Shown here: in pieces, positions 1-64,000 of the stretch
How positions within the stretch are numbered: the stretch's first letter is position 1
Layout: every line of letters begins with the position of its first letter
Assembly: GCF_016907695.1 (NCBI RefSeq)
Contig: NZ_JAFBCK010000001.1
Coordinates: 2,535,001 to 2,599,000, forward strand
DNA length: 64,000 bases
Source of the DNA: Actinokineospora baliensis
Lineage (GTDB): Bacteria; Actinomycetota; Actinomycetes; Mycobacteriales; Pseudonocardiaceae
Direction of reading: 5' to 3'
Translations under genes and position numbers: made by a program
Notes under the pieces: model-generated
Database searches by the model: none
What the model saw: only the letters and a program-made list of their open reading frames with translations
Told to the model about the DNA's origin: nothing

Positions 1-928
<928 letters not shown>

Positions 929-1042
929 GAAGAGGCTACGCATCCACTGTACGGTGTCTGAGACACCAACCACCCCACCAGGGGCAGACCACACGGTACA
1001 AGTGTGGGCGCCTAGGTGGGTTGAGGTTGATTGTTTCATAGT

Positions 1043-1159
1043 GTTTCGGCGGTCATAGCGGTGGGGAAACGCCCGGTCCCATTCCGAACCCGGAAGCTAA
1101 GCCCACCTGCGCCGATGGTACTGCACTCGTGAGGGTGTGGGAGAGTAGGACGCCGCCGG
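1043..1159 (+). rRNA. 5S ribosomal RNA
   Basis: The canonical actinobacterial 5S begins GTTTCGGCGGTCATAGCG and contains CGGTCCCATTCCGAACCCGG and the closing GAGAGTAGGACGCCGCC. It lies about 115 bp behind the 23S 3' end with no tRNA in between, and completes the rRNA operon. Confidence 0.96.
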
Positions 1160-1174
1160 ACAATCATTCGAGAA

Positions 1175-1207
1175 CCCCCACCAGGATCCCTGGTGGGGGA
1201 TTTCTCG
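1175..1207 (+). terminator. rRNA operon terminator
   Basis: A stem of 11 bp (CCCCCACCAGG at 1175-1185 paired with CCTGGTGGGGG at 1189-1199, loop ATC) is followed by ATTTCTCGTTTTC. It lies 16 bp after the 5S gene and is a good intrinsic terminator. Confidence 0.85.
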
Positions 1208-1256
1208 TTTTCCGGCTCGCCTGCGGCATTGCGCTGGGCCCGTGGGGTGCGGGTGG

Positions 1257-1401
1257 GCTCGATGGGGCGAACCTGTTTTGCGCGGGGCCCCTGCGCCGCC
1301 CGTGGCAGGACCGCAAAGCTGGGGCCGAAAAGCATGGCCCTGTCCGCGCACAACGCTACGGACACCGCCACCCCACACAAAACAGGTCCGCCCCATCGAG
1401 C
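1257..1401 (+). repeat. 145-bp palindromic interspersed element, copy 1
   Basis: The element is bounded by imperfect inverted repeats of about 31 bp (1257-1287 and 1371-1401), each ending in GCTCGATGGGGCG. The core carries a nested hairpin (GGGCC, loop GAAAAGCAT, GGCCC) enclosed by GGAC/GTCC. A second copy of exactly the same length lies at 49749-49893 in the opposite orientation. The core, about 70 bp, is nearly identical between copies, while the terminal arms differ at paired positions so that pairing is kept. It sits between the rRNA terminator and the next gene. It encodes no convincing protein. It is either a non-autonomous mobile palindromic unit or a structured RNA/DNA element; I do not recognise a named family. 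Confidence 0.8.
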
Positions 1402-1514
1402 ATTTGGGGTGGGCGGCTTCCGAGTGTCCAGTGGTTGCTTTGGGTGGGCTGGCTCCTTGGCTGATGGGGTGAAAGTCGGTCGCTGGGGTGGGGCTGGTGG
1501 GCGAGTATGGCCCG

Positions 1515-2372
1515 ATGCGGATCGAGCGATACCAAGACGTCCGGGTGTTCTGGGGTGTGGTGGAGGGGTTCTACGCCACGGATCCCGTGCGGCACACCGT
1601 CCCGTTGACTGTCTTGAGCAGGCTGGTGGCGCTGGACGAGCCACCTGCGGGGATGGTGTTGTTGGCTGTCTTCGACGGGGATGAAGTGGTGGGGGCGACC
1701 TTTCAGTACGGGGCTTGGCCGTTGAGCCTGTCGGGTCTGGGGGTCGGGGTTCAGGGCGCGGTCGTGGAGTTCCTGCTCGAGCACGGGATCGACTTCCGGC
1801 GGGTGCAGGGGCCTCGGGACGTCACCGATTCGTTTGCTGGGGTGTGGAGCGGGGCCGCGGGCGTGGGGGTTGAGCGGGTTCGGTCCGAGCGGTTGTTCCG
1901 GCTGGGGGAGTTGGTCGAGCCGACCGTGGCGGGTGGGGTTCGGTTGGGGGCGGAGGCGGATAGCGAGCTCCTGGGGCGGTGGTGCTCGGAGTTCAGCGAC
2001 GAGGCACTGGACGGGGACGAGGGGCTGCCGGACCCGGTGCAGTTCGCTCGGGACGCGTTGGCCAGCGGTCGGGGGGCGCCGATCTGGGTGGACGGGATTC
2101 CGGTGGCCATGGCGCTGGTGACCAAGCCGGTGCTGGGGATGTCGCGGATCGGGCCGGTGTACACGCCGAAGGACCACCGGGGGCAGGGGTACGGCAGCGC
2201 GGTGACCGCGGCCGCCGCGAAGTGGGCTCGGGAGCGGGGTGCGCGGGAGGTCCTGCTGTTCGCCGACCTGGACAACCCGGTGGCCAACTCGATCTACCAG
2301 CGGATCGGGTTCCGGCCGGTGTTCGAGGCCGTGGAAACGACCTTCACCGGACGGAATACTCTCGGGATGTGA
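1515..2372 (+). CDS. GNAT family N-acetyltransferase
   Basis: The product is 285 aa. The C-terminal half carries the acetyl-CoA motif HRGQGYGSAV (about residues 222-231) and the closing NPVANSIYQRIGFRPV strand-helix typical of GNAT enzymes. The N-terminal half looks like a degenerate GNAT fold, as in the duplicated FR47-like subgroup. The substrate cannot be told. ATG 1515 is preferred because homologous proteins begin MRIERY-like; a GTG at 1488 is possible. The stop codon overlaps the GTG start of the next gene (GTGA), so the two are translationally coupled. Confidence 0.88.
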   Translation: MRIERYQDVRVFWGVVEGFYATDPVRHTVPLTVLSRLVALDEPPAGMVLLAVFDGDEVVGATFQYGAWPLSLSGLGVGVQGAVVEFLLEHGIDFRRVQGPRDVTDSFAGVWSGAAGVGVERVRSERLFRLGELVEPTVAGGVRLGAEADSELLGRWCSEFSDEALDGDEGLPDPVQFARDALASGRGAPIWVDGIPVAMALVTKPVLGMSRIGPVYTPKDHRGQGYGSAVTAAAAKWARERGAREVLLFADLDNPVANSIYQRIGFRPVFEAVETTFTGRNTLGM

Positions 2373-3112
2373 CGTCAGTTCTGGTTGTGCAGCTCGATGA
2401 CACCGACCCGCCCGGCAAGCTGGCCGAGTGGTTGGCCGACGCGGGCGCGGACATCGTGCTCGCGCAGCCCTACCGGGAGCCCCTGCCGTCGGGTGACTAC
2501 GCGGCGGTCGTTTGCCTAGGCGGGCCCATGGGAGCCAATGATGTCCTCGAGCATCCCTGGTTGGCTGACGTGCGCAAGCTGCTGTCGTCCTGTGTTGCTA
2601 AGAAGACCCCGCTGCTCGCGGTCTGCCTAGGGGCGCAGCTGCTCGCGGTCGCGACCGGCGGCGTTGTCGAAGTGGGCGCGAACGGGCCTGAGGTGGGGGG
2701 CGGGCTCGTCGCCAAGAGGGACGTGGGGTGGGCGGATCCGCTCTTCGCGGACCTGCCGATGATGCCGGACGTGGTGCAGTTCCACCACGACGCGGTCACC
2801 CGGCTGCCTGTCGACGCCGCCCTGTTGGCTTCCGCCACCCGCTACCCGAACCAGGCGTTCCGGGTGGGGCCGGTCGGCTACGGCATCCAGTTCCACATCG
2901 AGACCACCCCCGAGATGGTGTTGGCCTGGGCCGCCAACGCGCCCGAGAGCGCGGCGTGGGCCAAGCCGGGGGAGTTCGAACCGGAGCGGCTGGCCGAGTT
3001 GCACGCCGACGTCGAGGAAGCGTGGCGGCCGTTCGTGGAGCGGTTCATGCGGCTGGCCCGGGGTGACCTGGCGGCGGCCGAGACCAGCCGCCCGACGTTG
3101 CCGCTGATCTGA
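2369..3112 (+). CDS. class I glutamine amidotransferase-like protein
   Basis: The product is 247 aa and has the class I GATase triad: nucleophile Cys86 in AVCLGAQLLA, His176 in IQFHIE and Glu178 two residues later. Such domains take ammonia from glutamine, or in stand-alone forms hydrolyse gamma-glutamyl compounds. No synthetase domain is fused and no obvious partner is adjacent. GTG 2369 overlaps the upstream GNAT stop by four bases, and glnE starts one base after this stop, so the three genes look like one operon next to nitrogen-control genes. The exact substrate is unknown. Confidence 0.88.
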   Translation: MTSVLVVQLDDTDPPGKLAEWLADAGADIVLAQPYREPLPSGDYAAVVCLGGPMGANDVLEHPWLADVRKLLSSCVAKKTPLLAVCLGAQLLAVATGGVVEVGANGPEVGGGLVAKRDVGWADPLFADLPMMPDVVQFHHDAVTRLPVDAALLASATRYPNQAFRVGPVGYGIQFHIETTPEMVLAWAANAPESAAWAKPGEFEPERLAELHADVEEAWRPFVERFMRLARGDLAAAETSRPTLPLI

Positions 3113-3113
3113 C

Positions 3114-6086
3114 ATGGCCGACTCCGCGCGCTCCATCTCCTCCGCTGCCCGGTTCGGGCTCACCGACCCGCGCGCCGAGCAGGACCTGCGAGCCGCGGGG
3201 CTCTGGGGCGACAACGGCCCTCAGCGGGAGGCGGTCCTCACCGCCCTGTCCCGCACCCCCGACCCGGACCTCGCGCTGCGCGGGCTCGACCGGATCCGGG
3301 AAGCGGCCCCCGAGCAGTGGGCCGAGTTGCTGGGTGAGCTGGAAGCCGATCGCAGGCTCCGCGCCCGGCTCGTCGCCGTGCTGGGTTCCTCCACCGCGTT
3401 CGCCGACTTCCTCGCCGCCCACCCCGACCAGTGGCGCCGCCTCGACGGTGGCGGTACCGCGGTCGAGGACTACACCGCCGCCCTGTACGCGGCCGTGCGG
3501 GCCGACGGTGACACCCCCATCGCTGCGCTGCGGGGCCACGAAGCCGTGCGGGCGCTCAAGTCCGCGTACCGCGGCCTGCTCATGGAGGTGGCCGCCGACG
3601 ACCTCGGTCACCTCGTCGACTCGACCCTGCCCGCATCCGACTACGACGCCACGGCCAGGCAGCTCAGCGAGCTCGCCGAGGCCGCGCTCCGGGCCGCGCT
3701 GGCCGTGGCCTGGGCCGAGACCGGCGGTGCGGACACCGCGCGGCTCGCGGTCATCGCCATGGGCAAGTGCGGTGGCGGCGAGCTGAACTACGTCAGCGAC
3801 GTCGACGTCGTGTTCGTCGGCGAGGACGACATCGCGGTCGCCACCAGGGCCGCGAGCACGATGATGCGGGTCGCCACCGAGGCCTGCTTCGAGGTCGACG
3901 CGGGCCTGCGCCCCGAGGGCCGCAACGGCGCGCTCGTGCGCACCCTCGACGGCCACAGCGCCTACTACAAGCGCTGGGCCAAGACCTGGGAGTTCCAGGC
4001 CCTGCTCAAGGCGCGGCCGGTCGCCGGTGACGCCGAGCTCGGGCGCGAGTACCTCGACGTGGTCACCCCGATGGTGTGGATCGCCGCCGACCGGGACAAC
4101 TTCGTCCCCGAGGTGCAGGCCATGCGCAGGCGCGTGGAGGACCACGTCCCCGCCGAGCTGCTCGACCGCGAGCTCAAGCTCGGCCGCGGCGGGCTGCGCG
4201 ACGTCGAGTTCGCCGTGCAGCTGCTGCAGCTGGTGCACGGCCGCACCGACGAGACGCTCCGCCTCGGGTCCACAGTGGACGCCCTGGCCGCGCTCGGCGC
4301 GGGCGGCTACGTCGGGCGCACCGACGCCGCGGAACTCGCCGACTCATACCGGTTCCTGCGGACCCTCGAACACCGCCTGCAGTTGCAGCGCTTGCGCCGC
4401 ACGCACCTGTTCCCCGACGATGCCGAAACCGACGACCTGCGCTGGCTCGCCCGCGCCAGCGGCATCGGCCCCGAGCGCGGCCGCAACGCCGCGCAGGTGC
4501 TGGTCGCCGACTTCCGCCGCAACACCAACCGCATCCGCAGGCTGCACGAGAAGCTGTTCTACCGGCCGCTGCTCGAAGCCGTGTCCCGCGTTCCCACCGA
4601 CCAACTGCGGCTCACGACCAACCAGGCCCACGCCCGGCTCGCCGCGCTCGGCTACAGCTCGCCGCAGGGCGCGTTGCAGCACATCAAGGCCCTCACCGAG
4701 GGCGTGTCGCGGCGTGCGGCGATCCAAACCGCGCTGTTGCCCGTCCTGCTCGACCTGCTCGGCTCCACCCCCGACCCCGACGGCGGTCTCCTCGCGTACC
4801 GCAAGGTGTCCGAGGCCCTCTCCGCGACGCCCTGGTACCTGCGGGTGCTGCGCGACGAAGGCGCCGTCGTCGAACGTCTCGCGACCCTGCTCGGAACCTC
4901 GAAGCTCGTGCCGGACCTGGTCGTGCGCGCTCCCGAGGTGCTGCGGCTGCTCGCCGAGCCCAAAGAACTCGCCGTGCGCGCCCCCGCCGAGGTCGCCGAG
5001 GCGTTGCGCGTCGCGGTGAAGCGGCACGGGTATCTCGGCAATGCCGTCGCCGCCGCGCGATCCCTGCGCAGGCACGAACTCCTGCGCATCGCGTGCGCGG
5101 ACCTGCTGGGGTTCACCGATGTCCTCTCGGTCTGCGCGGCGCTCTCGAGCGTGTGGTGCGCGGTTCTGCAGGCCGCGATGGCGGCGGTCGACCGGGCCGA
5201 GGCCGCTGCGGCTGGCGGACACTTGGCCACCATCTCCGTCATCGGCATGGGCAGGCTGGGCGGCAGCGAACTCGGCTACGGCTCCGACGCCGATGTCATG
5301 TTCGTCTGCGAACCCGCGCCCGGCGTCACCGACACCGATGCCCTCAAGTACGCGGGCCGGGTCGCGCAGACCGTCCGCAAACTCCTCGGCTCACCTACCC
5401 AGGACCCACCGCTGCAGGTGGACGTCGACCTGCGGCCAGAGGGCAGGCAGGGCCCCATCGTGCGCACCCTGGAGTCCTATCGCGCCTATTACGCGCAATG
5501 GGGCGAGATCTGGGAGGCCCAGGCGCTGCTGCGGGCCCGACCGGTCGCGGGCGACGCCGACCTCGGTGCCCGGTTCATCGAACTCATCGATCCCGTCCGC
5601 TACCCCGATGGCGGCCTGGATCCCGCACAGGTACGGGAAATCCGCCGGATCAAGGCCAGGGTGGACACCGAGCGGCTGCCCAGGGGCGCCGACCCGGCCA
5701 CCCACACCAAACTCGGCCGGGGCGGCCTCGCCGACGTCGAGTGGACCGTGCAACTGCTGCAGTTGCGCCACGCCAACGCCGTTCCCGCGTTGCGTACCAC
5801 GTCCACAATGGACGGACTCACCGCTGCGGTCGCGGCCGACCTGCTCACCGAGGACGACGCGACCGCGCTGCGCGAGGCCTGGCTGCTGGCCACCCGGGTG
5901 CGCAACGCCGCGACTCTGGTGCGCGGCAAGCAAACCGACCAACTCCCCAGCCACGGCCGCGAACTCGCCGCCGTCGCCGCCGCCATGGGCACCCCGCTCA
6001 CCGAAGACCCCGGCAAGTTCCTCGACGACTACCGCCGCACCACGCGTCACGCCCGCGCGGTTGTGGAACACGTTTTCTACGATTGA
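3114..6086 (+). CDS. glnE: bifunctional glutamine-synthetase adenylyltransferase/deadenylase GlnE
   Basis: The product is 990 aa, the usual length of actinobacterial GlnE. It adds AMP to, or removes it from, a tyrosine of GlnA and so turns glutamine synthetase down or up with nitrogen supply. Two nucleotidyltransferase domains are visible, each with the paired-aspartate signature: N-terminal deadenylase motif YVSDVDVVF with Asp229/Asp231, and C-terminal adenylylase motif YGSDADVMF with Asp725/Asp727. Each is followed by a GlnD-type helical region (KLGRGGLRDVEF and KLGRGGLADVEW). ATG 3114 follows the previous stop by one base. Its target glnA lies 2 kb downstream on the other strand. Confidence 0.97.
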   Translation: MADSARSISSAARFGLTDPRAEQDLRAAGLWGDNGPQREAVLTALSRTPDPDLALRGLDRIREAAPEQWAELLGELEADRRLRARLVAVLGSSTAFADFLAAHPDQWRRLDGGGTAVEDYTAALYAAVRADGDTPIAALRGHEAVRALKSAYRGLLMEVAADDLGHLVDSTLPASDYDATARQLSELAEAALRAALAVAWAETGGADTARLAVIAMGKCGGGELNYVSDVDVVFVGEDDIAVATRAASTMMRVATEACFEVDAGLRPEGRNGALVRTLDGHSAYYKRWAKTWEFQALLKARPVAGDAELGREYLDVVTPMVWIAADRDNFVPEVQAMRRRVEDHVPAELLDRELKLGRGGLRDVEFAVQLLQLVHGRTDETLRLGSTVDALAALGAGGYVGRTDAAELADSYRFLRTLEHRLQLQRLRRTHLFPDDAETDDLRWLARASGIGPERGRNAAQVLVADFRRNTNRIRRLHEKLFYRPLLEAVSRVPTDQLRLTTNQAHARLAALGYSSPQGALQHIKALTEGVSRRAAIQTALLPVLLDLLGSTPDPDGGLLAYRKVSEALSATPWYLRVLRDEGAVVERLATLLGTSKLVPDLVVRAPEVLRLLAEPKELAVRAPAEVAEALRVAVKRHGYLGNAVAAARSLRRHELLRIACADLLGFTDVLSVCAALSSVWCAVLQAAMAAVDRAEAAAAGGHLATISVIGMGRLGGSELGYGSDADVMFVCEPAPGVTDTDALKYAGRVAQTVRKLLGSPTQDPPLQVDVDLRPEGRQGPIVRTLESYRAYYAQWGEIWEAQALLRARPVAGDADLGARFIELIDPVRYPDGGLDPAQVREIRRIKARVDTERLPRGADPATHTKLGRGGLADVEWTVQLLQLRHANAVPALRTTSTMDGLTAAVAADLLTEDDATALREAWLLATRVRNAATLVRGKQTDQLPSHGRELAAVAAAMGTPLTEDPGKFLDDYRRTTRHARAVVEHVFYD

Positions 6087-6113
6087 GGCGGCCCGGTCGC
6101 ATAGGCTCGCGGC

Positions 6114-6524
6114 ATGACCTGGAGCATCCGGATCCCGGTGCGCAGCTACGAGCTCGACGCCCTCGGCCACCTCAACCACGCCGTGTACCACCAGTACGCC
6201 GAGGTCGCCAGGGTCGAGGGGTTCGCGGCGGCCGGGTGCGCCTGGGACGGGCTCATCGCCGCGGGCACCGCGCCGGTACTGCTCACCTCGACCATCCACT
6301 TCCGCCGCGAACTGCGCGCCGGGGACACCGTGGACGTCGACCTGCGGATCGCCTTCGGCACCGGCAAGACGTTCAACGCCGACTCCACCATCACCCTCGA
6401 CGGCACCGTCTCCGCCGAGATCACCTGCCTGCTCGGCGTGATGGACCTCAGCGCGCGGCGACTGCTGGCCGACCCCCAGGCCGTGCTCGCCGAGCACGGC
6501 CTGGACGTCGACAAGCTGGAGTGA
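6114..6524 (+). CDS. acyl-CoA thioesterase (4HBT hotdog fold)
   Basis: The product is 136 aa, a normal length for a single hotdog domain. The active-site segment DALGHLNHAVYHQYAEVAR (Asp15, Asn21, His22) is the 4-hydroxybenzoyl-CoA thioesterase/YbgC pattern. It should hydrolyse an acyl-CoA thioester in the cytoplasm; the acyl group cannot be inferred. It starts 27 bp after glnE and may be read through from it. It is convergent with the next gene, with only 4 bp between stops. Confidence 0.9.
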   Translation: MTWSIRIPVRSYELDALGHLNHAVYHQYAEVARVEGFAAAGCAWDGLIAAGTAPVLLTSTIHFRRELRAGDTVDVDLRIAFGTGKTFNADSTITLDGTVSAEITCLLGVMDLSARRLLADPQAVLAEHGLDVDKLE

Positions 6525-6528
6525 CCGG

Positions 6529-7626
6529 CTAGGCGAGCACCTCGTCGACCCCGTGGTCCACCAGCTGCGTGGCCTCGGCCGACTCGGCGATCGCCCGGCG
6601 CAGCAGCTCACCGGCCAGCGCGGGCGACTGCAGGTCCAGCGGCCCGTACACGGGAACGTCCAGACCGGCCTGTGCTTCGCGCACCGCCAACGGCGACGCG
6701 GTCAGCAGACCGCTCACCGCCAGCACCGGGTGCCCGCCTGCGCGCAGCCGCTGCACGCCGTAGAGCGCGCCGGAGGAGTCGGCTGCGGCGAACAGCACGC
6801 CGCTGGTGATCCGCCGGATCTCTGGGCGGTCGAGCAGTTGCGCGGTCTCCGCCTGCAGCAGGCCGTCGGCGATCTCCAGCACGATCGCGTCCACCCCGCG
6901 CGCCATCAGGTGGCCGTGCAGCAGCAACGAGCTCGACACGAGCCGTTCCAACGGGATGCGGAAGGTCGTGGCCATCCCCGCGTCGGTGAAGTCCAACGCG
7001 GCCACCGCACCCGAGTCGCGGAACAGCCACGGGTCGCCGCCCGCCGCCGTGCCGGTCAGCTTCGCCGCGCCGACGCGCAGGCCCGAACGCGACAGTCCGT
7101 GCACGAGCGAGGCGCACGTGGTGGTCTTGCCCGAGTTCATCGACGTGCCGACCACGACGAACGTCGGCGGCTTGCGCAGCGCGGGCAGCGGCGCGCCTAG
7201 CGCCAAGTCGGACACGTTGATGACGTGCCCGGTGTGGTCGCCGACCAGCCCGAGCGGGCGGACCGTCGTCGGCGCGCTCACCGCGGCGTTGCGGCTGCGC
7301 ACCTTGCCGAGCACGCCACCGGCGGCCACCAGGTCGCAGGCGCCGAGGTCGTCGGGGAGTTCCGCTTCGAAGTGGTCGGGCGCGTAGCGGGCACCGTAGG
7401 CGACCAGGATCTCGTCACCGACGTAGAGCTTCGCTTTGCGGCCATCGGTCAGTTCCAGCACTTGGTGGTAGCCGACCTTGGTCACCTCCGCGAGCACCAG
7501 GTCCCCGTGCCGGGGCTGGTGATCGCTGTGGTGGACGAGGCTCAGGCTGGCGCAGCGATCGAGGTTGCGCACGGAGTAGGCCGTTTTGAGGCGTTCGACG
7601 CGCGCGGCATCAAGGGGTGCGAACAT
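6529..7626 (-). CDS. DUF1611-like P-loop NTPase domain protein
   Basis: The product is 365 aa. A P-loop GTSMNSGKTT lies at residues 160-169, in the middle of the protein, followed by a segment with TGTAAGGDP and FTDAG patterns seen in the DUF1611/COG3367 family. The N-terminal 150 residues form a separate beta-rich domain. Some DUF1611 members act in D-glutamate catabolism (DgcN), but this protein is only distantly similar by eye and I make no functional call. ATG 7626 is chosen; an upstream in-frame extension to 7749 lacks coding character. It stands alone between glnE-thioesterase and the glnA region. Confidence 0.72.
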   Translation of the reverse strand: MFAPLDAARVERLKTAYSVRNLDRCASLSLVHHSDHQPRHGDLVLAEVTKVGYHQVLELTDGRKAKLYVGDEILVAYGARYAPDHFEAELPDDLGACDLVAAGGVLGKVRSRNAAVSAPTTVRPLGLVGDHTGHVINVSDLALGAPLPALRKPPTFVVVGTSMNSGKTTTCASLVHGLSRSGLRVGAAKLTGTAAGGDPWLFRDSGAVAALDFTDAGMATTFRIPLERLVSSSLLLHGHLMARGVDAIVLEIADGLLQAETAQLLDRPEIRRITSGVLFAAADSSGALYGVQRLRAGGHPVLAVSGLLTASPLAVREAQAGLDVPVYGPLDLQSPALAGELLRRAIAESAEATQLVDHGVDEVLA

Positions 7627-7808
7627 GGCTGGGTCCTCGTCGATAGCGGGGAAGCGTCCGAACGAGACGCGCACGGACGTGTGCGCGGGAGCGTAAGGCC
7701 TGCCCGGCCGACAAGGGAATCCCGTACTGGGTCTCGATTCGGGAAACACTTCTGTAACCCAGCTAACAGTGCAGGTGGGACCGGATTATCTACCTGATCG
7801 GGTGGATT

Positions 7809-8015
7809 TCAGGCGGGGCCCGGCCAGGCCGGGCGCACCCGCAGCGCGCACCGGTCGGTCTGCACCCCCGCCACCCCGGCCAGTGCCGCAGCCGGGTCGA
7901 CCGCCCTGCGCAGCGCCGCCGCGGCGTCGGCTTCCCCGCCGGGCAACGCGTTTTCGTCGAATACGGTGACGGTGACCTCGGTGGTGACGACGTACTGGCG
8001 TCCGTTGCTGGTCAT
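7809..8015 (-). CDS. small conserved-looking hypothetical protein
   Basis: The product is 68 aa beginning MTSNGRQYVVTTEVTVTVFD. It has alternating hydrophobic residues typical of beta strands, with strong third-position GC throughout, so it is likely a real gene. It lies behind glnA in the same direction, separated by a strong hairpin at 8124-8160. Function unknown. Confidence 0.55.
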   Translation of the reverse strand: MTSNGRQYVVTTEVTVTVFDENALPGGEADAAAALRRAVDPAAALAGVAGVQTDRCALRVRPAWPGPA

Positions 8016-8123
8016 ACCCCGAGCGTGCCCGCGCGCACCGCCCCGGCACATCCGGACCGGACCCGGGTTCCGCCTCAGGGTCTTCCCCTCCGGGGCCGAT
8101 CGTCGGGGGTGTGCCGCAGACGG

Positions 8124-8160
8124 CGAACGGCCGAGGGGCGTGCAGCCCCTCGGCCGTTCG
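8124..8160 (-). terminator. terminator hairpin behind glnA
   Basis: A perfect 15-bp stem (CGAACGGCCGAGGGG at 8124-8138 with its complement at 8146-8160, loop of 7 nt) begins 17 bp past the glnA stop. There is no U-tract, as is common in high-GC actinobacteria. Confidence 0.75.
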
Positions 8161-8177
8161 AGTCGTGCGGGTCGGGA

Positions 8178-9602
<1,425 letters not shown>

Positions 9603-9698
9603 GCTCGTTTGCTCCTTCGTCTGCTGTCTCGGGCCCAGACCGGCCCACCGCGTCACGGTCATGCCGTACCCGCTCGGTGATGACGCTAGGAGGGCGGT

Positions 9699-9736
9699 GT
9701 TGCCCGACCATCACCCGGATGTTTCGCCGGTGTTAA
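9699..9736 (-). promoter_or_regulatory. GlnR operator upstream of glnA
   Basis: On the minus strand the four half-sites TTAAC, GAAAC, GTGAT and GCAAC are each separated by exactly six bases. This is the a1-b1-a2-b2 layout of the actinobacterial GlnR box (gTnAC-n6-GaAAC repeated). The a1, b1 and b2 sites fit the conserved positions; a2 deviates in its last base. Its location 97 bp upstream of the glnA start fits nitrogen control by GlnR. Confidence 0.75.
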
Positions 9737-9803
9737 CGACGGCTCGCGGCCGGTCAAGAGCATGCCGGCACGCGTGACGGTGGGCACCTTCTACGCTGGT
9801 CGG

Positions 9804-10286
9804 GTGAGCAGATGGACCGGTACATGGCTGTCCGGGCCCGGCGCGGGCCACGAGTCCGACGAGGGCCCCGTGCGCTATCGGGGGGAGCGGCTCGGCGCGC
9901 CGGAGCGCGGGCTCGGGTCGGTGGCCTCCACCGGGATCCGGCTCGGCGCCCTGGTGCTCGACCTCGTCCTGGCCTCGCTGGTGACCTCGGTGTTCCTGCG
10001 GCCCGACTACGACGACCCGAGCCGGATGTGGCAGTTCAACGTCTGGTCGGGCGTGGTGTGGTTGCTGATCACCGTCGCCGGGGTCGCGCTGGCCGGGTTC
10101 ACCCCGGCCAAGGCGCTGCTGGGCATGCGCGTGGTCCGCATGGACGGCCAACCCCTGGTCGGCCCGTTCCGGGCGATCCCGCGCACCCTGCTCGTCGCCC
10201 TGGTCATCCCGGCGGCGATCGTCGACAAGGACGGCCGCGGCCTGCACGACAAGGTCGCCGGGACGATCGTCCTACGCACCCGCTGA
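9804..10286 (+). CDS. RDD family membrane protein
   Basis: The product is 160 aa from GTG 9804 (an ATG at 9762 is the alternative). Two or three membrane helices are clear: IRLGALVLDLVLASLVTSVF, VVWLLITVAGVALAGF and RTLLVALVIPAAIV. The RDD-type features are the Arg-Leu-Gly...Asp first helix, KALLGMRVVRMDG and the closing LHDKVAGTIVL. The gene is divergent from glnA across the GlnR box. From memory, Mycobacterium tuberculosis has an RDD gene beside glnA1 too, so the pairing is conserved. Its 3' end overlaps the next, convergent gene by 15 bp. Confidence 0.87.
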   Translation: MSRWTGTWLSGPGAGHESDEGPVRYRGERLGAPERGLGSVASTGIRLGALVLDLVLASLVTSVFLRPDYDDPSRMWQFNVWSGVVWLLITVAGVALAGFTPAKALLGMRVVRMDGQPLVGPFRAIPRTLLVALVIPAAIVDKDGRGLHDKVAGTIVLRTR

Positions 10287-11093
10287 CGGCTCGGCCAGGT
10301 GGACGGCGGTGGCCACCGGGGTGAAGCCGACCTTGCGGTAGACCCGGTCAGCGTCATCGCCGCCCGGGGTGAGCCAGGTCAGGGTGGCTCCACCGCGCCC
10401 GGCCGCCGCCAGCACGGCGTGCGCGGTGACCAGCGCGCCGAGCCCCTTGCGCCGGTGCTGCTCGGCGGTCCCGACCCCCACGATCTCGGTGATGCCGTCG
10501 GCGACCTGCGTCCACGAAGCCACCGCCGCGGGCACACCGTCGACCTTGGCCAGCACGCTGCCCCCGTCCACGGCCTCAGGTGGCGGACCAGAGGGCAGAT
10601 CCCCGTCGAAGCCGAACGCGGCACCCGCCACCTTCGCCCCGGCGATCCGGTCCGCCTCGCTGTCGACATAGCTGACGGTGACCCCGTCGACCGCGGGCGG
10701 CACCTCGGTCTCGGCGGGGTCCAAGACCATCACCGGGATCCGCATGGTGACCCGCATGCCCGCCGCTTCGAGGAGTTCCGCGGCCCCGGGACAGGCTTGC
10801 TCGATGAGCTCGAACCGCAACGTCCCCGGCGGGAAGGATTCCCTGAGCGAGGTGACCGCCCGGGTCACCTCAGCCGCATCGGCGACGACCTCCCCCGGCC
10901 TGGCCGCCACGGCGTAAGAGAGGTACGCGGGTCCATCGATGGCCAGCAACCCGGTGAACGGCCCCGCCGCAACCACCCGCCGCGTCTGCCGCAACACCGG
11001 CAGGTCATCGTCGCCCACCACCCGCCTGGCCCGGCTCAACCCGGACAACTGAGCGGCGGCGATGCGGGACGCGAGCGGATCAGCAGAAGTCAC
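10272..11093 (-). CDS. GNAT family N-acetyltransferase
   Basis: The product is 273 aa. The C-terminal GNAT motif is EQHRRKGLGALVTAHA followed by the DADRVYRKVGFTPV closing element. The N-terminal half contains an additional alpha/beta region that resembles a decayed GNAT domain. The substrate is unknown. It is convergent with the RDD gene, sharing 15 bp of 3' sequence, and lies head-to-tail with the DUF4191 gene on the same strand. Confidence 0.86.
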   Translation of the reverse strand: MTSADPLASRIAAAQLSGLSRARRVVGDDDLPVLRQTRRVVAAGPFTGLLAIDGPAYLSYAVAARPGEVVADAAEVTRAVTSLRESFPPGTLRFELIEQACPGAAELLEAAGMRVTMRIPVMVLDPAETEVPPAVDGVTVSYVDSEADRIAGAKVAGAAFGFDGDLPSGPPPEAVDGGSVLAKVDGVPAAVASWTQVADGITEIVGVGTAEQHRRKGLGALVTAHAVLAAAGRGGATLTWLTPGGDDADRVYRKVGFTPVATAVHLAEPSAGA

Positions 11094-11151
11094 GGCCGGA
11101 CGGTAGCCCCACCCGGCCCGCGCCCGCCTCCGGTTATCCGAGCGCGGATAC

Positions 11152-11883
11152 CTACCTGCGGCGCATGGTGCGCTGGACGCTGCGCATCTTGGCGCCTGCG
11201 GGCATGGGGCCCTTGGGCATGGCGGCGCCGCGGGCGGTGATGGCGGCGAGGCGCTTCTCGACGGTGTCGATCTGGGCGGGGCGGAGGTTGTTGGGGAGCT
11301 TCATCAGGTGCCGCTGCAGTTTGCTGAGCTGGACCTGGCCCTCCTCCTTGCCCACGATGACGTCGTAGATGGGGGTGTCGCCGATGAGGCGGGCGACGCG
11401 CTTCTTCTCCTGGGCGAGGAGGGTCTTCACCCGGTGCGGGGCGCCCTCGGCGACCAGGACGACGCCGGGGCGGCCGATCACGCGGTGGATGACGTCGAGC
11501 TGGGTGGTGCCGTTGACCGCGGGGGTGACCCGCCAGCGGCCGCGCAGGAAGTTCTCCAGCACCCAGCCCGCGGCGCCCGGCTGGTCCTCGGCCTTGGCGA
11601 ACTGGGTCCGCTGGACCCGCCGCCCGAGCAGGATCACGGCCGCGAGCAGGCCGAACATGACGCCGACCGGCAGCAGGTACCACTCGATGCCCAGCAGCAG
11701 GCCGATCCCGAACGCCACAGCGGCGACCAGCACGACCGCGCCGATCATCAGCGGCAGCAGCGCCTTGTCTTCCTTGCGCTGCATGTTGAACGCTTGGAAG
11801 ATCTGCGCGCGCCGGGCCTTGGACGCGGCCTTGCGCGCCTGCTTGGCTTCCTTGGCCGCCGCCTTGTCCTGCTTCTGAGCCAT
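11152..11883 (-). CDS. DUF4191 membrane protein
   Basis: The product is 243 aa. A basic N-terminus ([19 protein letters not shown]) is followed by two adjacent membrane helices ([20 protein letters not shown] and [20 protein letters not shown], about residues 42-85) and a cytoplasmic domain with the DUF4191 signatures [15 protein letters not shown] and [14 protein letters not shown]. tuberculosis Rv2219, next to glnA1, belongs to the same family (from memory). ATG 11883 is chosen over GTG 11889. Function unknown. Confidence 0.88.
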
Positions 11884-11936
11884 ACCCACCAGGATACGGG
11901 GCGGCCTCCCCCGGTTGGTGGGCGCGCTCTGCGAGG

Positions 11937-14030
11937 ATGCACCGCATGGCTGGCGCGGACACGGACCTGATCGCCGGGCTCGACCCGGAGCAGCTCGCCG
12001 CGGTGCGGGCGCCGCGCGGTCCGGTGTGCGTCCTGGCGGGTGCCGGGACCGGGAAGACCAGGACCATCGTCAGCCGGATCGCGCACCTCATCGGGGCCGG
12101 GCACGTCACGGCGGGCCAGGTGCTGGCGGTCACGTTCACCGCGCGGGCGGCTGGGGAGATGCGCACCCGGCTGCGGGCCATGGGCATCGGGGGTGCCCAG
12201 GCCAGGACTTTCCACTCCGCCGCGCTGCGCCAGCTGCGCTACTTCTGGCCGCGGGTCGTCGGCGACGCGCCGTGGGAGTTGCTCGAGACGAAGTTGCGGC
12301 TGGTCGGTCAGGCCGCGCACCGGGCGGGGACGGGTACCGAGCGGGAGGCGCTGCGCGACCTGGCCAGCGAGATCGAGTGGGCCAAGGCATCGCTGGTGGC
12401 CCCCGAGGACTACCCGGCGGCGGCCGCGCGCACCCGGCGCGACACCCCGGCGGCGCCTGAGCTGGTCGCGAAGGTCTACGCCGGGTACGAGTCGTTGAAG
12501 AACGCCGCCAGGGTGCTCGACTTCGACGACCTGCTGCTGCACACCGCGGCGGCGTTGGAGGAGCACAGCGAGGTCGCCGAGGAGTTCCGCGACCGGTACC
12601 GCTGCTTCGTCGTCGACGAGTACCAGGACGTCACCCCGCTGCAGCAGCGCGTCCTCGACGCCTGGCTAGGCCGCCGCGACGACCTCACGGTCGTCGGTGA
12701 CGCCAACCAGACCATCTACTCGTTCGCGGGGGCTTCGCCACGCCCGCTGCTCGACTTCACCCGCCGCTTCCCGGAGGCGGCCGTCATCCGCCTCGAACGC
12801 GACTACCGGTCGACGCCCGAGGTCGTGTCCCTCGCCAACCGGGTCATCTCCGCGGCGCGCGACCGGCCGGCGGGGTCGCGGTTGAAGCTGATCGGCCAGC
12901 GCCCGGCGGGGCCCGAGCCGCGCTTCGCCGAGTACGACGACGAGCCCGCCGAGGCGGCCGCGGTGGCCGCGCGGGTCAAGGAGCTCGTCGACGCGGGGAC
13001 CCCGCTGAGCGAGATCGCCGTGCTCTACCGCATCAACGCCCAGTCAGAGGTGTACGAGCAGGCGTTGACCGAGCTGGAGATCCCCTACCTGGTGCGCGGC
13101 GGTGAGCGCTTCTTCGCCCGCCAGGAGATCCGTCAGGCAATGGCCGCCCTGCGGACCGCGGCGGTACGCCCACTTGAGGGTGATCTGCCAGCGGTCGTTC
13201 GCGAAGTTCTCGGACCTATAGGTCTCACCGACGAGCCCCCCGCGGGTGGATCTGCCCGTGAGCGTTGGGGGTCGTTGTTAGCGCTGGTCGAGCTGGCGGA
13301 GGAGCTGATCGCCGTGCTCCCCGGCGCAGACCTACCGCGCTATGTCTCCGAGCTCGACCAGCGTGCCCAGGCGCAACACCCGCCGACGGTCGAAGGCGTC
13401 ACCCTCGCCTCCCTGCACGCGGCGAAGGGCCTGGAGTGGGACGCCGTGTTCCTCGTGGGCCTGACCGACGGCACTATGCCGATCCAGCACGCCGACGGTG
13501 ACGACGTCGCCATAGAAGAAGAGCGTCGGCTGCTCTATGTAGGTGTCACCCGTGCGCGTGAACATCTGGCGTTGTCCTGGGCGCTTGCCCGCGCCGAGGG
13601 CGGCAAGCGCTACCGCAGGCGAAGCCGGTTCCTCTACGGCCTCATCCCGGAGAACCACCCGACCGCCCGGATCGCCGCGTCGCGGCAGCGGGAGCTGCCC
13701 CGGCAGGCGATGGGGCGCGGGATGAACCCCGTCCGGTACTGCCGGGTGTGCGGGGACAAGCTGGTCGGGACGATGCCGGTGAAGCTGGGCCGGTGCGAGA
13801 GCTGCCCATCTGACCTGGACGAAGGCCTGCTGGAGCGGCTGCGCGAGTGGCGGCTGGAGCGGTCCAAGGGGCTGAAGGTCCCGGCCTACGTGATCTTCAC
13901 CGACGCGACGCTGCTGGCCATCGCCGAGCAGCGACCAGCTGATCGGGCCGCGCTGGTGGCCATCTCGGGCGTCGGCGCCAGCAAGCTGGACCGGTTCGGC
14001 GCCGAGGTGCTGGCGATCACCGGGGGCTGA
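11937..14030 (+). CDS. uvrD2: ATP-dependent DNA helicase UvrD2
   Basis: The product is 697 aa, a superfamily 1A 3'-5' helicase. Walker A is AGAGTGKT (residues 34-41) and Walker B VVDEYQD (Asp227/Glu228). Later helicase motifs include [24 protein letters not shown] and YVGVTRARE. The feature that identifies UvrD2 is the C-terminal tetracysteine hook (Cys602, Cys605, Cys620, Cys623) followed by an HRDC domain (about 630-697). Mycobacterial UvrD2 is essential and acts in DNA repair. The neighbouring whiB7 is also its neighbour in mycobacteria. ATG 11937 or 11946 are equally possible starts. Confidence 0.95.
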
Positions 14031-14068
14031 GCGCCACCCGGGTGAGGTGTGACCGGGGTCACGGGAAG

Positions 14069-14112
14069 TTCTGGAAATTGGGTTGCACGGCCTCTGCCAG
14101 GGCCAATAACCT
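14069..14112 (+). promoter_or_regulatory. whiB7 promoter with AT-rich WhiB7 box
   Basis: A -35 element TTGCAC (14083-14088) and a -10 TAACCT (14107-14112, 18-bp spacer) are preceded directly by the AT-rich stretch GGAAATTGGG. WhiB7 autoregulated promoters have an AT-rich patch just upstream of the -35, bound by the AT-hook. The start of transcription would fall near 14119. Confidence 0.6.
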
Positions 14113-14191
14113 GCTGTGGCAGGCACGAAGTGCCCGCGTGAACCCGTCCGAAGTCGAGTCCAACGGTAGCAGGAAGGTGGTGGCCCCCGTG

Positions 14192-14458
14192 GTGATCTTC
14201 ATGACGAATGCGGCCGCTCGTTTCCCGCTGTCCGCGGGCAGCGGCTCTCGTGCGTGCGCCACCGGTGGGCTGCTACCCACCGCCGCGTGGCCGCGTGAGC
14301 GGGGCATCGGCGCCGGTGTCCACACCGGCAGCCCGAAGCTGACCCCCGTTCAGACGGCTGGGGCCGTCTTCGCCGATCGAGAGCAGACCACCCAGGTCCG
14401 CTCGATCGATCTCGTCGTCACCAAGTACACGTCCGCAGCCTCAGGCTGGGGGACTTGA
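14192..14458 (+). CDS. whiB7 leader ORF (regulatory upstream ORF)
   Basis: A reading frame of about 88 codons runs through the whiB7 leader and stops at 14456-14458. Its start is uncertain (GTG 14189, 14192 or ATG 14201, after AGGAAGG at 14171). It is unlikely to be a conventional enzyme. Its last codons cover the 5' arm of the antiterminator (14431-14446), so a ribosome finishing the ORF would block that arm and let the terminator fold, while a ribosome stalled upstream by an antibiotic would leave it free. This is the layout of ribosome-mediated attenuation known for whiB7 genes. Confidence 0.55.
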   Translation: MIFMTNAAARFPLSAGSGSRACATGGLLPTAAWPRERGIGAGVHTGSPKLTPVQTAGAVFADREQTTQVRSIDLVVTKYTSAASGWGT

Positions 14459-14526
14459 CGCCTGTCAAGAAACCTCCAGGCCCGAGGCCGCGGACTCCGA
14501 TACCGGAATCCGCGGCCTTTTTCTTT
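14431..14526 (+). promoter_or_regulatory. whiB7 attenuator: antiterminator and intrinsic terminator
   Basis: Terminator: AGGCCGCGGA (14485-14494) pairs with TCCGCGGCCT (14509-14518). An inner TCCG/CGGA stem sits above one C-A mismatch, and the run of T to 14526 follows. Antiterminator: GTCCGCAGCCTCAGGC (14431-14446) is complementary at 14 of 16 positions to 14480-14495, which contains the terminator's 5' arm. The two structures are mutually exclusive. The leader ORF stop lies between them. Confidence 0.8.
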
Positions 14527-14592
14527 GCCATGAACCAGACATCGCCACGCCACCAGGTTTCCCCAGCACCAACGCCACAGGAGTTCACCACC

Positions 14593-14982
14593 ATGAGTAC
14601 CGCCACCGCTGCCCTGCCAGGGGCAGCGTTCACCGACCTGATGAGCCCGCAGGGCACAGGGGTCAGCGAGCTGCTCGACGCGGCTCCCTCGGCCGGGCTC
14701 GACCTGCCCTGCCGTTCCACCGACAACCCGGACCTGTGGTTCGCCGACGCTCCCACCGAGCTCGAGCGCGCCAAGGTCCTCTGCGGCGACTGCCCCGTTC
14801 GGGCGGCCTGCCTCGCCTCCGCCCTTGCCCGGCACGAGCCGTGGGGCGTCTGGGGTGGCGAGATCTTCGAGCGCGGCGCGGTCATCGCCCGCAAGCGGCC
14901 GCGTGGCCGCCCGCGCAAGGAGGACCTCGCCCGGGACGCCGCCGAGCGCTCCGCTCGCCAGCAGGACGAGGTCGCCGCATGA
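14593..14982 (+). CDS. whiB7: WhiB7 redox-sensitive transcription factor
   Basis: The product is 129 aa. Four cysteines for a 4Fe-4S cluster are in place (Cys40, Cys64, Cys67, Cys73), followed by the GVWGGE turn that binds the housekeeping sigma factor, and a C-terminal AT-hook RGRPRKE (about residues 103-109) that is diagnostic of WhiB7. WhiB7 activates intrinsic resistance to ribosome-targeting antibiotics. ATG 14593 has AGGAG nine bases upstream. Expression is controlled by the leader attenuator. The next small gene overlaps the stop codon (ATGA). Confidence 0.96.
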   Translation: MSTATAALPGAAFTDLMSPQGTGVSELLDAAPSAGLDLPCRSTDNPDLWFADAPTELERAKVLCGDCPVRAACLASALARHEPWGVWGGEIFERGAVIARKRPRGRPRKEDLARDAAERSARQQDEVAA

Positions 14983-15194
14983 ACGCGCTGCTGAAAGACC
15001 CGATGTTCGACTTCAAGCCAGGGGGTTTCCCGCAAATGCTGCTCTATGAAGACATAGCCCGGTGCCGAAGGCTCGAGGCGGAGCAGGTGGCGCGTGCGCA
15101 CCGCCTGATCCGCCAGCTGAGCTCAGCCAGGCGCTGGCGTCGGATCTCCACCTGGGCGGCCAAGCGCGCCGATCGCGCCACCGCCGGTCTGTAG
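14979..15194 (+). CDS. small basic protein coupled to whiB7
   Basis: The product is 71 aa beginning MNALLKDPMFDFKPGGFPQM. Its ATG overlaps the whiB7 stop (ATGA), so it should be translated with whiB7. The C-terminal half is a strongly basic helix (RHR-type clusters, RRWRRISTW). No recognised domain. A strong terminator follows 16 bp after the stop, so whiB7 and this gene form one transcription unit. Function unknown. Confidence 0.65.
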   Translation: MNALLKDPMFDFKPGGFPQMLLYEDIARCRRLEAEQVARAHRLIRQLSSARRWRRISTWAAKRADRATAGL

Positions 15195-15210
15195 TCCGCA
15201 CCCAACCCGA

Positions 15211-15240
15211 AGCCCACCGCGGTCACCGCCGCGGTGGGCT
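15211..15240 (+). terminator. terminator of the whiB7 unit
   Basis: A perfect 12-bp stem (AGCCCACCGCGG, 15211-15222; complement 15229-15240) has loop TCACCG and is followed by TTCGG. Confidence 0.85.
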
Positions 15241-15349
15241 TTCGGCCGTTCGGGTGGAGAAACACGGTGGCAACGCCGATGTCATCTCCGGTGCCCAGAC
15301 CGGCGCTACCGTGGCGGTCCCTGTCCACGATCAGCGTCTGGACGTGGTG

Positions 15350-15955
15350 ATGCACAGCGATGACGCGAACGCAGCTGGTGGTGACCGTGTGCGCGGGGTC
15401 GAGGTCGGGCGCACCGGCGCCCGGTTCGGCCCGCCCGGTCACTGGCGCGGTACCGACGCCGAGGACGCCGCCGAACCCGGGGTGGCCGGGGCCGACATCG
15501 GCCAGGTCGGCGCCCGCTTCGGTTCCCGCAGGCGGCGCGGGAACGCCGAGCCGGAACCCGAGCCCGAGGTCGTCGTCCCCGAGCAGGCGCCCGCGCTCGA
15601 CGAGCTGACCGACGACGAGTGGGTGTCGCGCCCGCAGGCGCACGCCCTGGTCCGGCCCTACGCCTGGACCGGTGGCCGCACCCGCGCCCGCGCCGACCTG
15701 GCGGTCGAGGCCCTGGTCAGCACGGTCGAGGTGCCAAGGCGCGCGTCGTGGGAGCACCGGATGATCACCGATCTGTGCCTGAGCCCGCGCTCGGTCGCCG
15801 AGGTCGCCGCGCTCATCTCGGTGCCGCTCGGGGTGGCCCGCGTGCTGATCACCGACCTGGCCGACCGGGGGGTGCTCACCGTGCACGAGGTCGCCGACGA
15901 CACCCCCGACCTGGCCTTCATGAGCCGCGTCCTGTCGGCCCTGCGCAAACTCTGA
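15350..15955 (+). CDS. DUF742 domain protein, orphan
   Basis: The product is about 201 aa. The C-terminal 115 residues match DUF742: VRPYAWTGGRTRARADL, then EHRMITDLCLSPRSVAEVAALISVPLGVARVLITDLADRG read as a winged-helix-like fold. DUF742 proteins normally belong to conservons (histidine kinase, roadblock protein, DUF742, small GTPase), but none of these partners is adjacent. The N-terminal part is low-complexity and acidic (EPEPEPEVVVPEQAP). The start is uncertain: ATG 15350 or GTG 15254, since the upstream terminator ends at 15240. Confidence 0.72.
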   Translation: MHSDDANAAGGDRVRGVEVGRTGARFGPPGHWRGTDAEDAAEPGVAGADIGQVGARFGSRRRRGNAEPEPEPEVVVPEQAPALDELTDDEWVSRPQAHALVRPYAWTGGRTRARADLAVEALVSTVEVPRRASWEHRMITDLCLSPRSVAEVAALISVPLGVARVLITDLADRGVLTVHEVADDTPDLAFMSRVLSALRKL

Positions 15956-15976
15956 CTTCCGCCTAGCGTCGAACCC

Positions 15977-16843
15977 ATGGCGCACGCCCACTCGCACGAC
16001 CAGCTCGACTGGTCCGCCCGGCTCGGCCCGATGCGCCGCGCCGACGAGGTCGAGTCCGACGTCCTGCGCACCGTGGCCCGCCGCCTGCTCGCCCTGCTCC
16101 CCGCGCGTCCGGTCGTGGTGGACGTCGGGTCCGGCACCGGCGGGATGGCCTGCGCGCTGGCCGAGGAGATGGGCGACGAAGGCGGCCGGATCGTGCTGGT
16201 CGACAGCGAACCGGCCCTGCAGGCGGTCGCCGAGGCGCGGGTCCGCGAGGTCGTGGGTGACCGGGTGGACGTGGTGACCGTGCTCGGGGACGCCATGGAG
16301 CTCGCCGACCTGGTGCCGCCCGCGGATCTGCTGTGGGCCTCCGGGGTCGTGCACCACCTGCCCGACCAGCTCGCCTGCCTCACCGCGCTCGCCGGGCTCC
16401 TGCGTCCCGGCGGGTTGTTCGCGCTGCGCGAGGGCGGGCTCAACACCCGCTGCCTGCCGTGGGACCTGGGGCTGGGGGAGCCCGGCCTGCAAGACCGCCT
16501 CATCGCCGCCCGCGACGCTTGGTTCGCCCAGTTGCGCGCGACGATGCCTGACTCGGTGCGGCTGCCGCTCGGGTGGAACCTCGCGCTGGTCAAGGCGGGT
16601 TTGGTGGACGTGGCGTCCTTCAGCTACCTGGTGGACCTGCCCGCGCCCGCCCCGGCCCCGGTCCGGCACGCGGTGGCCGACTGGCTGGGCGGGCTGGCCG
16701 CGGTCGCCGGTCCGGGGTTGGCGCAGTCCGACCAGACGACGTTGCGCCGGTTGCTCGACCCGGACAGCCCGGACTGGGTCGTCGACCGCAACGACGTGTT
16801 CGTGCTGGGTGCCTCGACGGTGTACCTGGGGTCGGTAGCGTGA
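15977..16843 (+). CDS. class I SAM-dependent methyltransferase
   Basis: The product is 288 aa. Motif I VVDVGSGTGGMACALAEEMG (about residues 47-66) and the post-motif acidic strand IVLVDSEP identify a Rossmann-fold methyltransferase. ASGVVHHLPD and LLRPGGLFALREGG follow. The N-terminal stretch AHAHSHDQ is His-rich. The substrate is unknown. Its stop overlaps the GTG of the small zinc-binding protein that follows. Confidence 0.88.
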   Translation: MAHAHSHDQLDWSARLGPMRRADEVESDVLRTVARRLLALLPARPVVVDVGSGTGGMACALAEEMGDEGGRIVLVDSEPALQAVAEARVREVVGDRVDVVTVLGDAMELADLVPPADLLWASGVVHHLPDQLACLTALAGLLRPGGLFALREGGLNTRCLPWDLGLGEPGLQDRLIAARDAWFAQLRATMPDSVRLPLGWNLALVKAGLVDVASFSYLVDLPAPAPAPVRHAVADWLGGLAAVAGPGLAQSDQTTLRRLLDPDSPDWVVDRNDVFVLGASTVYLGSVA

Positions 16844-17019
16844 ACGCCGTGGAACCGACCTGTTCGCTGTGCGGCCGACTCCGGTCCGCCGAGACGGCTG
16901 TGGCGGCGCTGGCGTGGGTGGCCGAGCAGGACGAGCGCGGGATGACCTGGTTGTGCCCGGCGTGCGCGCGCAAGCACGTGCGCGACATCGAGGGGAAGCT
17001 GCCCGCCGAGTACTGGTGA
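16840..17019 (+). CDS. small double-CxxC protein
   Basis: The product is 59 aa with two pairs of cysteines, CSLC near residue 8 and CPAC near residue 41, which would form one zinc-ribbon-like site. The GTG overlaps the previous stop (GTGA), so it is translationally coupled to the methyltransferase. Function unknown. Its stop is 11 bp from the convergent ABC1-kinase gene. Confidence 0.75.
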   Translation: MNAVEPTCSLCGRLRSAETAVAALAWVAEQDERGMTWLCPACARKHVRDIEGKLPAEYW

Positions 17020-17029
17020 GCGGGTGCCG

Positions 17030-18337
17030 CTAGTCCTCTTCGGCGAACCCGGGCTGCCACCGCGTGATGATCTCGCGCATGGAGAACCGCGCGTCAAGTT
17101 GGCACAGGATGCCGGTCGCGCCCGCGGTGACGCGCTGGATCAGCAGGTACTGCGGCGGCAGGTTCAGCGACCGGCCCGTCTTGAAGTCCTGACCCCGCAG
17201 GTCACCGACCCGTTCCGCCTGGCGCTGCATCCACGCCCTGCTGAAGTGGAACGTCTCGACCGACGCCGGTTCGGCGAACGGCGCCAGGTACGCCAGCACG
17301 TGCTCCGGGTCGAGCCGCATCCCGTCGCGGATGAAGCCCTCGTCGCGCATCAGCTCCATCAGCTCGGCCGAGCGGCCCTGCAGGGAGAGCCGGGTCATCA
17401 TGCCCAGCGGCTTGGGCAGGCCCTCCGGGAGCCGGGCGACGGCGCCGAAGTCGATCACGCACAGGCGGCCGTCCTCGGTGAGCATGAAGTTGCCCGGGTG
17501 CGGATCGGAGTGCAGCAGGCCGACGCGGGCGGGGGACGAGAAGTGGAACTCGGACAGCAGCGTGCCCGCGTGGTCGCGTTCCTCCCGGGTGCCGTCCCGG
17601 ATGATGCCCGCCAGTGGGCGGCCGTCGACCCACTCGGTGATGGTCACCTTGGGGGCGCTGGCCACGACCCGGGGGACCAGGACCCGCGGGTCGCCCGCGA
17701 ACGCCTTGGCGAAGGCGCGCTGGTTGCCCGCCTCGGCGCGGTAGTCGAGCTCCTCGACCATGCGGTCGGTCAGCTCCTGCAGCAGGGGTTTGATCTCCAT
17801 CCCCGGCGCGAACGGCTGGAACAGCCTGCTGAAGCGCTGCAGCTGCCGCAGGTCCGACAGGAGCGCTTCGTCCGCGCCCGGGTACTGCACCTTGACCGCG
17901 ACCCGCCTGCCGTCGTGCCACACCGCCCGGTGGACCTGCCCGATGCTGGCCGCCGCGGCCGGGGTGTCGTCGAACTCGGCGAAGCGCGCGGCCCAGCCCC
18001 GGCCCAGCTGCTGGGCCAGGACCCGGTGCATCACCTGCGCACTCATCGGCGGCGCCGCCGCCTGCAGCTTCGTCAACGCCTCGCGGTAGGGCTCGGCCAT
18101 CTCGTCGGGCACCGCCGCCTCGAACACCGACAGCGCCTGCCCGAACTTCATCGCCCCGCCCTTGAGCTGCCCGAGCACGGCGAACAACTGCTCGGCGGTG
18201 CGCGCCGACAGCTCGGCGCTGACCTCCTCGGCGCTCTGCCCGGCCAGCCGCTTCCCCCAGCCGCCCACCGCCCGCCCCGCGACGCCCAGCGGGATGCTGG
18301 CCAGCCGCGCGGTCCGAGCGACGGTCTTGCGTGGCAT
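17030..18337 (-). CDS. ABC1/UbiB/AarF-family atypical kinase
   Basis: The product is 435 aa. ABC1 signatures visible are the KxGQ motif (MKFGQ, residues 63-67), AAASIGQVHRAV, the ATP-binding lysine VAVKVQYPG (Lys148), the catalytic loop LLHSDPHPGNFML and the metal motif VIDFGAV. The family binds ATP and acts on lipids or quinones; the actinobacterial branch is uncharacterised in detail. M. tuberculosis Rv3197, next to whiB7, is the positional counterpart (from memory). ATG 18337 gives the family-typical basic start MPRKTVARTARLAS. Confidence 0.92.
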   Translation of the reverse strand: MPRKTVARTARLASIPLGVAGRAVGGWGKRLAGQSAEEVSAELSARTAEQLFAVLGQLKGGAMKFGQALSVFEAAVPDEMAEPYREALTKLQAAAPPMSAQVMHRVLAQQLGRGWAARFAEFDDTPAAAASIGQVHRAVWHDGRRVAVKVQYPGADEALLSDLRQLQRFSRLFQPFAPGMEIKPLLQELTDRMVEELDYRAEAGNQRAFAKAFAGDPRVLVPRVVASAPKVTITEWVDGRPLAGIIRDGTREERDHAGTLLSEFHFSSPARVGLLHSDPHPGNFMLTEDGRLCVIDFGAVARLPEGLPKPLGMMTRLSLQGRSAELMELMRDEGFIRDGMRLDPEHVLAYLAPFAEPASVETFHFSRAWMQRQAERVGDLRGQDFKTGRSLNLPPQYLLIQRVTAGATGILCQLDARFSMREIITRWQPGFAEED

Positions 18338-18810
18338 CTCGGTCACCCCGCGATTGTCCCTTGTCCCCCGCCACGATCGCAGGCGAATAGCCCTCGGGTC
18401 TCGACAACCGCCGACAAACAGCCACCGCGGGCAGACCCCCGCCACCACCCAGCCACCCCGCGTGACCGTCGACCAGGCCCGCACCCGCGAGCACGGCTAC
18501 CCGCCCACGGCCATCGCGAGCACACCGGCGCCTGCGAGTGCGGGCTGCTAGCCGCGCCGCCCGCGCCGCACGAACCGGCGCCGACGCACGCTGCTCACGC
18601 CTTCCCCGCCGCCTACCACGGCCTGCCTGAAGCAATCAGCACGTGGCCGCCCGCACGTCGCCTCCCACGAAGGGCGTGCCCGCCACTCACGGCCCCGCTT
18701 GCCCTACGAGTGCGGCTGCCCTCCCGTGAGCGCCACCCACGAAGGCAGCCCCGGCAAGCACGGATTGCCACCCGCGAAGGCCCGCTCGCCCTGCGAGCGT
18801 GGCCGGTGCA
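18338..18810. other. long intergenic region with degenerate short repeats
   Basis: No gene is supported over these 473 bp. The right half holds loosely repeated units of the form CACGAAGGC...CCCTRCGAGYG(C/T)GG, with runs of CGAGTGCGGCTGCC and CGAAGGC. It is upstream of the ABC1 kinase gene and must contain its promoter, but no clear -35/-10 pair stands out. Reading frames crossing it are proline/arginine-rich composition artefacts. Confidence 0.5.
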
Positions 18811-18844
18811 CCGCACCTTGCCCGCCGCGGCGGGCAAGGTGCGG
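18811..18844 (-). terminator. 34-bp perfect palindrome, terminator of the ThiF-like gene
   Basis: Positions 18811-18827 are the exact reverse complement of 18828-18844 (CCGCACCTTGCCCGCCG half-site). The palindrome ends 4 bp before the stop codon of the minus-strand gene at 18849 and is best read as its terminator. No U-tract is present. Confidence 0.7.
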
Positions 18845-18848
18845 TCTA

Positions 18849-19922
18849 CTACCCCGTCGCGGCTGGGCGGCTGTGGCGGAGGAGGTGGCGGTAGGTGGGG
18901 CGGGTCACTGCTCCGCAGGAGCAGTCGGGGTGGGGTTGCCAGCGGCGGTGGTCCACCGCGGCGGTGAAGGGGTTGATCTCCAGGGTCGTGTTCCAGGTTC
19001 GGGGCGGGTGGGCGGTCGGGTCTCGGAGCCAGGACACGGCGTGCAGGACCTGGGTGACGGCTAGGCCAGCGGTGAAGTGCGCGGTGGCCACGTCCGTTTG
19101 TTGCGGGTGGCCTGCCAGTTGGGTCGCGACTCTTGGCCAGCACGGGTCGAGGTCTGTCCGGTGGTGGTCGGCGCAGCGCAGGCAGCTGCTCACGCCGGGG
19201 ACGACGAGGGGGCCGACGATCCCCACGCCGTCGCGGACGCGGACCGCCAGGTGGGTTTGGCCTTCGGCGACCAGGTCCGCCACCGTTGACGGGTCTGGGA
19301 CCACGGCGTCGGCGAGGACCACCAGGTCTGGCCGGATCCGGGCGAACCGCCGGACTCCTGCCGTCGCTTCGGCCCGTTGGACGGCTTCCGGTCCGGCGAC
19401 CTGGCGCGGGCGGCCGATGTCCTCGACCAGGTACCCGGTGCCCACGTCCTCGGCCAGCACCGTCCCCTTGGCCGACAGGTGCAGCCGGCCCACCCCGGCC
19501 ACTGCGAGCAGGCTGGCCACGGCGACGGCGAGCCTGCCGTCACCGCGGACCTGCACGCGGTACCCGGATCGCGCGGCGGGCGGCGGCAGGCCGGGGTGCA
19601 GTGCCGCTGTCACCTCGTCGCCCGCCAGCCGCAGTGGGGTGGGTGGGCCCTCGGCGGCGGCGTCGTCGAGCAGGTTGTGGTCGGCGAGTTCGGCCAGCAG
19701 GTCCAGCAGAACCCCCTGGTGCGGCCCTACGTCCGCCGCCACCTCGTCGGTCGTGCGGCCGCCGGTGAGCCCGGTCGCCGCTGTGACGACCGGTTCGGGC
19801 AGGCCGCTGACGACCAGTGCCCGACGGGGGTCGAGGCCGATCTGGAGTTCACCGGAGCGGCGCCGCAGCACCGCGAGCCCGGCCCGCAGTCGGGGCCGGT
19901 GTGGAAGGGTCCGTTCGCGCAT
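18849..19922 (-). CDS. ThiF/TOMM-type leader-binding or cyclodehydratase-like protein
   Basis: The product is 357 aa. The middle holds a Rossmann-like segment (VQVRGDGRLAVAVASLLAVAGVGRLHL) resembling ThiF/E1 enzymes without an evident complete ATP motif. The C-terminal part has two cysteine pairs, SSCLRC and CSCG, able to bind zinc. This is the pattern of proteins annotated as TOMM precursor leader-binding or bacteriocin cyclodehydratase-like (M. tuberculosis Rv3196 position, from memory). No peptide precursor or dehydrogenase is nearby, so a role in a modified-peptide pathway is not supported here. Confidence 0.68.
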   Translation of the reverse strand: MRERTLPHRPRLRAGLAVLRRRSGELQIGLDPRRALVVSGLPEPVVTAATGLTGGRTTDEVAADVGPHQGVLLDLLAELADHNLLDDAAAEGPPTPLRLAGDEVTAALHPGLPPPAARSGYRVQVRGDGRLAVAVASLLAVAGVGRLHLSAKGTVLAEDVGTGYLVEDIGRPRQVAGPEAVQRAEATAGVRRFARIRPDLVVLADAVVPDPSTVADLVAEGQTHLAVRVRDGVGIVGPLVVPGVSSCLRCADHHRTDLDPCWPRVATQLAGHPQQTDVATAHFTAGLAVTQVLHAVSWLRDPTAHPPRTWNTTLEINPFTAAVDHRRWQPHPDCSCGAVTRPTYRHLLRHSRPAATG

Positions 19923-20032
19923 GGGACAAGGGTGCCGGGTTCGGCCGAACGGCGGATCGAGTTGTCCACAGGTGCAGAGTCACACCCGCCCGGTCCTCCC
20001 GCGTTGTCGGTGTCTCCCCTTACGGTTGTGCC

Positions 20033-20563
20033 GTGGCCGAACCCCGCGTCGAGGTGCGCAGGAGCAAGCGCAGAACCCGCACCGTCACGGCATACCGCGA
20101 AGGTGACACCGTGATCGTCCTCATCCCGGCGAGGCTGTCCAAGAAAGAAGAAGCCCACTGGGTCCAGGAGATGCAGCGCAGGCTGCTGCGCAACGAGACC
20201 AAGCGGCGCTCACCCGCGCGCAGCTCCGACGCGGCGCTGCTCGAGCGCTGCGGCGAGCTCTCCGCGGACTACTTCGACGGCCAGTGCCTGCCCCGCTCGG
20301 TCCGCTGGGTGCCGCCCATGCGCACCCGCTGGGCCTCGTGCACCCCGGTCGACCGCACGATCCGGGTCAGTGAGCGGTTGCGCGAGGTCCCCGCGTGGGT
20401 GCTCGACTACGTGCTGGTGCACGAGTTGGCGCATTTACTGGTACCCGGACACGGCGAGGACTTCTGGGAACTCGTCCACGCGTACCCCAAGACCGAGCGC
20501 GCCGTCGGCTACCTCGAGGGCCTTTCAGCCGCCGCGGGCTGGGGGATCGCCACCGAGGACTAG
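20033..20563 (+). CDS. YgjP/DUF45-type zinc metallopeptidase
   Basis: The product is 176 aa with the zinc motif HELAH (His130, Glu131, His134) in the family context VLVHELAHLLVPGHGEDFW, preceded by RTRWASCTPVDRTIRVSERL, which matches the YgjP-like signature. It is a cytoplasmic protein with no signal peptide. GTG 20033 gives a start MAEPRVEVRRSKRR. It is divergent from the ThiF-like gene and overlaps the next convergent gene by 4 bp. Confidence 0.88.
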   Translation: MAEPRVEVRRSKRRTRTVTAYREGDTVIVLIPARLSKKEEAHWVQEMQRRLLRNETKRRSPARSSDAALLERCGELSADYFDGQCLPRSVRWVPPMRTRWASCTPVDRTIRVSERLREVPAWVLDYVLVHELAHLLVPGHGEDFWELVHAYPKTERAVGYLEGLSAAAGWGIATED

Positions 20564-21846
20564 TCGTCCTTGGGCTCGTCGGTGCGCTCCAGTTGGGCGA
20601 TCGGGTCGTCGGCGGGCCCGGTCGCGCTGAGGCGGTCGCTGAAGTCGAGGGGTTCGTCGAGGTCCTCGGCGGTGGGCATCAGGTCGGGGTGCGCCCACAA
20701 CCCGTCACGCACGTCGATGCCGTGCTTGTCGGTGACCAGTCGCCACAGGTTCGTCGCGGCGCGCAGCCGCCGGGGCCGCAGCTCCAGGCCGACCAGCGTG
20801 GCGAAGGTCTGCTCGGCGGGACCACCCGAGGCGCGGCGGCGGCGCAGCGTCTCGCGCAGGGCCTCCGCACCGGGCAGCCGGTCGGTGACCGCCTCGCCGA
20901 CCACCAGGTCCACCCAGCCCTCGACCAGGGCGAGCAACGTCTCCAACCGGGCGAGCGCGGCCTGCTGCTCCGGGGTCGTCTTCGGCTCGAGCATCCCCGA
21001 GCGCATGGCCTGCTCGATGCTCTCCGGGTTCGCCGGGTCGACCTGGGTCGCCAGCTGCTCCAGCGCCGAGATGTCGACCTTGATCCCGCCCGCGAACTCC
21101 TCGACCGCGCCGAGCAGCCGTTGCCGCAGCCACGGCACGTGCGCGAACAGCCGCTGGTGGGCGGCCTCGCGGGCGGCGATGAACACCAGCACCTCGCTGG
21201 CGGGCCGCTCCAGGCCCTTGGTGAACTCCTCGATGTTGGCCGGGAGCAGCGCCGCGGTGGCGTTCGGGCCGAGCGGCAGCCCGATGTCGCTGACCGTCAG
21301 CACCTCCGACCCCAGCTGCGCCAGCGCGTTGCCCAGTTGCGACCCGAAGGCCATGCCGCCCATCTGCCCGACCATCGCCAGCAGCGGACCTGCCTGCTGC
21401 TTGGCCTCGGCGGGCAGCGCCTCCACCCACGCCCCGGCCATCCGGCGGGCGACCGGGTCGCACAGCCGCTGCCAGGTCGGCAGCGTGTGCTCGACCCAGT
21501 CGCGGGCGGTCCACGCCTTGGTGGTGGTGGCCCCGACCGGCAGTGTCGTCACCGGGTCCAGCCACATCTCGGCCAGGTGCACCGCGTCGGTGACGGCGGT
21601 GGTGGCCTCGGCGGGTGCGGTGAAGCCGATCTGCCCGGCGAGCTTCTGCACGGCGATCTGCTTGGCCAGGTCGTAGTTGACCGGCCCGGTCGAGGACCCC
21701 GCCTGGCTCATCATCTGGCCGAGCTGGCTGAGCATCTGCCCGAGCTGGTCGAACGGGTTCTCCTGACCGCCGCCGCCAGGCTTGCCGCCGCCCTTGCCGT
21801 CACCATCGGGGTCCGGCACGCTGAAGCCGAACGGGAACTCGCTCAT
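20560..21846 (-). CDS. zinc-dependent metalloprotease-family protein (DUF2342-like)
   Basis: The product is 428 aa. After a Gly-rich N-terminus (GDGKGGGKPGGGGQENPFDQ) it shows the DUF2342 pattern: NYDLAKQIAVQKLAG, AVHLAEMWLDPVT, a hydrophobic helix bundle, EVLVFIAAREAAHQRLFAHVPWLRQ and LLALVEGWVDLVV. The family is commonly annotated as a zinc metalloprotease, but I see no HExxH, only REAAH, so catalysis is not assured. The positional counterpart in M. tuberculosis is Rv3195 (from memory). ATG 21846 is chosen. It is divergent from the PDZ protease gene, 97 bp apart. Confidence 0.85.
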   Translation of the reverse strand: MSEFPFGFSVPDPDGDGKGGGKPGGGGQENPFDQLGQMLSQLGQMMSQAGSSTGPVNYDLAKQIAVQKLAGQIGFTAPAEATTAVTDAVHLAEMWLDPVTTLPVGATTTKAWTARDWVEHTLPTWQRLCDPVARRMAGAWVEALPAEAKQQAGPLLAMVGQMGGMAFGSQLGNALAQLGSEVLTVSDIGLPLGPNATAALLPANIEEFTKGLERPASEVLVFIAAREAAHQRLFAHVPWLRQRLLGAVEEFAGGIKVDISALEQLATQVDPANPESIEQAMRSGMLEPKTTPEQQAALARLETLLALVEGWVDLVVGEAVTDRLPGAEALRETLRRRRASGGPAEQTFATLVGLELRPRRLRAATNLWRLVTDKHGIDVRDGLWAHPDLMPTAEDLDEPLDFSDRLSATGPADDPIAQLERTDEPKDD

Positions 21847-21943
21847 GTCTCCACGGTACGCGGCGTCGACCGGCCCGTGCCCTCCGGTGAACTCGGCCCG
21901 TCCGGTGATCCGCTCTCGGTGAACGCCCGTACCCTGTGGCGTC

Positions 21944-23047
21944 GTGAGCACCGCACCGGAGTCACCCGCCGCGCACCCCGCCGAGCACGAGCAGCCCACC
22001 GTGCGGGCGGCGCTCACCCGGCGCGGCTGGACGATGGTGGTCAGCGCGGTGGTGACGGCCGCGTTGCTGCTGGTCGGCCTGCTGGTGCCGATCCCGTACG
22101 TCTCGCTGGGACCCGGCCCGACCTACGACACCCTCGGGTCGGTCGAGGGCGTGCAGGTCGTGCAGATCGAGGGCGAGCCCAGCCACCAGACGACCGGTCA
22201 GCTGCGGATGACGACGGTGTCGGTCAACGACGAGATCACCCTCTTCGGCGCGCTGGGCCTGTGGGTCAGCGGCCGCTACGCGCTGGCCCCCCGCGAGGAC
22301 TACTTCCGCCCGGGTGAGACCGAAGAGGACATCGACCGGCAGAACACCAAGATGTTCCAGGACTCCCAGAGCAACGCCGAGATCGCCGCGCTGCGGCACC
22401 TGAAGTACCCGATGAAGGTCATCGCCCAGGAGATCACCTCGGGCGCGCCTGCCGACAAGGTCCTGGCGCCGGGGGACCAGCTGATCCAGGTCAACGGCAA
22501 GAAGGTGGCCGCGGCCGCCGACGTGCGCGGGGCGCTGGCGGGCACCACGCCGGGGCAGAGCATCGACATCACCTACAAGCGTGACGGTCAGGAGAAGACC
22601 GCGAGCATCACCCTGGCCAAGGCCACCGACTTCGGGCAGGACGAGCGCCAGGAGGGGTTCATCGGCCTGGGCGCGGGGGAGCGCCCGGACGTGGACTTCA
22701 AGACCACCATCCGGCTGCAGAACGTCGGCGGCCCGTCAGCGGGCTTGATCTTCGCGCTGGCCATCATCGACCGGCTCACCGACGACGACCTCGCGGGCGG
22801 CGCCACGATCGCGGGCACCGGTGAGATCGACGCCGAGGGCAACGTCGGCCGCATCGGGGGCATCCCGTTCAAGATGGTCGCCGCCAAGGAGGCGGGCGTG
22901 AGCGTGTTCCTGGTGCCCGAGGGCAACTGCGCCGAGGCCAAGGACAACGCGCCGGACGGGCTGCGGCTGGTGAAGGTGTCCACCCTCGACGGTGCGGTCC
23001 AGGCACTCAAAGACATCAAGGCCGGGCGCCCGGTCCCCAGCTGCTAG
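21944..23047 (+). CDS. membrane-anchored PDZ/Lon-like serine protease (YlbL family)
   Basis: The product is 367 aa. One N-terminal membrane anchor (VVSAVVTAALLLVGLLVPIPY, about residues 31-51) precedes an extracytoplasmic region with a PDZ domain (ITSGAPADKVLAPGDQLIQVNG) and a C-terminal Lon-type protease domain. The Ser-Lys dyad is Ser265 in GGPSAG and Lys310 in IGGIPFK, 45 residues apart, close to the 43 of Lon. It is the positional counterpart of M. tuberculosis Rv3194c (from memory). The 3' end overlaps the convergent PPA1309 gene by 4 bp. Confidence 0.93.
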   Translation: MSTAPESPAAHPAEHEQPTVRAALTRRGWTMVVSAVVTAALLLVGLLVPIPYVSLGPGPTYDTLGSVEGVQVVQIEGEPSHQTTGQLRMTTVSVNDEITLFGALGLWVSGRYALAPREDYFRPGETEEDIDRQNTKMFQDSQSNAEIAALRHLKYPMKVIAQEITSGAPADKVLAPGDQLIQVNGKKVAAAADVRGALAGTTPGQSIDITYKRDGQEKTASITLAKATDFGQDERQEGFIGLGAGERPDVDFKTTIRLQNVGGPSAGLIFALAIIDRLTDDDLAGGATIAGTGEIDAEGNVGRIGGIPFKMVAAKEAGVSVFLVPEGNCAEAKDNAPDGLRLVKVSTLDGAVQALKDIKAGRPVPSC

Positions 23048-23562
23048 CCGCGCAGCGTGTCCAGCAGCGCGGCGGTGAGGTTCTCGGCGAGACCCGGGTG
23101 TTCGACGACCTCGTCCACCCCGTCCTCGCCCGCGCGCAGCCGCAGGACGCAGGCGGTCGAGCCGTCGCGCAGCACGGCGGCGACCAGTCGGGCCTCGCGC
23201 GCCGACGGGTGGTTGGCCGCGGCCGCGCTGATCGAGTCCTGGTCGGTGTCGGGCAGCTCGGCCTCCGCTTCCGGCGGGAGCATCAAGATCTCCTGCACCA
23301 GCGCGCACCCCGCGACCGCCTCCGGCCACATGATCGTCCCCAGTGCGGCGCCGAGGTCGCCGTCGGGCAGTTCCTCCTGCGCGACCGGGGTCAGCGCGGC
23401 GGCCTGGTCGACCTGGCCCACCAGGTCGGGCTGCTCGCGCAGCAGGTCCTCGGTGGGGACCAGCGCGAACAGTTGCGGGCGCTGGTCCCAGCCCCCGGTG
23501 GCGACGAAGTCCTCGACCTCGCGGGCGGCGGCGGGCAGGTCCTGGGTGCTCACGGCGCACAT
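23044..23562 (-). CDS. PPA1309 family protein
   Basis: The product is 172 aa. The features WDQRPQLFALVPTEDLL, LGTIMWPEAVAGCALVQEIL and DGSTACVLRLRAGED match the PPA1309 family, a small actinobacterial family of unknown function. ATG 23562 or GTG 23553 are possible starts. It is convergent with the PDZ protease and divergent from the UPF0182 gene. Confidence 0.85.
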   Translation of the reverse strand: MCAVSTQDLPAAAREVEDFVATGGWDQRPQLFALVPTEDLLREQPDLVGQVDQAAALTPVAQEELPDGDLGAALGTIMWPEAVAGCALVQEILMLPPEAEAELPDTDQDSISAAAANHPSAREARLVAAVLRDGSTACVLRLRAGEDGVDEVVEHPGLAENLTAALLDTLRG

Positions 23563-23753
23563 GGTCGCACCGGCCGCCGACCAGGCCGCGGCTGCCCCCG
23601 CGACACCTCGAGTTGTCCACAACCCGCCCGGTCATCCACACATAACGGACACCCGAACGGGAACCCGGACCGGCCCTAATAGAGTTGAACAACCTGGACG
23701 GGCCAGCTCGTCCGGTGTGAACGTCGAAAGCCAGCGACTCTGGAGCGTGCCCA

Positions 23754-26738
23754 GTGGCCACTCGGCCCCCGATCGGTCTGCCGAAGCTGTCCCGGCGCAG
23801 TCGGATCCTGCTCATCATCGCCGCCGCGTTGATCCTGCTGCTGTTGGTCGGGTCCCGGCTGCTCAGCACCTATGTGAACTGGCTGTGGTTCGGTGAGGTC
23901 GGGTTCACCTCGGTGTTCACCACCGTGCTGTGGACCAGGATCGTGTTGTTCTTCGCCGTGGGCGCGCTCGTCGGCGGGCTGCTGGCGGTGAGCCTGTGGG
24001 TGGCCTACCGCTCGCGACCGGTGTTCGTGCCGGTGTCCAGCGCGGACGACCCGCTCGCCCGCTACCGCTCCACGGTGGTGCAGCGGGTCCGCCTGTTCGG
24101 CATCGGCCTGCCGGTCATCATGGGACTGATCGCAGGCTCGGCCGCGCAGTCGGACTGGCAGCAGATCCAGTTGCTGCTCAACGGCGGCGACTTCGGCATC
24201 AAGGACCCGCAGTTCCAGATCGACATCGGCTTCTACGCCTTCACCCTGCCGTTCATCACCTGGCTGATCAACTGGCTGTTCGTGGCGGTCGCCGTCGCCT
24301 TCTTCGGCGCGCTGATCACGCACTACCTCTTCGGCGGGATCCGCCTCGCTGGCAAGGGCGGCCAGCTCGCCGCGCCCGCGCGGATGCAGCTGTCGATCAC
24401 CGCGGGCGTGTTCGTGCTGATCTACGCGGTCGACTACTTCTTCGAGCGCTACGAGCTGCTGTTCAACAAGCACGACCTGTTCAGCGGCGCGAACTACACC
24501 GACCTCAACGCGGTGCTGCCCGCCAAGCTCATCCTGATGTTCATCGCGGCCTTCTGCGCGGTGGCCTTCTTCGCCGGTGCGTTCCTGCGCAACCTGCAGC
24601 TGCCCGCGATCGCCACCGCGCTGCTGATCCTCTCCGGCATCCTGGTCGGCGCGGCGTGGCCCGCGGTCATCCAGCAGTTCTCGGTGCGGCCCAACGAGAA
24701 CGCCAAGGAATCGCTGTCCATCCAGCGCAACATCGACGCCACCAGGGCGGCCTACGGGCTGACCGAGAAGAACGTCAAGACCGAGGACTACGCGGGCACC
24801 ACCACCGCCGCGCCGGAGAAGATCCGCTCCGAGCAGAGCAGCCAGAACACCATCACCAACGTGCGCCTGCTCGACCCGAACATCCTCGCGCCGACCTTCA
24901 CCCAGCGCGAGGGCCGGGAGAACTTCTACGGCTTCCCGGAGAAGCTCGACGTCGACCGCTACACCATCGACAACAAGACCCAGGACTACATCGTCGCCGC
25001 GCGCGAGATCAAGACCTCCGGGCTCACCGAGACCCAGGGCGGCTGGATCAACCGGCACATGGTCTTCACCCACGGCAACGGGTTCGTCGCCGCGCCAGCC
25101 AACACCATCAACTCGGCGCTGCAGGACTCCAACGACCAGGGCGGCTACCCGGTCTTCAAGGTCAGCGACCTGACCAACGACGGCCCGATCAAGGTCACCC
25201 AGCCGCGGATCTACTTCGGTGAGCTGGCCACCGACAACTACGCCATCGTCGGCGGCAAGGACAACGGCCGCCCGCTGGAGTACGACACCTCCACCAGCAC
25301 CTTCGGCTACGACGGCGCTGGCGGCGTGCCGATCGACGGGCTGTTCAACAAGCTCGTCTTCGCCGCGCACTACACCGAGCGCAACATCCTGTTCTCGTCG
25401 CAGATCGGCGAGGGCGCCAAGATCATGTACAACCGCAACCCGCGCGACCGGGTGAGCGCGGTGGCGCCCTGGCTGACCCTCGACGGCGACCCGTACCCCG
25501 CGGTGGTCAACGGCCGGATCCTGTGGATCATCGACGGCTACACCACCCTGGAGAACTACCCGTACGCGCAGCGGACCGCGCTCGGCGAGGCCACCACCGA
25601 CTCCCTCGACGGCGTGGTGCGCCAGGACAACCGCACGATCAGCTACATCCGCAACTCGGTCAAGGCCACCGTCGACGCCTACGACGGCGCGGTGAAGCTG
25701 TACTCGATCACCGACGACGACCCGGTGCTCAAGGCGTGGCAGGGGGTCTTCCCGGGCACGGTCTCGCCGTCCTCGGAGATCTCCGACGAGCTGCGCTCGC
25801 ACTTCCGCTACCCGGAGGACCTGTTCAAGGTCCAGCGCGAGCTGCTGTCGAAGTACCACGTGTCCGACGCGGCGGAGTTCTTCTCGCAGAAGACCTTCTG
25901 GAACGTCCCGGCCGACCCGACCGAGGACGGCGCCTCCAACGCCACCAACGACGGCGCCAAGCAACCGCCGTACTACGTGCTCGCCCAGGCGCCCGGTCAG
26001 ACCAAGGCGACCTTCCAGATCACCAGCGCGCTCAACTCGCTGAACCGGCAGTTCCTCGCCTCGTGGGTGTCGGTTTCGTCTGATCCGGCGGATTACGGGC
26101 AGATCCGGGTGTTGCGACTACCCACCTCCGGCACGGCCCAAGTGGAGGGTCCCGGTCAGGTGCAGAACCGGTTCCAAACCACACCCGAGGTCGCGGAGAA
26201 CAGAACGCTGTTCAACAACCCCAGCGTCGCGCCGCGGTTCGGCAACCTGCTGACGCTGCCGGTGGCGGGCGGGCTGCTGTTCGTCGAGCCCATCTACATC
26301 CAGCGCAAGGACGCCAACGCGTTCCCGCAGCTGGCCAGGGTCCTGGTGTCCTTCGGCAACAAGGTCGGGTTCGCGCCGACCATCGACGAGGCGCTCGACG
26401 AGGTGTTCGGCAAGGGCACCGGTGACACGGCGACCAAACCGGGCGACCCGACGACACCGCCGACCAGTTCCACCACGCCGCCGTCCACGACGACCACCAC
26501 GCCACCGCCCGGCGGCGGGGGGACGGAGCTGGACCAGGCCGTGCAGGCCCTCAACACGGCCATCGCGCACCTGCGGCAGGCCCAGCGCGACGGTGACTTC
26601 ACCGAGCAGGGCAAGGCACTGGCCGAGTTGGACGCCGCCGCCAAGCAGTACGACGCGGCCAAGGCCAAGGCGGGCCAGACCACCACACCGTCCTCACCCG
26701 GCGCATCACCCTCACCCACCCCGGCCCCCGGCGGCTGA
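23754..26738 (+). CDS. UPF0182 family large membrane protein
   Basis: The product is 994 aa. Seven membrane helices occupy about the first 310 residues, starting ILLIIAAALILLLLVGSRLL. A large extracytoplasmic domain with UPF0182 signatures follows (NWLWFGEVGFTSVF, RPNENAKE, NRNPRDRVSAVAPWLTLDGD, LDGVVRQDNRTISYIRNSVK). It ends in a Thr/Pro/Ser linker (TTPPTSSTTPP) and a short helical segment of about 45 residues. The function is unknown; Rv3193c is the mycobacterial counterpart (from memory). GTG 23754 starts MATRPPIGLPKLSRRSR. A terminator follows. Confidence 0.94.
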   Translation: MATRPPIGLPKLSRRSRILLIIAAALILLLLVGSRLLSTYVNWLWFGEVGFTSVFTTVLWTRIVLFFAVGALVGGLLAVSLWVAYRSRPVFVPVSSADDPLARYRSTVVQRVRLFGIGLPVIMGLIAGSAAQSDWQQIQLLLNGGDFGIKDPQFQIDIGFYAFTLPFITWLINWLFVAVAVAFFGALITHYLFGGIRLAGKGGQLAAPARMQLSITAGVFVLIYAVDYFFERYELLFNKHDLFSGANYTDLNAVLPAKLILMFIAAFCAVAFFAGAFLRNLQLPAIATALLILSGILVGAAWPAVIQQFSVRPNENAKESLSIQRNIDATRAAYGLTEKNVKTEDYAGTTTAAPEKIRSEQSSQNTITNVRLLDPNILAPTFTQREGRENFYGFPEKLDVDRYTIDNKTQDYIVAAREIKTSGLTETQGGWINRHMVFTHGNGFVAAPANTINSALQDSNDQGGYPVFKVSDLTNDGPIKVTQPRIYFGELATDNYAIVGGKDNGRPLEYDTSTSTFGYDGAGGVPIDGLFNKLVFAAHYTERNILFSSQIGEGAKIMYNRNPRDRVSAVAPWLTLDGDPYPAVVNGRILWIIDGYTTLENYPYAQRTALGEATTDSLDGVVRQDNRTISYIRNSVKATVDAYDGAVKLYSITDDDPVLKAWQGVFPGTVSPSSEISDELRSHFRYPEDLFKVQRELLSKYHVSDAAEFFSQKTFWNVPADPTEDGASNATNDGAKQPPYYVLAQAPGQTKATFQITSALNSLNRQFLASWVSVSSDPADYGQIRVLRLPTSGTAQVEGPGQVQNRFQTTPEVAENRTLFNNPSVAPRFGNLLTLPVAGGLLFVEPIYIQRKDANAFPQLARVLVSFGNKVGFAPTIDEALDEVFGKGTGDTATKPGDPTTPPTSSTTPPSTTTTTPPPGGGGTELDQAVQALNTAIAHLRQAQRDGDFTEQGKALAELDAAAKQYDAAKAKAGQTTTPSSPGASPSPTPAPGG

Positions 26739-26755
26739 CCGCCGCCCCGAACCCC

Positions 26756-26798
26756 GGCAGGCCCGCCCCCGCACCCGCGGCGGCGGGCCTGCCCTTTT
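26756..26798 (+). terminator. terminator after the UPF0182 gene
   Basis: GGCAGGCCCGCC (26756-26767) pairs with GGCGGGCCTGCC (26782-26793), followed by CTTTTCC. Confidence 0.82.
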
Positions 26799-26839
26799 CC
26801 GCCCCCAAGGTGACCCCACTCACCCCCCGCCCCCCTGAT

Positions 26840-26869
26840 TTGCCCCCGGGTAACCGGCACGTGTACAGT
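26840..26869 (+). promoter_or_regulatory. promoter of the plus-strand tRNA-fMet gene
   Basis: TTGCCC (26840-26845) and TACAGT (26864-26869) are separated by 18 bp and end 12 bp before the mature tRNA 5' end. Confidence 0.55.
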
Positions 26870-26881
26870 CCTAATTACCAA

Positions 26882-26955
26882 CGCGGGGTGGAGCAGCTCG
26901 GTAGCTCGCTGGGCTCATAACCCAGAGGTCGCAGGTTCAAATCCTGTCCCCGCTA
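26882..26955 (+). tRNA. initiator tRNA-fMet (CAT), copy 1
   Basis: A 74-nt cloverleaf with anticodon CAT in loop CTCATAA. Initiator hallmarks are present: position 1 C does not pair with position 72 U (5' CGCGGGG against 3' CCCCGCT), and the anticodon stem carries three consecutive G-C pairs (CTGGG/CCCAG). The CCA end is not encoded. Confidence 0.95.
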
Positions 26956-26958
26956 CTA

Positions 26959-26997
26959 AAGGGGCGGTACTCCACGGAGTACCGCCCCTTCTTTATT
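26959..26997 (+). terminator. terminator of tRNA-fMet copy 1
   Basis: AAGGGGCGGTACTCC pairs with GGAGTACCGCCCCTT around a tight turn, followed by CTTTATT. Confidence 0.85.
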
Positions 26998-27021
26998 CCC
27001 ACACCACCCCACTCAACCACC

Positions 27022-27101
27022 GCACCGTGGGGGCCTGGGGGGTCGCCCCCCAGATGCAATGCGAAAAAGCCCCTGTCCACGCATTCCGTGGACAGGGGCT
27101 T
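27022..27101 (-). terminator. two-hairpin tail of tRNA-fMet copy 2
   Basis: Read on the minus strand: first a 15-bp stem (27087-27101 with 27067-27081) whose apex is TGTCCACGGAATGCGTGGAC, followed by a T-rich run. Then a second hairpin CTGGGGGG/CCCCCCAG (27035-27053), then CCCCCACGGTGCG. The same arrangement follows tmRNA and tRNA-Ala elsewhere in this window. Confidence 0.82.
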
Positions 27102-27110
27102 CCTACTTTG

Positions 27111-27184
27111 TAGCGGGGACAGGATTTGAACCTGCGACCTCTGGGTTATGAGCCCAGCGAGCTACCGAGCTGCTCCACCCCGCG
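27111..27184 (-). tRNA. initiator tRNA-fMet (CAT), copy 2
   Basis: Sequence identical to copy 1 over the whole gene, on the opposite strand, with the same C1/U72 mismatch and G-C-rich anticodon stem. The two genes face each other across 155 bp holding one terminator for each. Confidence 0.95.
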
Positions 27185-27837
27185 GTGGTGAAACAAAGAC
27201 TATCAGGAGGGGGCGAGGGGTTTTGCAGGGGGGTGGGGGAAGTGGGGGGCGGAGGTGGGGAGTGGGTATTCGGCGTGTGGGTGGGGGGTGGTTTCCGCGG
27301 GGGTGCGGGGTTGAAACTGGTGGTTAGTCCTCTGTGGACATCTTGATGGGGGTGCGGAATGGGTGGGTGTGGATGCGCGTGCATCGGCACTGGCGTTAGG
27401 GGGGAACGGATGCGGGAGGCGCTGGGTCCACACTGGACCCTCAAACGGGTCTTAGTGTGACAGTCTCCCGGCGAACGCACTCCCCGTCGAGGTTCCGCAT
27501 CGGCGGATTCCGGTCGGGAAGCCGCTGCCATTGGGGTGATCTGGGCCACAATGGGGGGTGGTGAGCGGCGGAAACCCGGGTCCTGGACCGATTACCGCCC
27601 GCCCACCCCGGACTGGGCCGAACGGGTAGCCCGGTGGGAAGAGATCCACTCCTTCGGGGGAGCAAGGCCGCCGAGTCCACGTGGGATAGTCCGGTTTTGG
27701 GCCAACTGGGGACAGTCGGCGTCCGCTGATCGGTCCCGGGTCGAATGTCCCGACCGGGCCCGTGCGCGATCAGCCATTGTGGACTGGCGCACATGGCCAC
27801 TGTGGACAGCACGGCCGTGCCGTGGGACCGTGGTGTT
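27185..27837. other. intergenic region between tRNA-fMet and the PadR gene
   Basis: No gene is firmly supported over about 650 bp. The left part is G/T-rich on the plus strand and must hold the promoter of tRNA copy 2 (a TAGTCT -10-like hexamer lies near 27198-27203 on the minus strand). A plus-strand frame from GTG 27536 has a protein-like stretch (PTPDWAERVARWEEIHSFGG) but mixed third-position bases and overlaps the PadR start, so I do not call it. Two copies of CAYTGTGGAC (27775-27784, 27798-27807) lie just before the PadR gene. Confidence 0.5.
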
Positions 27838-28338
27838 GTGTCTGAACTGAATGCGACCGCCGCCGCCCTGCTCGGCCTGCTGCACGAGGGCCCGCAGACC
27901 GGTGGCCAGCTGGTGTCCGCGGCAAGGGAGCGCTTCGGCTCCTTCTTCAGCGTGACGCGCAGCCAGGTCTACCGCGAACTGCCCGCGCTCGCCGACGCCG
28001 GTCTCGTCCGCCTCGGCAAGCAGGGTCCCCGCTCCAGCCAGCAGTACGTGATCACCGCGGCTGGCAAGAAGGCGTTCAAGACCTGGCTCGGTGGCGAGCC
28101 CGGTCCCGACCACCTGCGCAGCCCGCTGATCCTGCGGCTGGTGCACGCCAGCACCCTGACCGCCAAGCAGCGCGTCGGCCTGATCGACTCGGCCAAGCAG
28201 GTCTACAACGGTGAGCACGAGGCGGCCAAGAACGCCGTCAAGACCGCCGAGGACCCGTACGCCAAGGCGATCGCCGAGTTCGGTGTGGCGCGGGCCAAGG
28301 CCGTGCTCAAGCTGCTGGACTCCATCCCCAAGTCCTGA
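27838..28338 (+). CDS. PadR family transcriptional regulator
   Basis: The product is 166 aa. An N-terminal winged helix is typical of PadR: AAALLGLLHEGPQTGGQLV, FFSVTRSQVYRELPALADAGLV, GPRSSQQYVITAAGKKAF. A C-terminal helical dimerisation arm follows (LTAKQRVGLIDSAKQVYN). GTG 27838 is chosen as the family-typical start MSELNATAAALLGLL; an ATG at 27793 is in frame. It sits alone in front of prfB, and its ligand and targets are unknown. A pair of direct repeats just upstream could be its own operator. Confidence 0.87.
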   Translation: MSELNATAAALLGLLHEGPQTGGQLVSAARERFGSFFSVTRSQVYRELPALADAGLVRLGKQGPRSSQQYVITAAGKKAFKTWLGGEPGPDHLRSPLILRLVHASTLTAKQRVGLIDSAKQVYNGEHEAAKNAVKTAEDPYAKAIAEFGVARAKAVLKLLDSIPKS

Positions 28339-28389
28339 CCCGGCTACCGCCGCAGCGGTGGCGTCCGCGTCCGCGTAGTCTTTTCCGAC

Positions 28390-29490
28390 GTGAACCCGGA
28401 CGTCGCCGCTGACCTCAAGGAACTGTCCACCTCGCTGGCCAACGTCGAGGCGGTGATGGACCTTGACGGGTTGCGCGCGCAGATCGCCGACCTGGAGGAA
28501 CAGGCCGCGCGGCCGGACCTGTGGGACGACCCGGAGTCCGCGCAGAAGGTGACGAGCAAGCTCTCGCACCGCCAGGGCGAGCTGCGCAAGGTCGAGGACC
28601 TGCGCTCGCGCCTCGACGACCTCGGCGTGCTCTACGAGCTGGCCGAGGAGGGCGGCGACGAGGACGCCGCCGCCGAGGCGGCCGCCGAGCAGGACAAGCT
28701 CAAGGCCGACATCTCCTCCCTCGAGGTGCGCACGCTGCTCTCCGGCGAGTACGACGGCCGCGACGCGCTGGTGACCATCCGCTCGGAGGCCGGTGGCGTC
28801 GACGCCGCGGACTTCGCCGAGATGCTGATGCGCATGTACCTGCGCTGGTCCGAGCGGCACGGCTACCCCATCGAGGTCTACGACACCTCCTACGCCGAAG
28901 AGGCGGGCATCAAGTCGGCGACCTTCAAGATCGCCGCCCCGTACGCCTACGGCACCCTCTCGGTCGAGCAGGGCACCCACCGGCTGGTGCGCATCTCGCC
29001 GTTCGACAACCAGGGCCGCAGGCAGACCTCGTTCGCCGCGGTCGAGGTGGTCCCGGTCGTGGAGCAGACCGACCACGTGGACATCGACGAGAAGGACCTG
29101 CGGGTCGACGTGTACCGCTCGTCCGGTCCCGGTGGACAGGGCGTCAACACCACCGACTCGGCGGTCCGGCTGACCCACATCCCGACCGGCATCGTGGTGT
29201 CCTGCCAGAACGAGCGCTCGCAGCTGCAGAACAAGGCGAGCGCGATGGCGGTGCTGCAGGCCAAGCTGCTGGAGCGGCGCAGGCAGGAGCAGCAGGCCAA
29301 GATGGACGCGCTGAAGGACTCCTCCAGCGGGTCGTGGGGCAACCAGATGCGCACCTACGTGCTGCACCCGTACCAGATGGTCAAGGACCTGCGCACCGAG
29401 CACGAGGTGGGCAACCCCGCCGCGGTGCTCGACGGCGACATCGATGGGTTCCTCGAGTCCGGTATCCGCTGGCGCAAGACCCACGTGTAA
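28390..29490 (+). CDS. prfB: peptide chain release factor 2
   Basis: The product is 366 aa. It has the catalytic GGQ (Gly248-Gly249-Gln250, [10 protein letters not shown]) and the stop-codon recognition tripeptide SPF (Ser203-Phe205), which marks RF2 (UGA/UAA). No in-frame early UGA or frameshift site is present, unlike the autoregulated E. coli gene. GTG 28390 is the start. It heads the prfB-ftsE-ftsX-smpB order found across actinobacteria. Confidence 0.97.
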
Positions 29491-29577
29491 CCGCCCGGGC
29501 ACCACCGGTGACCAGCTGGTTCCGTAACGGACACCGAGGCTACGGCTCGATAACAACTGAAGGTAGACTCGCCGACC

Positions 29578-30267
29578 GTGATCCGGCTCGAACAGGTTTC
29601 CAAGGTCTACAAGACCTCCACCCGGCCTGCCCTGGAGAACGTTTCCGTGCAGGTCGACAAGGGTGAGTTCGTCTTCCTGATCGGCCCATCGGGCTCGGGT
29701 AAGTCGACCTTCCTCCGGCTGCTGCTGCGCGAAGAGGTCCCCAGCAAGGGGCGCGTGTACGTGGCGAACTTCGACCTGACCAGGATGGCGCGGCGCCGGG
29801 TGCCCCGGCTGCGGCAGTCCATCGGCTGCGTCTTCCAGGACTTCCGGCTGCTGGCGAACAAGACCGTCGCGGAGAACGTGGCGTTCGCCCTCGAGGTGAT
29901 CGGCAAGCCCCGGCACACCATCAAGAAGGTGGTGCCCGAGGTGCTGGAGCTGGTCGGCCTGGAGGGCAAGGCCGAGCGGATGCCGCACGAGCTCTCCGGC
30001 GGTGAGCAGCAGCGGGTGGCCATCGCCCGCGCGTTCGTCAACCGGCCGCTGATGCTGCTGGCCGACGAGCCGACCGGGAACCTCGACCCGGACACCAGCC
30101 AGGACATCATGCTGCTGCTGGAGCGGATCAACCGCACCGGCACCACCGTCCTGATGGCCACCCACGACCACTCCATCGTGGACTCCATGCGACGACGGGT
30201 CGTCGAGCTCGACCTGGGTCGCGTTGTCCGCGACGACGCGCGGGGCGTCTACGGCGTCGGTCGGTAA
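29578..30267 (+). CDS. ftsE: cell division ATP-binding protein FtsE
   Basis: The product is 229 aa, an ABC ATPase with Walker [10 protein letters not shown] (about residues 37-45), signature [14 protein letters not shown] and Walker [12 protein letters not shown]. FtsE with FtsX forms a membrane complex that activates peptidoglycan hydrolases at division. GTG 29578 is the start. ftsX follows after 57 bp. Confidence 0.96.
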
Positions 30268-30324
30268 CGACCCGCCAGGCCCCCAGAACCACCCGGACCC
30301 GGACAGCGAGGAACCCCACCCCCG

Positions 30325-31227
30325 ATGCGTGCCAGCTTCGTGTTCAGCGAGGTCGTGACCGGTCTGCGCCGGAACATCACGATGACCATCGCGATGATCA
30401 TCACGACCGCCATCTCGCTGCTGCTGCTCGGCGGTGGGCTGCTGGTGGTGCGGATGATCGACAACACCAAGGAGCTCTACCAGGACAAGGTCGAGGTCAA
30501 CATCTACCTGACCAACGACGTGTCCGCCTCGGACAAGGACTGCAAGGCCGACCCGTGCCGCGGGCTGCGCTCGCAGCTGGAGTCCGACCCGGCGGTGGAG
30601 CGGGTGGAGTTCGAGAACCGCGACCAGGCATACGAGCGGTTCAAGCGGATCTTCGAGGCGCAGCCGGAGCTGGTGAAGCTGGCCAGGCCGGAGGCGCTGC
30701 CGTCCTCGTTCAACGTGCGGCTCAAGGACCCGGACCGGCCCGAGGTGATCATCCAGACCTACAAGGGCAAGGCCGGGGTCGACTCGATCGGCGACCAGAG
30801 CCAGTTCCTGGACCGGTTCTTCAGCGCGCTCAACGGGGTCCGCAACGCGACGTTCTTCATCGCGGGCGTGATGGCCGTCGCCGCGCTGCTGCTGATCTCC
30901 AACACGGTGCAGCTCTCGGCGTTCACCAGGCGCACCGAGGTCGGCATCATGCGCCTGGTGGGCGCGACGCGGTGGTACACGCAGTTGCCCTTCCTCCTCG
31001 AGGCGGTGGTCACCGGCATCGTCGGTGCCCTGGTGGCGATAGCCATGCTGGTCGGGGCCAAGCTGGCGTTCCTCGACGACGTGCTGGCGCAGCCGATCAA
31101 GTCCGGCGTGGTGAAGTCGGTCGAGGCGGGTGACCTGGCGTTCGTGTCGCCGATCCTGCTGCTGATCGCCATCGTCATCTCGGCGTTCACCGGCTACGTC
31201 ACCCTGCGCCTCTACGTCCGCACGTAG
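30325..31227 (+). CDS. ftsX: cell division membrane protein FtsX
   Basis: The product is 300 aa. One N-terminal membrane helix (ITMTIAMIITTAISLLLLGG) is followed by an extracytoplasmic domain (about residues 50-175, with a cysteine pair DKDCKADPCRG) and three C-terminal helices with the FtsX motif RRTEVGIMRLVGAT. It is the partner of FtsE. smpB follows after 30 bp. Confidence 0.96.
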   Translation: MRASFVFSEVVTGLRRNITMTIAMIITTAISLLLLGGGLLVVRMIDNTKELYQDKVEVNIYLTNDVSASDKDCKADPCRGLRSQLESDPAVERVEFENRDQAYERFKRIFEAQPELVKLARPEALPSSFNVRLKDPDRPEVIIQTYKGKAGVDSIGDQSQFLDRFFSALNGVRNATFFIAGVMAVAALLLISNTVQLSAFTRRTEVGIMRLVGATRWYTQLPFLLEAVVTGIVGALVAIAMLVGAKLAFLDDVLAQPIKSGVVKSVEAGDLAFVSPILLLIAIVISAFTGYVTLRLYVRT

Positions 31228-31257
31228 CCCCGGGCGCGCTGCGTAGAGTTGCGCGTC

Positions 31258-31734
31258 ATGGCGAAGGAACGCGGGCGCAAGGCGATCGTCACCAACCGCA
31301 AGGCCCGGCACGACTACTCGATCATCGACACCTACGAGGCCGGTGTGGTCCTCGTGGGCACCGAGGTCAAGAGCCTGCGCGAGGGCCGGGCGTCCATCGT
31401 CGACGCGTTCGCCACCGTCGACGACGGTGAGGTGTTCCTGCGCAACCTGTTCATCCCGGAGTACCTGCAGGGCACCTGGACCAACCACGAGCCGCGGCGC
31501 ACCCGCAAGCTGCTGCTGCACCGGGCCGAGATCAGCAAGCTGATCGGCAAGATCAAGGAGTCCGGGGTCTCGCTGGTCCCGCTGTCGATGTACTTCGCCG
31601 ACGGCAAGGTGAAGGTCGAGCTGGCCCTGGCCAAGGGCAAGAAGGCTTACGACAAGCGGCAGGACCTCGCCAAGCGCGACGCCAACCGGGAGATCGCGAA
31701 GGCGGTCGGGCGCCGGGCCAAGGGCCGCGAGTAG
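31258..31734 (+). CDS. smpB: SsrA-binding protein SmpB
   Basis: The product is 158 aa. It binds tmRNA and brings it to stalled ribosomes. Typical segments are [45 protein letters not shown] and the basic C-terminal tail [22 protein letters not shown] 31258 gives the conserved start MAKERGRK. The tmRNA it serves is at 42835 in this window. The amidohydrolase gene begins directly after its stop. Confidence 0.97.
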
Positions 31735-32670
31735 GTGGGCCCCGGCAGCGACGCCGAGGTCGCCGGGCTGGTCCGCGGTCTTGGCGTGCCCGGCTTGGTC
31801 GACGTGCACGTGCACTTCCTGCCGGAGCGGGTGCAGCGCAAGGTGTGGGCGTACTTCGACGACGCCGAGCGCACCTACGGGCTGGCCTGGCCGATCCACT
31901 ACCGGGGGTCGGAGGGTCAACGCGTGGCGACGCTGCGGGCACTCGGCGTGGTCGGGTACGCGCCGCTGGTCTACCCGCACAAGCCGGGCATGGCCGAGTG
32001 GCTCACCGAGTGGGTCCTGGAGTTCGCGGCCAGGGTGCCCGAGGCGGTGCCCACCGCGACCGTCTTCCCGGAACCGTCGGTCATCGGGTACCTGGAGACC
32101 GCTCTGCGCGCGGGCGTCCGGTGCGTGAAGGCGCACGTGCAGGTCGGCGGTTACGACCCGCGAGAGCCGGTGCTGGACCCCGCGTGGGGGATGCTGGCCG
32201 AGGCGGGCGTGCCGGTGGTTGTGCACTGTGGACACGGTCCGCTGCCGGGTGAGTTCACCGGGCTGCCGGTGTTTGAAGAGGTGCTGCGCCGCCACCCCCG
32301 GTTGACCGCCGTCCTCGCGCACGCGGGCATGCCGGAGACGGCTCGGGCGTTGGACCTCGCGGGGCGCTATTCGCGGGTATACCTGGACACGACGATGGTC
32401 GGCGTCGAGTTCACCCTCCGGTCGGCGCCGCTGCCGCCGGACTGGACGGCACGGTTGGCTGACCTCGGCGACCGCGTGGTGCTCGGTACCGACTTCCCGA
32501 GCATCCCGTACTCCTACGCCGAGCAGCTGCGGGCCATCTGGGACTGGGCCCAGGCCCCTGGCCTGGGCGAACCGTTCCTGCGGGCGGTGTTGCACGACAA
32601 CGGGGCCAGGTTGCTCGCTCTGGGCGAACACGCCGGGGGAACAGAACCCGACTCAGGGAAGTTGACGTGA
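31735..32670 (+). CDS. amidohydrolase (amidohydrolase-2 type TIM barrel)
   Basis: The product is 311 aa. Metal-ligand strands are visible in order: DVHVHF (HxH), VVVHCGHG, AHAGMPE and VLGTDFPS, the pattern of the ACMSD/amidohydrolase-2 family. These enzymes hydrolyse or decarboxylate cyclic or aromatic substrates; which one is unknown. GTG 31735 abuts the smpB stop with no gap, so it is co-transcribed and probably coupled with smpB. The 3' end of the gene carries the operator of lon. Confidence 0.88.
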   Translation: MGPGSDAEVAGLVRGLGVPGLVDVHVHFLPERVQRKVWAYFDDAERTYGLAWPIHYRGSEGQRVATLRALGVVGYAPLVYPHKPGMAEWLTEWVLEFAARVPEAVPTATVFPEPSVIGYLETALRAGVRCVKAHVQVGGYDPREPVLDPAWGMLAEAGVPVVVHCGHGPLPGEFTGLPVFEEVLRRHPRLTAVLAHAGMPETARALDLAGRYSRVYLDTTMVGVEFTLRSAPLPPDWTARLADLGDRVVLGTDFPSIPYSYAEQLRAIWDWAQAPGLGEPFLRAVLHDNGARLLALGEHAGGTEPDSGKLT

Positions 32671-32684
32671 TCAGACTCAACTTC
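32658..32684 (+). promoter_or_regulatory. HAIR-type (HspR) operator in front of lon
   Basis: GAAGTTGA and TCAACTTC form a perfect 8-bp inverted repeat with an 11-bp spacer. Read as TTGACG-N7-ACTCAA it has the HAIR spacing (CTTGAGT-N7-ACTCAAG); the right half is perfect over ACTCAA. It lies 13 bp upstream of the lon ATG and overlaps the previous stop codon. HspR control of lon is known in Streptomyces. Confidence 0.68.
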
Positions 32685-32697
32685 TGGAGTGTGATCC

Positions 32698-35055
32698 ATG
32701 TCCGAGGCCCTGAACCTGCCGGTGCTCCCGCTGGACGACGCGGTCCTGCTGCCCGGCATGGTCGTCCCCATCCAGCTCACCGGCTCCGACAACGCCAACG
32801 AGGCCCGCGCCGCGGTTGAGGCCGCCCAGGCCGCCGGCGAGCCCGCCAGGGTCGTGCTGGTGCCCAGGCTGGACGGCAAGTACGCCCGCGTCGGCACGCT
32901 CGCCGTGGTCGAGCAGGTCGGCAGGCTGCCGGGCGGTGAGCGCGCCGCCGTGGTGCGCGGCACCGGGCGGGTCCGCATCGGTGCGGGCACCACCGGCCCC
33001 GGCGCGGCGCTGTGGGTGCAGGTGGACACCGCCGACGAGACGACCGATGCCAAGACCCGCGACCTGGCCCGCGAGTACAAGGGCCTGGTCACCACGATCC
33101 TGCAGCAGCGCGGCGCGTGGCAGGTGGTCGACAGCGTGACCCAGGTCGACGACCCGTCCGCGCTCGCCGACCTCGCCGGGTACGCCGCGTACCTGTCCGA
33201 CGAGCAGAAGGTCTGGCTGCTGGAGACCACCGACGTCTCCGAGCGGTTGGCCAAGCTGCTGGAGTGGGGCCGCGAGCACCTGGCCGAACTCGACGTCGCC
33301 GAGACAATCCGCCAGGACGTCAAGGAGGGGATGGAGCGCCAGCAGCGGGAGTTCCTGCTGCGCCAGCAGTTGGCCGCCATCCGCAAGGAACTGGCCGAAC
33401 TGGACGGCAAGCCCGCCTCCGAGGAGCAGGACTACCGGGCCAGGGTCGCCGAAGCCGACCTGCCGGAGAAGGTGCGCGAGGCCGCCCTGTCCGAAGTGGA
33501 CAAGCTGGAGCGGACATCGGAGCAGTCGCCGGAGGTGGGCTGGATCCGCACCTGGCTCGACACGGTGCTGGAGATGCCGTGGAGCACGCGCACGGATGAC
33601 GCGTACGACATCGCGGGCGCCCGGGCGGTCCTCGACGCCGATCACGCGGGGCTCGAGGACGTGAAGGACCGCGTCATCGAGTACCTGGCGGTGCGCAAGC
33701 GCCGCGACGAGCGTGGCCTAGGCGCTGTGGGCGGTCGCCGTAGTGGTGCCGTGCTGGCGTTGGCCGGTCCGCCTGGGGTCGGCAAGACGTCTCTGGGTGA
33801 GTCGGTCGCGCGGGCGATGGGGCGCAAGTTCGTCAGGGTCGCGCTGGGTGGTGTGCGCGACGAGGCGGAGATCCGCGGCCACCGGCGCACCTACGTCGGC
33901 GCGTTGCCCGGCCGGATCGTGCGCGCCATCAAGGAGGCGGGCTCGATGAACCCGGTCGTGCTGCTCGACGAGATCGACAAGGTCGGCTCCGACTACCGGG
34001 GCGACCCGACGGCGGCGCTGCTGGAGGTGCTGGACCCGGCGCAGAACCACACCTTCCGCGACCACTACCTGGAGGTCGAACTCGACCTGTCCGATGTGGT
34101 CTTCCTAGCCACCGCCAACGTCGTCGACGCCATCCCGGCCCCGCTGCTCGACCGCATGGAACTGGTCACGCTCGACGGCTACACCGAGGACGAGAAGGTG
34201 ACCATCGCCCGCGACCACCTGCTGCCCCGGCAGTTGGAGCGGGCGGGCATGACGGCCGACGAGCTCGTCATCACCGAGCCCGCCCTGCGGCTGCTGGCGG
34301 GGGAGTACACCCGCGAGGCTGGTGTGCGCCAACTCGAGCGGGCGATCGCCAGGGTGCTGCGCAAGGTCGCCGCGAAGCTGGCACTGGCGGCGGTGTCACT
34401 GCCGTTGCGCGTGGCCGCCGACGACCTGCGCGGCTACCTCGGCCAGCCCAAGCACACCCCGGAGTCAGCCGAACGAACCTCCGTACCGGGCGTCTCCACC
34501 GGCCTCGCGGTCACCGGCGCGGGCGGCGACGTCCTGTTCGTCGAAGCATCCCTGGCGGACAAGGCCACCGGCGGAACGGGCGTCACGCTCACCGGGCAAC
34601 TGGGTGACGTGATGAAGGAGTCCGCCCAGATCGCCCTGTCCTTCCTCCGGTCCCACGGCGCGGCCCTGGGCCTACCGGTAGCCGACCTGGCCGAACGCGG
34701 CGTGCACGTCCACGTCCCGGCGGGCGCGGTGCCCAAGGACGGCCCCAGCGCAGGCATCACCATGACCACCGCCCTTGCCTCGCTCCTGTCAGGGCAACCG
34801 GTCCGCTCCGACGTGGCGATGACCGGCGAGGTATCCCTCACCGGCCGAGTCCTCCCGATCGGCGGGGTGAAGCAGAAGCTGCTCGCCGCCCACCGCGCGG
34901 GCATCACCACGGTGCTGTTGCCGCAACGCAACGAGCCGGACCTGGAGGACGTGCCGAACTCGGTGCGCGAAGAACTGACCGTGCACTTGGTCAGCGATGT
35001 ACGGGATGTATTGCGGCTGGCACTGGAGCCGCAGGCAGGTCAACTCGCCGCGTGA
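32698..35055 (+). CDS. lon: ATP-dependent protease Lon
   Basis: The product is 785 aa. An N-terminal LON substrate domain (LNLPVLPLDDAVLLPGMVVP) is followed by an AAA+ module with Walker A GPPGVGKTS (Lys363) and Walker B VVLLDEIDKV, and a C-terminal protease domain with the dyad Ser684 (DGPSAG) and Lys727 (IGGVKQK), 43 residues apart as in E. coli Lon. ATG 32698 has TGGAG eight bases upstream. The gene sits behind an HspR-type operator, which suggests heat-shock control. Its 3' end overlaps the convergent acyltransferase gene by 65 bp. Confidence 0.97.
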   Translation: MSEALNLPVLPLDDAVLLPGMVVPIQLTGSDNANEARAAVEAAQAAGEPARVVLVPRLDGKYARVGTLAVVEQVGRLPGGERAAVVRGTGRVRIGAGTTGPGAALWVQVDTADETTDAKTRDLAREYKGLVTTILQQRGAWQVVDSVTQVDDPSALADLAGYAAYLSDEQKVWLLETTDVSERLAKLLEWGREHLAELDVAETIRQDVKEGMERQQREFLLRQQLAAIRKELAELDGKPASEEQDYRARVAEADLPEKVREAALSEVDKLERTSEQSPEVGWIRTWLDTVLEMPWSTRTDDAYDIAGARAVLDADHAGLEDVKDRVIEYLAVRKRRDERGLGAVGGRRSGAVLALAGPPGVGKTSLGESVARAMGRKFVRVALGGVRDEAEIRGHRRTYVGALPGRIVRAIKEAGSMNPVVLLDEIDKVGSDYRGDPTAALLEVLDPAQNHTFRDHYLEVELDLSDVVFLATANVVDAIPAPLLDRMELVTLDGYTEDEKVTIARDHLLPRQLERAGMTADELVITEPALRLLAGEYTREAGVRQLERAIARVLRKVAAKLALAAVSLPLRVAADDLRGYLGQPKHTPESAERTSVPGVSTGLAVTGAGGDVLFVEASLADKATGGTGVTLTGQLGDVMKESAQIALSFLRSHGAALGLPVADLAERGVHVHVPAGAVPKDGPSAGITMTTALASLLSGQPVRSDVAMTGEVSLTGRVLPIGGVKQKLLAAHRAGITTVLLPQRNEPDLEDVPNSVREELTVHLVSDVRDVLRLALEPQAGQLAA

Positions 35056-36283
35056 GGCTGACCCTCCGGTCGTGGGTGCACAGTGCGACGCCCACGAGTA
35101 CCAGCACCGCCCACGGCACGGGCCCGTCGAACAAGGCGGGCCCGTCCGGGGCGAAACCGCGCACAGTGAGCCCGAGCAGCCCGCCCGTCGCCGTCATGTA
35201 CCCCGCTGCCACCGCACCGCTCGGCGGAACGGCCCGGCCGCCGCCGGTTTCGAAGCGGCCGAAGACGCGGACCAGGGCGGTCAGCACCAGGCCGGTGCAG
35301 GTGAGCCACATCGGGGCCACGGCGAACCAGGCGAGGGAGCCGGGGTCGGGGGTCCGGTAGCCCATGCCGACCACCATGATCCCGGCGACCACGACCAGGG
35401 CGGGCATGTGCCACAGGTAGATCGTGGTGCAGCGGGCGGCCACCGCGTCGACGGCGGGTCCGGCGAGCCTGGTGAGGAAACGCCTGGCCAGCAGCAGCAA
35501 CCCCAGTTGGCCGACCGCAAGCGGGAGCAGCACGGCGGCGGGCGGGCTCATGTTCGACATCGGCGCACCGGGCATGCCGATCATGCTCAGCGCGTACGGT
35601 CCACACGCGACCATCAGCGCGACGACCCCGAACCCGGCGACCGCCATTGCTGTGTGCGCCCGCTTGCCGAGTTCGAACCGGCCGTCGGTGTAGCAGAGGC
35701 CCAGTTGGTGCACCGCGACCCAGATGACGACGGCGTTGACGAACCCGGCTTCGGGGAGTCCGGCGAACCGCACCACGTCGACCACGACCGCCGTCACGGC
35801 CAGGGGGACCAGCACGGCGAGCCCGAACCTGTCGTGCGCGCGGGTCATCAGCGGGGTGAGCGCGACGACGACCAGGTAGACCACCAGGAACCACAGCAGT
35901 TGCGCACTGATGCCGCCCGCGATGTCCACCGGCTGCGGCGGAACTCCTAGGCGCAGCAGCACGTGGGGGAGGGCGACCCACACCGCGGCCAATGGCAGTA
36001 CCGGCAGAACGAGGCGGCGGAGTCTGCTGGCCAGCCAGGCCCGGGTGTCGGTGCTGGCCCTATAGGAGTGCAGGTTCGCCGCGCCGCCCGCGAAGAACAC
36101 GACCGGCATCACCTGTGACAGCCAGGTCAACAACCACCAACCGGGAGTGGTCAGGGCGTTCCCGGTTTCAACAGTGTGCCCATTGCTGGCCAACACCGGC
36201 ATCAGCCAGTGTTGGGCCACCACCAGTAAGACCGCCCCCACTCGGATCACGTCCAAGAACGGGTCCCGCCGCGCCCTGCTCAA
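34991..36283 (-). CDS. acyltransferase-3 family membrane protein
   Basis: The product is 430 aa with about ten membrane helices. The N-terminus FLDVIRVGAVLLVVAQHW has the catalytic-type histidine of the acyltransferase-3 (OafA/NodX) family, and YLWHMPALVVVAG is the other family hallmark. Such proteins acylate cell-surface sugars or secondary metabolites. The start codon appears to be TTG 36283, with GAGGGGG upstream. The C-terminus runs 65 bp into the lon coding sequence on the other strand. Confidence 0.86.
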   Translation of the reverse strand: MSRARRDPFLDVIRVGAVLLVVAQHWLMPVLASNGHTVETGNALTTPGWWLLTWLSQVMPVVFFAGGAANLHSYRASTDTRAWLASRLRRLVLPVLPLAAVWVALPHVLLRLGVPPQPVDIAGGISAQLLWFLVVYLVVVALTPLMTRAHDRFGLAVLVPLAVTAVVVDVVRFAGLPEAGFVNAVVIWVAVHQLGLCYTDGRFELGKRAHTAMAVAGFGVVALMVACGPYALSMIGMPGAPMSNMSPPAAVLLPLAVGQLGLLLLARRFLTRLAGPAVDAVAARCTTIYLWHMPALVVVAGIMVVGMGYRTPDPGSLAWFAVAPMWLTCTGLVLTALVRVFGRFETGGGRAVPPSGAVAAGYMTATGGLLGLTVRGFAPDGPALFDGPVPWAVLVLVGVALCTHDRRVSLTRRVDLPAAPVPAAIHPVHR

Positions 36284-36628
36284 TGCGTCCCCCTCGTGCC
36301 TTCCCGCGCCGCCAGCTGCCGGGTTCGAGCATGTCGGCCCAGGTGGCGCCGCACAGCCCGGTCAGCCGGTGTCCTGGTCGGGGTGGCTGCCGCAGTGCCG
36401 GGGGTGGGGCCAGCCCCACCCCTGTGAATTCACACGGGTTATCGCTATTCAAGTGTCGATATGAAGGCATCACCTCGCGCGGGCCCGCGCGCTATGGACT
36501 GAACAGTGGAATTCATTCCCGTGCTCTGGCGCGAATGGGTGTGATTGTGGTTGCTTCTCACGACCGGCATGCCGAGCCGTTCGATGAACGTCGTCCCTGA
36601 TCCCTGCATCGCTTTTTGGAGTCATCCG
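36284..36628. other. divergent intergenic region with a 12-bp palindrome
   Basis: The region separates the acyltransferase and the secreted protease. It contains the palindrome TGTGAATTCACA (36423-36434) and an AT-richer stretch at 36420-36475 that could hold promoters. The protease ribosome-binding site is GGAG at 36618-36621. No gene is seen. Confidence 0.45.
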
Positions 36629-39361
36629 ATGAGAGAAGTTCGCGCGAGCCTGCGCAGACGCGCGCTCGCCGCCGGGGTGGTCGCCGCGACGGCGACCGCG
36701 CTCGTGGTGGGCATGGGAAGCGCCGAAGCCGCCGAGGGGGTTGTGCTCGGTGCCGACCGGGCCGACGCCATCCCGGGCAGCTACCTGGTCACCTTCAAGG
36801 ACACCGCGGCCCTGACCTCCACTGTGGACCGTGTGGCCGCCGACGTGGCGACCCGCTACGGCGCCAGCGTGCGCACCACGTGGCGGTACGCGCTGCGCGG
36901 TTTCGCGGCGGGCATGACCGCCGCGCAGGCGCGCAAGTTGGCCGCCGACCCGGCCGTCGCCTCGGTCGAGCAGGACGCCGTGGTCCGCGCCACCGGGACC
37001 CAGCCCAACCCGCCGTCCTGGGGCCTTGACCGCATCGACCAGCGCAACCTGCCGCTGAACCAGAACTACAACTACGACTCGACCGGTGCGGGCGTCACCG
37101 CCTACATCATCGACACCGGTATCCGCATCTCCCACCGCACCTTCGGTACCCGGGCCACGTGGGGCACCAACACCGTCGACACCAACAACACCGACTGCCA
37201 CGGCCACGGCACGCACGTCGCGGGCACCGTCGGCGGCACCGAGTACGGGGTGGCCAAGGACGTCAAGCTCGTCGCGGTGAAGGTGCTCAACTGCGCGGGT
37301 TCGGGCTCCAACACCGGTGTGGTCAGCGGCGTCGACTGGGTGACCCGCAACGCCGTCAAGCCCGCCGTGGCGAACATGAGCCTCGGCGGCGGCGCGGCCA
37401 GCACGGTCGACACCGCGGTCCGCAACTCCGTCAACGCGGGCATCACCTACGCGGTGGCTTCCGGCAACGACAACACCAACGCGTGCAACTCCTCGCCCGC
37501 GCGCGTCACCGAGGCGATCACCGTCAACGCCACCGCGGAGTCCGACGCCCGCGCGTCGTTCTCCAACTACGGCACCTGCACCGACATCTTCGCGCCGGGG
37601 CAGAACATCACCTCGGCGTGGAAGGACAACGACACCTCCACGAACCGGATCAGCGGCACCTCCATGGCCACCCCGCACGTGGCCGGTGCTGTCGCCAGGT
37701 ACCTGCAGGGGCGTCCCGGTGACACCCCCGCCCAGGTCGCCACCGCGCTGATGAACCAGGCGACCCCGAGCAAGGTGACCAACCCGGGCACCGGTTCCCC
37801 GAACCGGCTGCTGTTCACCGGTGAGGGCACGGGCACGCCCACCACGGTCACCCCGCCCGGCAACCAGTCCGGCACCGTCGGCACCCCGGCGAGCCTGACC
37901 CTGTCGGCCACTGGTGGCACCGCGCCCTACACGTGGACCGCCACCGGGCTGCCTGCCGGCCTGTCCATCTCCACCGGTGGTGTCATCTCCGGTACGCCCA
38001 CCACCGCGGGCAACTACAACGTGACCGTCACCGCCACCCCGGCGTCCGGCACCCCGGGCAGCGCCTCCTTCTCGTGGGCGATCACGGCTCCGCCCGCCGG
38101 GGACGCGGAGGTCATCTCGCCCGGTGACCAGAACACCCGCGTCGGCACCCCGGTCAACCTGACGCTGCAGGCGACCGGCGCGACCGCGCCCTACCGGTGG
38201 TCGGCCGTCGGTCTCCCGACCGGGCTGTCCCTCTCGACCGGTGGCGTCATCACCGGCACCCCCACCACGGCCGACATCTACGGGGTCACCGTCACCGCGA
38301 CCCCGGCGTCGGGCAACCCGGGCAGCACCAAGTTCAACTGGACCGTCACCGATGCCCCCGGTGGTGACATCACCATCGCCGACCCGGGTCCGCAGTCGAG
38401 CAAGGTCGGCGACAAGGCCGGCCTGAAGCTGGTCGCGACCGGTGGCACCGGGCCGTACACGTGGTCGGTGACGGGTCTGCCGGACGGCCTCAGCGCCGTC
38501 GACGCGGCGGGCACCGACACCCAGGTCATCCGCGGCACGCCGTCCAAGGCGGGCCAGTTCCGGGTGACGGTCACCGCCACCGGCACCACCGGCGGCTCCG
38601 GCACGGTCAGCTTCGACTGGACCGTCACCGGCGGCGTCACCATCACCATCACCGACCCGGGCGCGCAGAAGCCCAAGGTCGGCGAGAAGGTCACCGTGGC
38701 GCTCTCGGCCAGCGGCGGTACCGCCCCGTACCGGTGGTCCGCGCGCGGTCTGCCCAGCGGTCTGTCGATCGACGGCAGCGGGCTGATCACCGGTACCCCC
38801 ACCGAGGAGGGCCAGTTCCTCTCGGTCGTCTTCGCGGCGGCCTCGGACGGCACCGGCAACGTCAGCATCGAGTGGAACGTCGGCCCCGGGGGCGGCGGCT
38901 GCGGTAGCGCGCCGCAGCTGGTCACCAACCCCGACTTCGAGGGCGGCAGCACCGGCTGGACCTCCACCACCGGCGTCATCGGCAACCACGGCAGCTGGGG
39001 CGTCCCCGCCCACAGCGGCACCACCACCGCCTGGCTCGGCGGCCGCGGCACCACCTACTCGGAGAACGTCGGCCAGTCGATCACCATCCCGACCGGCTGC
39101 TCGTCCTACACCCTGTCCTTCTGGGTGTGGATCGACACCGACGAGACCGAGGCCGTGGAGTACGACACCATGTCGGTCCGCTTCGGCACCACCACCCTGA
39201 AGTCGTTCTCCAACGTCGACGCGGGTGGTGACTACCAGAAGGTCACCGTGGACGTGAGCGCGCTGGCGGGCCAGACGGCCAACCTCCAGTTCGTCTCCAC
39301 CGAAGACGCCTCACTGCAGACGTCGTTCGTCCTCGACGACATCACGCTAGCGGTGAGTTGA
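36629..39361 (+). CDS. secreted subtilisin-like S8 protease with tandem Ig-like domains
   Basis: The product is 910 aa. In order: signal peptide (about 1-34, ending GSAEAAEG), an I9-type pro-domain (GSYLVTFKD... to about 120), and an S8 catalytic domain of the proteinase K/subtilisin type with Asp162 (YIIDTGI), His193 (HGHGTHVAG) and Ser345 (SGTSMATPHVAG). Four Ig-like putative-Ig (He_PIG) repeats of about 90 residues follow from near residue 408, each with the pattern G(T)APY(T/R)W...GLP.GLS...G.I.GTPT. A C-terminal jelly-roll-like module of about 150 residues resembles the end of the M4/M28 protease at 54674. ATG 36629 has GGAG upstream. It is an extracellular endoprotease. Confidence 0.95.
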   Translation: MREVRASLRRRALAAGVVAATATALVVGMGSAEAAEGVVLGADRADAIPGSYLVTFKDTAALTSTVDRVAADVATRYGASVRTTWRYALRGFAAGMTAAQARKLAADPAVASVEQDAVVRATGTQPNPPSWGLDRIDQRNLPLNQNYNYDSTGAGVTAYIIDTGIRISHRTFGTRATWGTNTVDTNNTDCHGHGTHVAGTVGGTEYGVAKDVKLVAVKVLNCAGSGSNTGVVSGVDWVTRNAVKPAVANMSLGGGAASTVDTAVRNSVNAGITYAVASGNDNTNACNSSPARVTEAITVNATAESDARASFSNYGTCTDIFAPGQNITSAWKDNDTSTNRISGTSMATPHVAGAVARYLQGRPGDTPAQVATALMNQATPSKVTNPGTGSPNRLLFTGEGTGTPTTVTPPGNQSGTVGTPASLTLSATGGTAPYTWTATGLPAGLSISTGGVISGTPTTAGNYNVTVTATPASGTPGSASFSWAITAPPAGDAEVISPGDQNTRVGTPVNLTLQATGATAPYRWSAVGLPTGLSLSTGGVITGTPTTADIYGVTVTATPASGNPGSTKFNWTVTDAPGGDITIADPGPQSSKVGDKAGLKLVATGGTGPYTWSVTGLPDGLSAVDAAGTDTQVIRGTPSKAGQFRVTVTATGTTGGSGTVSFDWTVTGGVTITITDPGAQKPKVGEKVTVALSASGGTAPYRWSARGLPSGLSIDGSGLITGTPTEEGQFLSVVFAAASDGTGNVSIEWNVGPGGGGCGSAPQLVTNPDFEGGSTGWTSTTGVIGNHGSWGVPAHSGTTTAWLGGRGTTYSENVGQSITIPTGCSSYTLSFWVWIDTDETEAVEYDTMSVRFGTTTLKSFSNVDAGGDYQKVTVDVSALAGQTANLQFVSTEDASLQTSFVLDDITLAVS

Positions 39362-39366
39362 GAGAA

Positions 39367-39402
39367 CGCTCGTGGGGCGGGCTCGCACCCGCCCCACGAG
39401 CG
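39367..39402 (+). terminator. bidirectional terminator
   Basis: A 15-bp perfect stem (CGCTCGTGGGGCGGG; complement 39388-39402) with loop CTCGCA lies between the convergent stops of the S8 protease and the lipoprotein. Confidence 0.85.
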
Positions 39403-39412
39403 ATCCGCCCTC

Positions 39413-40180
39413 CTAGCCGGGCTCGACCTCGCCTGCTTCGGGGGCGTTGACGTAGAGCACCGAGCTCCAGGCCGTGTAGTCGGCCAAGAAGACGAAGTCG
39501 CTGGAGTGCGGGCCGAACCGGGCCTCGAACCGGACCAGTCGGCCGCCCGGCTCCACCCAGAGGTCGACGAGGAACGTGTCGGTCCGGATGCCGCCGACCC
39601 CGGTCTCGCTGAGACCGAAGCCGGAGTCCAGCTCCGCGGCGACGACCTCGACCCGGTACCGGACCACCGCCGTGGAGCCGATCCGGTCCGGCTCGGTCTC
39701 CACCAGCGTGCTCGCCGCGCTGGTCGCCGTACCGATGTGGCGCGGGTCGAGGGTGCCGATACCCGTGCCGAACGCGGCCAGCGCGAAGTCGGATTCAGTC
39801 GCGGTGGCCACGTCGAGCCTCTTCCACGGGCCGCGCACATTCGACTCGCCCTCTTTGAGGAACGTGTCGGCGCCCACCGCGACCACGGTCCACGTCTTCG
39901 ACTGGTACTCCAGGTCAACTTCGACGCGCGGGCCCGGCTGGTTCAATTCGGCCCGCACGCTCGCCACCGCGACTGTGTTGCGCAACGCGTCCTCACCGAT
40001 GCGCGACGAAAAGGTCCCGAGCACCGTTGTCTCGCGCATAGCCGTCGTCCGGATGGCGTCCCCGAGCGCCTTCGCGTCGCGAAACTCGGCTGCGGATGGC
40101 TTGTCCGACCCCACGCCTCCGCACCCGGTCAGCACGGACAAGAGCACGGCGAAGAGAACCAGAGAACGCACGACGTCCAC
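39413..40180 (-). CDS. secreted lipoprotein of LppX/LprG-like type
   Basis: The product is 255 aa. The N-terminus has a lipobox LTGC with lipidated Cys20 after a hydrophobic h-region. The mature part is beta-rich (RVEVDLEYQSKTWTVVAVG, RYRVEVVAAELDSGF, GRLVRFEARFG), which fits the LppX/LprA/F/G lipid-binding fold, but no diagnostic motif proves it. GTG 40180 is the start. It stands between the S8 protease and the two-component cluster. Confidence 0.68.
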   Translation of the reverse strand: MDVVRSLVLFAVLLSVLTGCGGVGSDKPSAAEFRDAKALGDAIRTTAMRETTVLGTFSSRIGEDALRNTVAVASVRAELNQPGPRVEVDLEYQSKTWTVVAVGADTFLKEGESNVRGPWKRLDVATATESDFALAAFGTGIGTLDPRHIGTATSAASTLVETEPDRIGSTAVVRYRVEVVAAELDSGFGLSETGVGGIRTDTFLVDLWVEPGGRLVRFEARFGPHSSDFVFLADYTAWSSVLYVNAPEAGEVEPG

Positions 40181-40220
40181 CCCAGGAGATCGAACCCACC
40201 AGGTGGCCGATCTTATGGCG

Positions 40221-40865
40221 TCAACCGCGGTCGAGGAAGGTGAGGACCGCGCGGACGCGGCGGTGTTCCTCGGAGCTGGGTTCGAGGCCGAGCTTGGAGA
40301 AGATGTTGCCCACGTGCTTCTCGACCGCGCCGTCGGAGACCGTGAGGGAGCGGGCGATGGCGACGTTGGACAGGCCCTGGGCCATCAGGCCGAGTACCTC
40401 CCGTTCGCGCGGGGTGAGCAGGTCGATGGGGTTGCGCCGTCCTCTGGCCATGAGCTGTGCGATCACCTCCTGGTCGATGCAGGTCCCGCCGCCCGCGACG
40501 CGGTGCACGGCGTCGACGAACTCGGCCACGTCGGCCACGCGTTCCTTGAGCAGGTAGCCGACCCCGCCCGCGCCGCCCGCGAGCAGTTCCACCGCGTACC
40601 GCTCCTCGACGTACTGCGAGAGCACCAGCACCGGCAGCCCGGGGACCTCCTCCCGGGCCCGCAGCGCCGCCCGCAGGCCCTCGTCGGTGAACGTCGGCGG
40701 CATCCGCACGTCGACGATCGCCAGGTCGGGGCGGTGTTCGCTGACCGCGCGGAGCAGGCCGTCGCCGTCGTCGACCGCGGCGACGGTCTCGATGTCCTCG
40801 TCGGCGAGCAGGCGGGTCACGCCGACCCGCAGCAGCACCGAGTCCTCGGCGATCACCACGCGCAC
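40221..40865 (-). CDS. LuxR-family response regulator
   Basis: The product is 214 aa. The receiver domain has the acidic pair at Glu7/Asp8, phospho-acceptor Asp52 (AIVDVRMPP) and Lys in GYLLKER. The C-terminal LuxR helix-turn-helix reads LTPREREVLGLMAQGLSNVAIARSL. It overlaps the 3' end of the histidine kinase gene by 13 bp, so it is the cognate regulator in an operon of sensor protein, kinase and regulator. Confidence 0.95.
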   Translation of the reverse strand: MRVVIAEDSVLLRVGVTRLLADEDIETVAAVDDGDGLLRAVSEHRPDLAIVDVRMPPTFTDEGLRAALRAREEVPGLPVLVLSQYVEERYAVELLAGGAGGVGYLLKERVADVAEFVDAVHRVAGGGTCIDQEVIAQLMARGRRNPIDLLTPREREVLGLMAQGLSNVAIARSLTVSDGAVEKHVGNIFSKLGLEPSSEEHRRVRAVLTFLDRG

Positions 40866-41980
40866 GGCAGGTCCGCCCTGATCACTGTCGGCCCACCGAT
40901 GGGGCTCACCACGGTCATCACACCGTCAATCGTGGCAGCGCGGTCGGCCAAGCCCGCCAGCCCACCCCCCGGCCGCAGCACCGCGCCGCCGTCGCCGTCG
41001 TCGGTGATCTCGACGACGACCTGGTCACCGGTGGCCCGCTCGGCCCGCCACACCTTCACCGTCACCGCGCTCGCGCCCGCGTGCTTGGCGATGTTGGTCA
41101 GCGATTCGCCCACGATGAAGTACGCCGTGCTCTCCACCGCGGCGGGCGGGCGCGGTTCCACCTGGACGGTCACCTCGACCGGCACCGGGCACTTCGCTGC
41201 GAGCGACGACAGCGCGGCGTCGAGGCCGCGGTCGCCGAGCACGGCCGGGTAGATGCCGCGGGCGAGGTCGCGCAGCTCGGCGACGGCCAGTTTCGCGTCC
41301 GCGTGCGCCTCGTCGATCAACGCCTTCGCCAGCTCCGGGTCGGCGTCGAGCTTCACCTTGGCCCGGCCCAGCCCCATCGCGACCGCCACCAGCCGCTGCT
41401 GGGCGCCGTCGTGCAGGTCGCGCTCGATCCGCCTGCGCTCGGCCTCGGCGGCGTCGACCCCCCGGGCGCGCGAGGCCTGCAGCCGTTCGGCGCGGGCGGT
41501 GAGGTCCTGGGTGCGGTCGGGGCCGAGCATCGAGATGGTCAGCTGCGAGTGCAGCCAGGCGTAGCGCGGCGCGAGGAACAGGGCCAGCGGGAACAGCGGG
41601 ATGCTCACGATCCCCAGCGCGAACCCGAGCACCGACAGCGGGAACTCCATCATCAGGTATGCGATGTCCCGCCAGGTCCGCCGGTCGGTCATCAGCATCT
41701 GCCACTGCCGCAGCAGCCCCTCGCCGTCGGACACCAGCACCGGTCGCTTCGGCAGGTCCGCCCCGAGCAGCCCGCGCGCCCACGCCCGGTGCGCGTTGCC
41801 GAAAGCCCTGGCCAGCAGGGCCGCCGCGACCAGGATGGCCACCCCGACCCAGATCACCACGGTGCCGACGCCGACGCAGATGAGCGTGACGGTGACCACG
41901 AAGGTGACCAGGCTCAGCGGGAACGCCCCGATCAGGTAGGCGATGGCCTTCGCCGGGTGCGGGTACCTGCGTGTTTCCAT
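40853..41980 (-). CDS. sensor histidine kinase (NarL/HisKA_3 type)
   Basis: The product is 375 aa. The N-terminal half is a four-helix membrane region in two pairs (about residues 8-70 and 105-150) of the bacterial 'putative sensor' type, with no large extracytoplasmic loop. The kinase part has the HisKA_3 H-box ERDLHDGAQQRLVAVAMGLG, N-box GESLTNIAKHAGAS and G-box ITDDGDGGA...GGLAGLADR. ATG 41980 starts METRRYPHPAK. It lies one base after the stop of the upstream sensor gene. Confidence 0.93.
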   Translation of the reverse strand: METRRYPHPAKAIAYLIGAFPLSLVTFVVTVTLICVGVGTVVIWVGVAILVAAALLARAFGNAHRAWARGLLGADLPKRPVLVSDGEGLLRQWQMLMTDRRTWRDIAYLMMEFPLSVLGFALGIVSIPLFPLALFLAPRYAWLHSQLTISMLGPDRTQDLTARAERLQASRARGVDAAEAERRRIERDLHDGAQQRLVAVAMGLGRAKVKLDADPELAKALIDEAHADAKLAVAELRDLARGIYPAVLGDRGLDAALSSLAAKCPVPVEVTVQVEPRPPAAVESTAYFIVGESLTNIAKHAGASAVTVKVWRAERATGDQVVVEITDDGDGGAVLRPGGGLAGLADRAATIDGVMTVVSPIGGPTVIRADLPCAW

Positions 41981-41981
41981 C

Positions 41982-42644
41982 TCAGACCCCACTCGGCAGC
42001 GGCTCGGCCAGGTACGACCCGACCAGCGACGGCGCGGGCCCCAGCAGCGCCCGCGCGAAGTACGCGTGCGCCCGCCCCAGGCCCTTGGTGACCGGCAGCG
42101 CCAGCGCCAGCAACAACAGGCCGAGCGCGGCGAACGGCAGCGACTCGAGGAAGGAGTCCACGACCAGGATCGGGTGGTCCCAGTCGCCGAGGCGCCAGCT
42201 CCCCGTCGGCAGGAACCGGTAGTACAGCGGCAGGAGCAGGAACCCGGCCGTCATCGACCACGTCGTCACCATCACCACGAACTCGAACACCCCGATCGGC
42301 AACAGCAGCACGAAGTAGCTCACATCCCGCCACGTCGCCACGTCCCGCACCCGCGCCTTCCACCGCCCCCGCTCCGGCAACGGCACATACGGCGACGCGA
42401 TGTAGGTGTCGAGCATCGCGTACACCCGCGCCCGCTCCACCCTGGCCGCCACCCGGGCCCCCACGACCGCCAGCGCCAGCACGGGCAGCCCCACCCACAC
42501 CACCGCGGTCCCGATCCCCACGCTGAACAGCGTCACCACCGCCACGAACCCCGCGATCCCCACTGGCAGGTTCATCGCCAGGTAGCCGAGTGACCCGAGC
42601 ACCGACGGGTCCGGTCGGGTCCCGTCGCTCACGATGGTGGTCAT
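41982..42644 (-). CDS. stand-alone membrane sensor-domain protein
   Basis: The product is 220 aa with four membrane helices in two pairs, separated by WKARVRDVATWRDVSYFVLLLPIGVFEFV. The same layout and a similar segment (DRRTWRDIAYLMMEFPLSVLGF) occur in the N-terminal half of the adjacent kinase, so it is a second copy of the sensor domain without a kinase. ATG 42644 has GAGGAGG upstream. It likely works with the kinase and regulator that follow in the same operon. Confidence 0.85.
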   Translation of the reverse strand: MTTIVSDGTRPDPSVLGSLGYLAMNLPVGIAGFVAVVTLFSVGIGTAVVWVGLPVLALAVVGARVAARVERARVYAMLDTYIASPYVPLPERGRWKARVRDVATWRDVSYFVLLLPIGVFEFVVMVTTWSMTAGFLLLPLYYRFLPTGSWRLGDWDHPILVVDSFLESLPFAALGLLLLALALPVTKGLGRAHAYFARALLGPAPSLVGSYLAEPLPSGV

Positions 42645-42834
42645 TGCCTCACGCCTCCTCAAGCCGTTGACCACCAGCATCGAGGTCACGTCGGCCCGCA
42701 TCCATGGGGGACGCTACCGATCCCGGGGTAGGGCTGCCCCTACCCTCCGGCCCTGCCCGGGCCTCCCGGCACTCCTGGGATGAAACGACTGGACCCGGGC
42801 GTTAGACTGATCCGGAAGTAGTCCCACCACACAC

Positions 42835-43204
42835 GGGGGTGAACGGTTTCGACTCTGGACGTCGAGTCAGGGGAAGCGTGCAGGTGCAGGCGAGATGACC
42901 ACCTCAAGCGTCGCTCGCAAACCAATAAGCGCCAAGACTAACAGTCGCGCTGACTTCGCCCTCGCTGCCTAAGCGAGTGCGAGTCTGTCGGCCCGGGGGT
43001 GCCTCCGCCCCGGTAGCCGGCATCAGCTAGGAGGCTCACCGCCAGTCCCGGTCACGGGGACGAAGCGGGAAAACCACAGTGACTGGGCCCGTCACACCGG
43101 CTTGTTCGCGTGACCGGTGGGGCCGAGTAGAGGCACAGCGAACTGCGCACGGAGAAGTCCTGGTGAAACGACAGAGGACCCGGGTTCGATTCCCGGCACC
43201 TCCA
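42835..43204 (+). ncRNA. ssrA: transfer-messenger RNA (tmRNA)
   Basis: The RNA is about 370 nt. The 5' end GGGGGTGAACGGTTTCGAC pairs with the 3' end CACCTCC as an alanine-type acceptor with G3-U70, and the T-arm GGTTCGATTCC is intact. The tag reading frame resumes at GCC 42931 and reads AKTNSRADFALAA then TAA (42970-42972), ending in the ALAA degron. A -10-like TAGACT lies at 42803-42808; the -35 is weak. SmpB is encoded 11 kb away in this window. Confidence 0.97.
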
Positions 43205-43210
43205 CAGCCT

Positions 43211-43302
43211 CAGGCGACCTGTGTCCACGGAAAGCGTGGACCAGGTCGCCTGTTGTTTGTTGTGGGGGTCGAACCCCCACACCCCCACGGTGCGGTGGTG
43301 AC
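43211..43302 (+). terminator. two-hairpin tail of tmRNA
   Basis: First hairpin: an 11-bp outer stem (CAGGCGACCTG/CAGGTCGCCTG), one bulged T and a 7-bp inner stem with apex GTCCACGGAAAGCGTGGAC (43211-43252), followed by a T-rich stretch. Second hairpin: TGTGGGGGT/ACCCCCACA with loop CGA (43261-43281), then CCCCCACGGTGCGG. It is nearly the same as the tail of tRNA-Ala at 48008-48078. Confidence 0.85.
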
Positions 43303-43367
43303 GGGGGCGGGACGGTCTGTGGTGGGGCGGTTGGGGGTGGGTGGCAGGGGGAGCGGGGTGGGGGCGC

Positions 43368-44180
43368 TCAAGCGGGCTTGTCCCACACCGTGACGTTCAG
43401 GTCTACCTCGGTCTTGGTGGCCTCGACCCGCACGTCTGCGATGGCCAGCCGTGCCCAGCGCCCTTCAGTTGTTTCCACGCAGAACGCGGATCCAGCCTTG
43501 AGTTCGGCCGGAGGAAGGCCCCGGCGTTGTGGCGAGTTGACGCAATCGGCGTAGCTGGAAGCGGGCTTGCCTGCGGTGATCTTTTGCGCTGAGGTGAGTT
43601 CGCCGACCAGTCGGATATCGGCTTTGGAGCCGACGGGTGCGGTACGGCCTTCCTCCGATGAGATCGAATCCAGGTCGTATCCGTCATTCGTGCCGATCGT
43701 GATGATCACTTCGGGCCAGTACAGTGCTGGATCCGGGCCTGAGTGGGTAGTGGTGGTTGTAGTTGTGGGTTGTGCGCTGGACGTAGTCGTCTCTGGAGTT
43801 CCCGTGGTGGTGCTGGTAGAACTTCCTGGTGTCGCAGGACCGGCGGACTGCTCGTTGTCGATGAACGAGGCTGCCGTGAGCCCGGCCGACGCCACGCCGA
43901 CCATCCAGATCATGACGAGGGTGGCGAAGTGTCTGCCAGTGTACGGCCGCCCCGATCTCTTGGCGCGCCAGAGGAATATTCCAGAGACCACAGCACAAAC
44001 AAGCCCGACTGGTCCTGCCGCAAATAGTATTGGAGTCTTGTCTATCAGGTATCCAATGACCGATCCCGCAAGAGATATGACGCCACTGACTCCGCCCAGA
44101 ACTTGCCACAGTGCCACATTCTTGGTGCCAAGCAAGCCATCATCTGATGGCATCTCGCCGTGAGGGTACATGCCTTGCAT
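43368..44180 (-). CDS. membrane-anchored hypothetical protein
   Basis: The product is about 270 aa. Three membrane helices occupy the N-terminal third (VLGGVSGVISLAGSVIGYLI, ILFAAGPVGLVCAVVSGIFLW, FATLVMIWMVGVASAGLTAA), in DUF4190-like arrangement, then a Ser/Thr-rich linker (PGSSTSTTTGTPETTTSSAQ) and an extracytoplasmic beta-rich domain of about 110 residues with two cysteines. Base composition is clearly less GC-rich than the neighbours, suggesting recent arrival or relaxed selection. The start is uncertain (ATG 44180 or 44171). Function unknown. Confidence 0.68.
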   Translation of the reverse strand: MQGMYPHGEMPSDDGLLGTKNVALWQVLGGVSGVISLAGSVIGYLIDKTPILFAAGPVGLVCAVVSGIFLWRAKRSGRPYTGRHFATLVMIWMVGVASAGLTAASFIDNEQSAGPATPGSSTSTTTGTPETTTSSAQPTTTTTTTHSGPDPALYWPEVIITIGTNDGYDLDSISSEEGRTAPVGSKADIRLVGELTSAQKITAGKPASSYADCVNSPQRRGLPPAELKAGSAFCVETTEGRWARLAIADVRVEATKTEVDLNVTVWDKPA

Positions 44181-44500
44181 ACTAGGCAAGATCTCGCTCA
44201 AGAGTGAGAAGTTTGACGCTGATGGAATCTCGCGGAATTCGGCCGTTCCGGCTTCTTGAGAACTTGCAAACTTGTCGAACCCTCAATGCTGTGCACGGTG
44301 CAGCTTGCACAGCAAGATTGGAATTTGTGTCCACCATGACTTAAGTCCGGGTCTGGGTTGTCGATCGGTCACTGCGCGCCGACCGCGCCTCGCCGTAGCG
44401 TTCTGGGTAGTCGAGGGACGGGAGCTGTGATCGAGTTGGGGGTTCCAGATCTGGACAAAACGGGTACGTCACCGTGGAGGTGGGAGAGGAGGTGGTGCGG
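44181..44500. other. AT-richer intergenic region
   Basis: The region is about 320 bp between divergent genes. It is AT-richer than the average of the window and continues the composition of the hypothetical gene to its left. No gene or clear repeat is seen. The DedA ribosome-binding site GAGGAGG is at 44486-44492. Confidence 0.45.
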
Positions 44501-45136
44501 GTGAGTGGTGGGCCTGAAGGGGGTCTGACCGGGTGGGCCTTGGATGTCATGGACACCCTGGGTGGGCCGGGGGCTGGGCTGCTTGTGGCTGCGGAGAACC
44601 TCTTCCCGCCGCTGCCGAGTGAGGTGTTCCTGCCGTTGGCTGGGTTCGCTGCGAGTCGGGGCGGGATCTCGCTGTTCAGTGCGATCTTGTTCACCACGTT
44701 GGGGTCGGTGGTGGGCGCTCTTGTCCTCTACTGGCTGGGGGCCAAGTTGGGCCGAGAGCGGCTGCGGGCGCTAGTCGAGCGCATCCCGCTCTTGGATGTG
44801 TCTGATGTGGATCGAACTGAGCGTTGGTTCGACAAGCACGGCGGTAGGGCGGTGTTCTTGGGGAGGATGTTCCCGGTCTTCAGGAGCCTGATCTCCATCC
44901 CTGCGGGCCTCAACCGCATGCCATTGGCCAAGTTCGTCCTCCTTACCGCCGCTGGCAGCCTGTTGTGGAACAGCGGGTTCATCTTCGCGGGCTACCTGCT
45001 CGGGCAGAGTTGGCATTTGATAGAGGGCTACACATCCTTCTTTGAGAAGGTTGTTCTGGGCGTCGTGGTCCTTGCTGTCACGTGGTTTGTCGTCAAGCGG
45101 GTGGTTGGTCGACGAGACCGGCCTCGTACGCGATGA
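44501..45136 (+). CDS. DedA family membrane protein
   Basis: The product is 211 aa. DedA features are AAENLFPPLPSEVFLPLAGF, the helix LFTTLGSVVGALVLYWLGAKLG and FLGRMFPVFRSLISIPAG with the conserved Arg, followed by NSGFIFAGYLLGQSW. DedA proteins are lipid flippase-like transporters that affect membrane homeostasis. GTG 44501 is chosen because AGGAGG lies eight bases upstream. Its 3' end overlaps the convergent response regulator by 44 bp. Confidence 0.92.
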   Translation: MSGGPEGGLTGWALDVMDTLGGPGAGLLVAAENLFPPLPSEVFLPLAGFAASRGGISLFSAILFTTLGSVVGALVLYWLGAKLGRERLRALVERIPLLDVSDVDRTERWFDKHGGRAVFLGRMFPVFRSLISIPAGLNRMPLAKFVLLTAAGSLLWNSGFIFAGYLLGQSWHLIEGYTSFFEKVVLGVVVLAVTWFVVKRVVGRRDRPRTR

Positions 45137-45752
45137 TTGCCGCCTGTACCCGGTTGCGGACGTCGAGGCGGGTCAGGGTTGCGCTGACGTATGCCTTCAC
45201 GGTGCCCTCCACCAGGTGCAGGCGCTTCGCGATCTCCGCGTTGGCGAGTCCGGCGCCCACTAGAGCGAGTACCTGTCGTTCTCGCGCGGTCAGTGCCTCT
45301 ATGCGTTCCCGTGCCACTACGCGCGCGCCCATCCCGGTGGACAACTCGGCGATCACCCGTAAGGCCACCTTCGGCGACAGGTAGGCCGCCCCGTCGGCGA
45401 CAGCGTGGATGCCTGCGATCAGTTCGCGCGGGTCGCCGGACTTGAGTAAGAACCCGCTGGCACCGTCTCCCAGCGCGCGGGCGATGTAGGCGTCTTCGGA
45501 GAAGGTGGTGAGGATGACTACGGCTGTGTCAGGCGTACCTCTACGTATCTCGGCAGCCGCAGCCAGGCCGTCCATGACCGGCATCCTTATGTCGAGTAGT
45601 GCGACATCTGGTCTGTGCGCGCGCGTTAGAGCCACCGCCTCACGTCCGTCCGCAGCCTCGGCGACCACGTCTATGTGGTCATCGGCGGCCAGGATCGCGC
45701 GTACTCCGGCGCGCACAGTGGCCTCGTCGTCAGCCAGAAGGACCCGGATCAC
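45093..45752 (-). CDS. LuxR-family response regulator
   Basis: The product is 219 aa. The receiver has the acidic pair in LLADDEA, phospho-acceptor Asp54 (ALLDIRMP) and Lys in GFLLKSGDP. The C-terminal LuxR domain reads LTARERQVLALVGAGLANAEIAKRL. GTG 45752 overlaps the stop of the kinase gene by 4 bp, so the two form an operon and a cognate pair. Confidence 0.95.
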   Translation of the reverse strand: MIRVLLADDEATVRAGVRAILAADDHIDVVAEAADGREAVALTRAHRPDVALLDIRMPVMDGLAAAAEIRRGTPDTAVVILTTFSEDAYIARALGDGASGFLLKSGDPRELIAGIHAVADGAAYLSPKVALRVIAELSTGMGARVVARERIEALTARERQVLALVGAGLANAEIAKRLHLVEGTVKAYVSATLTRLDVRNRVQAAIIAYEAGLVDQPPA

Positions 45753-47290
45753 CTGTGCCGCTCCCGAACGACGTCCTTGGCTACCAACCTGTCTGCGTCG
45801 AAACACACCCGCAGCACCGTTGAGTGGAAGTCGAACATGGTCGGCTCCGCGAGGTAGTACTTGCAACCGGCGTTAGGCGGGTTGGGCAGGCTTGGGGCGT
45901 CCAGCATCTGCATCTCCGGTAGCGCTGCCTCTACTTCGTCCGCGGGCTGCCCGATCCAGAGTCGGTCGTAGTCGGCGCGCGCTAGCACTGAGTGCGTCAC
46001 GGAGTAGGCGTAGTAGCCGAACATCAGCACAGCGAGCCCGAAAGCAATCGCCGCAGGTACGCTTATCGCCACGATCAGCCCGCGGCGGGCACTGCGCCTG
46101 ACATGCTCGCGAACGCTTTCGGTGGTCTCTATAGGCTCTAGGGCGAGAGTGGCGTCATGGGGCAGTTGGACACGCACTGCGTAGCCACCCTCCTCCGGTC
46201 CTGCGGTGAACGTGCCACCCATGAGCAAGGCGCGCTCACGTAGTGCGATGAGACCGCGCTGCGTGCCAGCCTCTCCTTCGGCAGGGCGGCTCGCAGGCCC
46301 ATTGACCACCGAGACCGACGTCACGTTCCCCTCGCGCTCGACCCGTACCGTCACCTGGGCTCCAGGGGCGTACTTGGCAGCGTTGGTCAGACCCTCTTGC
46401 ACCACTCGCCGCACTGCCAACCCAACTGCGCCATTGGCATCCGGCGGACTGTCCAGGTCGACGGACATACCTGACGTCTTTGCTCGTTCGACCATGTCCG
46501 CCACGGAGTCGGAGGTAGGGCGAAGAGGCGCCAGTGTGCCGGGCTCGCCGAGTAGGCCGATGATGGTCCGCAGCGTCTCCGATGCCTGCCCGGCGGTCAT
46601 CCGCAGCTCACCCGCGGCCTGGCGGTGGCGTTCACCAAGGCTGCGGTCGACCTCCAGCCCGCCTGCGCGCAGCACGATAAGGGCCAGTTCGTGCCCTAGC
46701 GAGTCGTGCATGTCCTGAGCGATGCGCGCACGCTCCCGCAGCCGCTCGCGTTCGGCGATGATCCGCTGCTCGCGCTCCAACTGCTCCGCGCGCTGCCAAC
46801 CGGCCCGCTGCAGCTCCGCGCGCTGTCGCACGAAGCGGCCCGCGAACCACGGGAACACGGCCATCACGACCAAGCCGAAGACCATCCACAACCACTGCAT
46901 CAGCTGGGCGTCGAGCCTGCCGCGGACGACTCCCATCAGGATGGTGTACCCCAGCCCGGCAGCGGCCAGGGCGGTGAACGCGTACACCGACGGTCGAACC
47001 CCGGCGCTGCGGCGGCCCAGTAGGTAGCTCATCAGCGCCGCGGCGATCGGGAAGCTCAAGCTGCCGACGCCCGCCAGGATCAGGTAGGCCAGGCCCGCGC
47101 AGGCGAGCAGGAACGACACGAGCGGGAGTCGCCTTGAGAGCGCCGAGGCGGCTGCTAGCAGGGCGAACAGGGCCGCCACGGCCCAGTGGAGCTCGCTGAT
47201 CGGCAGGTTCAACAGGACTTCCACGCCGAACAACGCGCACAGGCTGACCCCGATCGCGACGTCCACGGCGATGGTCCGCGTCTGTTCCAC
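45749..47290 (-). CDS. histidine kinase with C-terminal extracytoplasmic domain
   Basis: The product is 513 aa. Four to six membrane helices fill residues 8-150. A coiled coil and the HisKA_3 H-box (RIAQDMHDSLGHELALIVLR, His195) follow, then the ATPase with N-box VVQEGLTNAAKYAPGA and G-box GLIALRERALLMGG (to about residue 375). Unusually, another membrane helix follows (about 404-429, LIVAISVPAAIAFGLAVLMF) and an 80-residue extracytoplasmic domain with Cys476 and Cys496 and a BamE/SmpA-like DRLWIGQPADEVEAALPEM element. GTG 47290 is the start. It is paired with the regulator that follows. Confidence 0.92.
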   Translation of the reverse strand: MEQTRTIAVDVAIGVSLCALFGVEVLLNLPISELHWAVAALFALLAAASALSRRLPLVSFLLACAGLAYLILAGVGSLSFPIAAALMSYLLGRRSAGVRPSVYAFTALAAAGLGYTILMGVVRGRLDAQLMQWLWMVFGLVVMAVFPWFAGRFVRQRAELQRAGWQRAEQLEREQRIIAERERLRERARIAQDMHDSLGHELALIVLRAGGLEVDRSLGERHRQAAGELRMTAGQASETLRTIIGLLGEPGTLAPLRPTSDSVADMVERAKTSGMSVDLDSPPDANGAVGLAVRRVVQEGLTNAAKYAPGAQVTVRVEREGNVTSVSVVNGPASRPAEGEAGTQRGLIALRERALLMGGTFTAGPEEGGYAVRVQLPHDATLALEPIETTESVREHVRRSARRGLIVAISVPAAIAFGLAVLMFGYYAYSVTHSVLARADYDRLWIGQPADEVEAALPEMQMLDAPSLPNPPNAGCKYYLAEPTMFDFHSTVLRVCFDADRLVAKDVVRERHR

Positions 47291-47379
47291 CCGGGCGACG
47301 CTACAAGCGAGGGGTGCGTTGTCGACACCGACGAAAGTAAAGCTGGTTCGATGGGGGTTCCACTGTTGAGGAGGAGCCC

Positions 47380-47856
47380 ATGCGCCGGTTGGTGGTCCTG
47401 CGGCACGCGAAGTCGGCCTGGCCGGAGGGTGTGCCCGACTACCGTCGTCCGCTCAACGACCGCGGTAGGCGTGACGCCCCCGCGGTCGGCAGGTGGCTGG
47501 CCGACCACGTCGACGCCATAGACCTCGCCCTGGTCTCGCCTGCCACCCGCACCAGGCAGACCTGGGAGTTGGCGTCGGCGCAGTTAGCGGACGTCCCACC
47601 CACCACTTTCGACGAACAGCTCTACGGCGAGGGCGCCGACTCGATCCTGGCCGTCCTGCGCGCCGTCCCCGACACGGCCAAGACGGTCCTGCTCATCGGC
47701 CACAACCCCGACCTCGAAGACGTCGTGGAGACCCTGACCGGCACCCGCCCCGAGTTCAAAACCTCAGCCCTGGCCGTCCTCACCTGGCCGGGCAAGCGCC
47801 TGACCACCCTCCCCCGCTCCTGCTCCCTAACCCAAACCCAAACCATCCGCGCCTAA
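47380..47856 (+). CDS. SixA-type histidine phosphatase
   Basis: The product is 158 aa. The RHG-type catalytic motif is LRHAKSAWPEG with nucleophile His9, and the second catalytic histidine is in VLLIGHNPDLED. Short stand-alone members of this branch are SixA-like phosphohistidine phosphatases. ATG 47380 has AGGAGGAG upstream. It is divergent from the two-component operon. Its C-terminus is a Ser/Thr/Gln-rich tail. Confidence 0.9.
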   Translation: MRRLVVLRHAKSAWPEGVPDYRRPLNDRGRRDAPAVGRWLADHVDAIDLALVSPATRTRQTWELASAQLADVPPTTFDEQLYGEGADSILAVLRAVPDTAKTVLLIGHNPDLEDVVETLTGTRPEFKTSALAVLTWPGKRLTTLPRSCSLTQTQTIRA

Positions 47857-48007
47857 CCCCCCTCGCCCCCGGCTCATGCTCCCCCCAGCATGAGCCCCCC
47901 ACACAACCCAATCCCAGTAGCCAACCCCCACGAGCCACATACCCGACGCGACAAGCCGATAGGCCTGAGCAGACGACGCTGAGCCGCGAGTGATCGCACC
48001 GTGGGGG

Positions 48008-48078
48008 TGTGGGGGTTCGACCCCCACAACAAAAAACAGACGACCCAGTCCACGCTTTCCGTGGACACAGGTCGCCTG
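48008..48078 (-). terminator. two-hairpin tail of tRNA-Ala
   Basis: On the minus strand: a long hairpin (48037-48078) with apex GTCCACGGAAAGCGTGGAC, a run of six T, then a second hairpin TGTGGGGGTCGAACCCCCACA (48008-48028) followed by CCCCCACGGTGCG. It is nearly identical to the tmRNA tail at 43211-43302. Confidence 0.85.
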
Positions 48079-48084
48079 AGTCTG

Positions 48085-48157
48085 TGGAGCTGAGGGGATT
48101 CGAACCCCTGACCCTCACACTGCCAGTGTGATGCGCTACCAACTGCGCTACAGCCCC
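48085..48157 (-). tRNA. tRNA-Ala (GGC)
   Basis: A 73-nt cloverleaf with anticodon loop CTGGCAG (anticodon GGC), acceptor GGGGCTG/CAGCTCC with the G3-U70 pair that is the alanine identity element, and T-arm GGGGTTCGAATCCCC. CCA is not encoded. Confidence 0.96.
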
Positions 48158-48282
48158 GTACCAATCACGCTAGGTTTCCCGTGGCGTGCTTCGCATACGC
48201 TACATCACGGGGTGGTGGGGGGTGAAATCGGGGGGTGGGTTGGGGCTTCCGGCGGGTGGGGTGGGGGTGTTAGACCGTGGGG

Positions 48283-49566
48283 ATGGGTGTTGGTGAGGTG
48301 GTTGAGGTCGGGGCTCGGCGGGAGCTGCAGGTCGGGCGGTTGCGCGGGGTGGTGGACCGGCTGCTCGCGGCGGGGGGTGTGCAGGGGCGGCGGCTGCGGG
48401 ACTGCGGGGTGACCTCGGGGGCTGAGGTGGACCTGGGGTCTTTGCGGCGGTTGCCGACGATCGGTAAGCGGGATCTGTGGGATCACTACCCGTACGGGTT
48501 GCGGGCGGTGGACGCTGATGACGTTGTGTGTGTGCACGGGTCGTCGGGGACTGGGGGGCGGCCGACGTTGGTGCCGTACACGGCGCACGACTTGGACGTG
48601 TGGGGCGAGGTGGTGGCGCGGGCGTTGGTGGGGGCCGGGGCGACCCAGCGGAGCGTGGTGCACAACGCCTACGGGTACGGGTTGTTCACGGGCGGGCTGG
48701 GGATCCACCACGGTGCGGTGCGGTTGGGCGCCACGGTCGTGCCGATGTCCGGGGGGATGACGGAGCGGCAGGTGCGGTTGATCCAGGACCTGCGGCCCGA
48801 TGTGCTGACCTGCACGCCGTCGTACGCCATCCACCTGGGGGAGGCGATGCGGGGGGCGCCGAACAGCCTGCGGGTCGGGTTGCACGGGGCCGAGCCGTGG
48901 ACCGACGAGATGCGGGGGCAGATCGAGGGGCTGCTGGGCATCCGCGCGCTGGACATCTACGGGTTGTCCGAGATCATCGGGCCGGGGGTGGCCTGCGAGT
49001 CGCTCGATTCCGAGGGGCTGCTCAACATCGCGGAGGACCACTTCTACCCGGAGTGCGTCGACGCGGAGGGGGACCCGGTGCCGGACGGGACGCCGGGGGA
49101 GTTGGTGTTCACGACGTTGACCAAGACCGGGATGCCGCTGCTGCGCTACCGCACGGGGGACGTGGCGACGCTCGCGCCGGAGACGGACACCGGCTGGCGG
49201 CGGATGTCGAAGCTGCTCGGCCGCACCGACGACATGCTGGTGATCCGCGGGGTGAACGTCTTCCCGACCGAGGTGGAGGCCGTGGTCCTCGCCGACCCCC
49301 GGGTCAGCCCGCACTACCTGGTCGTCGAAGACCGCCGCGTCGCGGCCCGCGCCGAACTCCGGGTCGCCGTAGAACCCAAAGCCGACGTCGACCCGGCCCC
49401 ACTGGCCACCACCCTCGGCGCCGCCCTCCGAGAACGCCTCGGCGTCGGCTGTGACGTGCGGGTCTTCACCCCCGGCAGCCTCCCCCGCACCGACACCGGC
49501 AAAGCCAAACGCCTAGTGCGCTGGACAGACGGCGAGTTCCCCCTACCCAGCCTGACCTGGGACTAG
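48283..49566 (+). CDS. PaaK-like AMP-forming aryl-acid CoA ligase
   Basis: The product is 427 aa, normal for phenylacetate-CoA ligases. Adenylation motifs are the phosphate loop VHGSSGTGGRPTLVPYT, DIYGLSEIIGPGVACE, LLRYRTGDVA and LGRTDDMLVIRGVNVFPTEVE, with the catalytic lysine in TGKAKRLVR. It activates an aryl carboxylate (phenylacetate or a relative such as anthranilate) with ATP and CoA. No paa ring-oxidation genes are adjacent, so the pathway is unknown. ATG 48283 or GTG 48277 starts it. It is divergent from tRNA-Ala. Confidence 0.9.
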   Translation: MGVGEVVEVGARRELQVGRLRGVVDRLLAAGGVQGRRLRDCGVTSGAEVDLGSLRRLPTIGKRDLWDHYPYGLRAVDADDVVCVHGSSGTGGRPTLVPYTAHDLDVWGEVVARALVGAGATQRSVVHNAYGYGLFTGGLGIHHGAVRLGATVVPMSGGMTERQVRLIQDLRPDVLTCTPSYAIHLGEAMRGAPNSLRVGLHGAEPWTDEMRGQIEGLLGIRALDIYGLSEIIGPGVACESLDSEGLLNIAEDHFYPECVDAEGDPVPDGTPGELVFTTLTKTGMPLLRYRTGDVATLAPETDTGWRRMSKLLGRTDDMLVIRGVNVFPTEVEAVVLADPRVSPHYLVVEDRRVAARAELRVAVEPKADVDPAPLATTLGAALRERLGVGCDVRVFTPGSLPRTDTGKAKRLVRWTDGEFPLPSLTWD

Positions 49567-49748
49567 CCCGACTGCGCCACCCAGCGAGGCCGCGCAGACG
49601 GGCGGTTCCAGCCGCAGACAACGCGGGCCGCGACTGCGACCCCCGACAGCACACCCCGGCTGGCCCACCGCGCAGGCCGGGGCGGTGGGTGGGTGGCCGA
49701 GATCCCCACCCACCCAGCCACCGCCCGCAGAACCCGAAGCTGCCAACG
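49567..49748. terminator. 3' region of the PaaK-like gene with hairpin
   Basis: A hairpin at 49681-49725 is built from GGTGGGTGG (49688-49696) with CCACCCACC (49706-49714) and an outer GGCGGTGG/CCACCGCC pair. It probably ends transcription of the ligase gene. The rest is C/G-rich with no gene. Confidence 0.5.
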
Positions 49749-49893
49749 GCTCGATGCGGTGAACTTGTTTCGCGTGGGGGAGCGGCACCCGTAGCGTTCT
49801 GCGCGGACAGGGCCATGCTTTTCGGCCCCAGCTTTGCGGTCCTGCAACGGGTGGCGCAGGGGTCCCGCGCGAAACAAGTTCACCGCATCGAGC
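49749..49893 (-). repeat. 145-bp palindromic interspersed element, copy 2
   Basis: This is the reverse-complement counterpart of the element at 1257-1401 and has the same length. Terminal inverted repeats read GCTCGATGCGGTGAACTTG and its complement. The core is nearly unchanged from copy 1, whereas the arms carry base-pair swaps that keep pairing. It lies between the convergent PaaK-like and DsbA genes, 65 bp beyond the DsbA stop. Frames through it are not genes. Confidence 0.8.
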
Positions 49894-49958
49894 ACCCCGC
49901 ACCCGAAACTGCGCCCACCAGAGATCACGCACCCGACCAAGCGCCCCGACCAAGCGCA

Positions 49959-50798
49959 CTACCCGGTCAGCGCAGTGAGCCAATTCGGGTCGCTGGTGTC
50001 GATGATCTTGTTGTTGGACGCCAGGGTCGGGGTGCCGAACGCCTTTTGCCCGTTGTACTCCTGCTGCAGGTAGTCCGTACCGCGCACCTGCTGGAACGCG
50101 TCACTGACCTCCTTGTCGTACCTACCAGCCCGAACCCCGTCCGCAAACGTTTGCGAGGTGATGCCGAGGGACTTGCCCAGCTCGATCAGCTGGTCCTTGG
50201 TCCAGCCGCGGGCGCCTTCCTCCGGTTGGCTGCCGAACAGGCTCTTGTGGAAGGCGAGGAACTTGCCCTCGTCGGCGGCGAGCAGGGCGGCGTTGGCCGA
50301 GTCTGTGGAGTAACCGGCTGGGTCGGAGCGGTCGTTGAGCATGTTCAGCATGTGGTAGCGGACTTTGAGGGTGCCGTCGTTGAGCTTGTTCTCGATCTGG
50401 GTGGCGTACGACTCCTCGAACGAGCGGCAGGCCGGGCAGAGGAAGTCTTCATAGACGTCGATGGTGGCCTTAGCGCTGTCCTTGCCCACTACGACAACGG
50501 CGCCGTCGCGGGTGACTGGGAGCGAGAGGTCTACGGACTTCACTGCGATGGTGGCGCCTTCGGTCGCGCTCTTCTTGCTGTTCGTGTAGCTCACGCCGCC
50601 GATGACCGCTGCCGCGATGATGACGACGACTAGAGCGCCGACGATCATCGGGTTGCGGTTGCCCCCGGTCTTGCGGGCAGCCGCAACCGGGCTCTTAGCG
50701 GCCGAGCCGCTCTTAGCCGCCGAGCCGCTCTTCGCGACCGGGCCGCTTGTGGTCTGGTTCTGCCGCCGCTTGCGCGCGCTGCGTTCCGCTCCGCCCAC
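49959..50798 (-). CDS. membrane-anchored DsbA-like thiol oxidoreductase
   Basis: The product is 279 aa. A basic cytoplasmic start with a repeated KSGSAAKSGSAAKS stretch precedes one membrane helix (MIVGALVVVIIAAAVIGGVS, residues 51-70). The extracytoplasmic thioredoxin-fold domain has the active site CPAC (Cys121, Cys124) in DVYEDFLCPACRSFEE and a cis-Pro in FGTPTL. It would form or rearrange disulfides in exported proteins. GTG 50798 has AGGAGAGAGG upstream. The MauE-type gene directly upstream is its probable redox partner. Confidence 0.93.
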   Translation of the reverse strand: MGGAERSARKRRQNQTTSGPVAKSGSAAKSGSAAKSPVAAARKTGGNRNPMIVGALVVVIIAAAVIGGVSYTNSKKSATEGATIAVKSVDLSLPVTRDGAVVVVGKDSAKATIDVYEDFLCPACRSFEESYATQIENKLNDGTLKVRYHMLNMLNDRSDPAGYSTDSANAALLAADEGKFLAFHKSLFGSQPEEGARGWTKDQLIELGKSLGITSQTFADGVRAGRYDKEVSDAFQQVRGTDYLQQEYNGQKAFGTPTLASNNKIIDTSDPNWLTALTG

Positions 50799-50811
50799 CT
50801 GTACCTCTCTC

Positions 50812-51291
50812 CTAAGCCGCCTCGGCGGTCCGCGTGAAGCGGCCGTCGAGTGCCAGCCGGGTGCGGGGCCGCACGGCCAGCCACACCGCCATGACCAGGA
50901 ACCCGATGTCCCTGGCGATCTCTTCCGGGTACCGCGTGTCGCCCTCGGCGACCGGCCCGCCGCCGCCGAAGCAGCCGCAGTCGATGCTGAGCCCCCTGGC
51001 CCAGGACTGGGCGACCGCGGCGATGAACGCCAGCAGCACCAGGACCGACAGCAGCGCGGTCAGCCGGGTGCCCAGGCCGATCAGCAGCAGCACGCCGAGC
51101 GCGAGTTCCAGGAACGGCATCGCCGCCGCGGTCACGCTGACCAGCCCGTCGGGCAGCACGTCGTAGGCGCGCACGGCGATGTAGGTCTGGTTGGGGTCGC
51201 TCACCTTGATCCAGCCGGACACCAGCCACACCCCGGCCAACCCCAGCCGCGACAGCGTGCCGACGACGTCGAGCACCGTCCCTTTCGTCAC
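50812..51291 (-). CDS. MauE/DoxX-type four-helix membrane protein
   Basis: The product is 159 aa with four membrane helices and the pattern LGLAGVWLVSGWIKVSDP, FLELALGVLLLIGLGTRL and LSIDCGCFGGGG. The CGC pair at the third loop is the conserved MauE redox motif. MauE relatives are thought to shuttle electrons for disulfide formation. It is 13 bp upstream of the DsbA-like gene in the same operon, which supports a shared role. GTG 51291 is the start. Confidence 0.9.
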   Translation of the reverse strand: MTKGTVLDVVGTLSRLGLAGVWLVSGWIKVSDPNQTYIAVRAYDVLPDGLVSVTAAAMPFLELALGVLLLIGLGTRLTALLSVLVLLAFIAAVAQSWARGLSIDCGCFGGGGPVAEGDTRYPEEIARDIGFLVMAVWLAVRPRTRLALDGRFTRTAEAA

Positions 51292-51342
51292 GGTCTCCGA
51301 GGCTACTCGGGCACGCTGAGCACAACCTGAGAAGCTGGTGGG

Positions 51343-53718
51343 GTGCTCCCCGACCTCCCGGTCCGGCCCGCGCTGGACGAGATCACCCGAACGGTGGCCG
51401 ATCGTGGCGCCGCGGTGTTGGTCGCGCCGCCGGGTACCGGCAAGACGACGCTGGTGCCGTTGGCGCTAGCGGAGATCGGCACGGTTGTCGTCGCTGAGCC
51501 GCGTAGGCTCGCCGCCCGTGCCGCTGCCGCGCGGATGGCCTCGCTGCTGGGCGAGCCGGTCGGGCAGACGGTGGGCTACTCGGTGCGCGGCGACCGCAAG
51601 AGGTCCAAGAGCACGAAGATCGAGGTCGTGACGTCCGGCTTGTTGGTGCGCCGCCTCCAGAACGACCCGGAGCTGTCTGGTGTGGACACAGTCCTCTTGG
51701 ACGAGTGCCACGAACGCCACCTCGACGCTGACCTGCTCTTGGCTCTGCTCTTAGATGCCCGCGAAGGCTTGCGCCCGGATCTACGGCTGTTGGCCACGAG
51801 CGCCACTGTGGCTTCGGACTCACTCTCCTCACTGCTCGGCGATGCCCCAGTGATCCGGGTCGCGGCGCGCACCTACCCCGTTGATGTCGCCTATAGTCCG
51901 TCGCTTCGCAATGAGCGGATTGAGCACTGCGTCGCCAGAACAGTCCACTTGGCTCTATCCGCGCACGATGGTGACGTCTTGGTGTTCCTGCCAGGCGCCG
52001 CCGAAATCAGGCGAGTGACAGAGGCCCTAAGAGGCGTAGACGCGGACGTTGTTCCCTTGCACGGGAGGCTCGCTGCTGCGGATCAAGACGCTGCTCTCCA
52101 ACCAGGCCGTAGGCGGCGCATCGTGCTGTCGACCGCTGTCGCGGAATCGAGCCTTACCGTGCCCGGTGTGCGGATCGTGGTGGACGCTGGGCAGTCTCGA
52201 GTACCGAGGGTTGACCATAGGCGCGGTATGTCAGGCCTTACGACGGTGCGAGTGTCGGCCGCAGTGGCCGAGCAGCGCGCGGGTCGGGCTGGGCGAGAGG
52301 CACCCGGATGGGTCTACCGGTGTTGGCCCGAGCACGAGCACGGAACGTTGCCGAGGTACCCCGAGCCGGAGATCCGTACCGCTGACCTGACTCGTTTGGC
52401 GCTGGAGCTCGCCTGCTGGGGTACGCCGGATGGTTCGGGGCTGCGTTGGTGGGACGCGCCGCCTTCAGGTCCGCTCGCCGCCGGTAGGGAGACGTTGACC
52501 GCCCTAGGCGCGCTCGACGGCGGCACGGTCACCGATCGGGGCCACGCTATGGCTCAACTCGGCTTGCATCCCCGTCTTGCCCGCGCCCTGCTCGATGGCG
52601 CCGCGCAAGTAGGCCCCACTGCTGCCGCGGAGGTCGTGTCGGTGCTCGACGACGACACCCTCGCAACCGACGCAGACCTGGACGCCACCCTAAGAGCCCT
52701 CCGCGCGACCAGGCCGCAGCGGTGGCTACGCGAGGTTCGACGGCTCGCAGCGCTTGTCGACGGCCCTACGCGCGAGCAGGACCCGGCTTTGGTCGTGGCT
52801 CTAGCCCACCCTGAGCGCCTAGCGCGTCGCCGGGCACCCGGTGTCTACCTGATGGCCAACGGCACGGCAGTGGAGGCGCCAGGGGGTCTAGGCGACCCTG
52901 AATGGCTCGCGGTCGCCGTCGCCGAGCGCAAGCCGGGCGCGGCGCACGGCCGGGTCCGGCTAGCAGCCAGAGCAGATGAGCCATTGGCGGTCCGTGCGGC
53001 GGCCCCTTTGTTGGTGGAGGGCGACGAGGTGGTGTGGGCGGACGGTGACGTCCTGGCGCGGTGGGTGCGACGCCTAGGGGCGATCGTGCTCAAGGAGCGG
53101 CCTCTTACCAACCCGCCAGCCGTTGCGCTAAGAGAGGCAGTCCTAGCCGGGCTCCGCAAGGACGGACTCGCACTAGTGCGCTTCTCCCCGTCCGCTGCCG
53201 CGCTACGCGAGCGTCTGGCCCTGCTGCATCGCGTAGTGGGCCCGCCTTGGCCCGCGGTGGACGACGAGGCCTTGGTCGCAGCAGCCGACCACTGGATCGG
53301 GTCCGCGTCCAACCGGTCTGACCTAAGACGGCTGGACATGACCTCAGCGCTGCGAGCCCTGCTGCCCTGGCCAGATGCCAGTCGCCTAGAAGAGCTCGTG
53401 CCAGAGCGGATGGAGGTCCCGTCCGGCTCGAAGATCAGGCTGGACTACTCCGGCGACACCCCGGCCCTGCCGGTGAAGGTGCAAGAGGTGTTCGGCTGGA
53501 CCAGCAGCCCGACGGTTCTGGACGGCCAGGTGCCCGTGGTGCTCCACCTCTTGTCGCCGGCGGGGCGCCCTGTGGCGGTGACCGCGGACCTGGCCTCGTT
53601 CTGGGCAGGCTCCTATAGGCAGGTCCGGTCCGAACTACGCGGGCGCTACCCGAAGCACCGCTGGCCGGAAGACCCCATGACCGCCGAGCCCACCCGGCAC
53701 ACCATCCAGCGCCGCTAG
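51343..53718 (+). CDS. hrpB: ATP-dependent RNA helicase HrpB
   Basis: The product is 791 aa, in the normal range of HrpB. Superfamily 2 DExH motifs are APPGTGKTTL (I), VVAEPRRLAARAAA (Ia), LLDECHERHLD (II, DECH), LLATSATV (III), STAVAESSLTVPG (V) and EQRAGRAGREAPG (VI). The C-terminal HrpB domain ends in AGSYRQVRSELRGRYPKHRWPEDP, a family hallmark. Its role in actinobacteria is not established. The start is GTG 51343, divergent from MauE. Confidence 0.95.
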   Translation: MLPDLPVRPALDEITRTVADRGAAVLVAPPGTGKTTLVPLALAEIGTVVVAEPRRLAARAAAARMASLLGEPVGQTVGYSVRGDRKRSKSTKIEVVTSGLLVRRLQNDPELSGVDTVLLDECHERHLDADLLLALLLDAREGLRPDLRLLATSATVASDSLSSLLGDAPVIRVAARTYPVDVAYSPSLRNERIEHCVARTVHLALSAHDGDVLVFLPGAAEIRRVTEALRGVDADVVPLHGRLAAADQDAALQPGRRRRIVLSTAVAESSLTVPGVRIVVDAGQSRVPRVDHRRGMSGLTTVRVSAAVAEQRAGRAGREAPGWVYRCWPEHEHGTLPRYPEPEIRTADLTRLALELACWGTPDGSGLRWWDAPPSGPLAAGRETLTALGALDGGTVTDRGHAMAQLGLHPRLARALLDGAAQVGPTAAAEVVSVLDDDTLATDADLDATLRALRATRPQRWLREVRRLAALVDGPTREQDPALVVALAHPERLARRRAPGVYLMANGTAVEAPGGLGDPEWLAVAVAERKPGAAHGRVRLAARADEPLAVRAAAPLLVEGDEVVWADGDVLARWVRRLGAIVLKERPLTNPPAVALREAVLAGLRKDGLALVRFSPSAAALRERLALLHRVVGPPWPAVDDEALVAAADHWIGSASNRSDLRRLDMTSALRALLPWPDASRLEELVPERMEVPSGSKIRLDYSGDTPALPVKVQEVFGWTSSPTVLDGQVPVVLHLLSPAGRPVAVTADLASFWAGSYRQVRSELRGRYPKHRWPEDPMTAEPTRHTIQRR

Positions 53719-53738
53719 CCCTGTGCCACGGTGGAGGG

Positions 53739-54284
53739 GTGACCTGGGATGGCGAGAACTACCAGAGCCGGTTCGACCGCCTGGCCGAGAGCGGCCAGGA
53801 CGTGCACGGTGAGGCCGACTTCGTGTGCTCCTACGAGCCCGCCACCGTGCTGGACGCGGGGTGCGGCACCGGCCGGGTCGCGATCGAACTGGACAAAAGG
53901 GATATAGAGGTCGTCGGAGTTGACGTGGACGTGTCCATGCTCGCTGTCGCCGAGGAGCGCGCGCCGCACGTGCCGTGGATCCACCACGACCTCGTCGGCC
54001 TCGACCTGGGTCGGACGTTCGAGCTCGTGGTGATGGCCGGGAACGTGCCGCTGTTCACCCCGCCCGGCACCCAGGCCGCGTTGGTCGCCGGGGTGGCCCG
54101 TCACGTTGCCCCCGGCGGTCTGCTCGTGGCGGGCTTCTCCCTCGACCGCGGCTACGGGGTCGAGGACTACGACGACCACTGCGCCGCCGCCGGGCTGACC
54201 CCCGTCGACCGGTACTCGACCTGGTCTAAAGAATCCTTTACTAATGGCGACTATGCCGTCTCCGTGCACCGACGCTCGGCCTAG
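53739..54284 (+). CDS. class I SAM-dependent methyltransferase
   Basis: The product is 181 aa. Motif I TVLDAGCGTGRVAIEL (about residues 35-50) and VVGVDVDVSMLAVAEE identify a Rossmann methyltransferase; FELVVMAGNVPLF and HVAPGGLLVAGFSL follow. The substrate is unknown. GTG 53739 starts 20 bp after hrpB, so the two genes are probably co-transcribed. Confidence 0.9.
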   Translation: MTWDGENYQSRFDRLAESGQDVHGEADFVCSYEPATVLDAGCGTGRVAIELDKRDIEVVGVDVDVSMLAVAEERAPHVPWIHHDLVGLDLGRTFELVVMAGNVPLFTPPGTQAALVAGVARHVAPGGLLVAGFSLDRGYGVEDYDDHCAAAGLTPVDRYSTWSKESFTNGDYAVSVHRRSA

Positions 54285-54509
54285 GCCGGTCGGCGTAAGG
54301 GAAATACCTGGCTCCGGGACATCCGGAACATTGGGAACGAATACTGTGAATGGGATTATTCGACGGCCTTCCGGCGGGCCGGGTTCCCGGCGCTGTGAGC
54401 GGGATCCGAGCGCCCTCCGTGCCGTCTCACCCAGTGAAACCGCTGGTGGGGGCCGCGCGCACCCCGGCGGGGTCCCGGGTTGTGCGCGCGGCGAACAACT
54501 TGCCAGAAG

Positions 54510-54570
54510 TTGACAGTTCATTTCCGGTGTTTGGTCTTGCCTTGACTGTTGCTTGACCAGATCTGATGCT
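54510..54570 (+). promoter_or_regulatory. promoter region of the M4/M28 protease gene
   Basis: Three TTGAC hexamers lie close together: TTGACA 54510-54515, TTGACT 54542-54547 and TTGACC 54553-54558. TTGACT has a -10-like GATGCT 17 bp further on (54565-54570). The region 54285-54673 holds no gene; the ribosome-binding site AAAGGAG is at 54660-54666. Confidence 0.4.
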
Positions 54571-54673
54571 TCACCGCGCTCGGTGCTGTCCTATTCCTCC
54601 CCTGCTGCGGTGTTCTGCCCACGAGGCGGGAGCCGGTCGTGCCGTGCGCAACCCTGCACAAAGGAGCATTCCG

Positions 54674-57600
54674 ATGAAGCGCAGAACGATGGCGGCTGGT
54701 GTCGCCCTCGCCGTGCTCGCCGGGACGGCGGTCGCGGTGACCGTCAGCCCGGTGTTCGCCAGTCAGGACCAGCAGACCCAAGGCCAGGACCGCCAGGCGA
54801 TGGCGATCTCCGCGGCCGACCGGGCCGCCAACAGCGGTCTCGACGCCCTGGCGAAGGGGCCGGACGAGGCCTACTCCCGCGACCTGGTCAACCCGTTCTT
54901 CAACGACCTCTACTCAGTCAGCTACCAGCGCAGCTACCGCGGCCTGCCGGTCGTCGGCGGCGACGCCACCGTCCTGGCCGACGGCCAGGGCCGCGTGCAG
55001 GCCGTCATGGCCGCGACCAAGGCGAAGGTGGCTGTCCCGTCCACCTCCGCCAGGGTCACCAAGGCCGCCGCCGAGCAGACCTCCCGTGGCCTGCAGGGCA
55101 AGACCACCAAGGTCGAGTCCAGCCGCCTCGTGGTCAAGGTCACCAAGGACGCCCCCGCGCTCGCGTGGGAGCACCTGGTCGTCGGCACCACCAAGGAGGG
55201 TGGCCCGAGCCACCTGACCGTCTGGGTCGACGCCAACTCCGGCGCGGTGCTGGACAAGGTCGAGGACGCCGCCCACGGCACGCTCAACAGCGAGTGGAAC
55301 GGCAACGTCAACATCGACACCACCAACTCCGGTGGCACCTACCGCATGGTGGACCCGAACCGCCCGGGCCTGCAGTGCGCGGACTACAGCAACAACACCG
55401 TCTTCTCGAAGTCCTCGGACTCCTGGGGCACCGGCAACGCCACCTCCAAGGAGACCGGCTGCGGCGACCTGCTCTACGGCGCCCAGCAGGAGTGGAACAT
55501 GCTCCGCGACTGGCTGGGCCGCAACGGCCACAACGGCTCCGGCCGCAGCTGGCCCGCGAAGGTCGGCCTGAACGAGCAGAACGCCTACTGGGACGGCTCC
55601 ACCGTCACCATCGGCCGCAACGGCTCGAACAAGTGGATCGCCGGTATGGACGTCGTCGGCCACGAGTACGGCCACGGCATGGACCAGAACACCCCCGGCG
55701 GCACCTCCCAGGAGGCCGGGCTCGGTGAGGCGACCGGTGACATCTTCGGCGCACTGACCGAGGCCTACGCCAACAACCCGAAGGACCCCGCGGACTACCT
55801 GGTCGGCGAGACGATCAACCTCGTCGGCAACGGCCCGATCCGCAACATGTACCAGCCGTCGCTGGTCAACAACGACCCGAACTGCTACAGCTCCTCGATC
55901 CCCAACACCGAGGTGCACAAGGCCGCTGGTCCGCTCAACCACTGGTTCTACCTGCTGGCTGAGGGCACCAACCCGGGCGGCGGCAAGCCGAACAGCCCGA
56001 CCTGCAACAACACCACGCTGACCGGCGTCGGCATCCAGAACGCAGGCAAGATCTTCTACGGCGGCATGCTGCTCAAGACCTCGGGCATGACCCACCGCAA
56101 GTACCGCGTCGCCACCCTGACCTCGGCGAAGAACCTGGACGCCACCTGCGGTCTGTACAACAAGACCAAGGCCGCGTGGGACGCCATCACCCTGCCCGCG
56201 CAGACCGGTGAGCCGACCTGCACCCCGTCGGGCGGCAACGAGTTCTCCCTGTCGCTGAACCCGTCCTCGGGCTCCATCGTCAAGGGCAACTCCGGCACCT
56301 TCACCGTCGCGACCCAGACCACCTCGGGTTCGGCGCAGAACGTGTCCCTGTCGGCCTCGGGCCAGCCCTCGGGCGTGACCGTGTCCTTCAACCCGACCTC
56401 GGTGCAGACCGGCGCCTCCTCCACCGCGACCGTCAACGTCGGTTCCTCGGTGGCCAACGGCACCTACACGATCACCGTGACCGCGGCCGGTGGCACCAGC
56501 CACACCGCGACCTACTCGCTGACCGTGACCGGTGGCGGCGACCCGAACCCGAACCCGACCGCGCCGGACATCGACGTGGCCGCGGTTCAGGCGCACATCT
56601 CGCAGTTCGGCACCATCGCCTCGCAGAACGGCGGCAACCGCCGGGCCGGTAGCGCGGGTTACACCGCCTCCGTCGCCTACATCAAGGGCAAGCTGCAGGC
56701 CGCGGGCTACACCGTGGTCGAGCAGACCTGCACCTCCGGCTGCGTGTACCGCTCGAACAACCTGATCGCGGACTGGCCCGGTGGCGACACCGCCCAGACC
56801 TACATGTTCGGCGCCCACCTCGACGGTGTGGCCGCGGGCCCCGGCATCAACGACAACGCCTCCGGCTCCGCGACCCTGCTCGAGGTCGCGCTCCAGCTCG
56901 CCGCCAAGAACCCGACCATGGCCAAGCACGTGCGCTTCGGGTGGTGGACCGACGAGGAGCAGGGCCTCAACGGCTCGAAGTTCTACGTCAACCAGCTGAC
57001 CTCGGCCCAGCGGTCGCAGATCAAGGGTTACTACAACTTCGACATGGTGGCCTCCACCAACGGCGGCTACTTCATCAACAACATCAACACCGCGGTCGCC
57101 TCCCCGCTCAAGGAGTACTGGACCTCGCTGAACCTGGCTCCCGAGGAGAACACCGAGGGCGCTGGCCGCTCCGATGACTACTCGTTCCAGAACGCGGGCA
57201 TCCCGTCCTCCGGCTACGCTTCCGGCGCTTCGGCCCGCAAGACCTCGGCCCAGGCCCAGAAGTGGGGCGGCACGGCCAACTCGGCCTACGACCCCTGCTA
57301 CCACGCCTCCTGCGACACCGTGAACAACATCAGCGCGACGCACCTCAACCGGTCCGCCGATGGTGTCGCCTACGCGATCTGGAAGCAGGCCGTCAGCACC
57401 ACGCCGACGCCGACCAACGACTTCTCCGTGTCGTTGAGCCCGACCTCGGCCTCCGTGCAGCCGGGTGGTTCGACCACCACCACCGTGTCGACCCAGACCA
57501 CCTCTGGCTCGGCGCAGAACGTCACCCTGTCGGCCACCGGCGCTCCCTCGGGCGTCACCGTGTCCTTCAACCCGAGCTCGGTCCAGACCGGTTCCTCGTC

Positions 57601-58180
57601 CACCGCGACCATCAACGTCGGTTCCTCGGTGGCCAACGGCACCTACCCGATCACCATCTCCGGTGTCGGCTCGGCGACCCGCTCGGCGACGTTCAACCTC
57701 ACCGTCGGCGGCGGCAACCCGGGCAACTGCACCGGGTCCAACGTCATCGTCAACGGCGGCTTCGAGTCCGGTGCCACCCCGTGGACCCTGACCTCGGGTG
57801 TCCGCGACAGCTCGGCGCAGGAAGCGGCGCGCACCGGTTCGTGGAAGGCCTGGCTCAACGGCTGGGGCTCCACCCGGACCGACAGCGCGGCGCAGACCGT
57901 CACCATCCCGGCGGGCTGCACCAACTCCACGCTGACCTACTGGCTGAAGATCACCACCAACGAGACCGAGAACGTCGTGTACGACCGGCTCACGGTGACG
58001 GCCAACAGCACCACGATCGCCAGCTACTCGAACACCAACGCCGGTGGCGGCTACATCCAGCGCACCGTCAACGTCGGCCAGTTCGCGGGCCAGTCGATCA
58101 CCATCAAGTTCAACGGAGTCGAGGACGCGTCGCTGCAGACCAGCTTCCTCATCGACGACGTGGCACTGCAGACCAGCTGA
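54674..58180 (+). CDS. secreted dual peptidase: M4 thermolysin-like plus M28 aminopeptidase
   Basis: The product is 1168 aa. In order: signal peptide (to about 36, TVSPVFAS), FTP/PepSY-type pro-domain, M4 domain with zinc motif HEYGH (His330-His334), Glu352 in [11 protein letters not shown] and the catalytic-type histidine in EVHKAAGP. An Ig-like linker follows (about 535-615), then an M28 domain with metal ligands His715, Asp727, Glu762, Asp790 and His877 and general base Glu761. The spacings 12, 34, 28 and 87 equal those of Streptomyces griseus aminopeptidase. A second Ig-like linker and a C-terminal beta module (shared with the S8 protease) close the protein. ATG 54674 follows AAAGGAG. It should cut proteins and trim the resulting peptides outside the cell. 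Confidence 0.94.
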
Positions 58181-58213
58181 CCGGGCAGGACAACTGAGCA
58201 GGTAGTGCCTTAG

Positions 58214-58245
58214 AAGCGGGGTGGGACCCAGGTCCCACCCCGCTT
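58214..58245 (+). terminator. terminator of the M4/M28 gene
   Basis: AAGCGGGGTGGGACC (58214-58228) and its exact complement (58231-58245) lie around CA; a 15-bp stem. Confidence 0.85.
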
Positions 58246-58295
58246 CGCCCTGTCCGGGGGTAGCGCCCGGGCCGTTGATCGCGATCACAGCGGTG

Positions 58296-60956
58296 ATGAG
58301 CATCGACAACCTGACCCGCCTGACCTCGTCACCCTGGGGTTGGGTGGTCGCGGCCGTCGCGCTGCTGCTGGTGTGGGAGACGGCCAAGAAGTGGGTGCCG
58401 GAGCTCGTCGCCAGGCTCCTTGGCTGGCTTGCCACCCGGCTGGCCGGGACCAGGCTGGTGCGGGCCAAGGCCCTTCGCGAGTACCGGGCGCGGGTCGCGG
58501 ACCGGTACGCGAGCCTGCCGGTGCTGTTCATGCCGGACGAAGGGCTCGACGCGGCCAAGGTGTACGTCCCGCTGCGCACCTCGGAGCAGACCGACGCCGG
58601 GGCCGATGCCTACGAGCGGCTCAAGTCGGCCCGCCGCGCCGTGGTGCTGGGACGTCCCGGTGCCGGGAAGACCATGCTGCTGCGCCACTCGATGCTCACC
58701 TGGGCGCGCGACCCGACGTGGCGGCGCGGGCAGAAGGTCCCGGTCCTGCTGGAGCTGCACCGGTTCGCCGAGACCGCGGAGCAGCAGATCATCGCCCAGT
58801 TCGCCGAGGACGGATTCGCCAGGCCCGAGCGGTTCGTCGCCCGCGCACTGCGCGACGGCGGCCTCAGCGTGCTCTTCGACGGCCTCGACGAGGTGGCCTC
58901 GGCCGAACGCGCCCGCGTCGCCGGACACCTGCGGGCCTTCGCCGCCCGCTACCCCGAGTGCCAGGTCGTGGTGACCTGCCGGACCGCGATCTACGACCAG
59001 GACCTCGCCCCCGAGATCACCGCCCGCTTCCACATCGCCGACTTCGACGACCGCGCCATCCGCCGGTTCCTCACCCAGTGGCCCGGGATCCCCGACGCCC
59101 TCGACGCCGAGCGGCTCATGGCGGCGCTGCGCGACGCGCCCAGGATCATGCAGCTGGCGCAGAACCCGTTGCTGCTCACTATGATCGCCTACCTCTACGG
59201 CGGCAAGGACGAGTCCCGCATCGTCCTGCCGCACTCCCGCGCCGAGTTCTACGGCGAGGTCACCGACATCCTGCTGCGCAGGCTCAAGGACACCCGCAAT
59301 CAGTTCAAGGGGCCGCAGAAGAAGGCGCTGCTCAAGCACCTGGCGCTGGCCGCGCAGGCCGTCCCTGTCAACGCCGTCGACCGGCGGACCCTGCGCTACG
59401 AGGACGTGCTCGCCGAGATCACCCGGGTCGGCCCGTCCCTGGGCCTCAAGGACTCCGACGCGAACCAGGTCCTCGAGGAGATCGTCGACCGCAGCGGCCT
59501 CCTCCTGCGCCTCGACGGCGGCAGCGCGTACATGTTCGCCCACCTCAGCCTGCAGGAGTACCTGGCGGCGGTGGCCCACGAACAGGACCCCGCGGCGTTG
59601 TTGGCGGCGTTTCGCGCCGACCCGGCGGACTGGCGGGAGGTGGTGAAGCTGTGGTGCGGGGCGGTCAGCGCGGACGCCGGTCCGCTTGTCGCCCAGGTCT
59701 TCGAGGACGACCCCGTGCTGGCCTTCGAGTGCCTCGCGGACGCCCAGGTGGTCAACGACGAGGTCGCCGCGAAGGTGATCGCGCACTTCACCGCGCTGTT
59801 CGAGGCCAGCCCCGACCTGGACGCGGCGACCATGGCGGCGTTCGGGCTGGTGGCGGCCGTGCCCAATGACCGGGGCAGGCGGGTGTTCAGCTTCTTGGAG
59901 GGGCAGTCTGGGCCCTCGGCGTGCCGCGCTTTGGCGGCGACCAAGCTCCCGCGCGCGGCGAAGATCCTGGTCAACCGGCTCCCGGATGCTGACGCGAGGG
60001 CGGCGTTGGTGTTCATGGGCGACCTCGCGGTCCCGATGCTGGGCGCGGAGTCGGAGGTTGATCTGCTCGCCGAGATCGGCACCCCGGCCGCAGCGCTCAT
60101 GCTGGTTCCGATGCTCTGGCGGCCGCAGGCCTATCGCGTGGCGTGGCACTTCATGCGGCTACTGAGCGTCCCGGAGATCGAGGCTGCCCTAGCTGACGCC
60201 GAGATACCCCCGAGCTCGGATACCTCGGACATGGCATGGGTGTGGGCACCCTTTCAGGACCACTCGCCGCCAACCTCGGGTGTGGTCGCCGCTCGCGTGG
60301 CTCACCTGTGCGAGGGCAAGGGCCTTCTGGATACGGACGACGAGGCGGTCGATCCCCGCCTGGCGATCCCGCTGATCACCGTTTCCGACCGGCACATTCC
60401 TCCCTCCTTCGTGCTGGGGCTGGTCCGCCGCGCCATCGATGTGGACGGGTCTCCCGAGTTGTCCGCGTGGAGCCCCGCGTTGCGGTCCTACTGGCATTCG
60501 GAGGCCGCGCCTGACCGGACTACGATCTCGTTGATCGACGAAATCGTGGTCCGCGAGATCGCTTTGCTCTCGGATCTGTCTCTCTGGATCCGCATCCCGT
60601 CCCGGACCCGTCTGCTGTTGCTCGCCGCCGCGGCGAATGGCCTCCGCTTCACCCGGCAAGACTGGCGGGAGTTCCCCGCTGCGACCGCGGCCGCGGCGGC
60701 GCACCAACCGCGGTGGCCGATGGCGTTGGTCATCCCCGCGTGGACGGGCTTGGTCCTGATCGTGGTCCTATCGGCTCTGGGACTGGCGCCCGCGTGGGCG
60801 CTGGGCGCCGGGGCGGGTGCTATCGGACTCTGGTTCCTTTCCAGCACCTTCCGCAGGGAAGCCCGTACGGGTCGGTTCAGCCGCAACCCCTACGTGGTGA
60901 TCATGGCGGCGACCGAGGTGCACGACCTGGGCCGCACGTCGGTCATCGCGCGGTAG
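58296..60956 (+). CDS. membrane NACHT-domain NTPase
   Basis: The product is 886 aa. One N-terminal membrane helix (WGWVVAAVALLLVWETAKKW, about residues 14-33) is followed by a NACHT module with Walker A VLGRPGAGKTML (Lys125) and Walker B LSVLFDGLDEVA (Asp195, Asp198, Glu199). The NACHT-associated helical region is NPLLLTMIAYLY and MFAHLSLQEYLAAVA. The C-terminal 350 residues are alpha-helical and repeat-like without a named motif, then two membrane helices (about 815-855). Bacterial NACHT proteins include antiphage STAND-like ATPases, but no toxin or nuclease domain is visible here. ATG 58296 is chosen. It stands alone, between terminators or gaps. Confidence 0.88.
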   Translation: MSIDNLTRLTSSPWGWVVAAVALLLVWETAKKWVPELVARLLGWLATRLAGTRLVRAKALREYRARVADRYASLPVLFMPDEGLDAAKVYVPLRTSEQTDAGADAYERLKSARRAVVLGRPGAGKTMLLRHSMLTWARDPTWRRGQKVPVLLELHRFAETAEQQIIAQFAEDGFARPERFVARALRDGGLSVLFDGLDEVASAERARVAGHLRAFAARYPECQVVVTCRTAIYDQDLAPEITARFHIADFDDRAIRRFLTQWPGIPDALDAERLMAALRDAPRIMQLAQNPLLLTMIAYLYGGKDESRIVLPHSRAEFYGEVTDILLRRLKDTRNQFKGPQKKALLKHLALAAQAVPVNAVDRRTLRYEDVLAEITRVGPSLGLKDSDANQVLEEIVDRSGLLLRLDGGSAYMFAHLSLQEYLAAVAHEQDPAALLAAFRADPADWREVVKLWCGAVSADAGPLVAQVFEDDPVLAFECLADAQVVNDEVAAKVIAHFTALFEASPDLDAATMAAFGLVAAVPNDRGRRVFSFLEGQSGPSACRALAATKLPRAAKILVNRLPDADARAALVFMGDLAVPMLGAESEVDLLAEIGTPAAALMLVPMLWRPQAYRVAWHFMRLLSVPEIEAALADAEIPPSSDTSDMAWVWAPFQDHSPPTSGVVAARVAHLCEGKGLLDTDDEAVDPRLAIPLITVSDRHIPPSFVLGLVRRAIDVDGSPELSAWSPALRSYWHSEAAPDRTTISLIDEIVVREIALLSDLSLWIRIPSRTRLLLLAAAANGLRFTRQDWREFPAATAAAAAHQPRWPMALVIPAWTGLVLIVVLSALGLAPAWALGAGAGAIGLWFLSSTFRREARTGRFSRNPYVVIMAATEVHDLGRTSVIAR

Positions 60957-61141
60957 TCGCCGATCTTCCTGGGCCGGATGGCGTCGGGGGTGCCTTAGGG
61001 CGCTGGACCACTGGATGTCATTCCACAGTGTGATCACCGCGTCCTACTCCAGCAGGTTGTGGCGGGTACGGCGGCACTGGGAGCGTGGGTCCCGCCCGAG
61101 GGGGCGAATGGACATTGTGGACAGACACCGGGAGGAAACCT

Positions 61142-62671
61142 GTGCGGTCGATGATCCGAACGGCTGGCGTCTTAGCCGCGGCCGTTGCGATGGTGGCGGG
61201 GGGTGCGTCGATCGCGGGCGCGCAGACCGCCGGAGCTGGGGGGCGGATCGACTGGGGGCCGTGCGCGGAGTCGGCTTCGGTCGACTGCGGCAGCCTGCGG
61301 TTGCCGATCAACTGGGCCAAGCCCAAGGGGGAGAAGTTCGACCTGGCCGTGGCCAGGCGCAAGGCGACCGACCCGCGCAAGCGGATCGGGGTCCTCATCA
61401 TCAACCCGGGCGGTCCCGGCGGGTCCGGGGTCGACTTCGCGTTGGGGGCCGACCGGTTCTTCAGCCCGGACGTGTTGGCCCGCTTCGACATCATCGGGTT
61501 CGACCCGCGTGGTGTGGCGCGCAGCCAGCCGGTGAAGTGCTCGCTGGAGGTCCTGAACAAGCAGCCTTCGCTCTACCCGAACAACCAGCGCGAGTTCGAG
61601 GCGCTGGCGGCGTACAACCGGGAGTTGGCCGCGGACTGCCGCAAGCACTCCGGGCCGATGGCCGACTACGCCGACACCAAGTCGGTCGTGCGCGACATCG
61701 ACGCGCTGCGGGTGGCGCTGGGCGAGCGGAAGATCAACTACTTCGGCGTGTCCTACGGCACCCTCATCGGCCAGCAGTACGCCGAGGAGTTCGGCCGCAA
61801 CGTGCGCGCCATGGTGATCGACTCGAACATGGACCACAGCGCGGGCACCGCCCGGTTCGGCGCGGTCAGCGCGGCCACCGCGGAGGATTCCTTCCGCGAG
61901 TTCGTCCGGTGGTGCGAGCGGACCACCAGCTGCGCCCTGCACGGCAAGGACGTCACCAAGTGGTGGGACCAGCTGCTGGCCAAGGCCGACCGGGGCGAGC
62001 TCGTCGACCCGAGCGACCCGACCCACGTCATCACCGCGGCGGAGATCAGCCGGTTCGCGTTCTCCGCGTTCTACGGCCCTGACTGGACGCTGCTGGCCGA
62101 CGTGCTGGCCTCGCTTGAGACCGGCGCTCCCCAGCGGGCCGCGTACGGCACCGAGGAGCTCGTCGAGAACCCGTTCACCGCGGTGTTCTGCAAGGACTGG
62201 GACATCCGGGTGAAGAACCACCGCGAGCTCGCCGCGCTCACCGACCGCGCCAACCGGCTCGCACCGCACATGCGCGGTTCCGCACTCGGCCACGTCGCGA
62301 CCACGGGCTGCGTCGGCCTGCCCGCCGCGACCAACCCGCAGCACGACCTGAACATCACCACCGCGCCGAAGATCCTCATGCTCAACGCCCTGCACGACCC
62401 GGCGACCGGCTACGACTGGGCGGTCAACGCGCACCGGCAGAGCCGCGACACCACCGTCCTGGTGACCTACGAGGGCTGGGGCCACGGCGTGTACCCCCGC
62501 TCCGAGTGCACCATCGGCATCACCGACACCTACCTGTTCACCCTCCGCACCCCCCGCGACGGAACCCGTTGCGCCGCGGTCGAACCCCCCGTTGGCCCGT
62601 CGATCGCCGCAGCACCCTCGCTGCCGCGTCCGGCAGGCCCGCTGCCCGGCCTGCCCGGCTGGGTGAAGTAG
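61142..62671 (+). CDS. secreted S33-family alpha/beta hydrolase (tripeptidyl aminopeptidase-like)
   Basis: The product is 509 aa. A signal peptide (about 1-29, ending IAGAQTA) is followed by an alpha/beta-hydrolase fold with oxyanion-loop motif NPGGPGGSG, nucleophile Ser204 in FGVSYGTL, Asp419 in LHDPATGY and His448 in GWGHGVY. This matches the SlpD/tripeptidyl-aminopeptidase-like secreted hydrolases of Streptomyces. The C-terminus is Pro-rich. GTG 61142 has GGAGG six bases upstream. A terminator follows. Confidence 0.92.
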   Translation: MRSMIRTAGVLAAAVAMVAGGASIAGAQTAGAGGRIDWGPCAESASVDCGSLRLPINWAKPKGEKFDLAVARRKATDPRKRIGVLIINPGGPGGSGVDFALGADRFFSPDVLARFDIIGFDPRGVARSQPVKCSLEVLNKQPSLYPNNQREFEALAAYNRELAADCRKHSGPMADYADTKSVVRDIDALRVALGERKINYFGVSYGTLIGQQYAEEFGRNVRAMVIDSNMDHSAGTARFGAVSAATAEDSFREFVRWCERTTSCALHGKDVTKWWDQLLAKADRGELVDPSDPTHVITAAEISRFAFSAFYGPDWTLLADVLASLETGAPQRAAYGTEELVENPFTAVFCKDWDIRVKNHRELAALTDRANRLAPHMRGSALGHVATTGCVGLPAATNPQHDLNITTAPKILMLNALHDPATGYDWAVNAHRQSRDTTVLVTYEGWGHGVYPRSECTIGITDTYLFTLRTPRDGTRCAAVEPPVGPSIAAAPSLPRPAGPLPGLPGWVK

Positions 62672-62680
62672 TCGCTTGAC

Positions 62681-62715
62681 CCTGGAGGGCCGTCCCGTGC
62701 GGGCGGCCCTCCAGG
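62681..62715 (+). terminator. terminator between the S33 hydrolase and ZIP genes
   Basis: CCTGGAGGGCCG (62681-62692) pairs with CGGCCCTCCAGG (62704-62715). The ZIP gene converges from the right. Confidence 0.82.
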
Positions 62716-62734
62716 CGCGTCCCGTGGCGTGGTT

Positions 62735-63502
62735 TCAGGCGTGGGAGAGGGCGAAGGCGGTGAGGAAGCCGACGACGGTGATCAGGCCGATCCAGAGGCG
62801 GGCCTTGGCGAACGCCTCGGGGATCATCGTGTCGGCGACCATGCAGAGGATCGCGCCGCCCGCCAGGGCCGTGATGGCGGCGAGGACGCCCGCCGGGAGG
62901 ACGCCAGCGACCGCGTACCCGAACACCGACGACAGGGCGCTGATCACCGCGATCCCGGCCCACAGCCCAAAGACGTACCGCCGGGACCGGCCAGCCGACC
63001 GCATGCCCGCCGCGCTGGAGAGCCCCTCCGGCACGTTCGAGATGAACACCGCCGCCACCGTCACCGCGCTGACCCCGCCGCCGCCCGCCAGGCTCGTCCC
63101 GATGACGATCGACTCCGGGATCCCGTCGAGCAGCGCCCCCAACGCGATCGCCGTCCCCGACCCGGCCTGCTGCTCCTCCGAGGTCTGACCGCCGGAGCGC
63201 TTCCGGTGCTGCGCCCCGCGTTTGGCCAGCAGGATGTTCGCTCCTGTGTAGACGGTCGCCCCGGCGAGCGCGCCGAGCGCGGTCGGCACGATCCCGCCCT
63301 GCTCGTGCGCCTCACCGATCAGCTCGAACGACACCGCGGAGATCAGCACCCCGCTGCCGAACGCCATCACCCCGGCCACCACCCCCGCGGCCACCCGCAC
63401 CAGGTACCCGACCAGCGCCCCCACCACCAGCGCCGACCCGGCCACCAACCCCCAGAACCCGGCTTCCAGCATCACCCACCTCCGCCGACCATCCTCGTTC
63501 AT
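62735..63502 (-). CDS. ZIP-family metal transporter-like membrane protein
   Basis: The product is 255 aa with about eight membrane helices and a charged loop (AQHRKRSGGQTSEEQQ). ZIP-like helices IV and V read LGALLDGIPESIVIG and FISNVPEGLSSA. The histidines of the canonical HNxPEG and HExPHE metal motifs are replaced, so metal choice or even transport is uncertain. ATG 63502 or the start VMLEAG at 63475 are possible. It is convergent with the S33 hydrolase. Confidence 0.82.
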   Translation of the reverse strand: MNEDGRRRWVMLEAGFWGLVAGSALVVGALVGYLVRVAAGVVAGVMAFGSGVLISAVSFELIGEAHEQGGIVPTALGALAGATVYTGANILLAKRGAQHRKRSGGQTSEEQQAGSGTAIALGALLDGIPESIVIGTSLAGGGGVSAVTVAAVFISNVPEGLSSAAGMRSAGRSRRYVFGLWAGIAVISALSSVFGYAVAGVLPAGVLAAITALAGGAILCMVADTMIPEAFAKARLWIGLITVVGFLTAFALSHA

Positions 63503-63547
63503 CCCACGAGAACCGGCTGGTGGCGTCCCGCGGATAGGATCGCTGCC

Positions 63548-63985
63548 ATGGGGGAGCAGGAGTTGGCCGACCGTGAGACCTTCTGGCGGTGGGCGGAGGT
63601 GGTCATCGCGGTGTCGTTCCCGCTGGCCTTCATCGCCTTCCTGGGGCTGGTGTTCGACTTCCGGCTGCCGGAGGGCTTGAACTACGCGACCCTCCTCGCA
63701 GGCGTCGTCTTCGGACTCGCCATCAACGCCTACCTCGTCGGCGAGGGCGCCAAGGCGGTTCGCCGCCCCGGCAGCGGACCGGCGGGCGGGGTTTCGCCGG
63801 TGGTCGGCATGGGACTGGTGGTGGCGTTCTACCTGTTCTGCCTGGTCAACCTGATCAACCTGTTCCTTGATGAGGATCTGGCGGCACTGGTGGTGATCCA
63901 GTCCTGCATCGGAGTCGTCTTCGGCCTCGGCTTCCCGACCTACGTCGTGCTGCGCCTGATCGGGGGGCGAGGGGCTACGAACTGA
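63548..63985 (+). CDS. small four-helix membrane protein
   Basis: The product is 145 aa with four predicted membrane helices: EVVIAVSFPLAFIAFLGLVF, YATLLAGVVFGLAINAYLVG, VVGMGLVVAFYLFCLVNLI and LVVIQSCIGVVFGLGFPTYV. An acidic N-terminus (MGEQELADRETFWRWAE) precedes them. No family recognised. It is divergent from the ZIP gene across 45 bp. It ends 15 bp before the window edge. Confidence 0.7.
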   Translation: MGEQELADRETFWRWAEVVIAVSFPLAFIAFLGLVFDFRLPEGLNYATLLAGVVFGLAINAYLVGEGAKAVRRPGSGPAGGVSPVVGMGLVVAFYLFCLVNLINLFLDEDLAALVVIQSCIGVVFGLGFPTYVVLRLIGGRGATN

Positions 63986-64000
63986 TCCAGGGCTTTCTCG

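Follow-up and report, generated by a model that had tools for sequence, protein, structure and literature searches.

A dispersed family of 145-bp hairpin elements with covarying arms in Actinokineospora

Two 145-bp palindromes in the window, by which we mean the whole 64,000-nucleotide stretch of Actinokineospora baliensis DNA analysed here (G000:C1:2535001-2599000), belong to a large family of structured repeats that we consider, with a probability of roughly 0.55, to be non-autonomous mobile elements that need a folded single strand for their spread, like REPIN, ERIC, and bcr1. The family occupies at least 172 distinct places (union of all match sets) in the organism's own genome (G000, a single contig of 7.68 Mb). 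An earlier note on the window had offered a structured RNA or a palindromic transposable unit as alternatives; we favor a combination of the two, namely a mobile unit with a selected single-strand fold, and we infer that the structure serves propagation.

Anatomy and distribution of the element

Copy 1 lies at positions 1257-1401 and copy 2 at 49749-49893, and the element strand, as we define it, is the minus strand of the window at copy 1 and the plus strand at copy 2. Both copies are 145 bp long (86.9% identity), as the earlier note described, and the paired arm differences that it listed at bases 9, 12, 17, and 23 are all present, the partner bases having changed too; at arm base 14, copy 1 has A.C and copy 2 has A-T. 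Read along the element strand, a basal helix (P1) is followed by an asymmetric internal loop carrying AGGGG on its 3' side, a second helix (P2), and an apical domain. In copy 1 (minus strand), the 31-nt 5' strand of P1 (1371-1401) and the 11-nt 5' strand of P2 (1358-1368) precede the apical domain (1304-1357), which comprises a hairpin strand, a proximal strand, a U-run, and a distal strand able to pair with the same 5' strand; the 3' strand of P2 (1293-1303), the unpaired AGGGG between P2 and P1 (1288-1292), and the 31-nt 3' strand of P1 (1257-1287) complete the element. The corresponding parts of copy 2 (plus strand) are the 5' strands of P1 (49749-49779) and P2 (49782-49792), the apical domain (49793-49846), the 3' strand of P2 (49847-49857), the unpaired AGGGG (49858-49862), and the 3' strand of P1 (49863-49893). 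The downstream flank of copy 1 (1213-1256, minus strand) contains a small REP-like hairpin, AATGCCGCAGGCGAG, and its upstream flank (1402-1434, minus strand) a repeated CCACTGGACACTCGG module. Copy 1 follows a terminator-like hairpin and a 5S rRNA gene and precedes ORF 1488-2372 (+), and copy 2 is flanked by ORFs 48277-49566 (+) and 50798-49959 (-), which converge on it with their 3' ends. Elsewhere in the window, two tRNA-Met(cat) genes with equal Rfam scores (26882-26956 and 27110-27184) lie in opposite orientation about 150 bp apart.

The genome-wide search proposed in the earlier note shows, with these 172 or more places, that the pair in the window is not a two-copy coincidence. A blastn search with copy 1 gave at least 164 matches in A. 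baliensis, many of them to single arms (best 40 of 227 candidates scored; copy 2 not among the matches listed), and a covariance model, R1, built on an alignment (A1) of 61 distinct A. baliensis copies that remained when identical copies among 69 were merged, gave at least 150 (150 of 150 candidates scored). Among 149 matches in 850 kb of this genome, largely fetched around known matches, 147 are full length and 2 partial, and all 10 copies in one contiguous 440-kb block are full. Eight of 10 matches in 400 kb of Actinokineospora diospyrosa are full length, one being interrupted by a contig end, as against just one of 4 in 400 kb of another genome of the genus, G005. The core measures 138-151 nt in the inspected Actinokineospora copies and about 116-157 nt in other genera.

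Searching a species-level genome collection with a two-armed pattern returned 96 stretches, all from Actinokineospora, the positive species including A. iranica, A. diospyrosa, A. terrae, A. pegani, and sp. NBRC 105648. Model R1 matches 15 of 61 genomes, that of A. baliensis included, and one of these (G056) lies outside Pseudonocardiaceae; the latter match (L063:1501-1651, 151 bp), which is an almost perfect palindrome around a CATGCTTTTCGG loop but lacks AGGGG|CCCC, was set aside as unrelated or very distant. A cross-species model, R2, was derived from an alignment (A3) of 27 hand-chosen representatives, several of them from one genome. With R2, 33 of 200 Pseudonocardiaceae genomes in 10 of 46 genera are positive (E up to 0.001), as are 8 of 249 genomes in a sample of the order (E up to 1e-4), all 8 being Pseudonocardiaceae in a sample whose share outside the family is not stated. 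Six further Actinokineospora genomes all match R2 at E up to 0.01, G012 weakly. Since this wider model finds 17, 1 (weak, E 0.003), and 131 matches in G010, G012, and G014, respectively, the zero counts obtained there with R1 reflect its limited sensitivity. At 22 loci from other genera, exact AGGGG precedes the closing C-run in 10, and a loose junction pattern, for which there is no chance control, fits all 22. By eye, L337 and L343 in other genera show AGAGG with a P1 end of GGAG/CUCC, and AGGGG with GGGG/CCCC, the loop before the closing strand seeming to co-change with the top of P1.

No plasmid-borne or phage-borne copy was found in 72,556 plasmid and 50,697 phage records, and a viral contig collection gave no match to the two-armed pattern. 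No Rfam family reaches its gathering score over either window copy, and at E up to 0.5 ten loci gave 4 matches, all under gathering (three miRNA models and one cobalamin). We found no description of the family in the open-licence literature, outside which most subscription journals lie.

Base pairing and strand bias of the fold

Selection for base pairing, the central claim of the earlier note, is strongly supported at the level of the family. Across the outer 23 pairs of P1 in 27 cross-species copies, 99.5% of 619 cells are paired, both sides have changed in 19 of the 23 pairs, and none of 500 shuffles reaches any of five covariation measures, relatedness being able to inflate this result. 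When one partner is slid by 1-3 columns, pairing falls to 33-44%, a comparison in which the structure has an advantage over the slid versions because it was derived from the same sequences. Only two copies in existence, or arms free of covariation, were the outcomes that the note had named as fatal to its claim; both were looked for and neither was found.

Within A. baliensis, where 34 columns are polymorphic among 147 copies, partner columns of P1 are linked (normalized mutual information of 0.91 for 16-137, 0.87 for 11-142, and 0.72 for 19-134) and neighboring columns are much less so (0.54 for 11-16, 0.19 for 16-19, and 0.07 for 19-24). The linked partners lie about 115-130 nt apart, and their linkage in the face of less tightly linked neighbors indicates that copies recombine, yet partners stay together. 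High values are also seen for non-partner columns (0.74 for 142-145 and 0.62 for 11-113) because of a subfamily. P2 changes on both sides between lineages; within A. baliensis its partners (0.46 for 39-112, 0.50 for 40-111, 0.74 for 41-110, and 0.20 for 42-109) are no more linked than its neighbors (0.33 for 39-40, 0.55 for 40-41, and 0.65 for 41-42).

The two strands do not fold equally well. Copy 1 with 2 flanking bases per side (149 nt) folds at -103.9 kcal/mol on the minus strand (z -8.1; none of 200 shuffles equal) compared to -85.7 kcal/mol on the plus strand, and copy 2 gives -104.2 kcal/mol on the element strand and -92.1 kcal/mol on the opposite one. For the 61 distinct A. baliensis copies, RNAalifold yields -92.7 kcal/mol on the element strand, where 214 cells are G.U and 5 are A.C, versus -59.4 kcal/mol on the other. 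The sets from other species comprise 110 best-strand rows out of 221, leaving out opposite-strand duplicates, overlapping-locus duplicates, two rows from G034, and one weak match (L118). In these sets, the strand bias is weaker than in A. baliensis: the RNAalifold energies for the two strands are -93.2/-78.1 for A. diospyrosa (30 copies; G.U 132, A.C 7), -110.6/-99.5 for A. terrae (3 copies; 16 and 1), -86.4/-82.9 for NBRC 105648 (10 copies; 14 and 2), and -83.9/-79.8 for A. iranica (47 copies; 29 and 10).

Parsing succeeded for all 27 representatives, among which the architecture is well conserved. In 24 of them P1 measures 30-31 nt (29-32 overall), P2 is 9-16 bp, and the 3' unpaired run reads AGGGG in 24, CGGGG in 2, and GGGGG in 1; AGGGG is present in all 147 A. 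baliensis copies. The apical 5' strand can form a mean of 6.2 bp with the strand before the U-run, the partner-swap mean being 5.4 and the maximum 6.04 (300 swaps), and a mean of 6.6 bp with the strand after the U-run (swap mean 5.1, maximum 5.63; 27 sequences in each case). These two pairings usually draw on overlapping bases. The comparisons suggest that they compete within the apical domain, but can do no more than suggest it because the separator is misplaced in a few rows (e.g. L138, L060, L174, and L147).

Genomic placement and turnover between species

Genes were called with a home-made codon-usage caller (637 genes), and 86 element sites were defined, a sample in that the sites were reached through element matches. 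At the 79 sites with both neighbors called, 7 of the 86 lying at stretch edges and being omitted, the neighbors are convergent in 46 cases, tandem in 32, and divergent in 1, as against 18% convergent and 22% divergent among background intergenic bases (binomial p of about 2e-15 for the convergent excess and about 1.5e-7 for the divergent deficit). Overlaps between copies and called genes never exceed 40 bp. Clusters of 2-5 copies, often about 240 bp apart, are present at 37 of the 86 sites, and two of the three rRNA operons of A. baliensis have a copy directly downstream. The two halves of the genome show no clear bias in orientation (41 minus and 34 plus; 32 minus and 40 plus). At 11 loci in other genera, inspection of the translations by eye revealed no recurring neighbor that might encode a partner protein, L344 being without a called gene; the two Y1 loci were viewed together with these 11.

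Comparison of flanks in 10,565 distant copy pairs shows that upstream homology extends for less than 10 nt in 4,448 pairs and for at least 30 nt in 5,184, and that the downstream figures are 4,855 pairs with less than 10 nt in common and 3,835 with at least 40 nt. Because many copy pairs lose flank homology within 10 nt, the palindrome alone may be the mobile unit; a larger unit was considered and rejected on this ground, although repeated flanks do exist and some of them go with the core in about half of the copy pairs. The CCACTGGACACTCGG module accompanies 59 of 147 A. baliensis copies at a distance of at most 70 nt, and the small REP-like hairpin (AATGCCG[CA]AGGCGAG, with an A/G variant at the first base) lies at most 70 nt downstream of 71 of the 147. 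All 7 exact matches in the 440 kb at 2.40-2.84 Mb of this genome to the REP-like hairpin at window positions 1213-1234 are intergenic. The 145-bp core runs in the reverse direction with respect to the adjoining modules at genome positions 2261891, 3102317-3102999, and 3224957-3225584, an arrangement that recombination between the two arms could have produced by flipping the core.

Several palindromes are held in islands of about 0.3-1.1 kb together with other repeats (A. baliensis 2699707, 2716025, and 2764934; A. diospyrosa G015:C5 130237 and 164111), and these palindrome-bearing islands are absent from the orthologous place in the sister species. A DnaA-box-like motif, TT[AG]TCCACA, also occurs in repeated modules of some intergenic islands and at window positions 19962 and 23613; the 440 kb at 2.40-2.84 Mb contain 22 occurrences, 19 of them outside called genes; a rough hand estimate puts the chance expectation at about 1.

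Turnover was followed by a synteny comparison of A. baliensis with A. diospyrosa (88% identity) and G005 (83%). On our reading of the alignments, none of five non-rRNA A. baliensis sites syntenic with A. diospyrosa is occupied there, and none of five syntenic A. diospyrosa sites is occupied in A. baliensis; a 26-nt relic is present in G005 at one of the latter five. In G005, G009, G010, and G014, the intergenic space orthologous to that of copy 2 is short and contains no element. The A. diospyrosa site 164111 and a full G005 copy at 177272, in opposite orientation, map to nearly the same point of the A. baliensis genome, and shared and repeated occupation cannot be told apart there. Turnover is not universal: three species carry a whole element or relics of one directly behind the rRNA operon, the A. 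diospyrosa element being interrupted by a contig end and G005 having truncated relics at two operons. Empty orthologous sites exist, but their boundaries are blurred at 83-88% identity, the closer aligned relative being only 88% identical. No transposition event was resolved, nor were target-site duplications or clean insertion ends at five inspected sites or at the copy 2 site. Near 187797 of A. diospyrosa G015:C5, a copy borders a segment of about 6 kb whose orientation is reversed in comparison with A. baliensis.

Level of selection, alternative explanations, and known systems

Private substitutions, defined as those seen in at most 2 copies at a paired position, were compared to a neutral expectation with an assumed transition bias. 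Pairing is kept by 12 of 24 such substitutions in A. baliensis (neutral expectation 8.0, p 0.09), by 6 of 22 in A. iranica (7.7), and by 3 of 11 in A. diospyrosa (3.7). For the same three species, rare double changes that pair number 2, 0, and 7, and rare substitutions amount to 0.34, 0.25, and 0.28 per paired column and to 0.23, 0.28, and 0.37 per unpaired column. Shared variants respect pairing and private ones hardly do, which is most simply explained if structure is screened during the multiplication of elements. Since the loss of pairing through private substitutions is close to the neutral expectation, the propagating lineage rather than the resident copies appears to be under selection, the A. 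baliensis figure leaving room for weak selection on the latter. Under the mobile-element reading, the propagation machinery would recognize a folded single strand, as RNA or ssDNA; lineages that keep pairing would multiply, resident copies would then decay nearly neutrally, and insertions would survive mainly at gene 3' ends.

The best-surviving alternative, which we nevertheless regard as rather unlikely, is a structured RNA with a cellular job, either a cis element in 3' UTRs or a redundant trans-acting RNA of which the whole set is selected and homogenized by recombination. One strand folds better in all 5 species sets, albeit only slightly so for A. iranica and NBRC 105648, copies are located 3' of genes, the G-rich unpaired run at the P1/P2 junction is found in other genera too, and the competing apical helices exceed their swap maxima, all of which would suit such an RNA. 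A function at each site, however, is at odds with the near-neutral private mutations; sites are mostly not common to different species, and at tandem sites the copies show no clear preference of orientation (8 on the same strand as the genes, 13 opposite, and 11 mixed). A redundant set with a collective function would also look neutral, which leaves this version of the alternative some likelihood.

An ordinary MITE moved by a DDE transposase, the arms of which match only as terminal inverted repeats or by arm-to-arm copying, appears distinctly improbable, in spite of 31-bp terminal inverted repeats, high copy number, and lineage-specific variants. The wobble pairs bear on this point. The outer 23 pairs of the 147 A. 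baliensis copies contain 105 G.U and 10 A.C cells, but cells are not events, and G.U and A.C occur in equal numbers of columns (8 and 8), as this explanation would have it; the wobbles common to several copies, in contrast, are one-sided, with G.U shared by at least 3 copies in 4 columns and A.C in none. In the same outer pairs, the G.U/A.C counts are 2/5 in A. iranica, 1/2 in A. diospyrosa, and 4/0 in NBRC 105648. The internal helix P2 also changes on both sides between lineages, contrary to what terminal repeats alone would give. Arm-to-arm copying, the other mechanism put forward in the earlier note, is disfavored in its pure form by the one-sided wobbles (214 G.U versus 5 A.C), an argument that is modest at the level of events. 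Little likelihood attaches to a BIME-like chromosome element acting at the DNA level, with sites for gyrase or nucleoid proteins or as an absorber of transcription between convergent genes, since double-strand recognition needs neither partner-linked arm changes over about 115-130 nt nor a strand-biased fold and the arm sequences vary between species, despite the many sites between convergent genes and the mosaic neighborhood of other small repeats.

If the family is mobile, its mobilizer in A. baliensis is probably neither of the RAYT kind nor a reverse transcriptase. Neither PF01797 (Y1 transposase) nor PF00078 (reverse transcriptase) has a match in this genome, and among 16 genomes of the genus they are found in 2 (G006 and G014) and 3, respectively; the element, if moving in A. 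baliensis now, uses something else. Membership of the RAYT-mobilized REP/REPIN class was rejected on the absence of a Y1 transposase and of a GTAG/CGTC foot tag, and a reverse-transcribed element (derived from a retron or group II intron) on the absence of a PF00078 match. In the broad sense of a bacterial MITE, ERIC-like, the family does qualify as a small, intergenic, dispersed palindrome. A bolder proposal, which we advance tentatively and at clearly less than even odds, is that it represents a hitherto undescribed class of elements that propagate themselves by means of a structured single strand, possibly RNA, spread over at least 10 genera and dependent on neither RAYT nor a recognizable reverse transcriptase, in which the G-rich loop would be a likely protein dock and the apical domain a strand-exchanging switch.

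Integron attC sites are imperfect palindromes recognized as folded single strands, with unpaired bases setting strand choice; unlike these, clustered copies of the present element have no cassette genes between them (gaps of about 70-220 bp). The bcr1 repeat has an RNA fold. At the foot of our hairpin, by eye, the sequence is GCTCGAT...ATCGAGC or a variant rather than the GTAG/CGTC tag of REPs, and GTAG is found in the internal loop of a subset of copies. According to the portions of the REP literature consulted, REPINs are inverted REP pairs with compensatory hairpin changes (PMC3116915), and REPs contain G-T pairs, lie for the most part between convergent and unidirectional genes, and include a CGTC class apparently without a dedicated transposase (PMC3733652); those same portions name no actinobacterial GTAG REPs (PMC3116915, PMC3733652). 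As far as these accounts go, dispersed palindromes, a long single-strand hairpin, compensatory changes, convergent or unidirectional placement, and clustering are shared with the REPIN/REP-RAYT system (PMC3116915, PMC3733652), from which a length of about 145 bp with a 31-bp basal helix, in place of two inverted short REPs, sets our element apart. ERIC (IRU, RU-1) is described, in the part of the source available, as an enterobacterial, non-autonomous, 127-bp intergenic repeat with a stable stem-loop transcript and a TIR given as 7 bp with a duplication (PMC2229807). Compared by description, our element is likewise an intergenic and, on our reading, non-autonomous repeat, but its P1 is mostly 30-31 bp and no duplication was resolved. 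The corresponding account of bcr1, from the Bacillus cereus group and hence another phylum, is of a short dispersed repeat with mobile features, present in 11 to 130 copies per genome, the mobility of which is tied to TTTAT motifs (PMC6542083); short dispersed repeats with mobile features are thus common to both.

This work adds a large structured repeat family, present in 10 of 46 sampled Pseudonocardiaceae genera and without an Rfam match. Because its fold is selected even though single copies look near neutral, a structure that serves a function where it sits can be told apart from one that serves spreading, which can rarely be tested for bacterial palindromic repeats. The occupation of at least 172 places in A. 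baliensis without a detected RAYT or reverse transcriptase makes the question of the mobilizer directly testable, and the mobilizing enzyme, if found, may reveal a new single-strand or RNA-based route of transposition.
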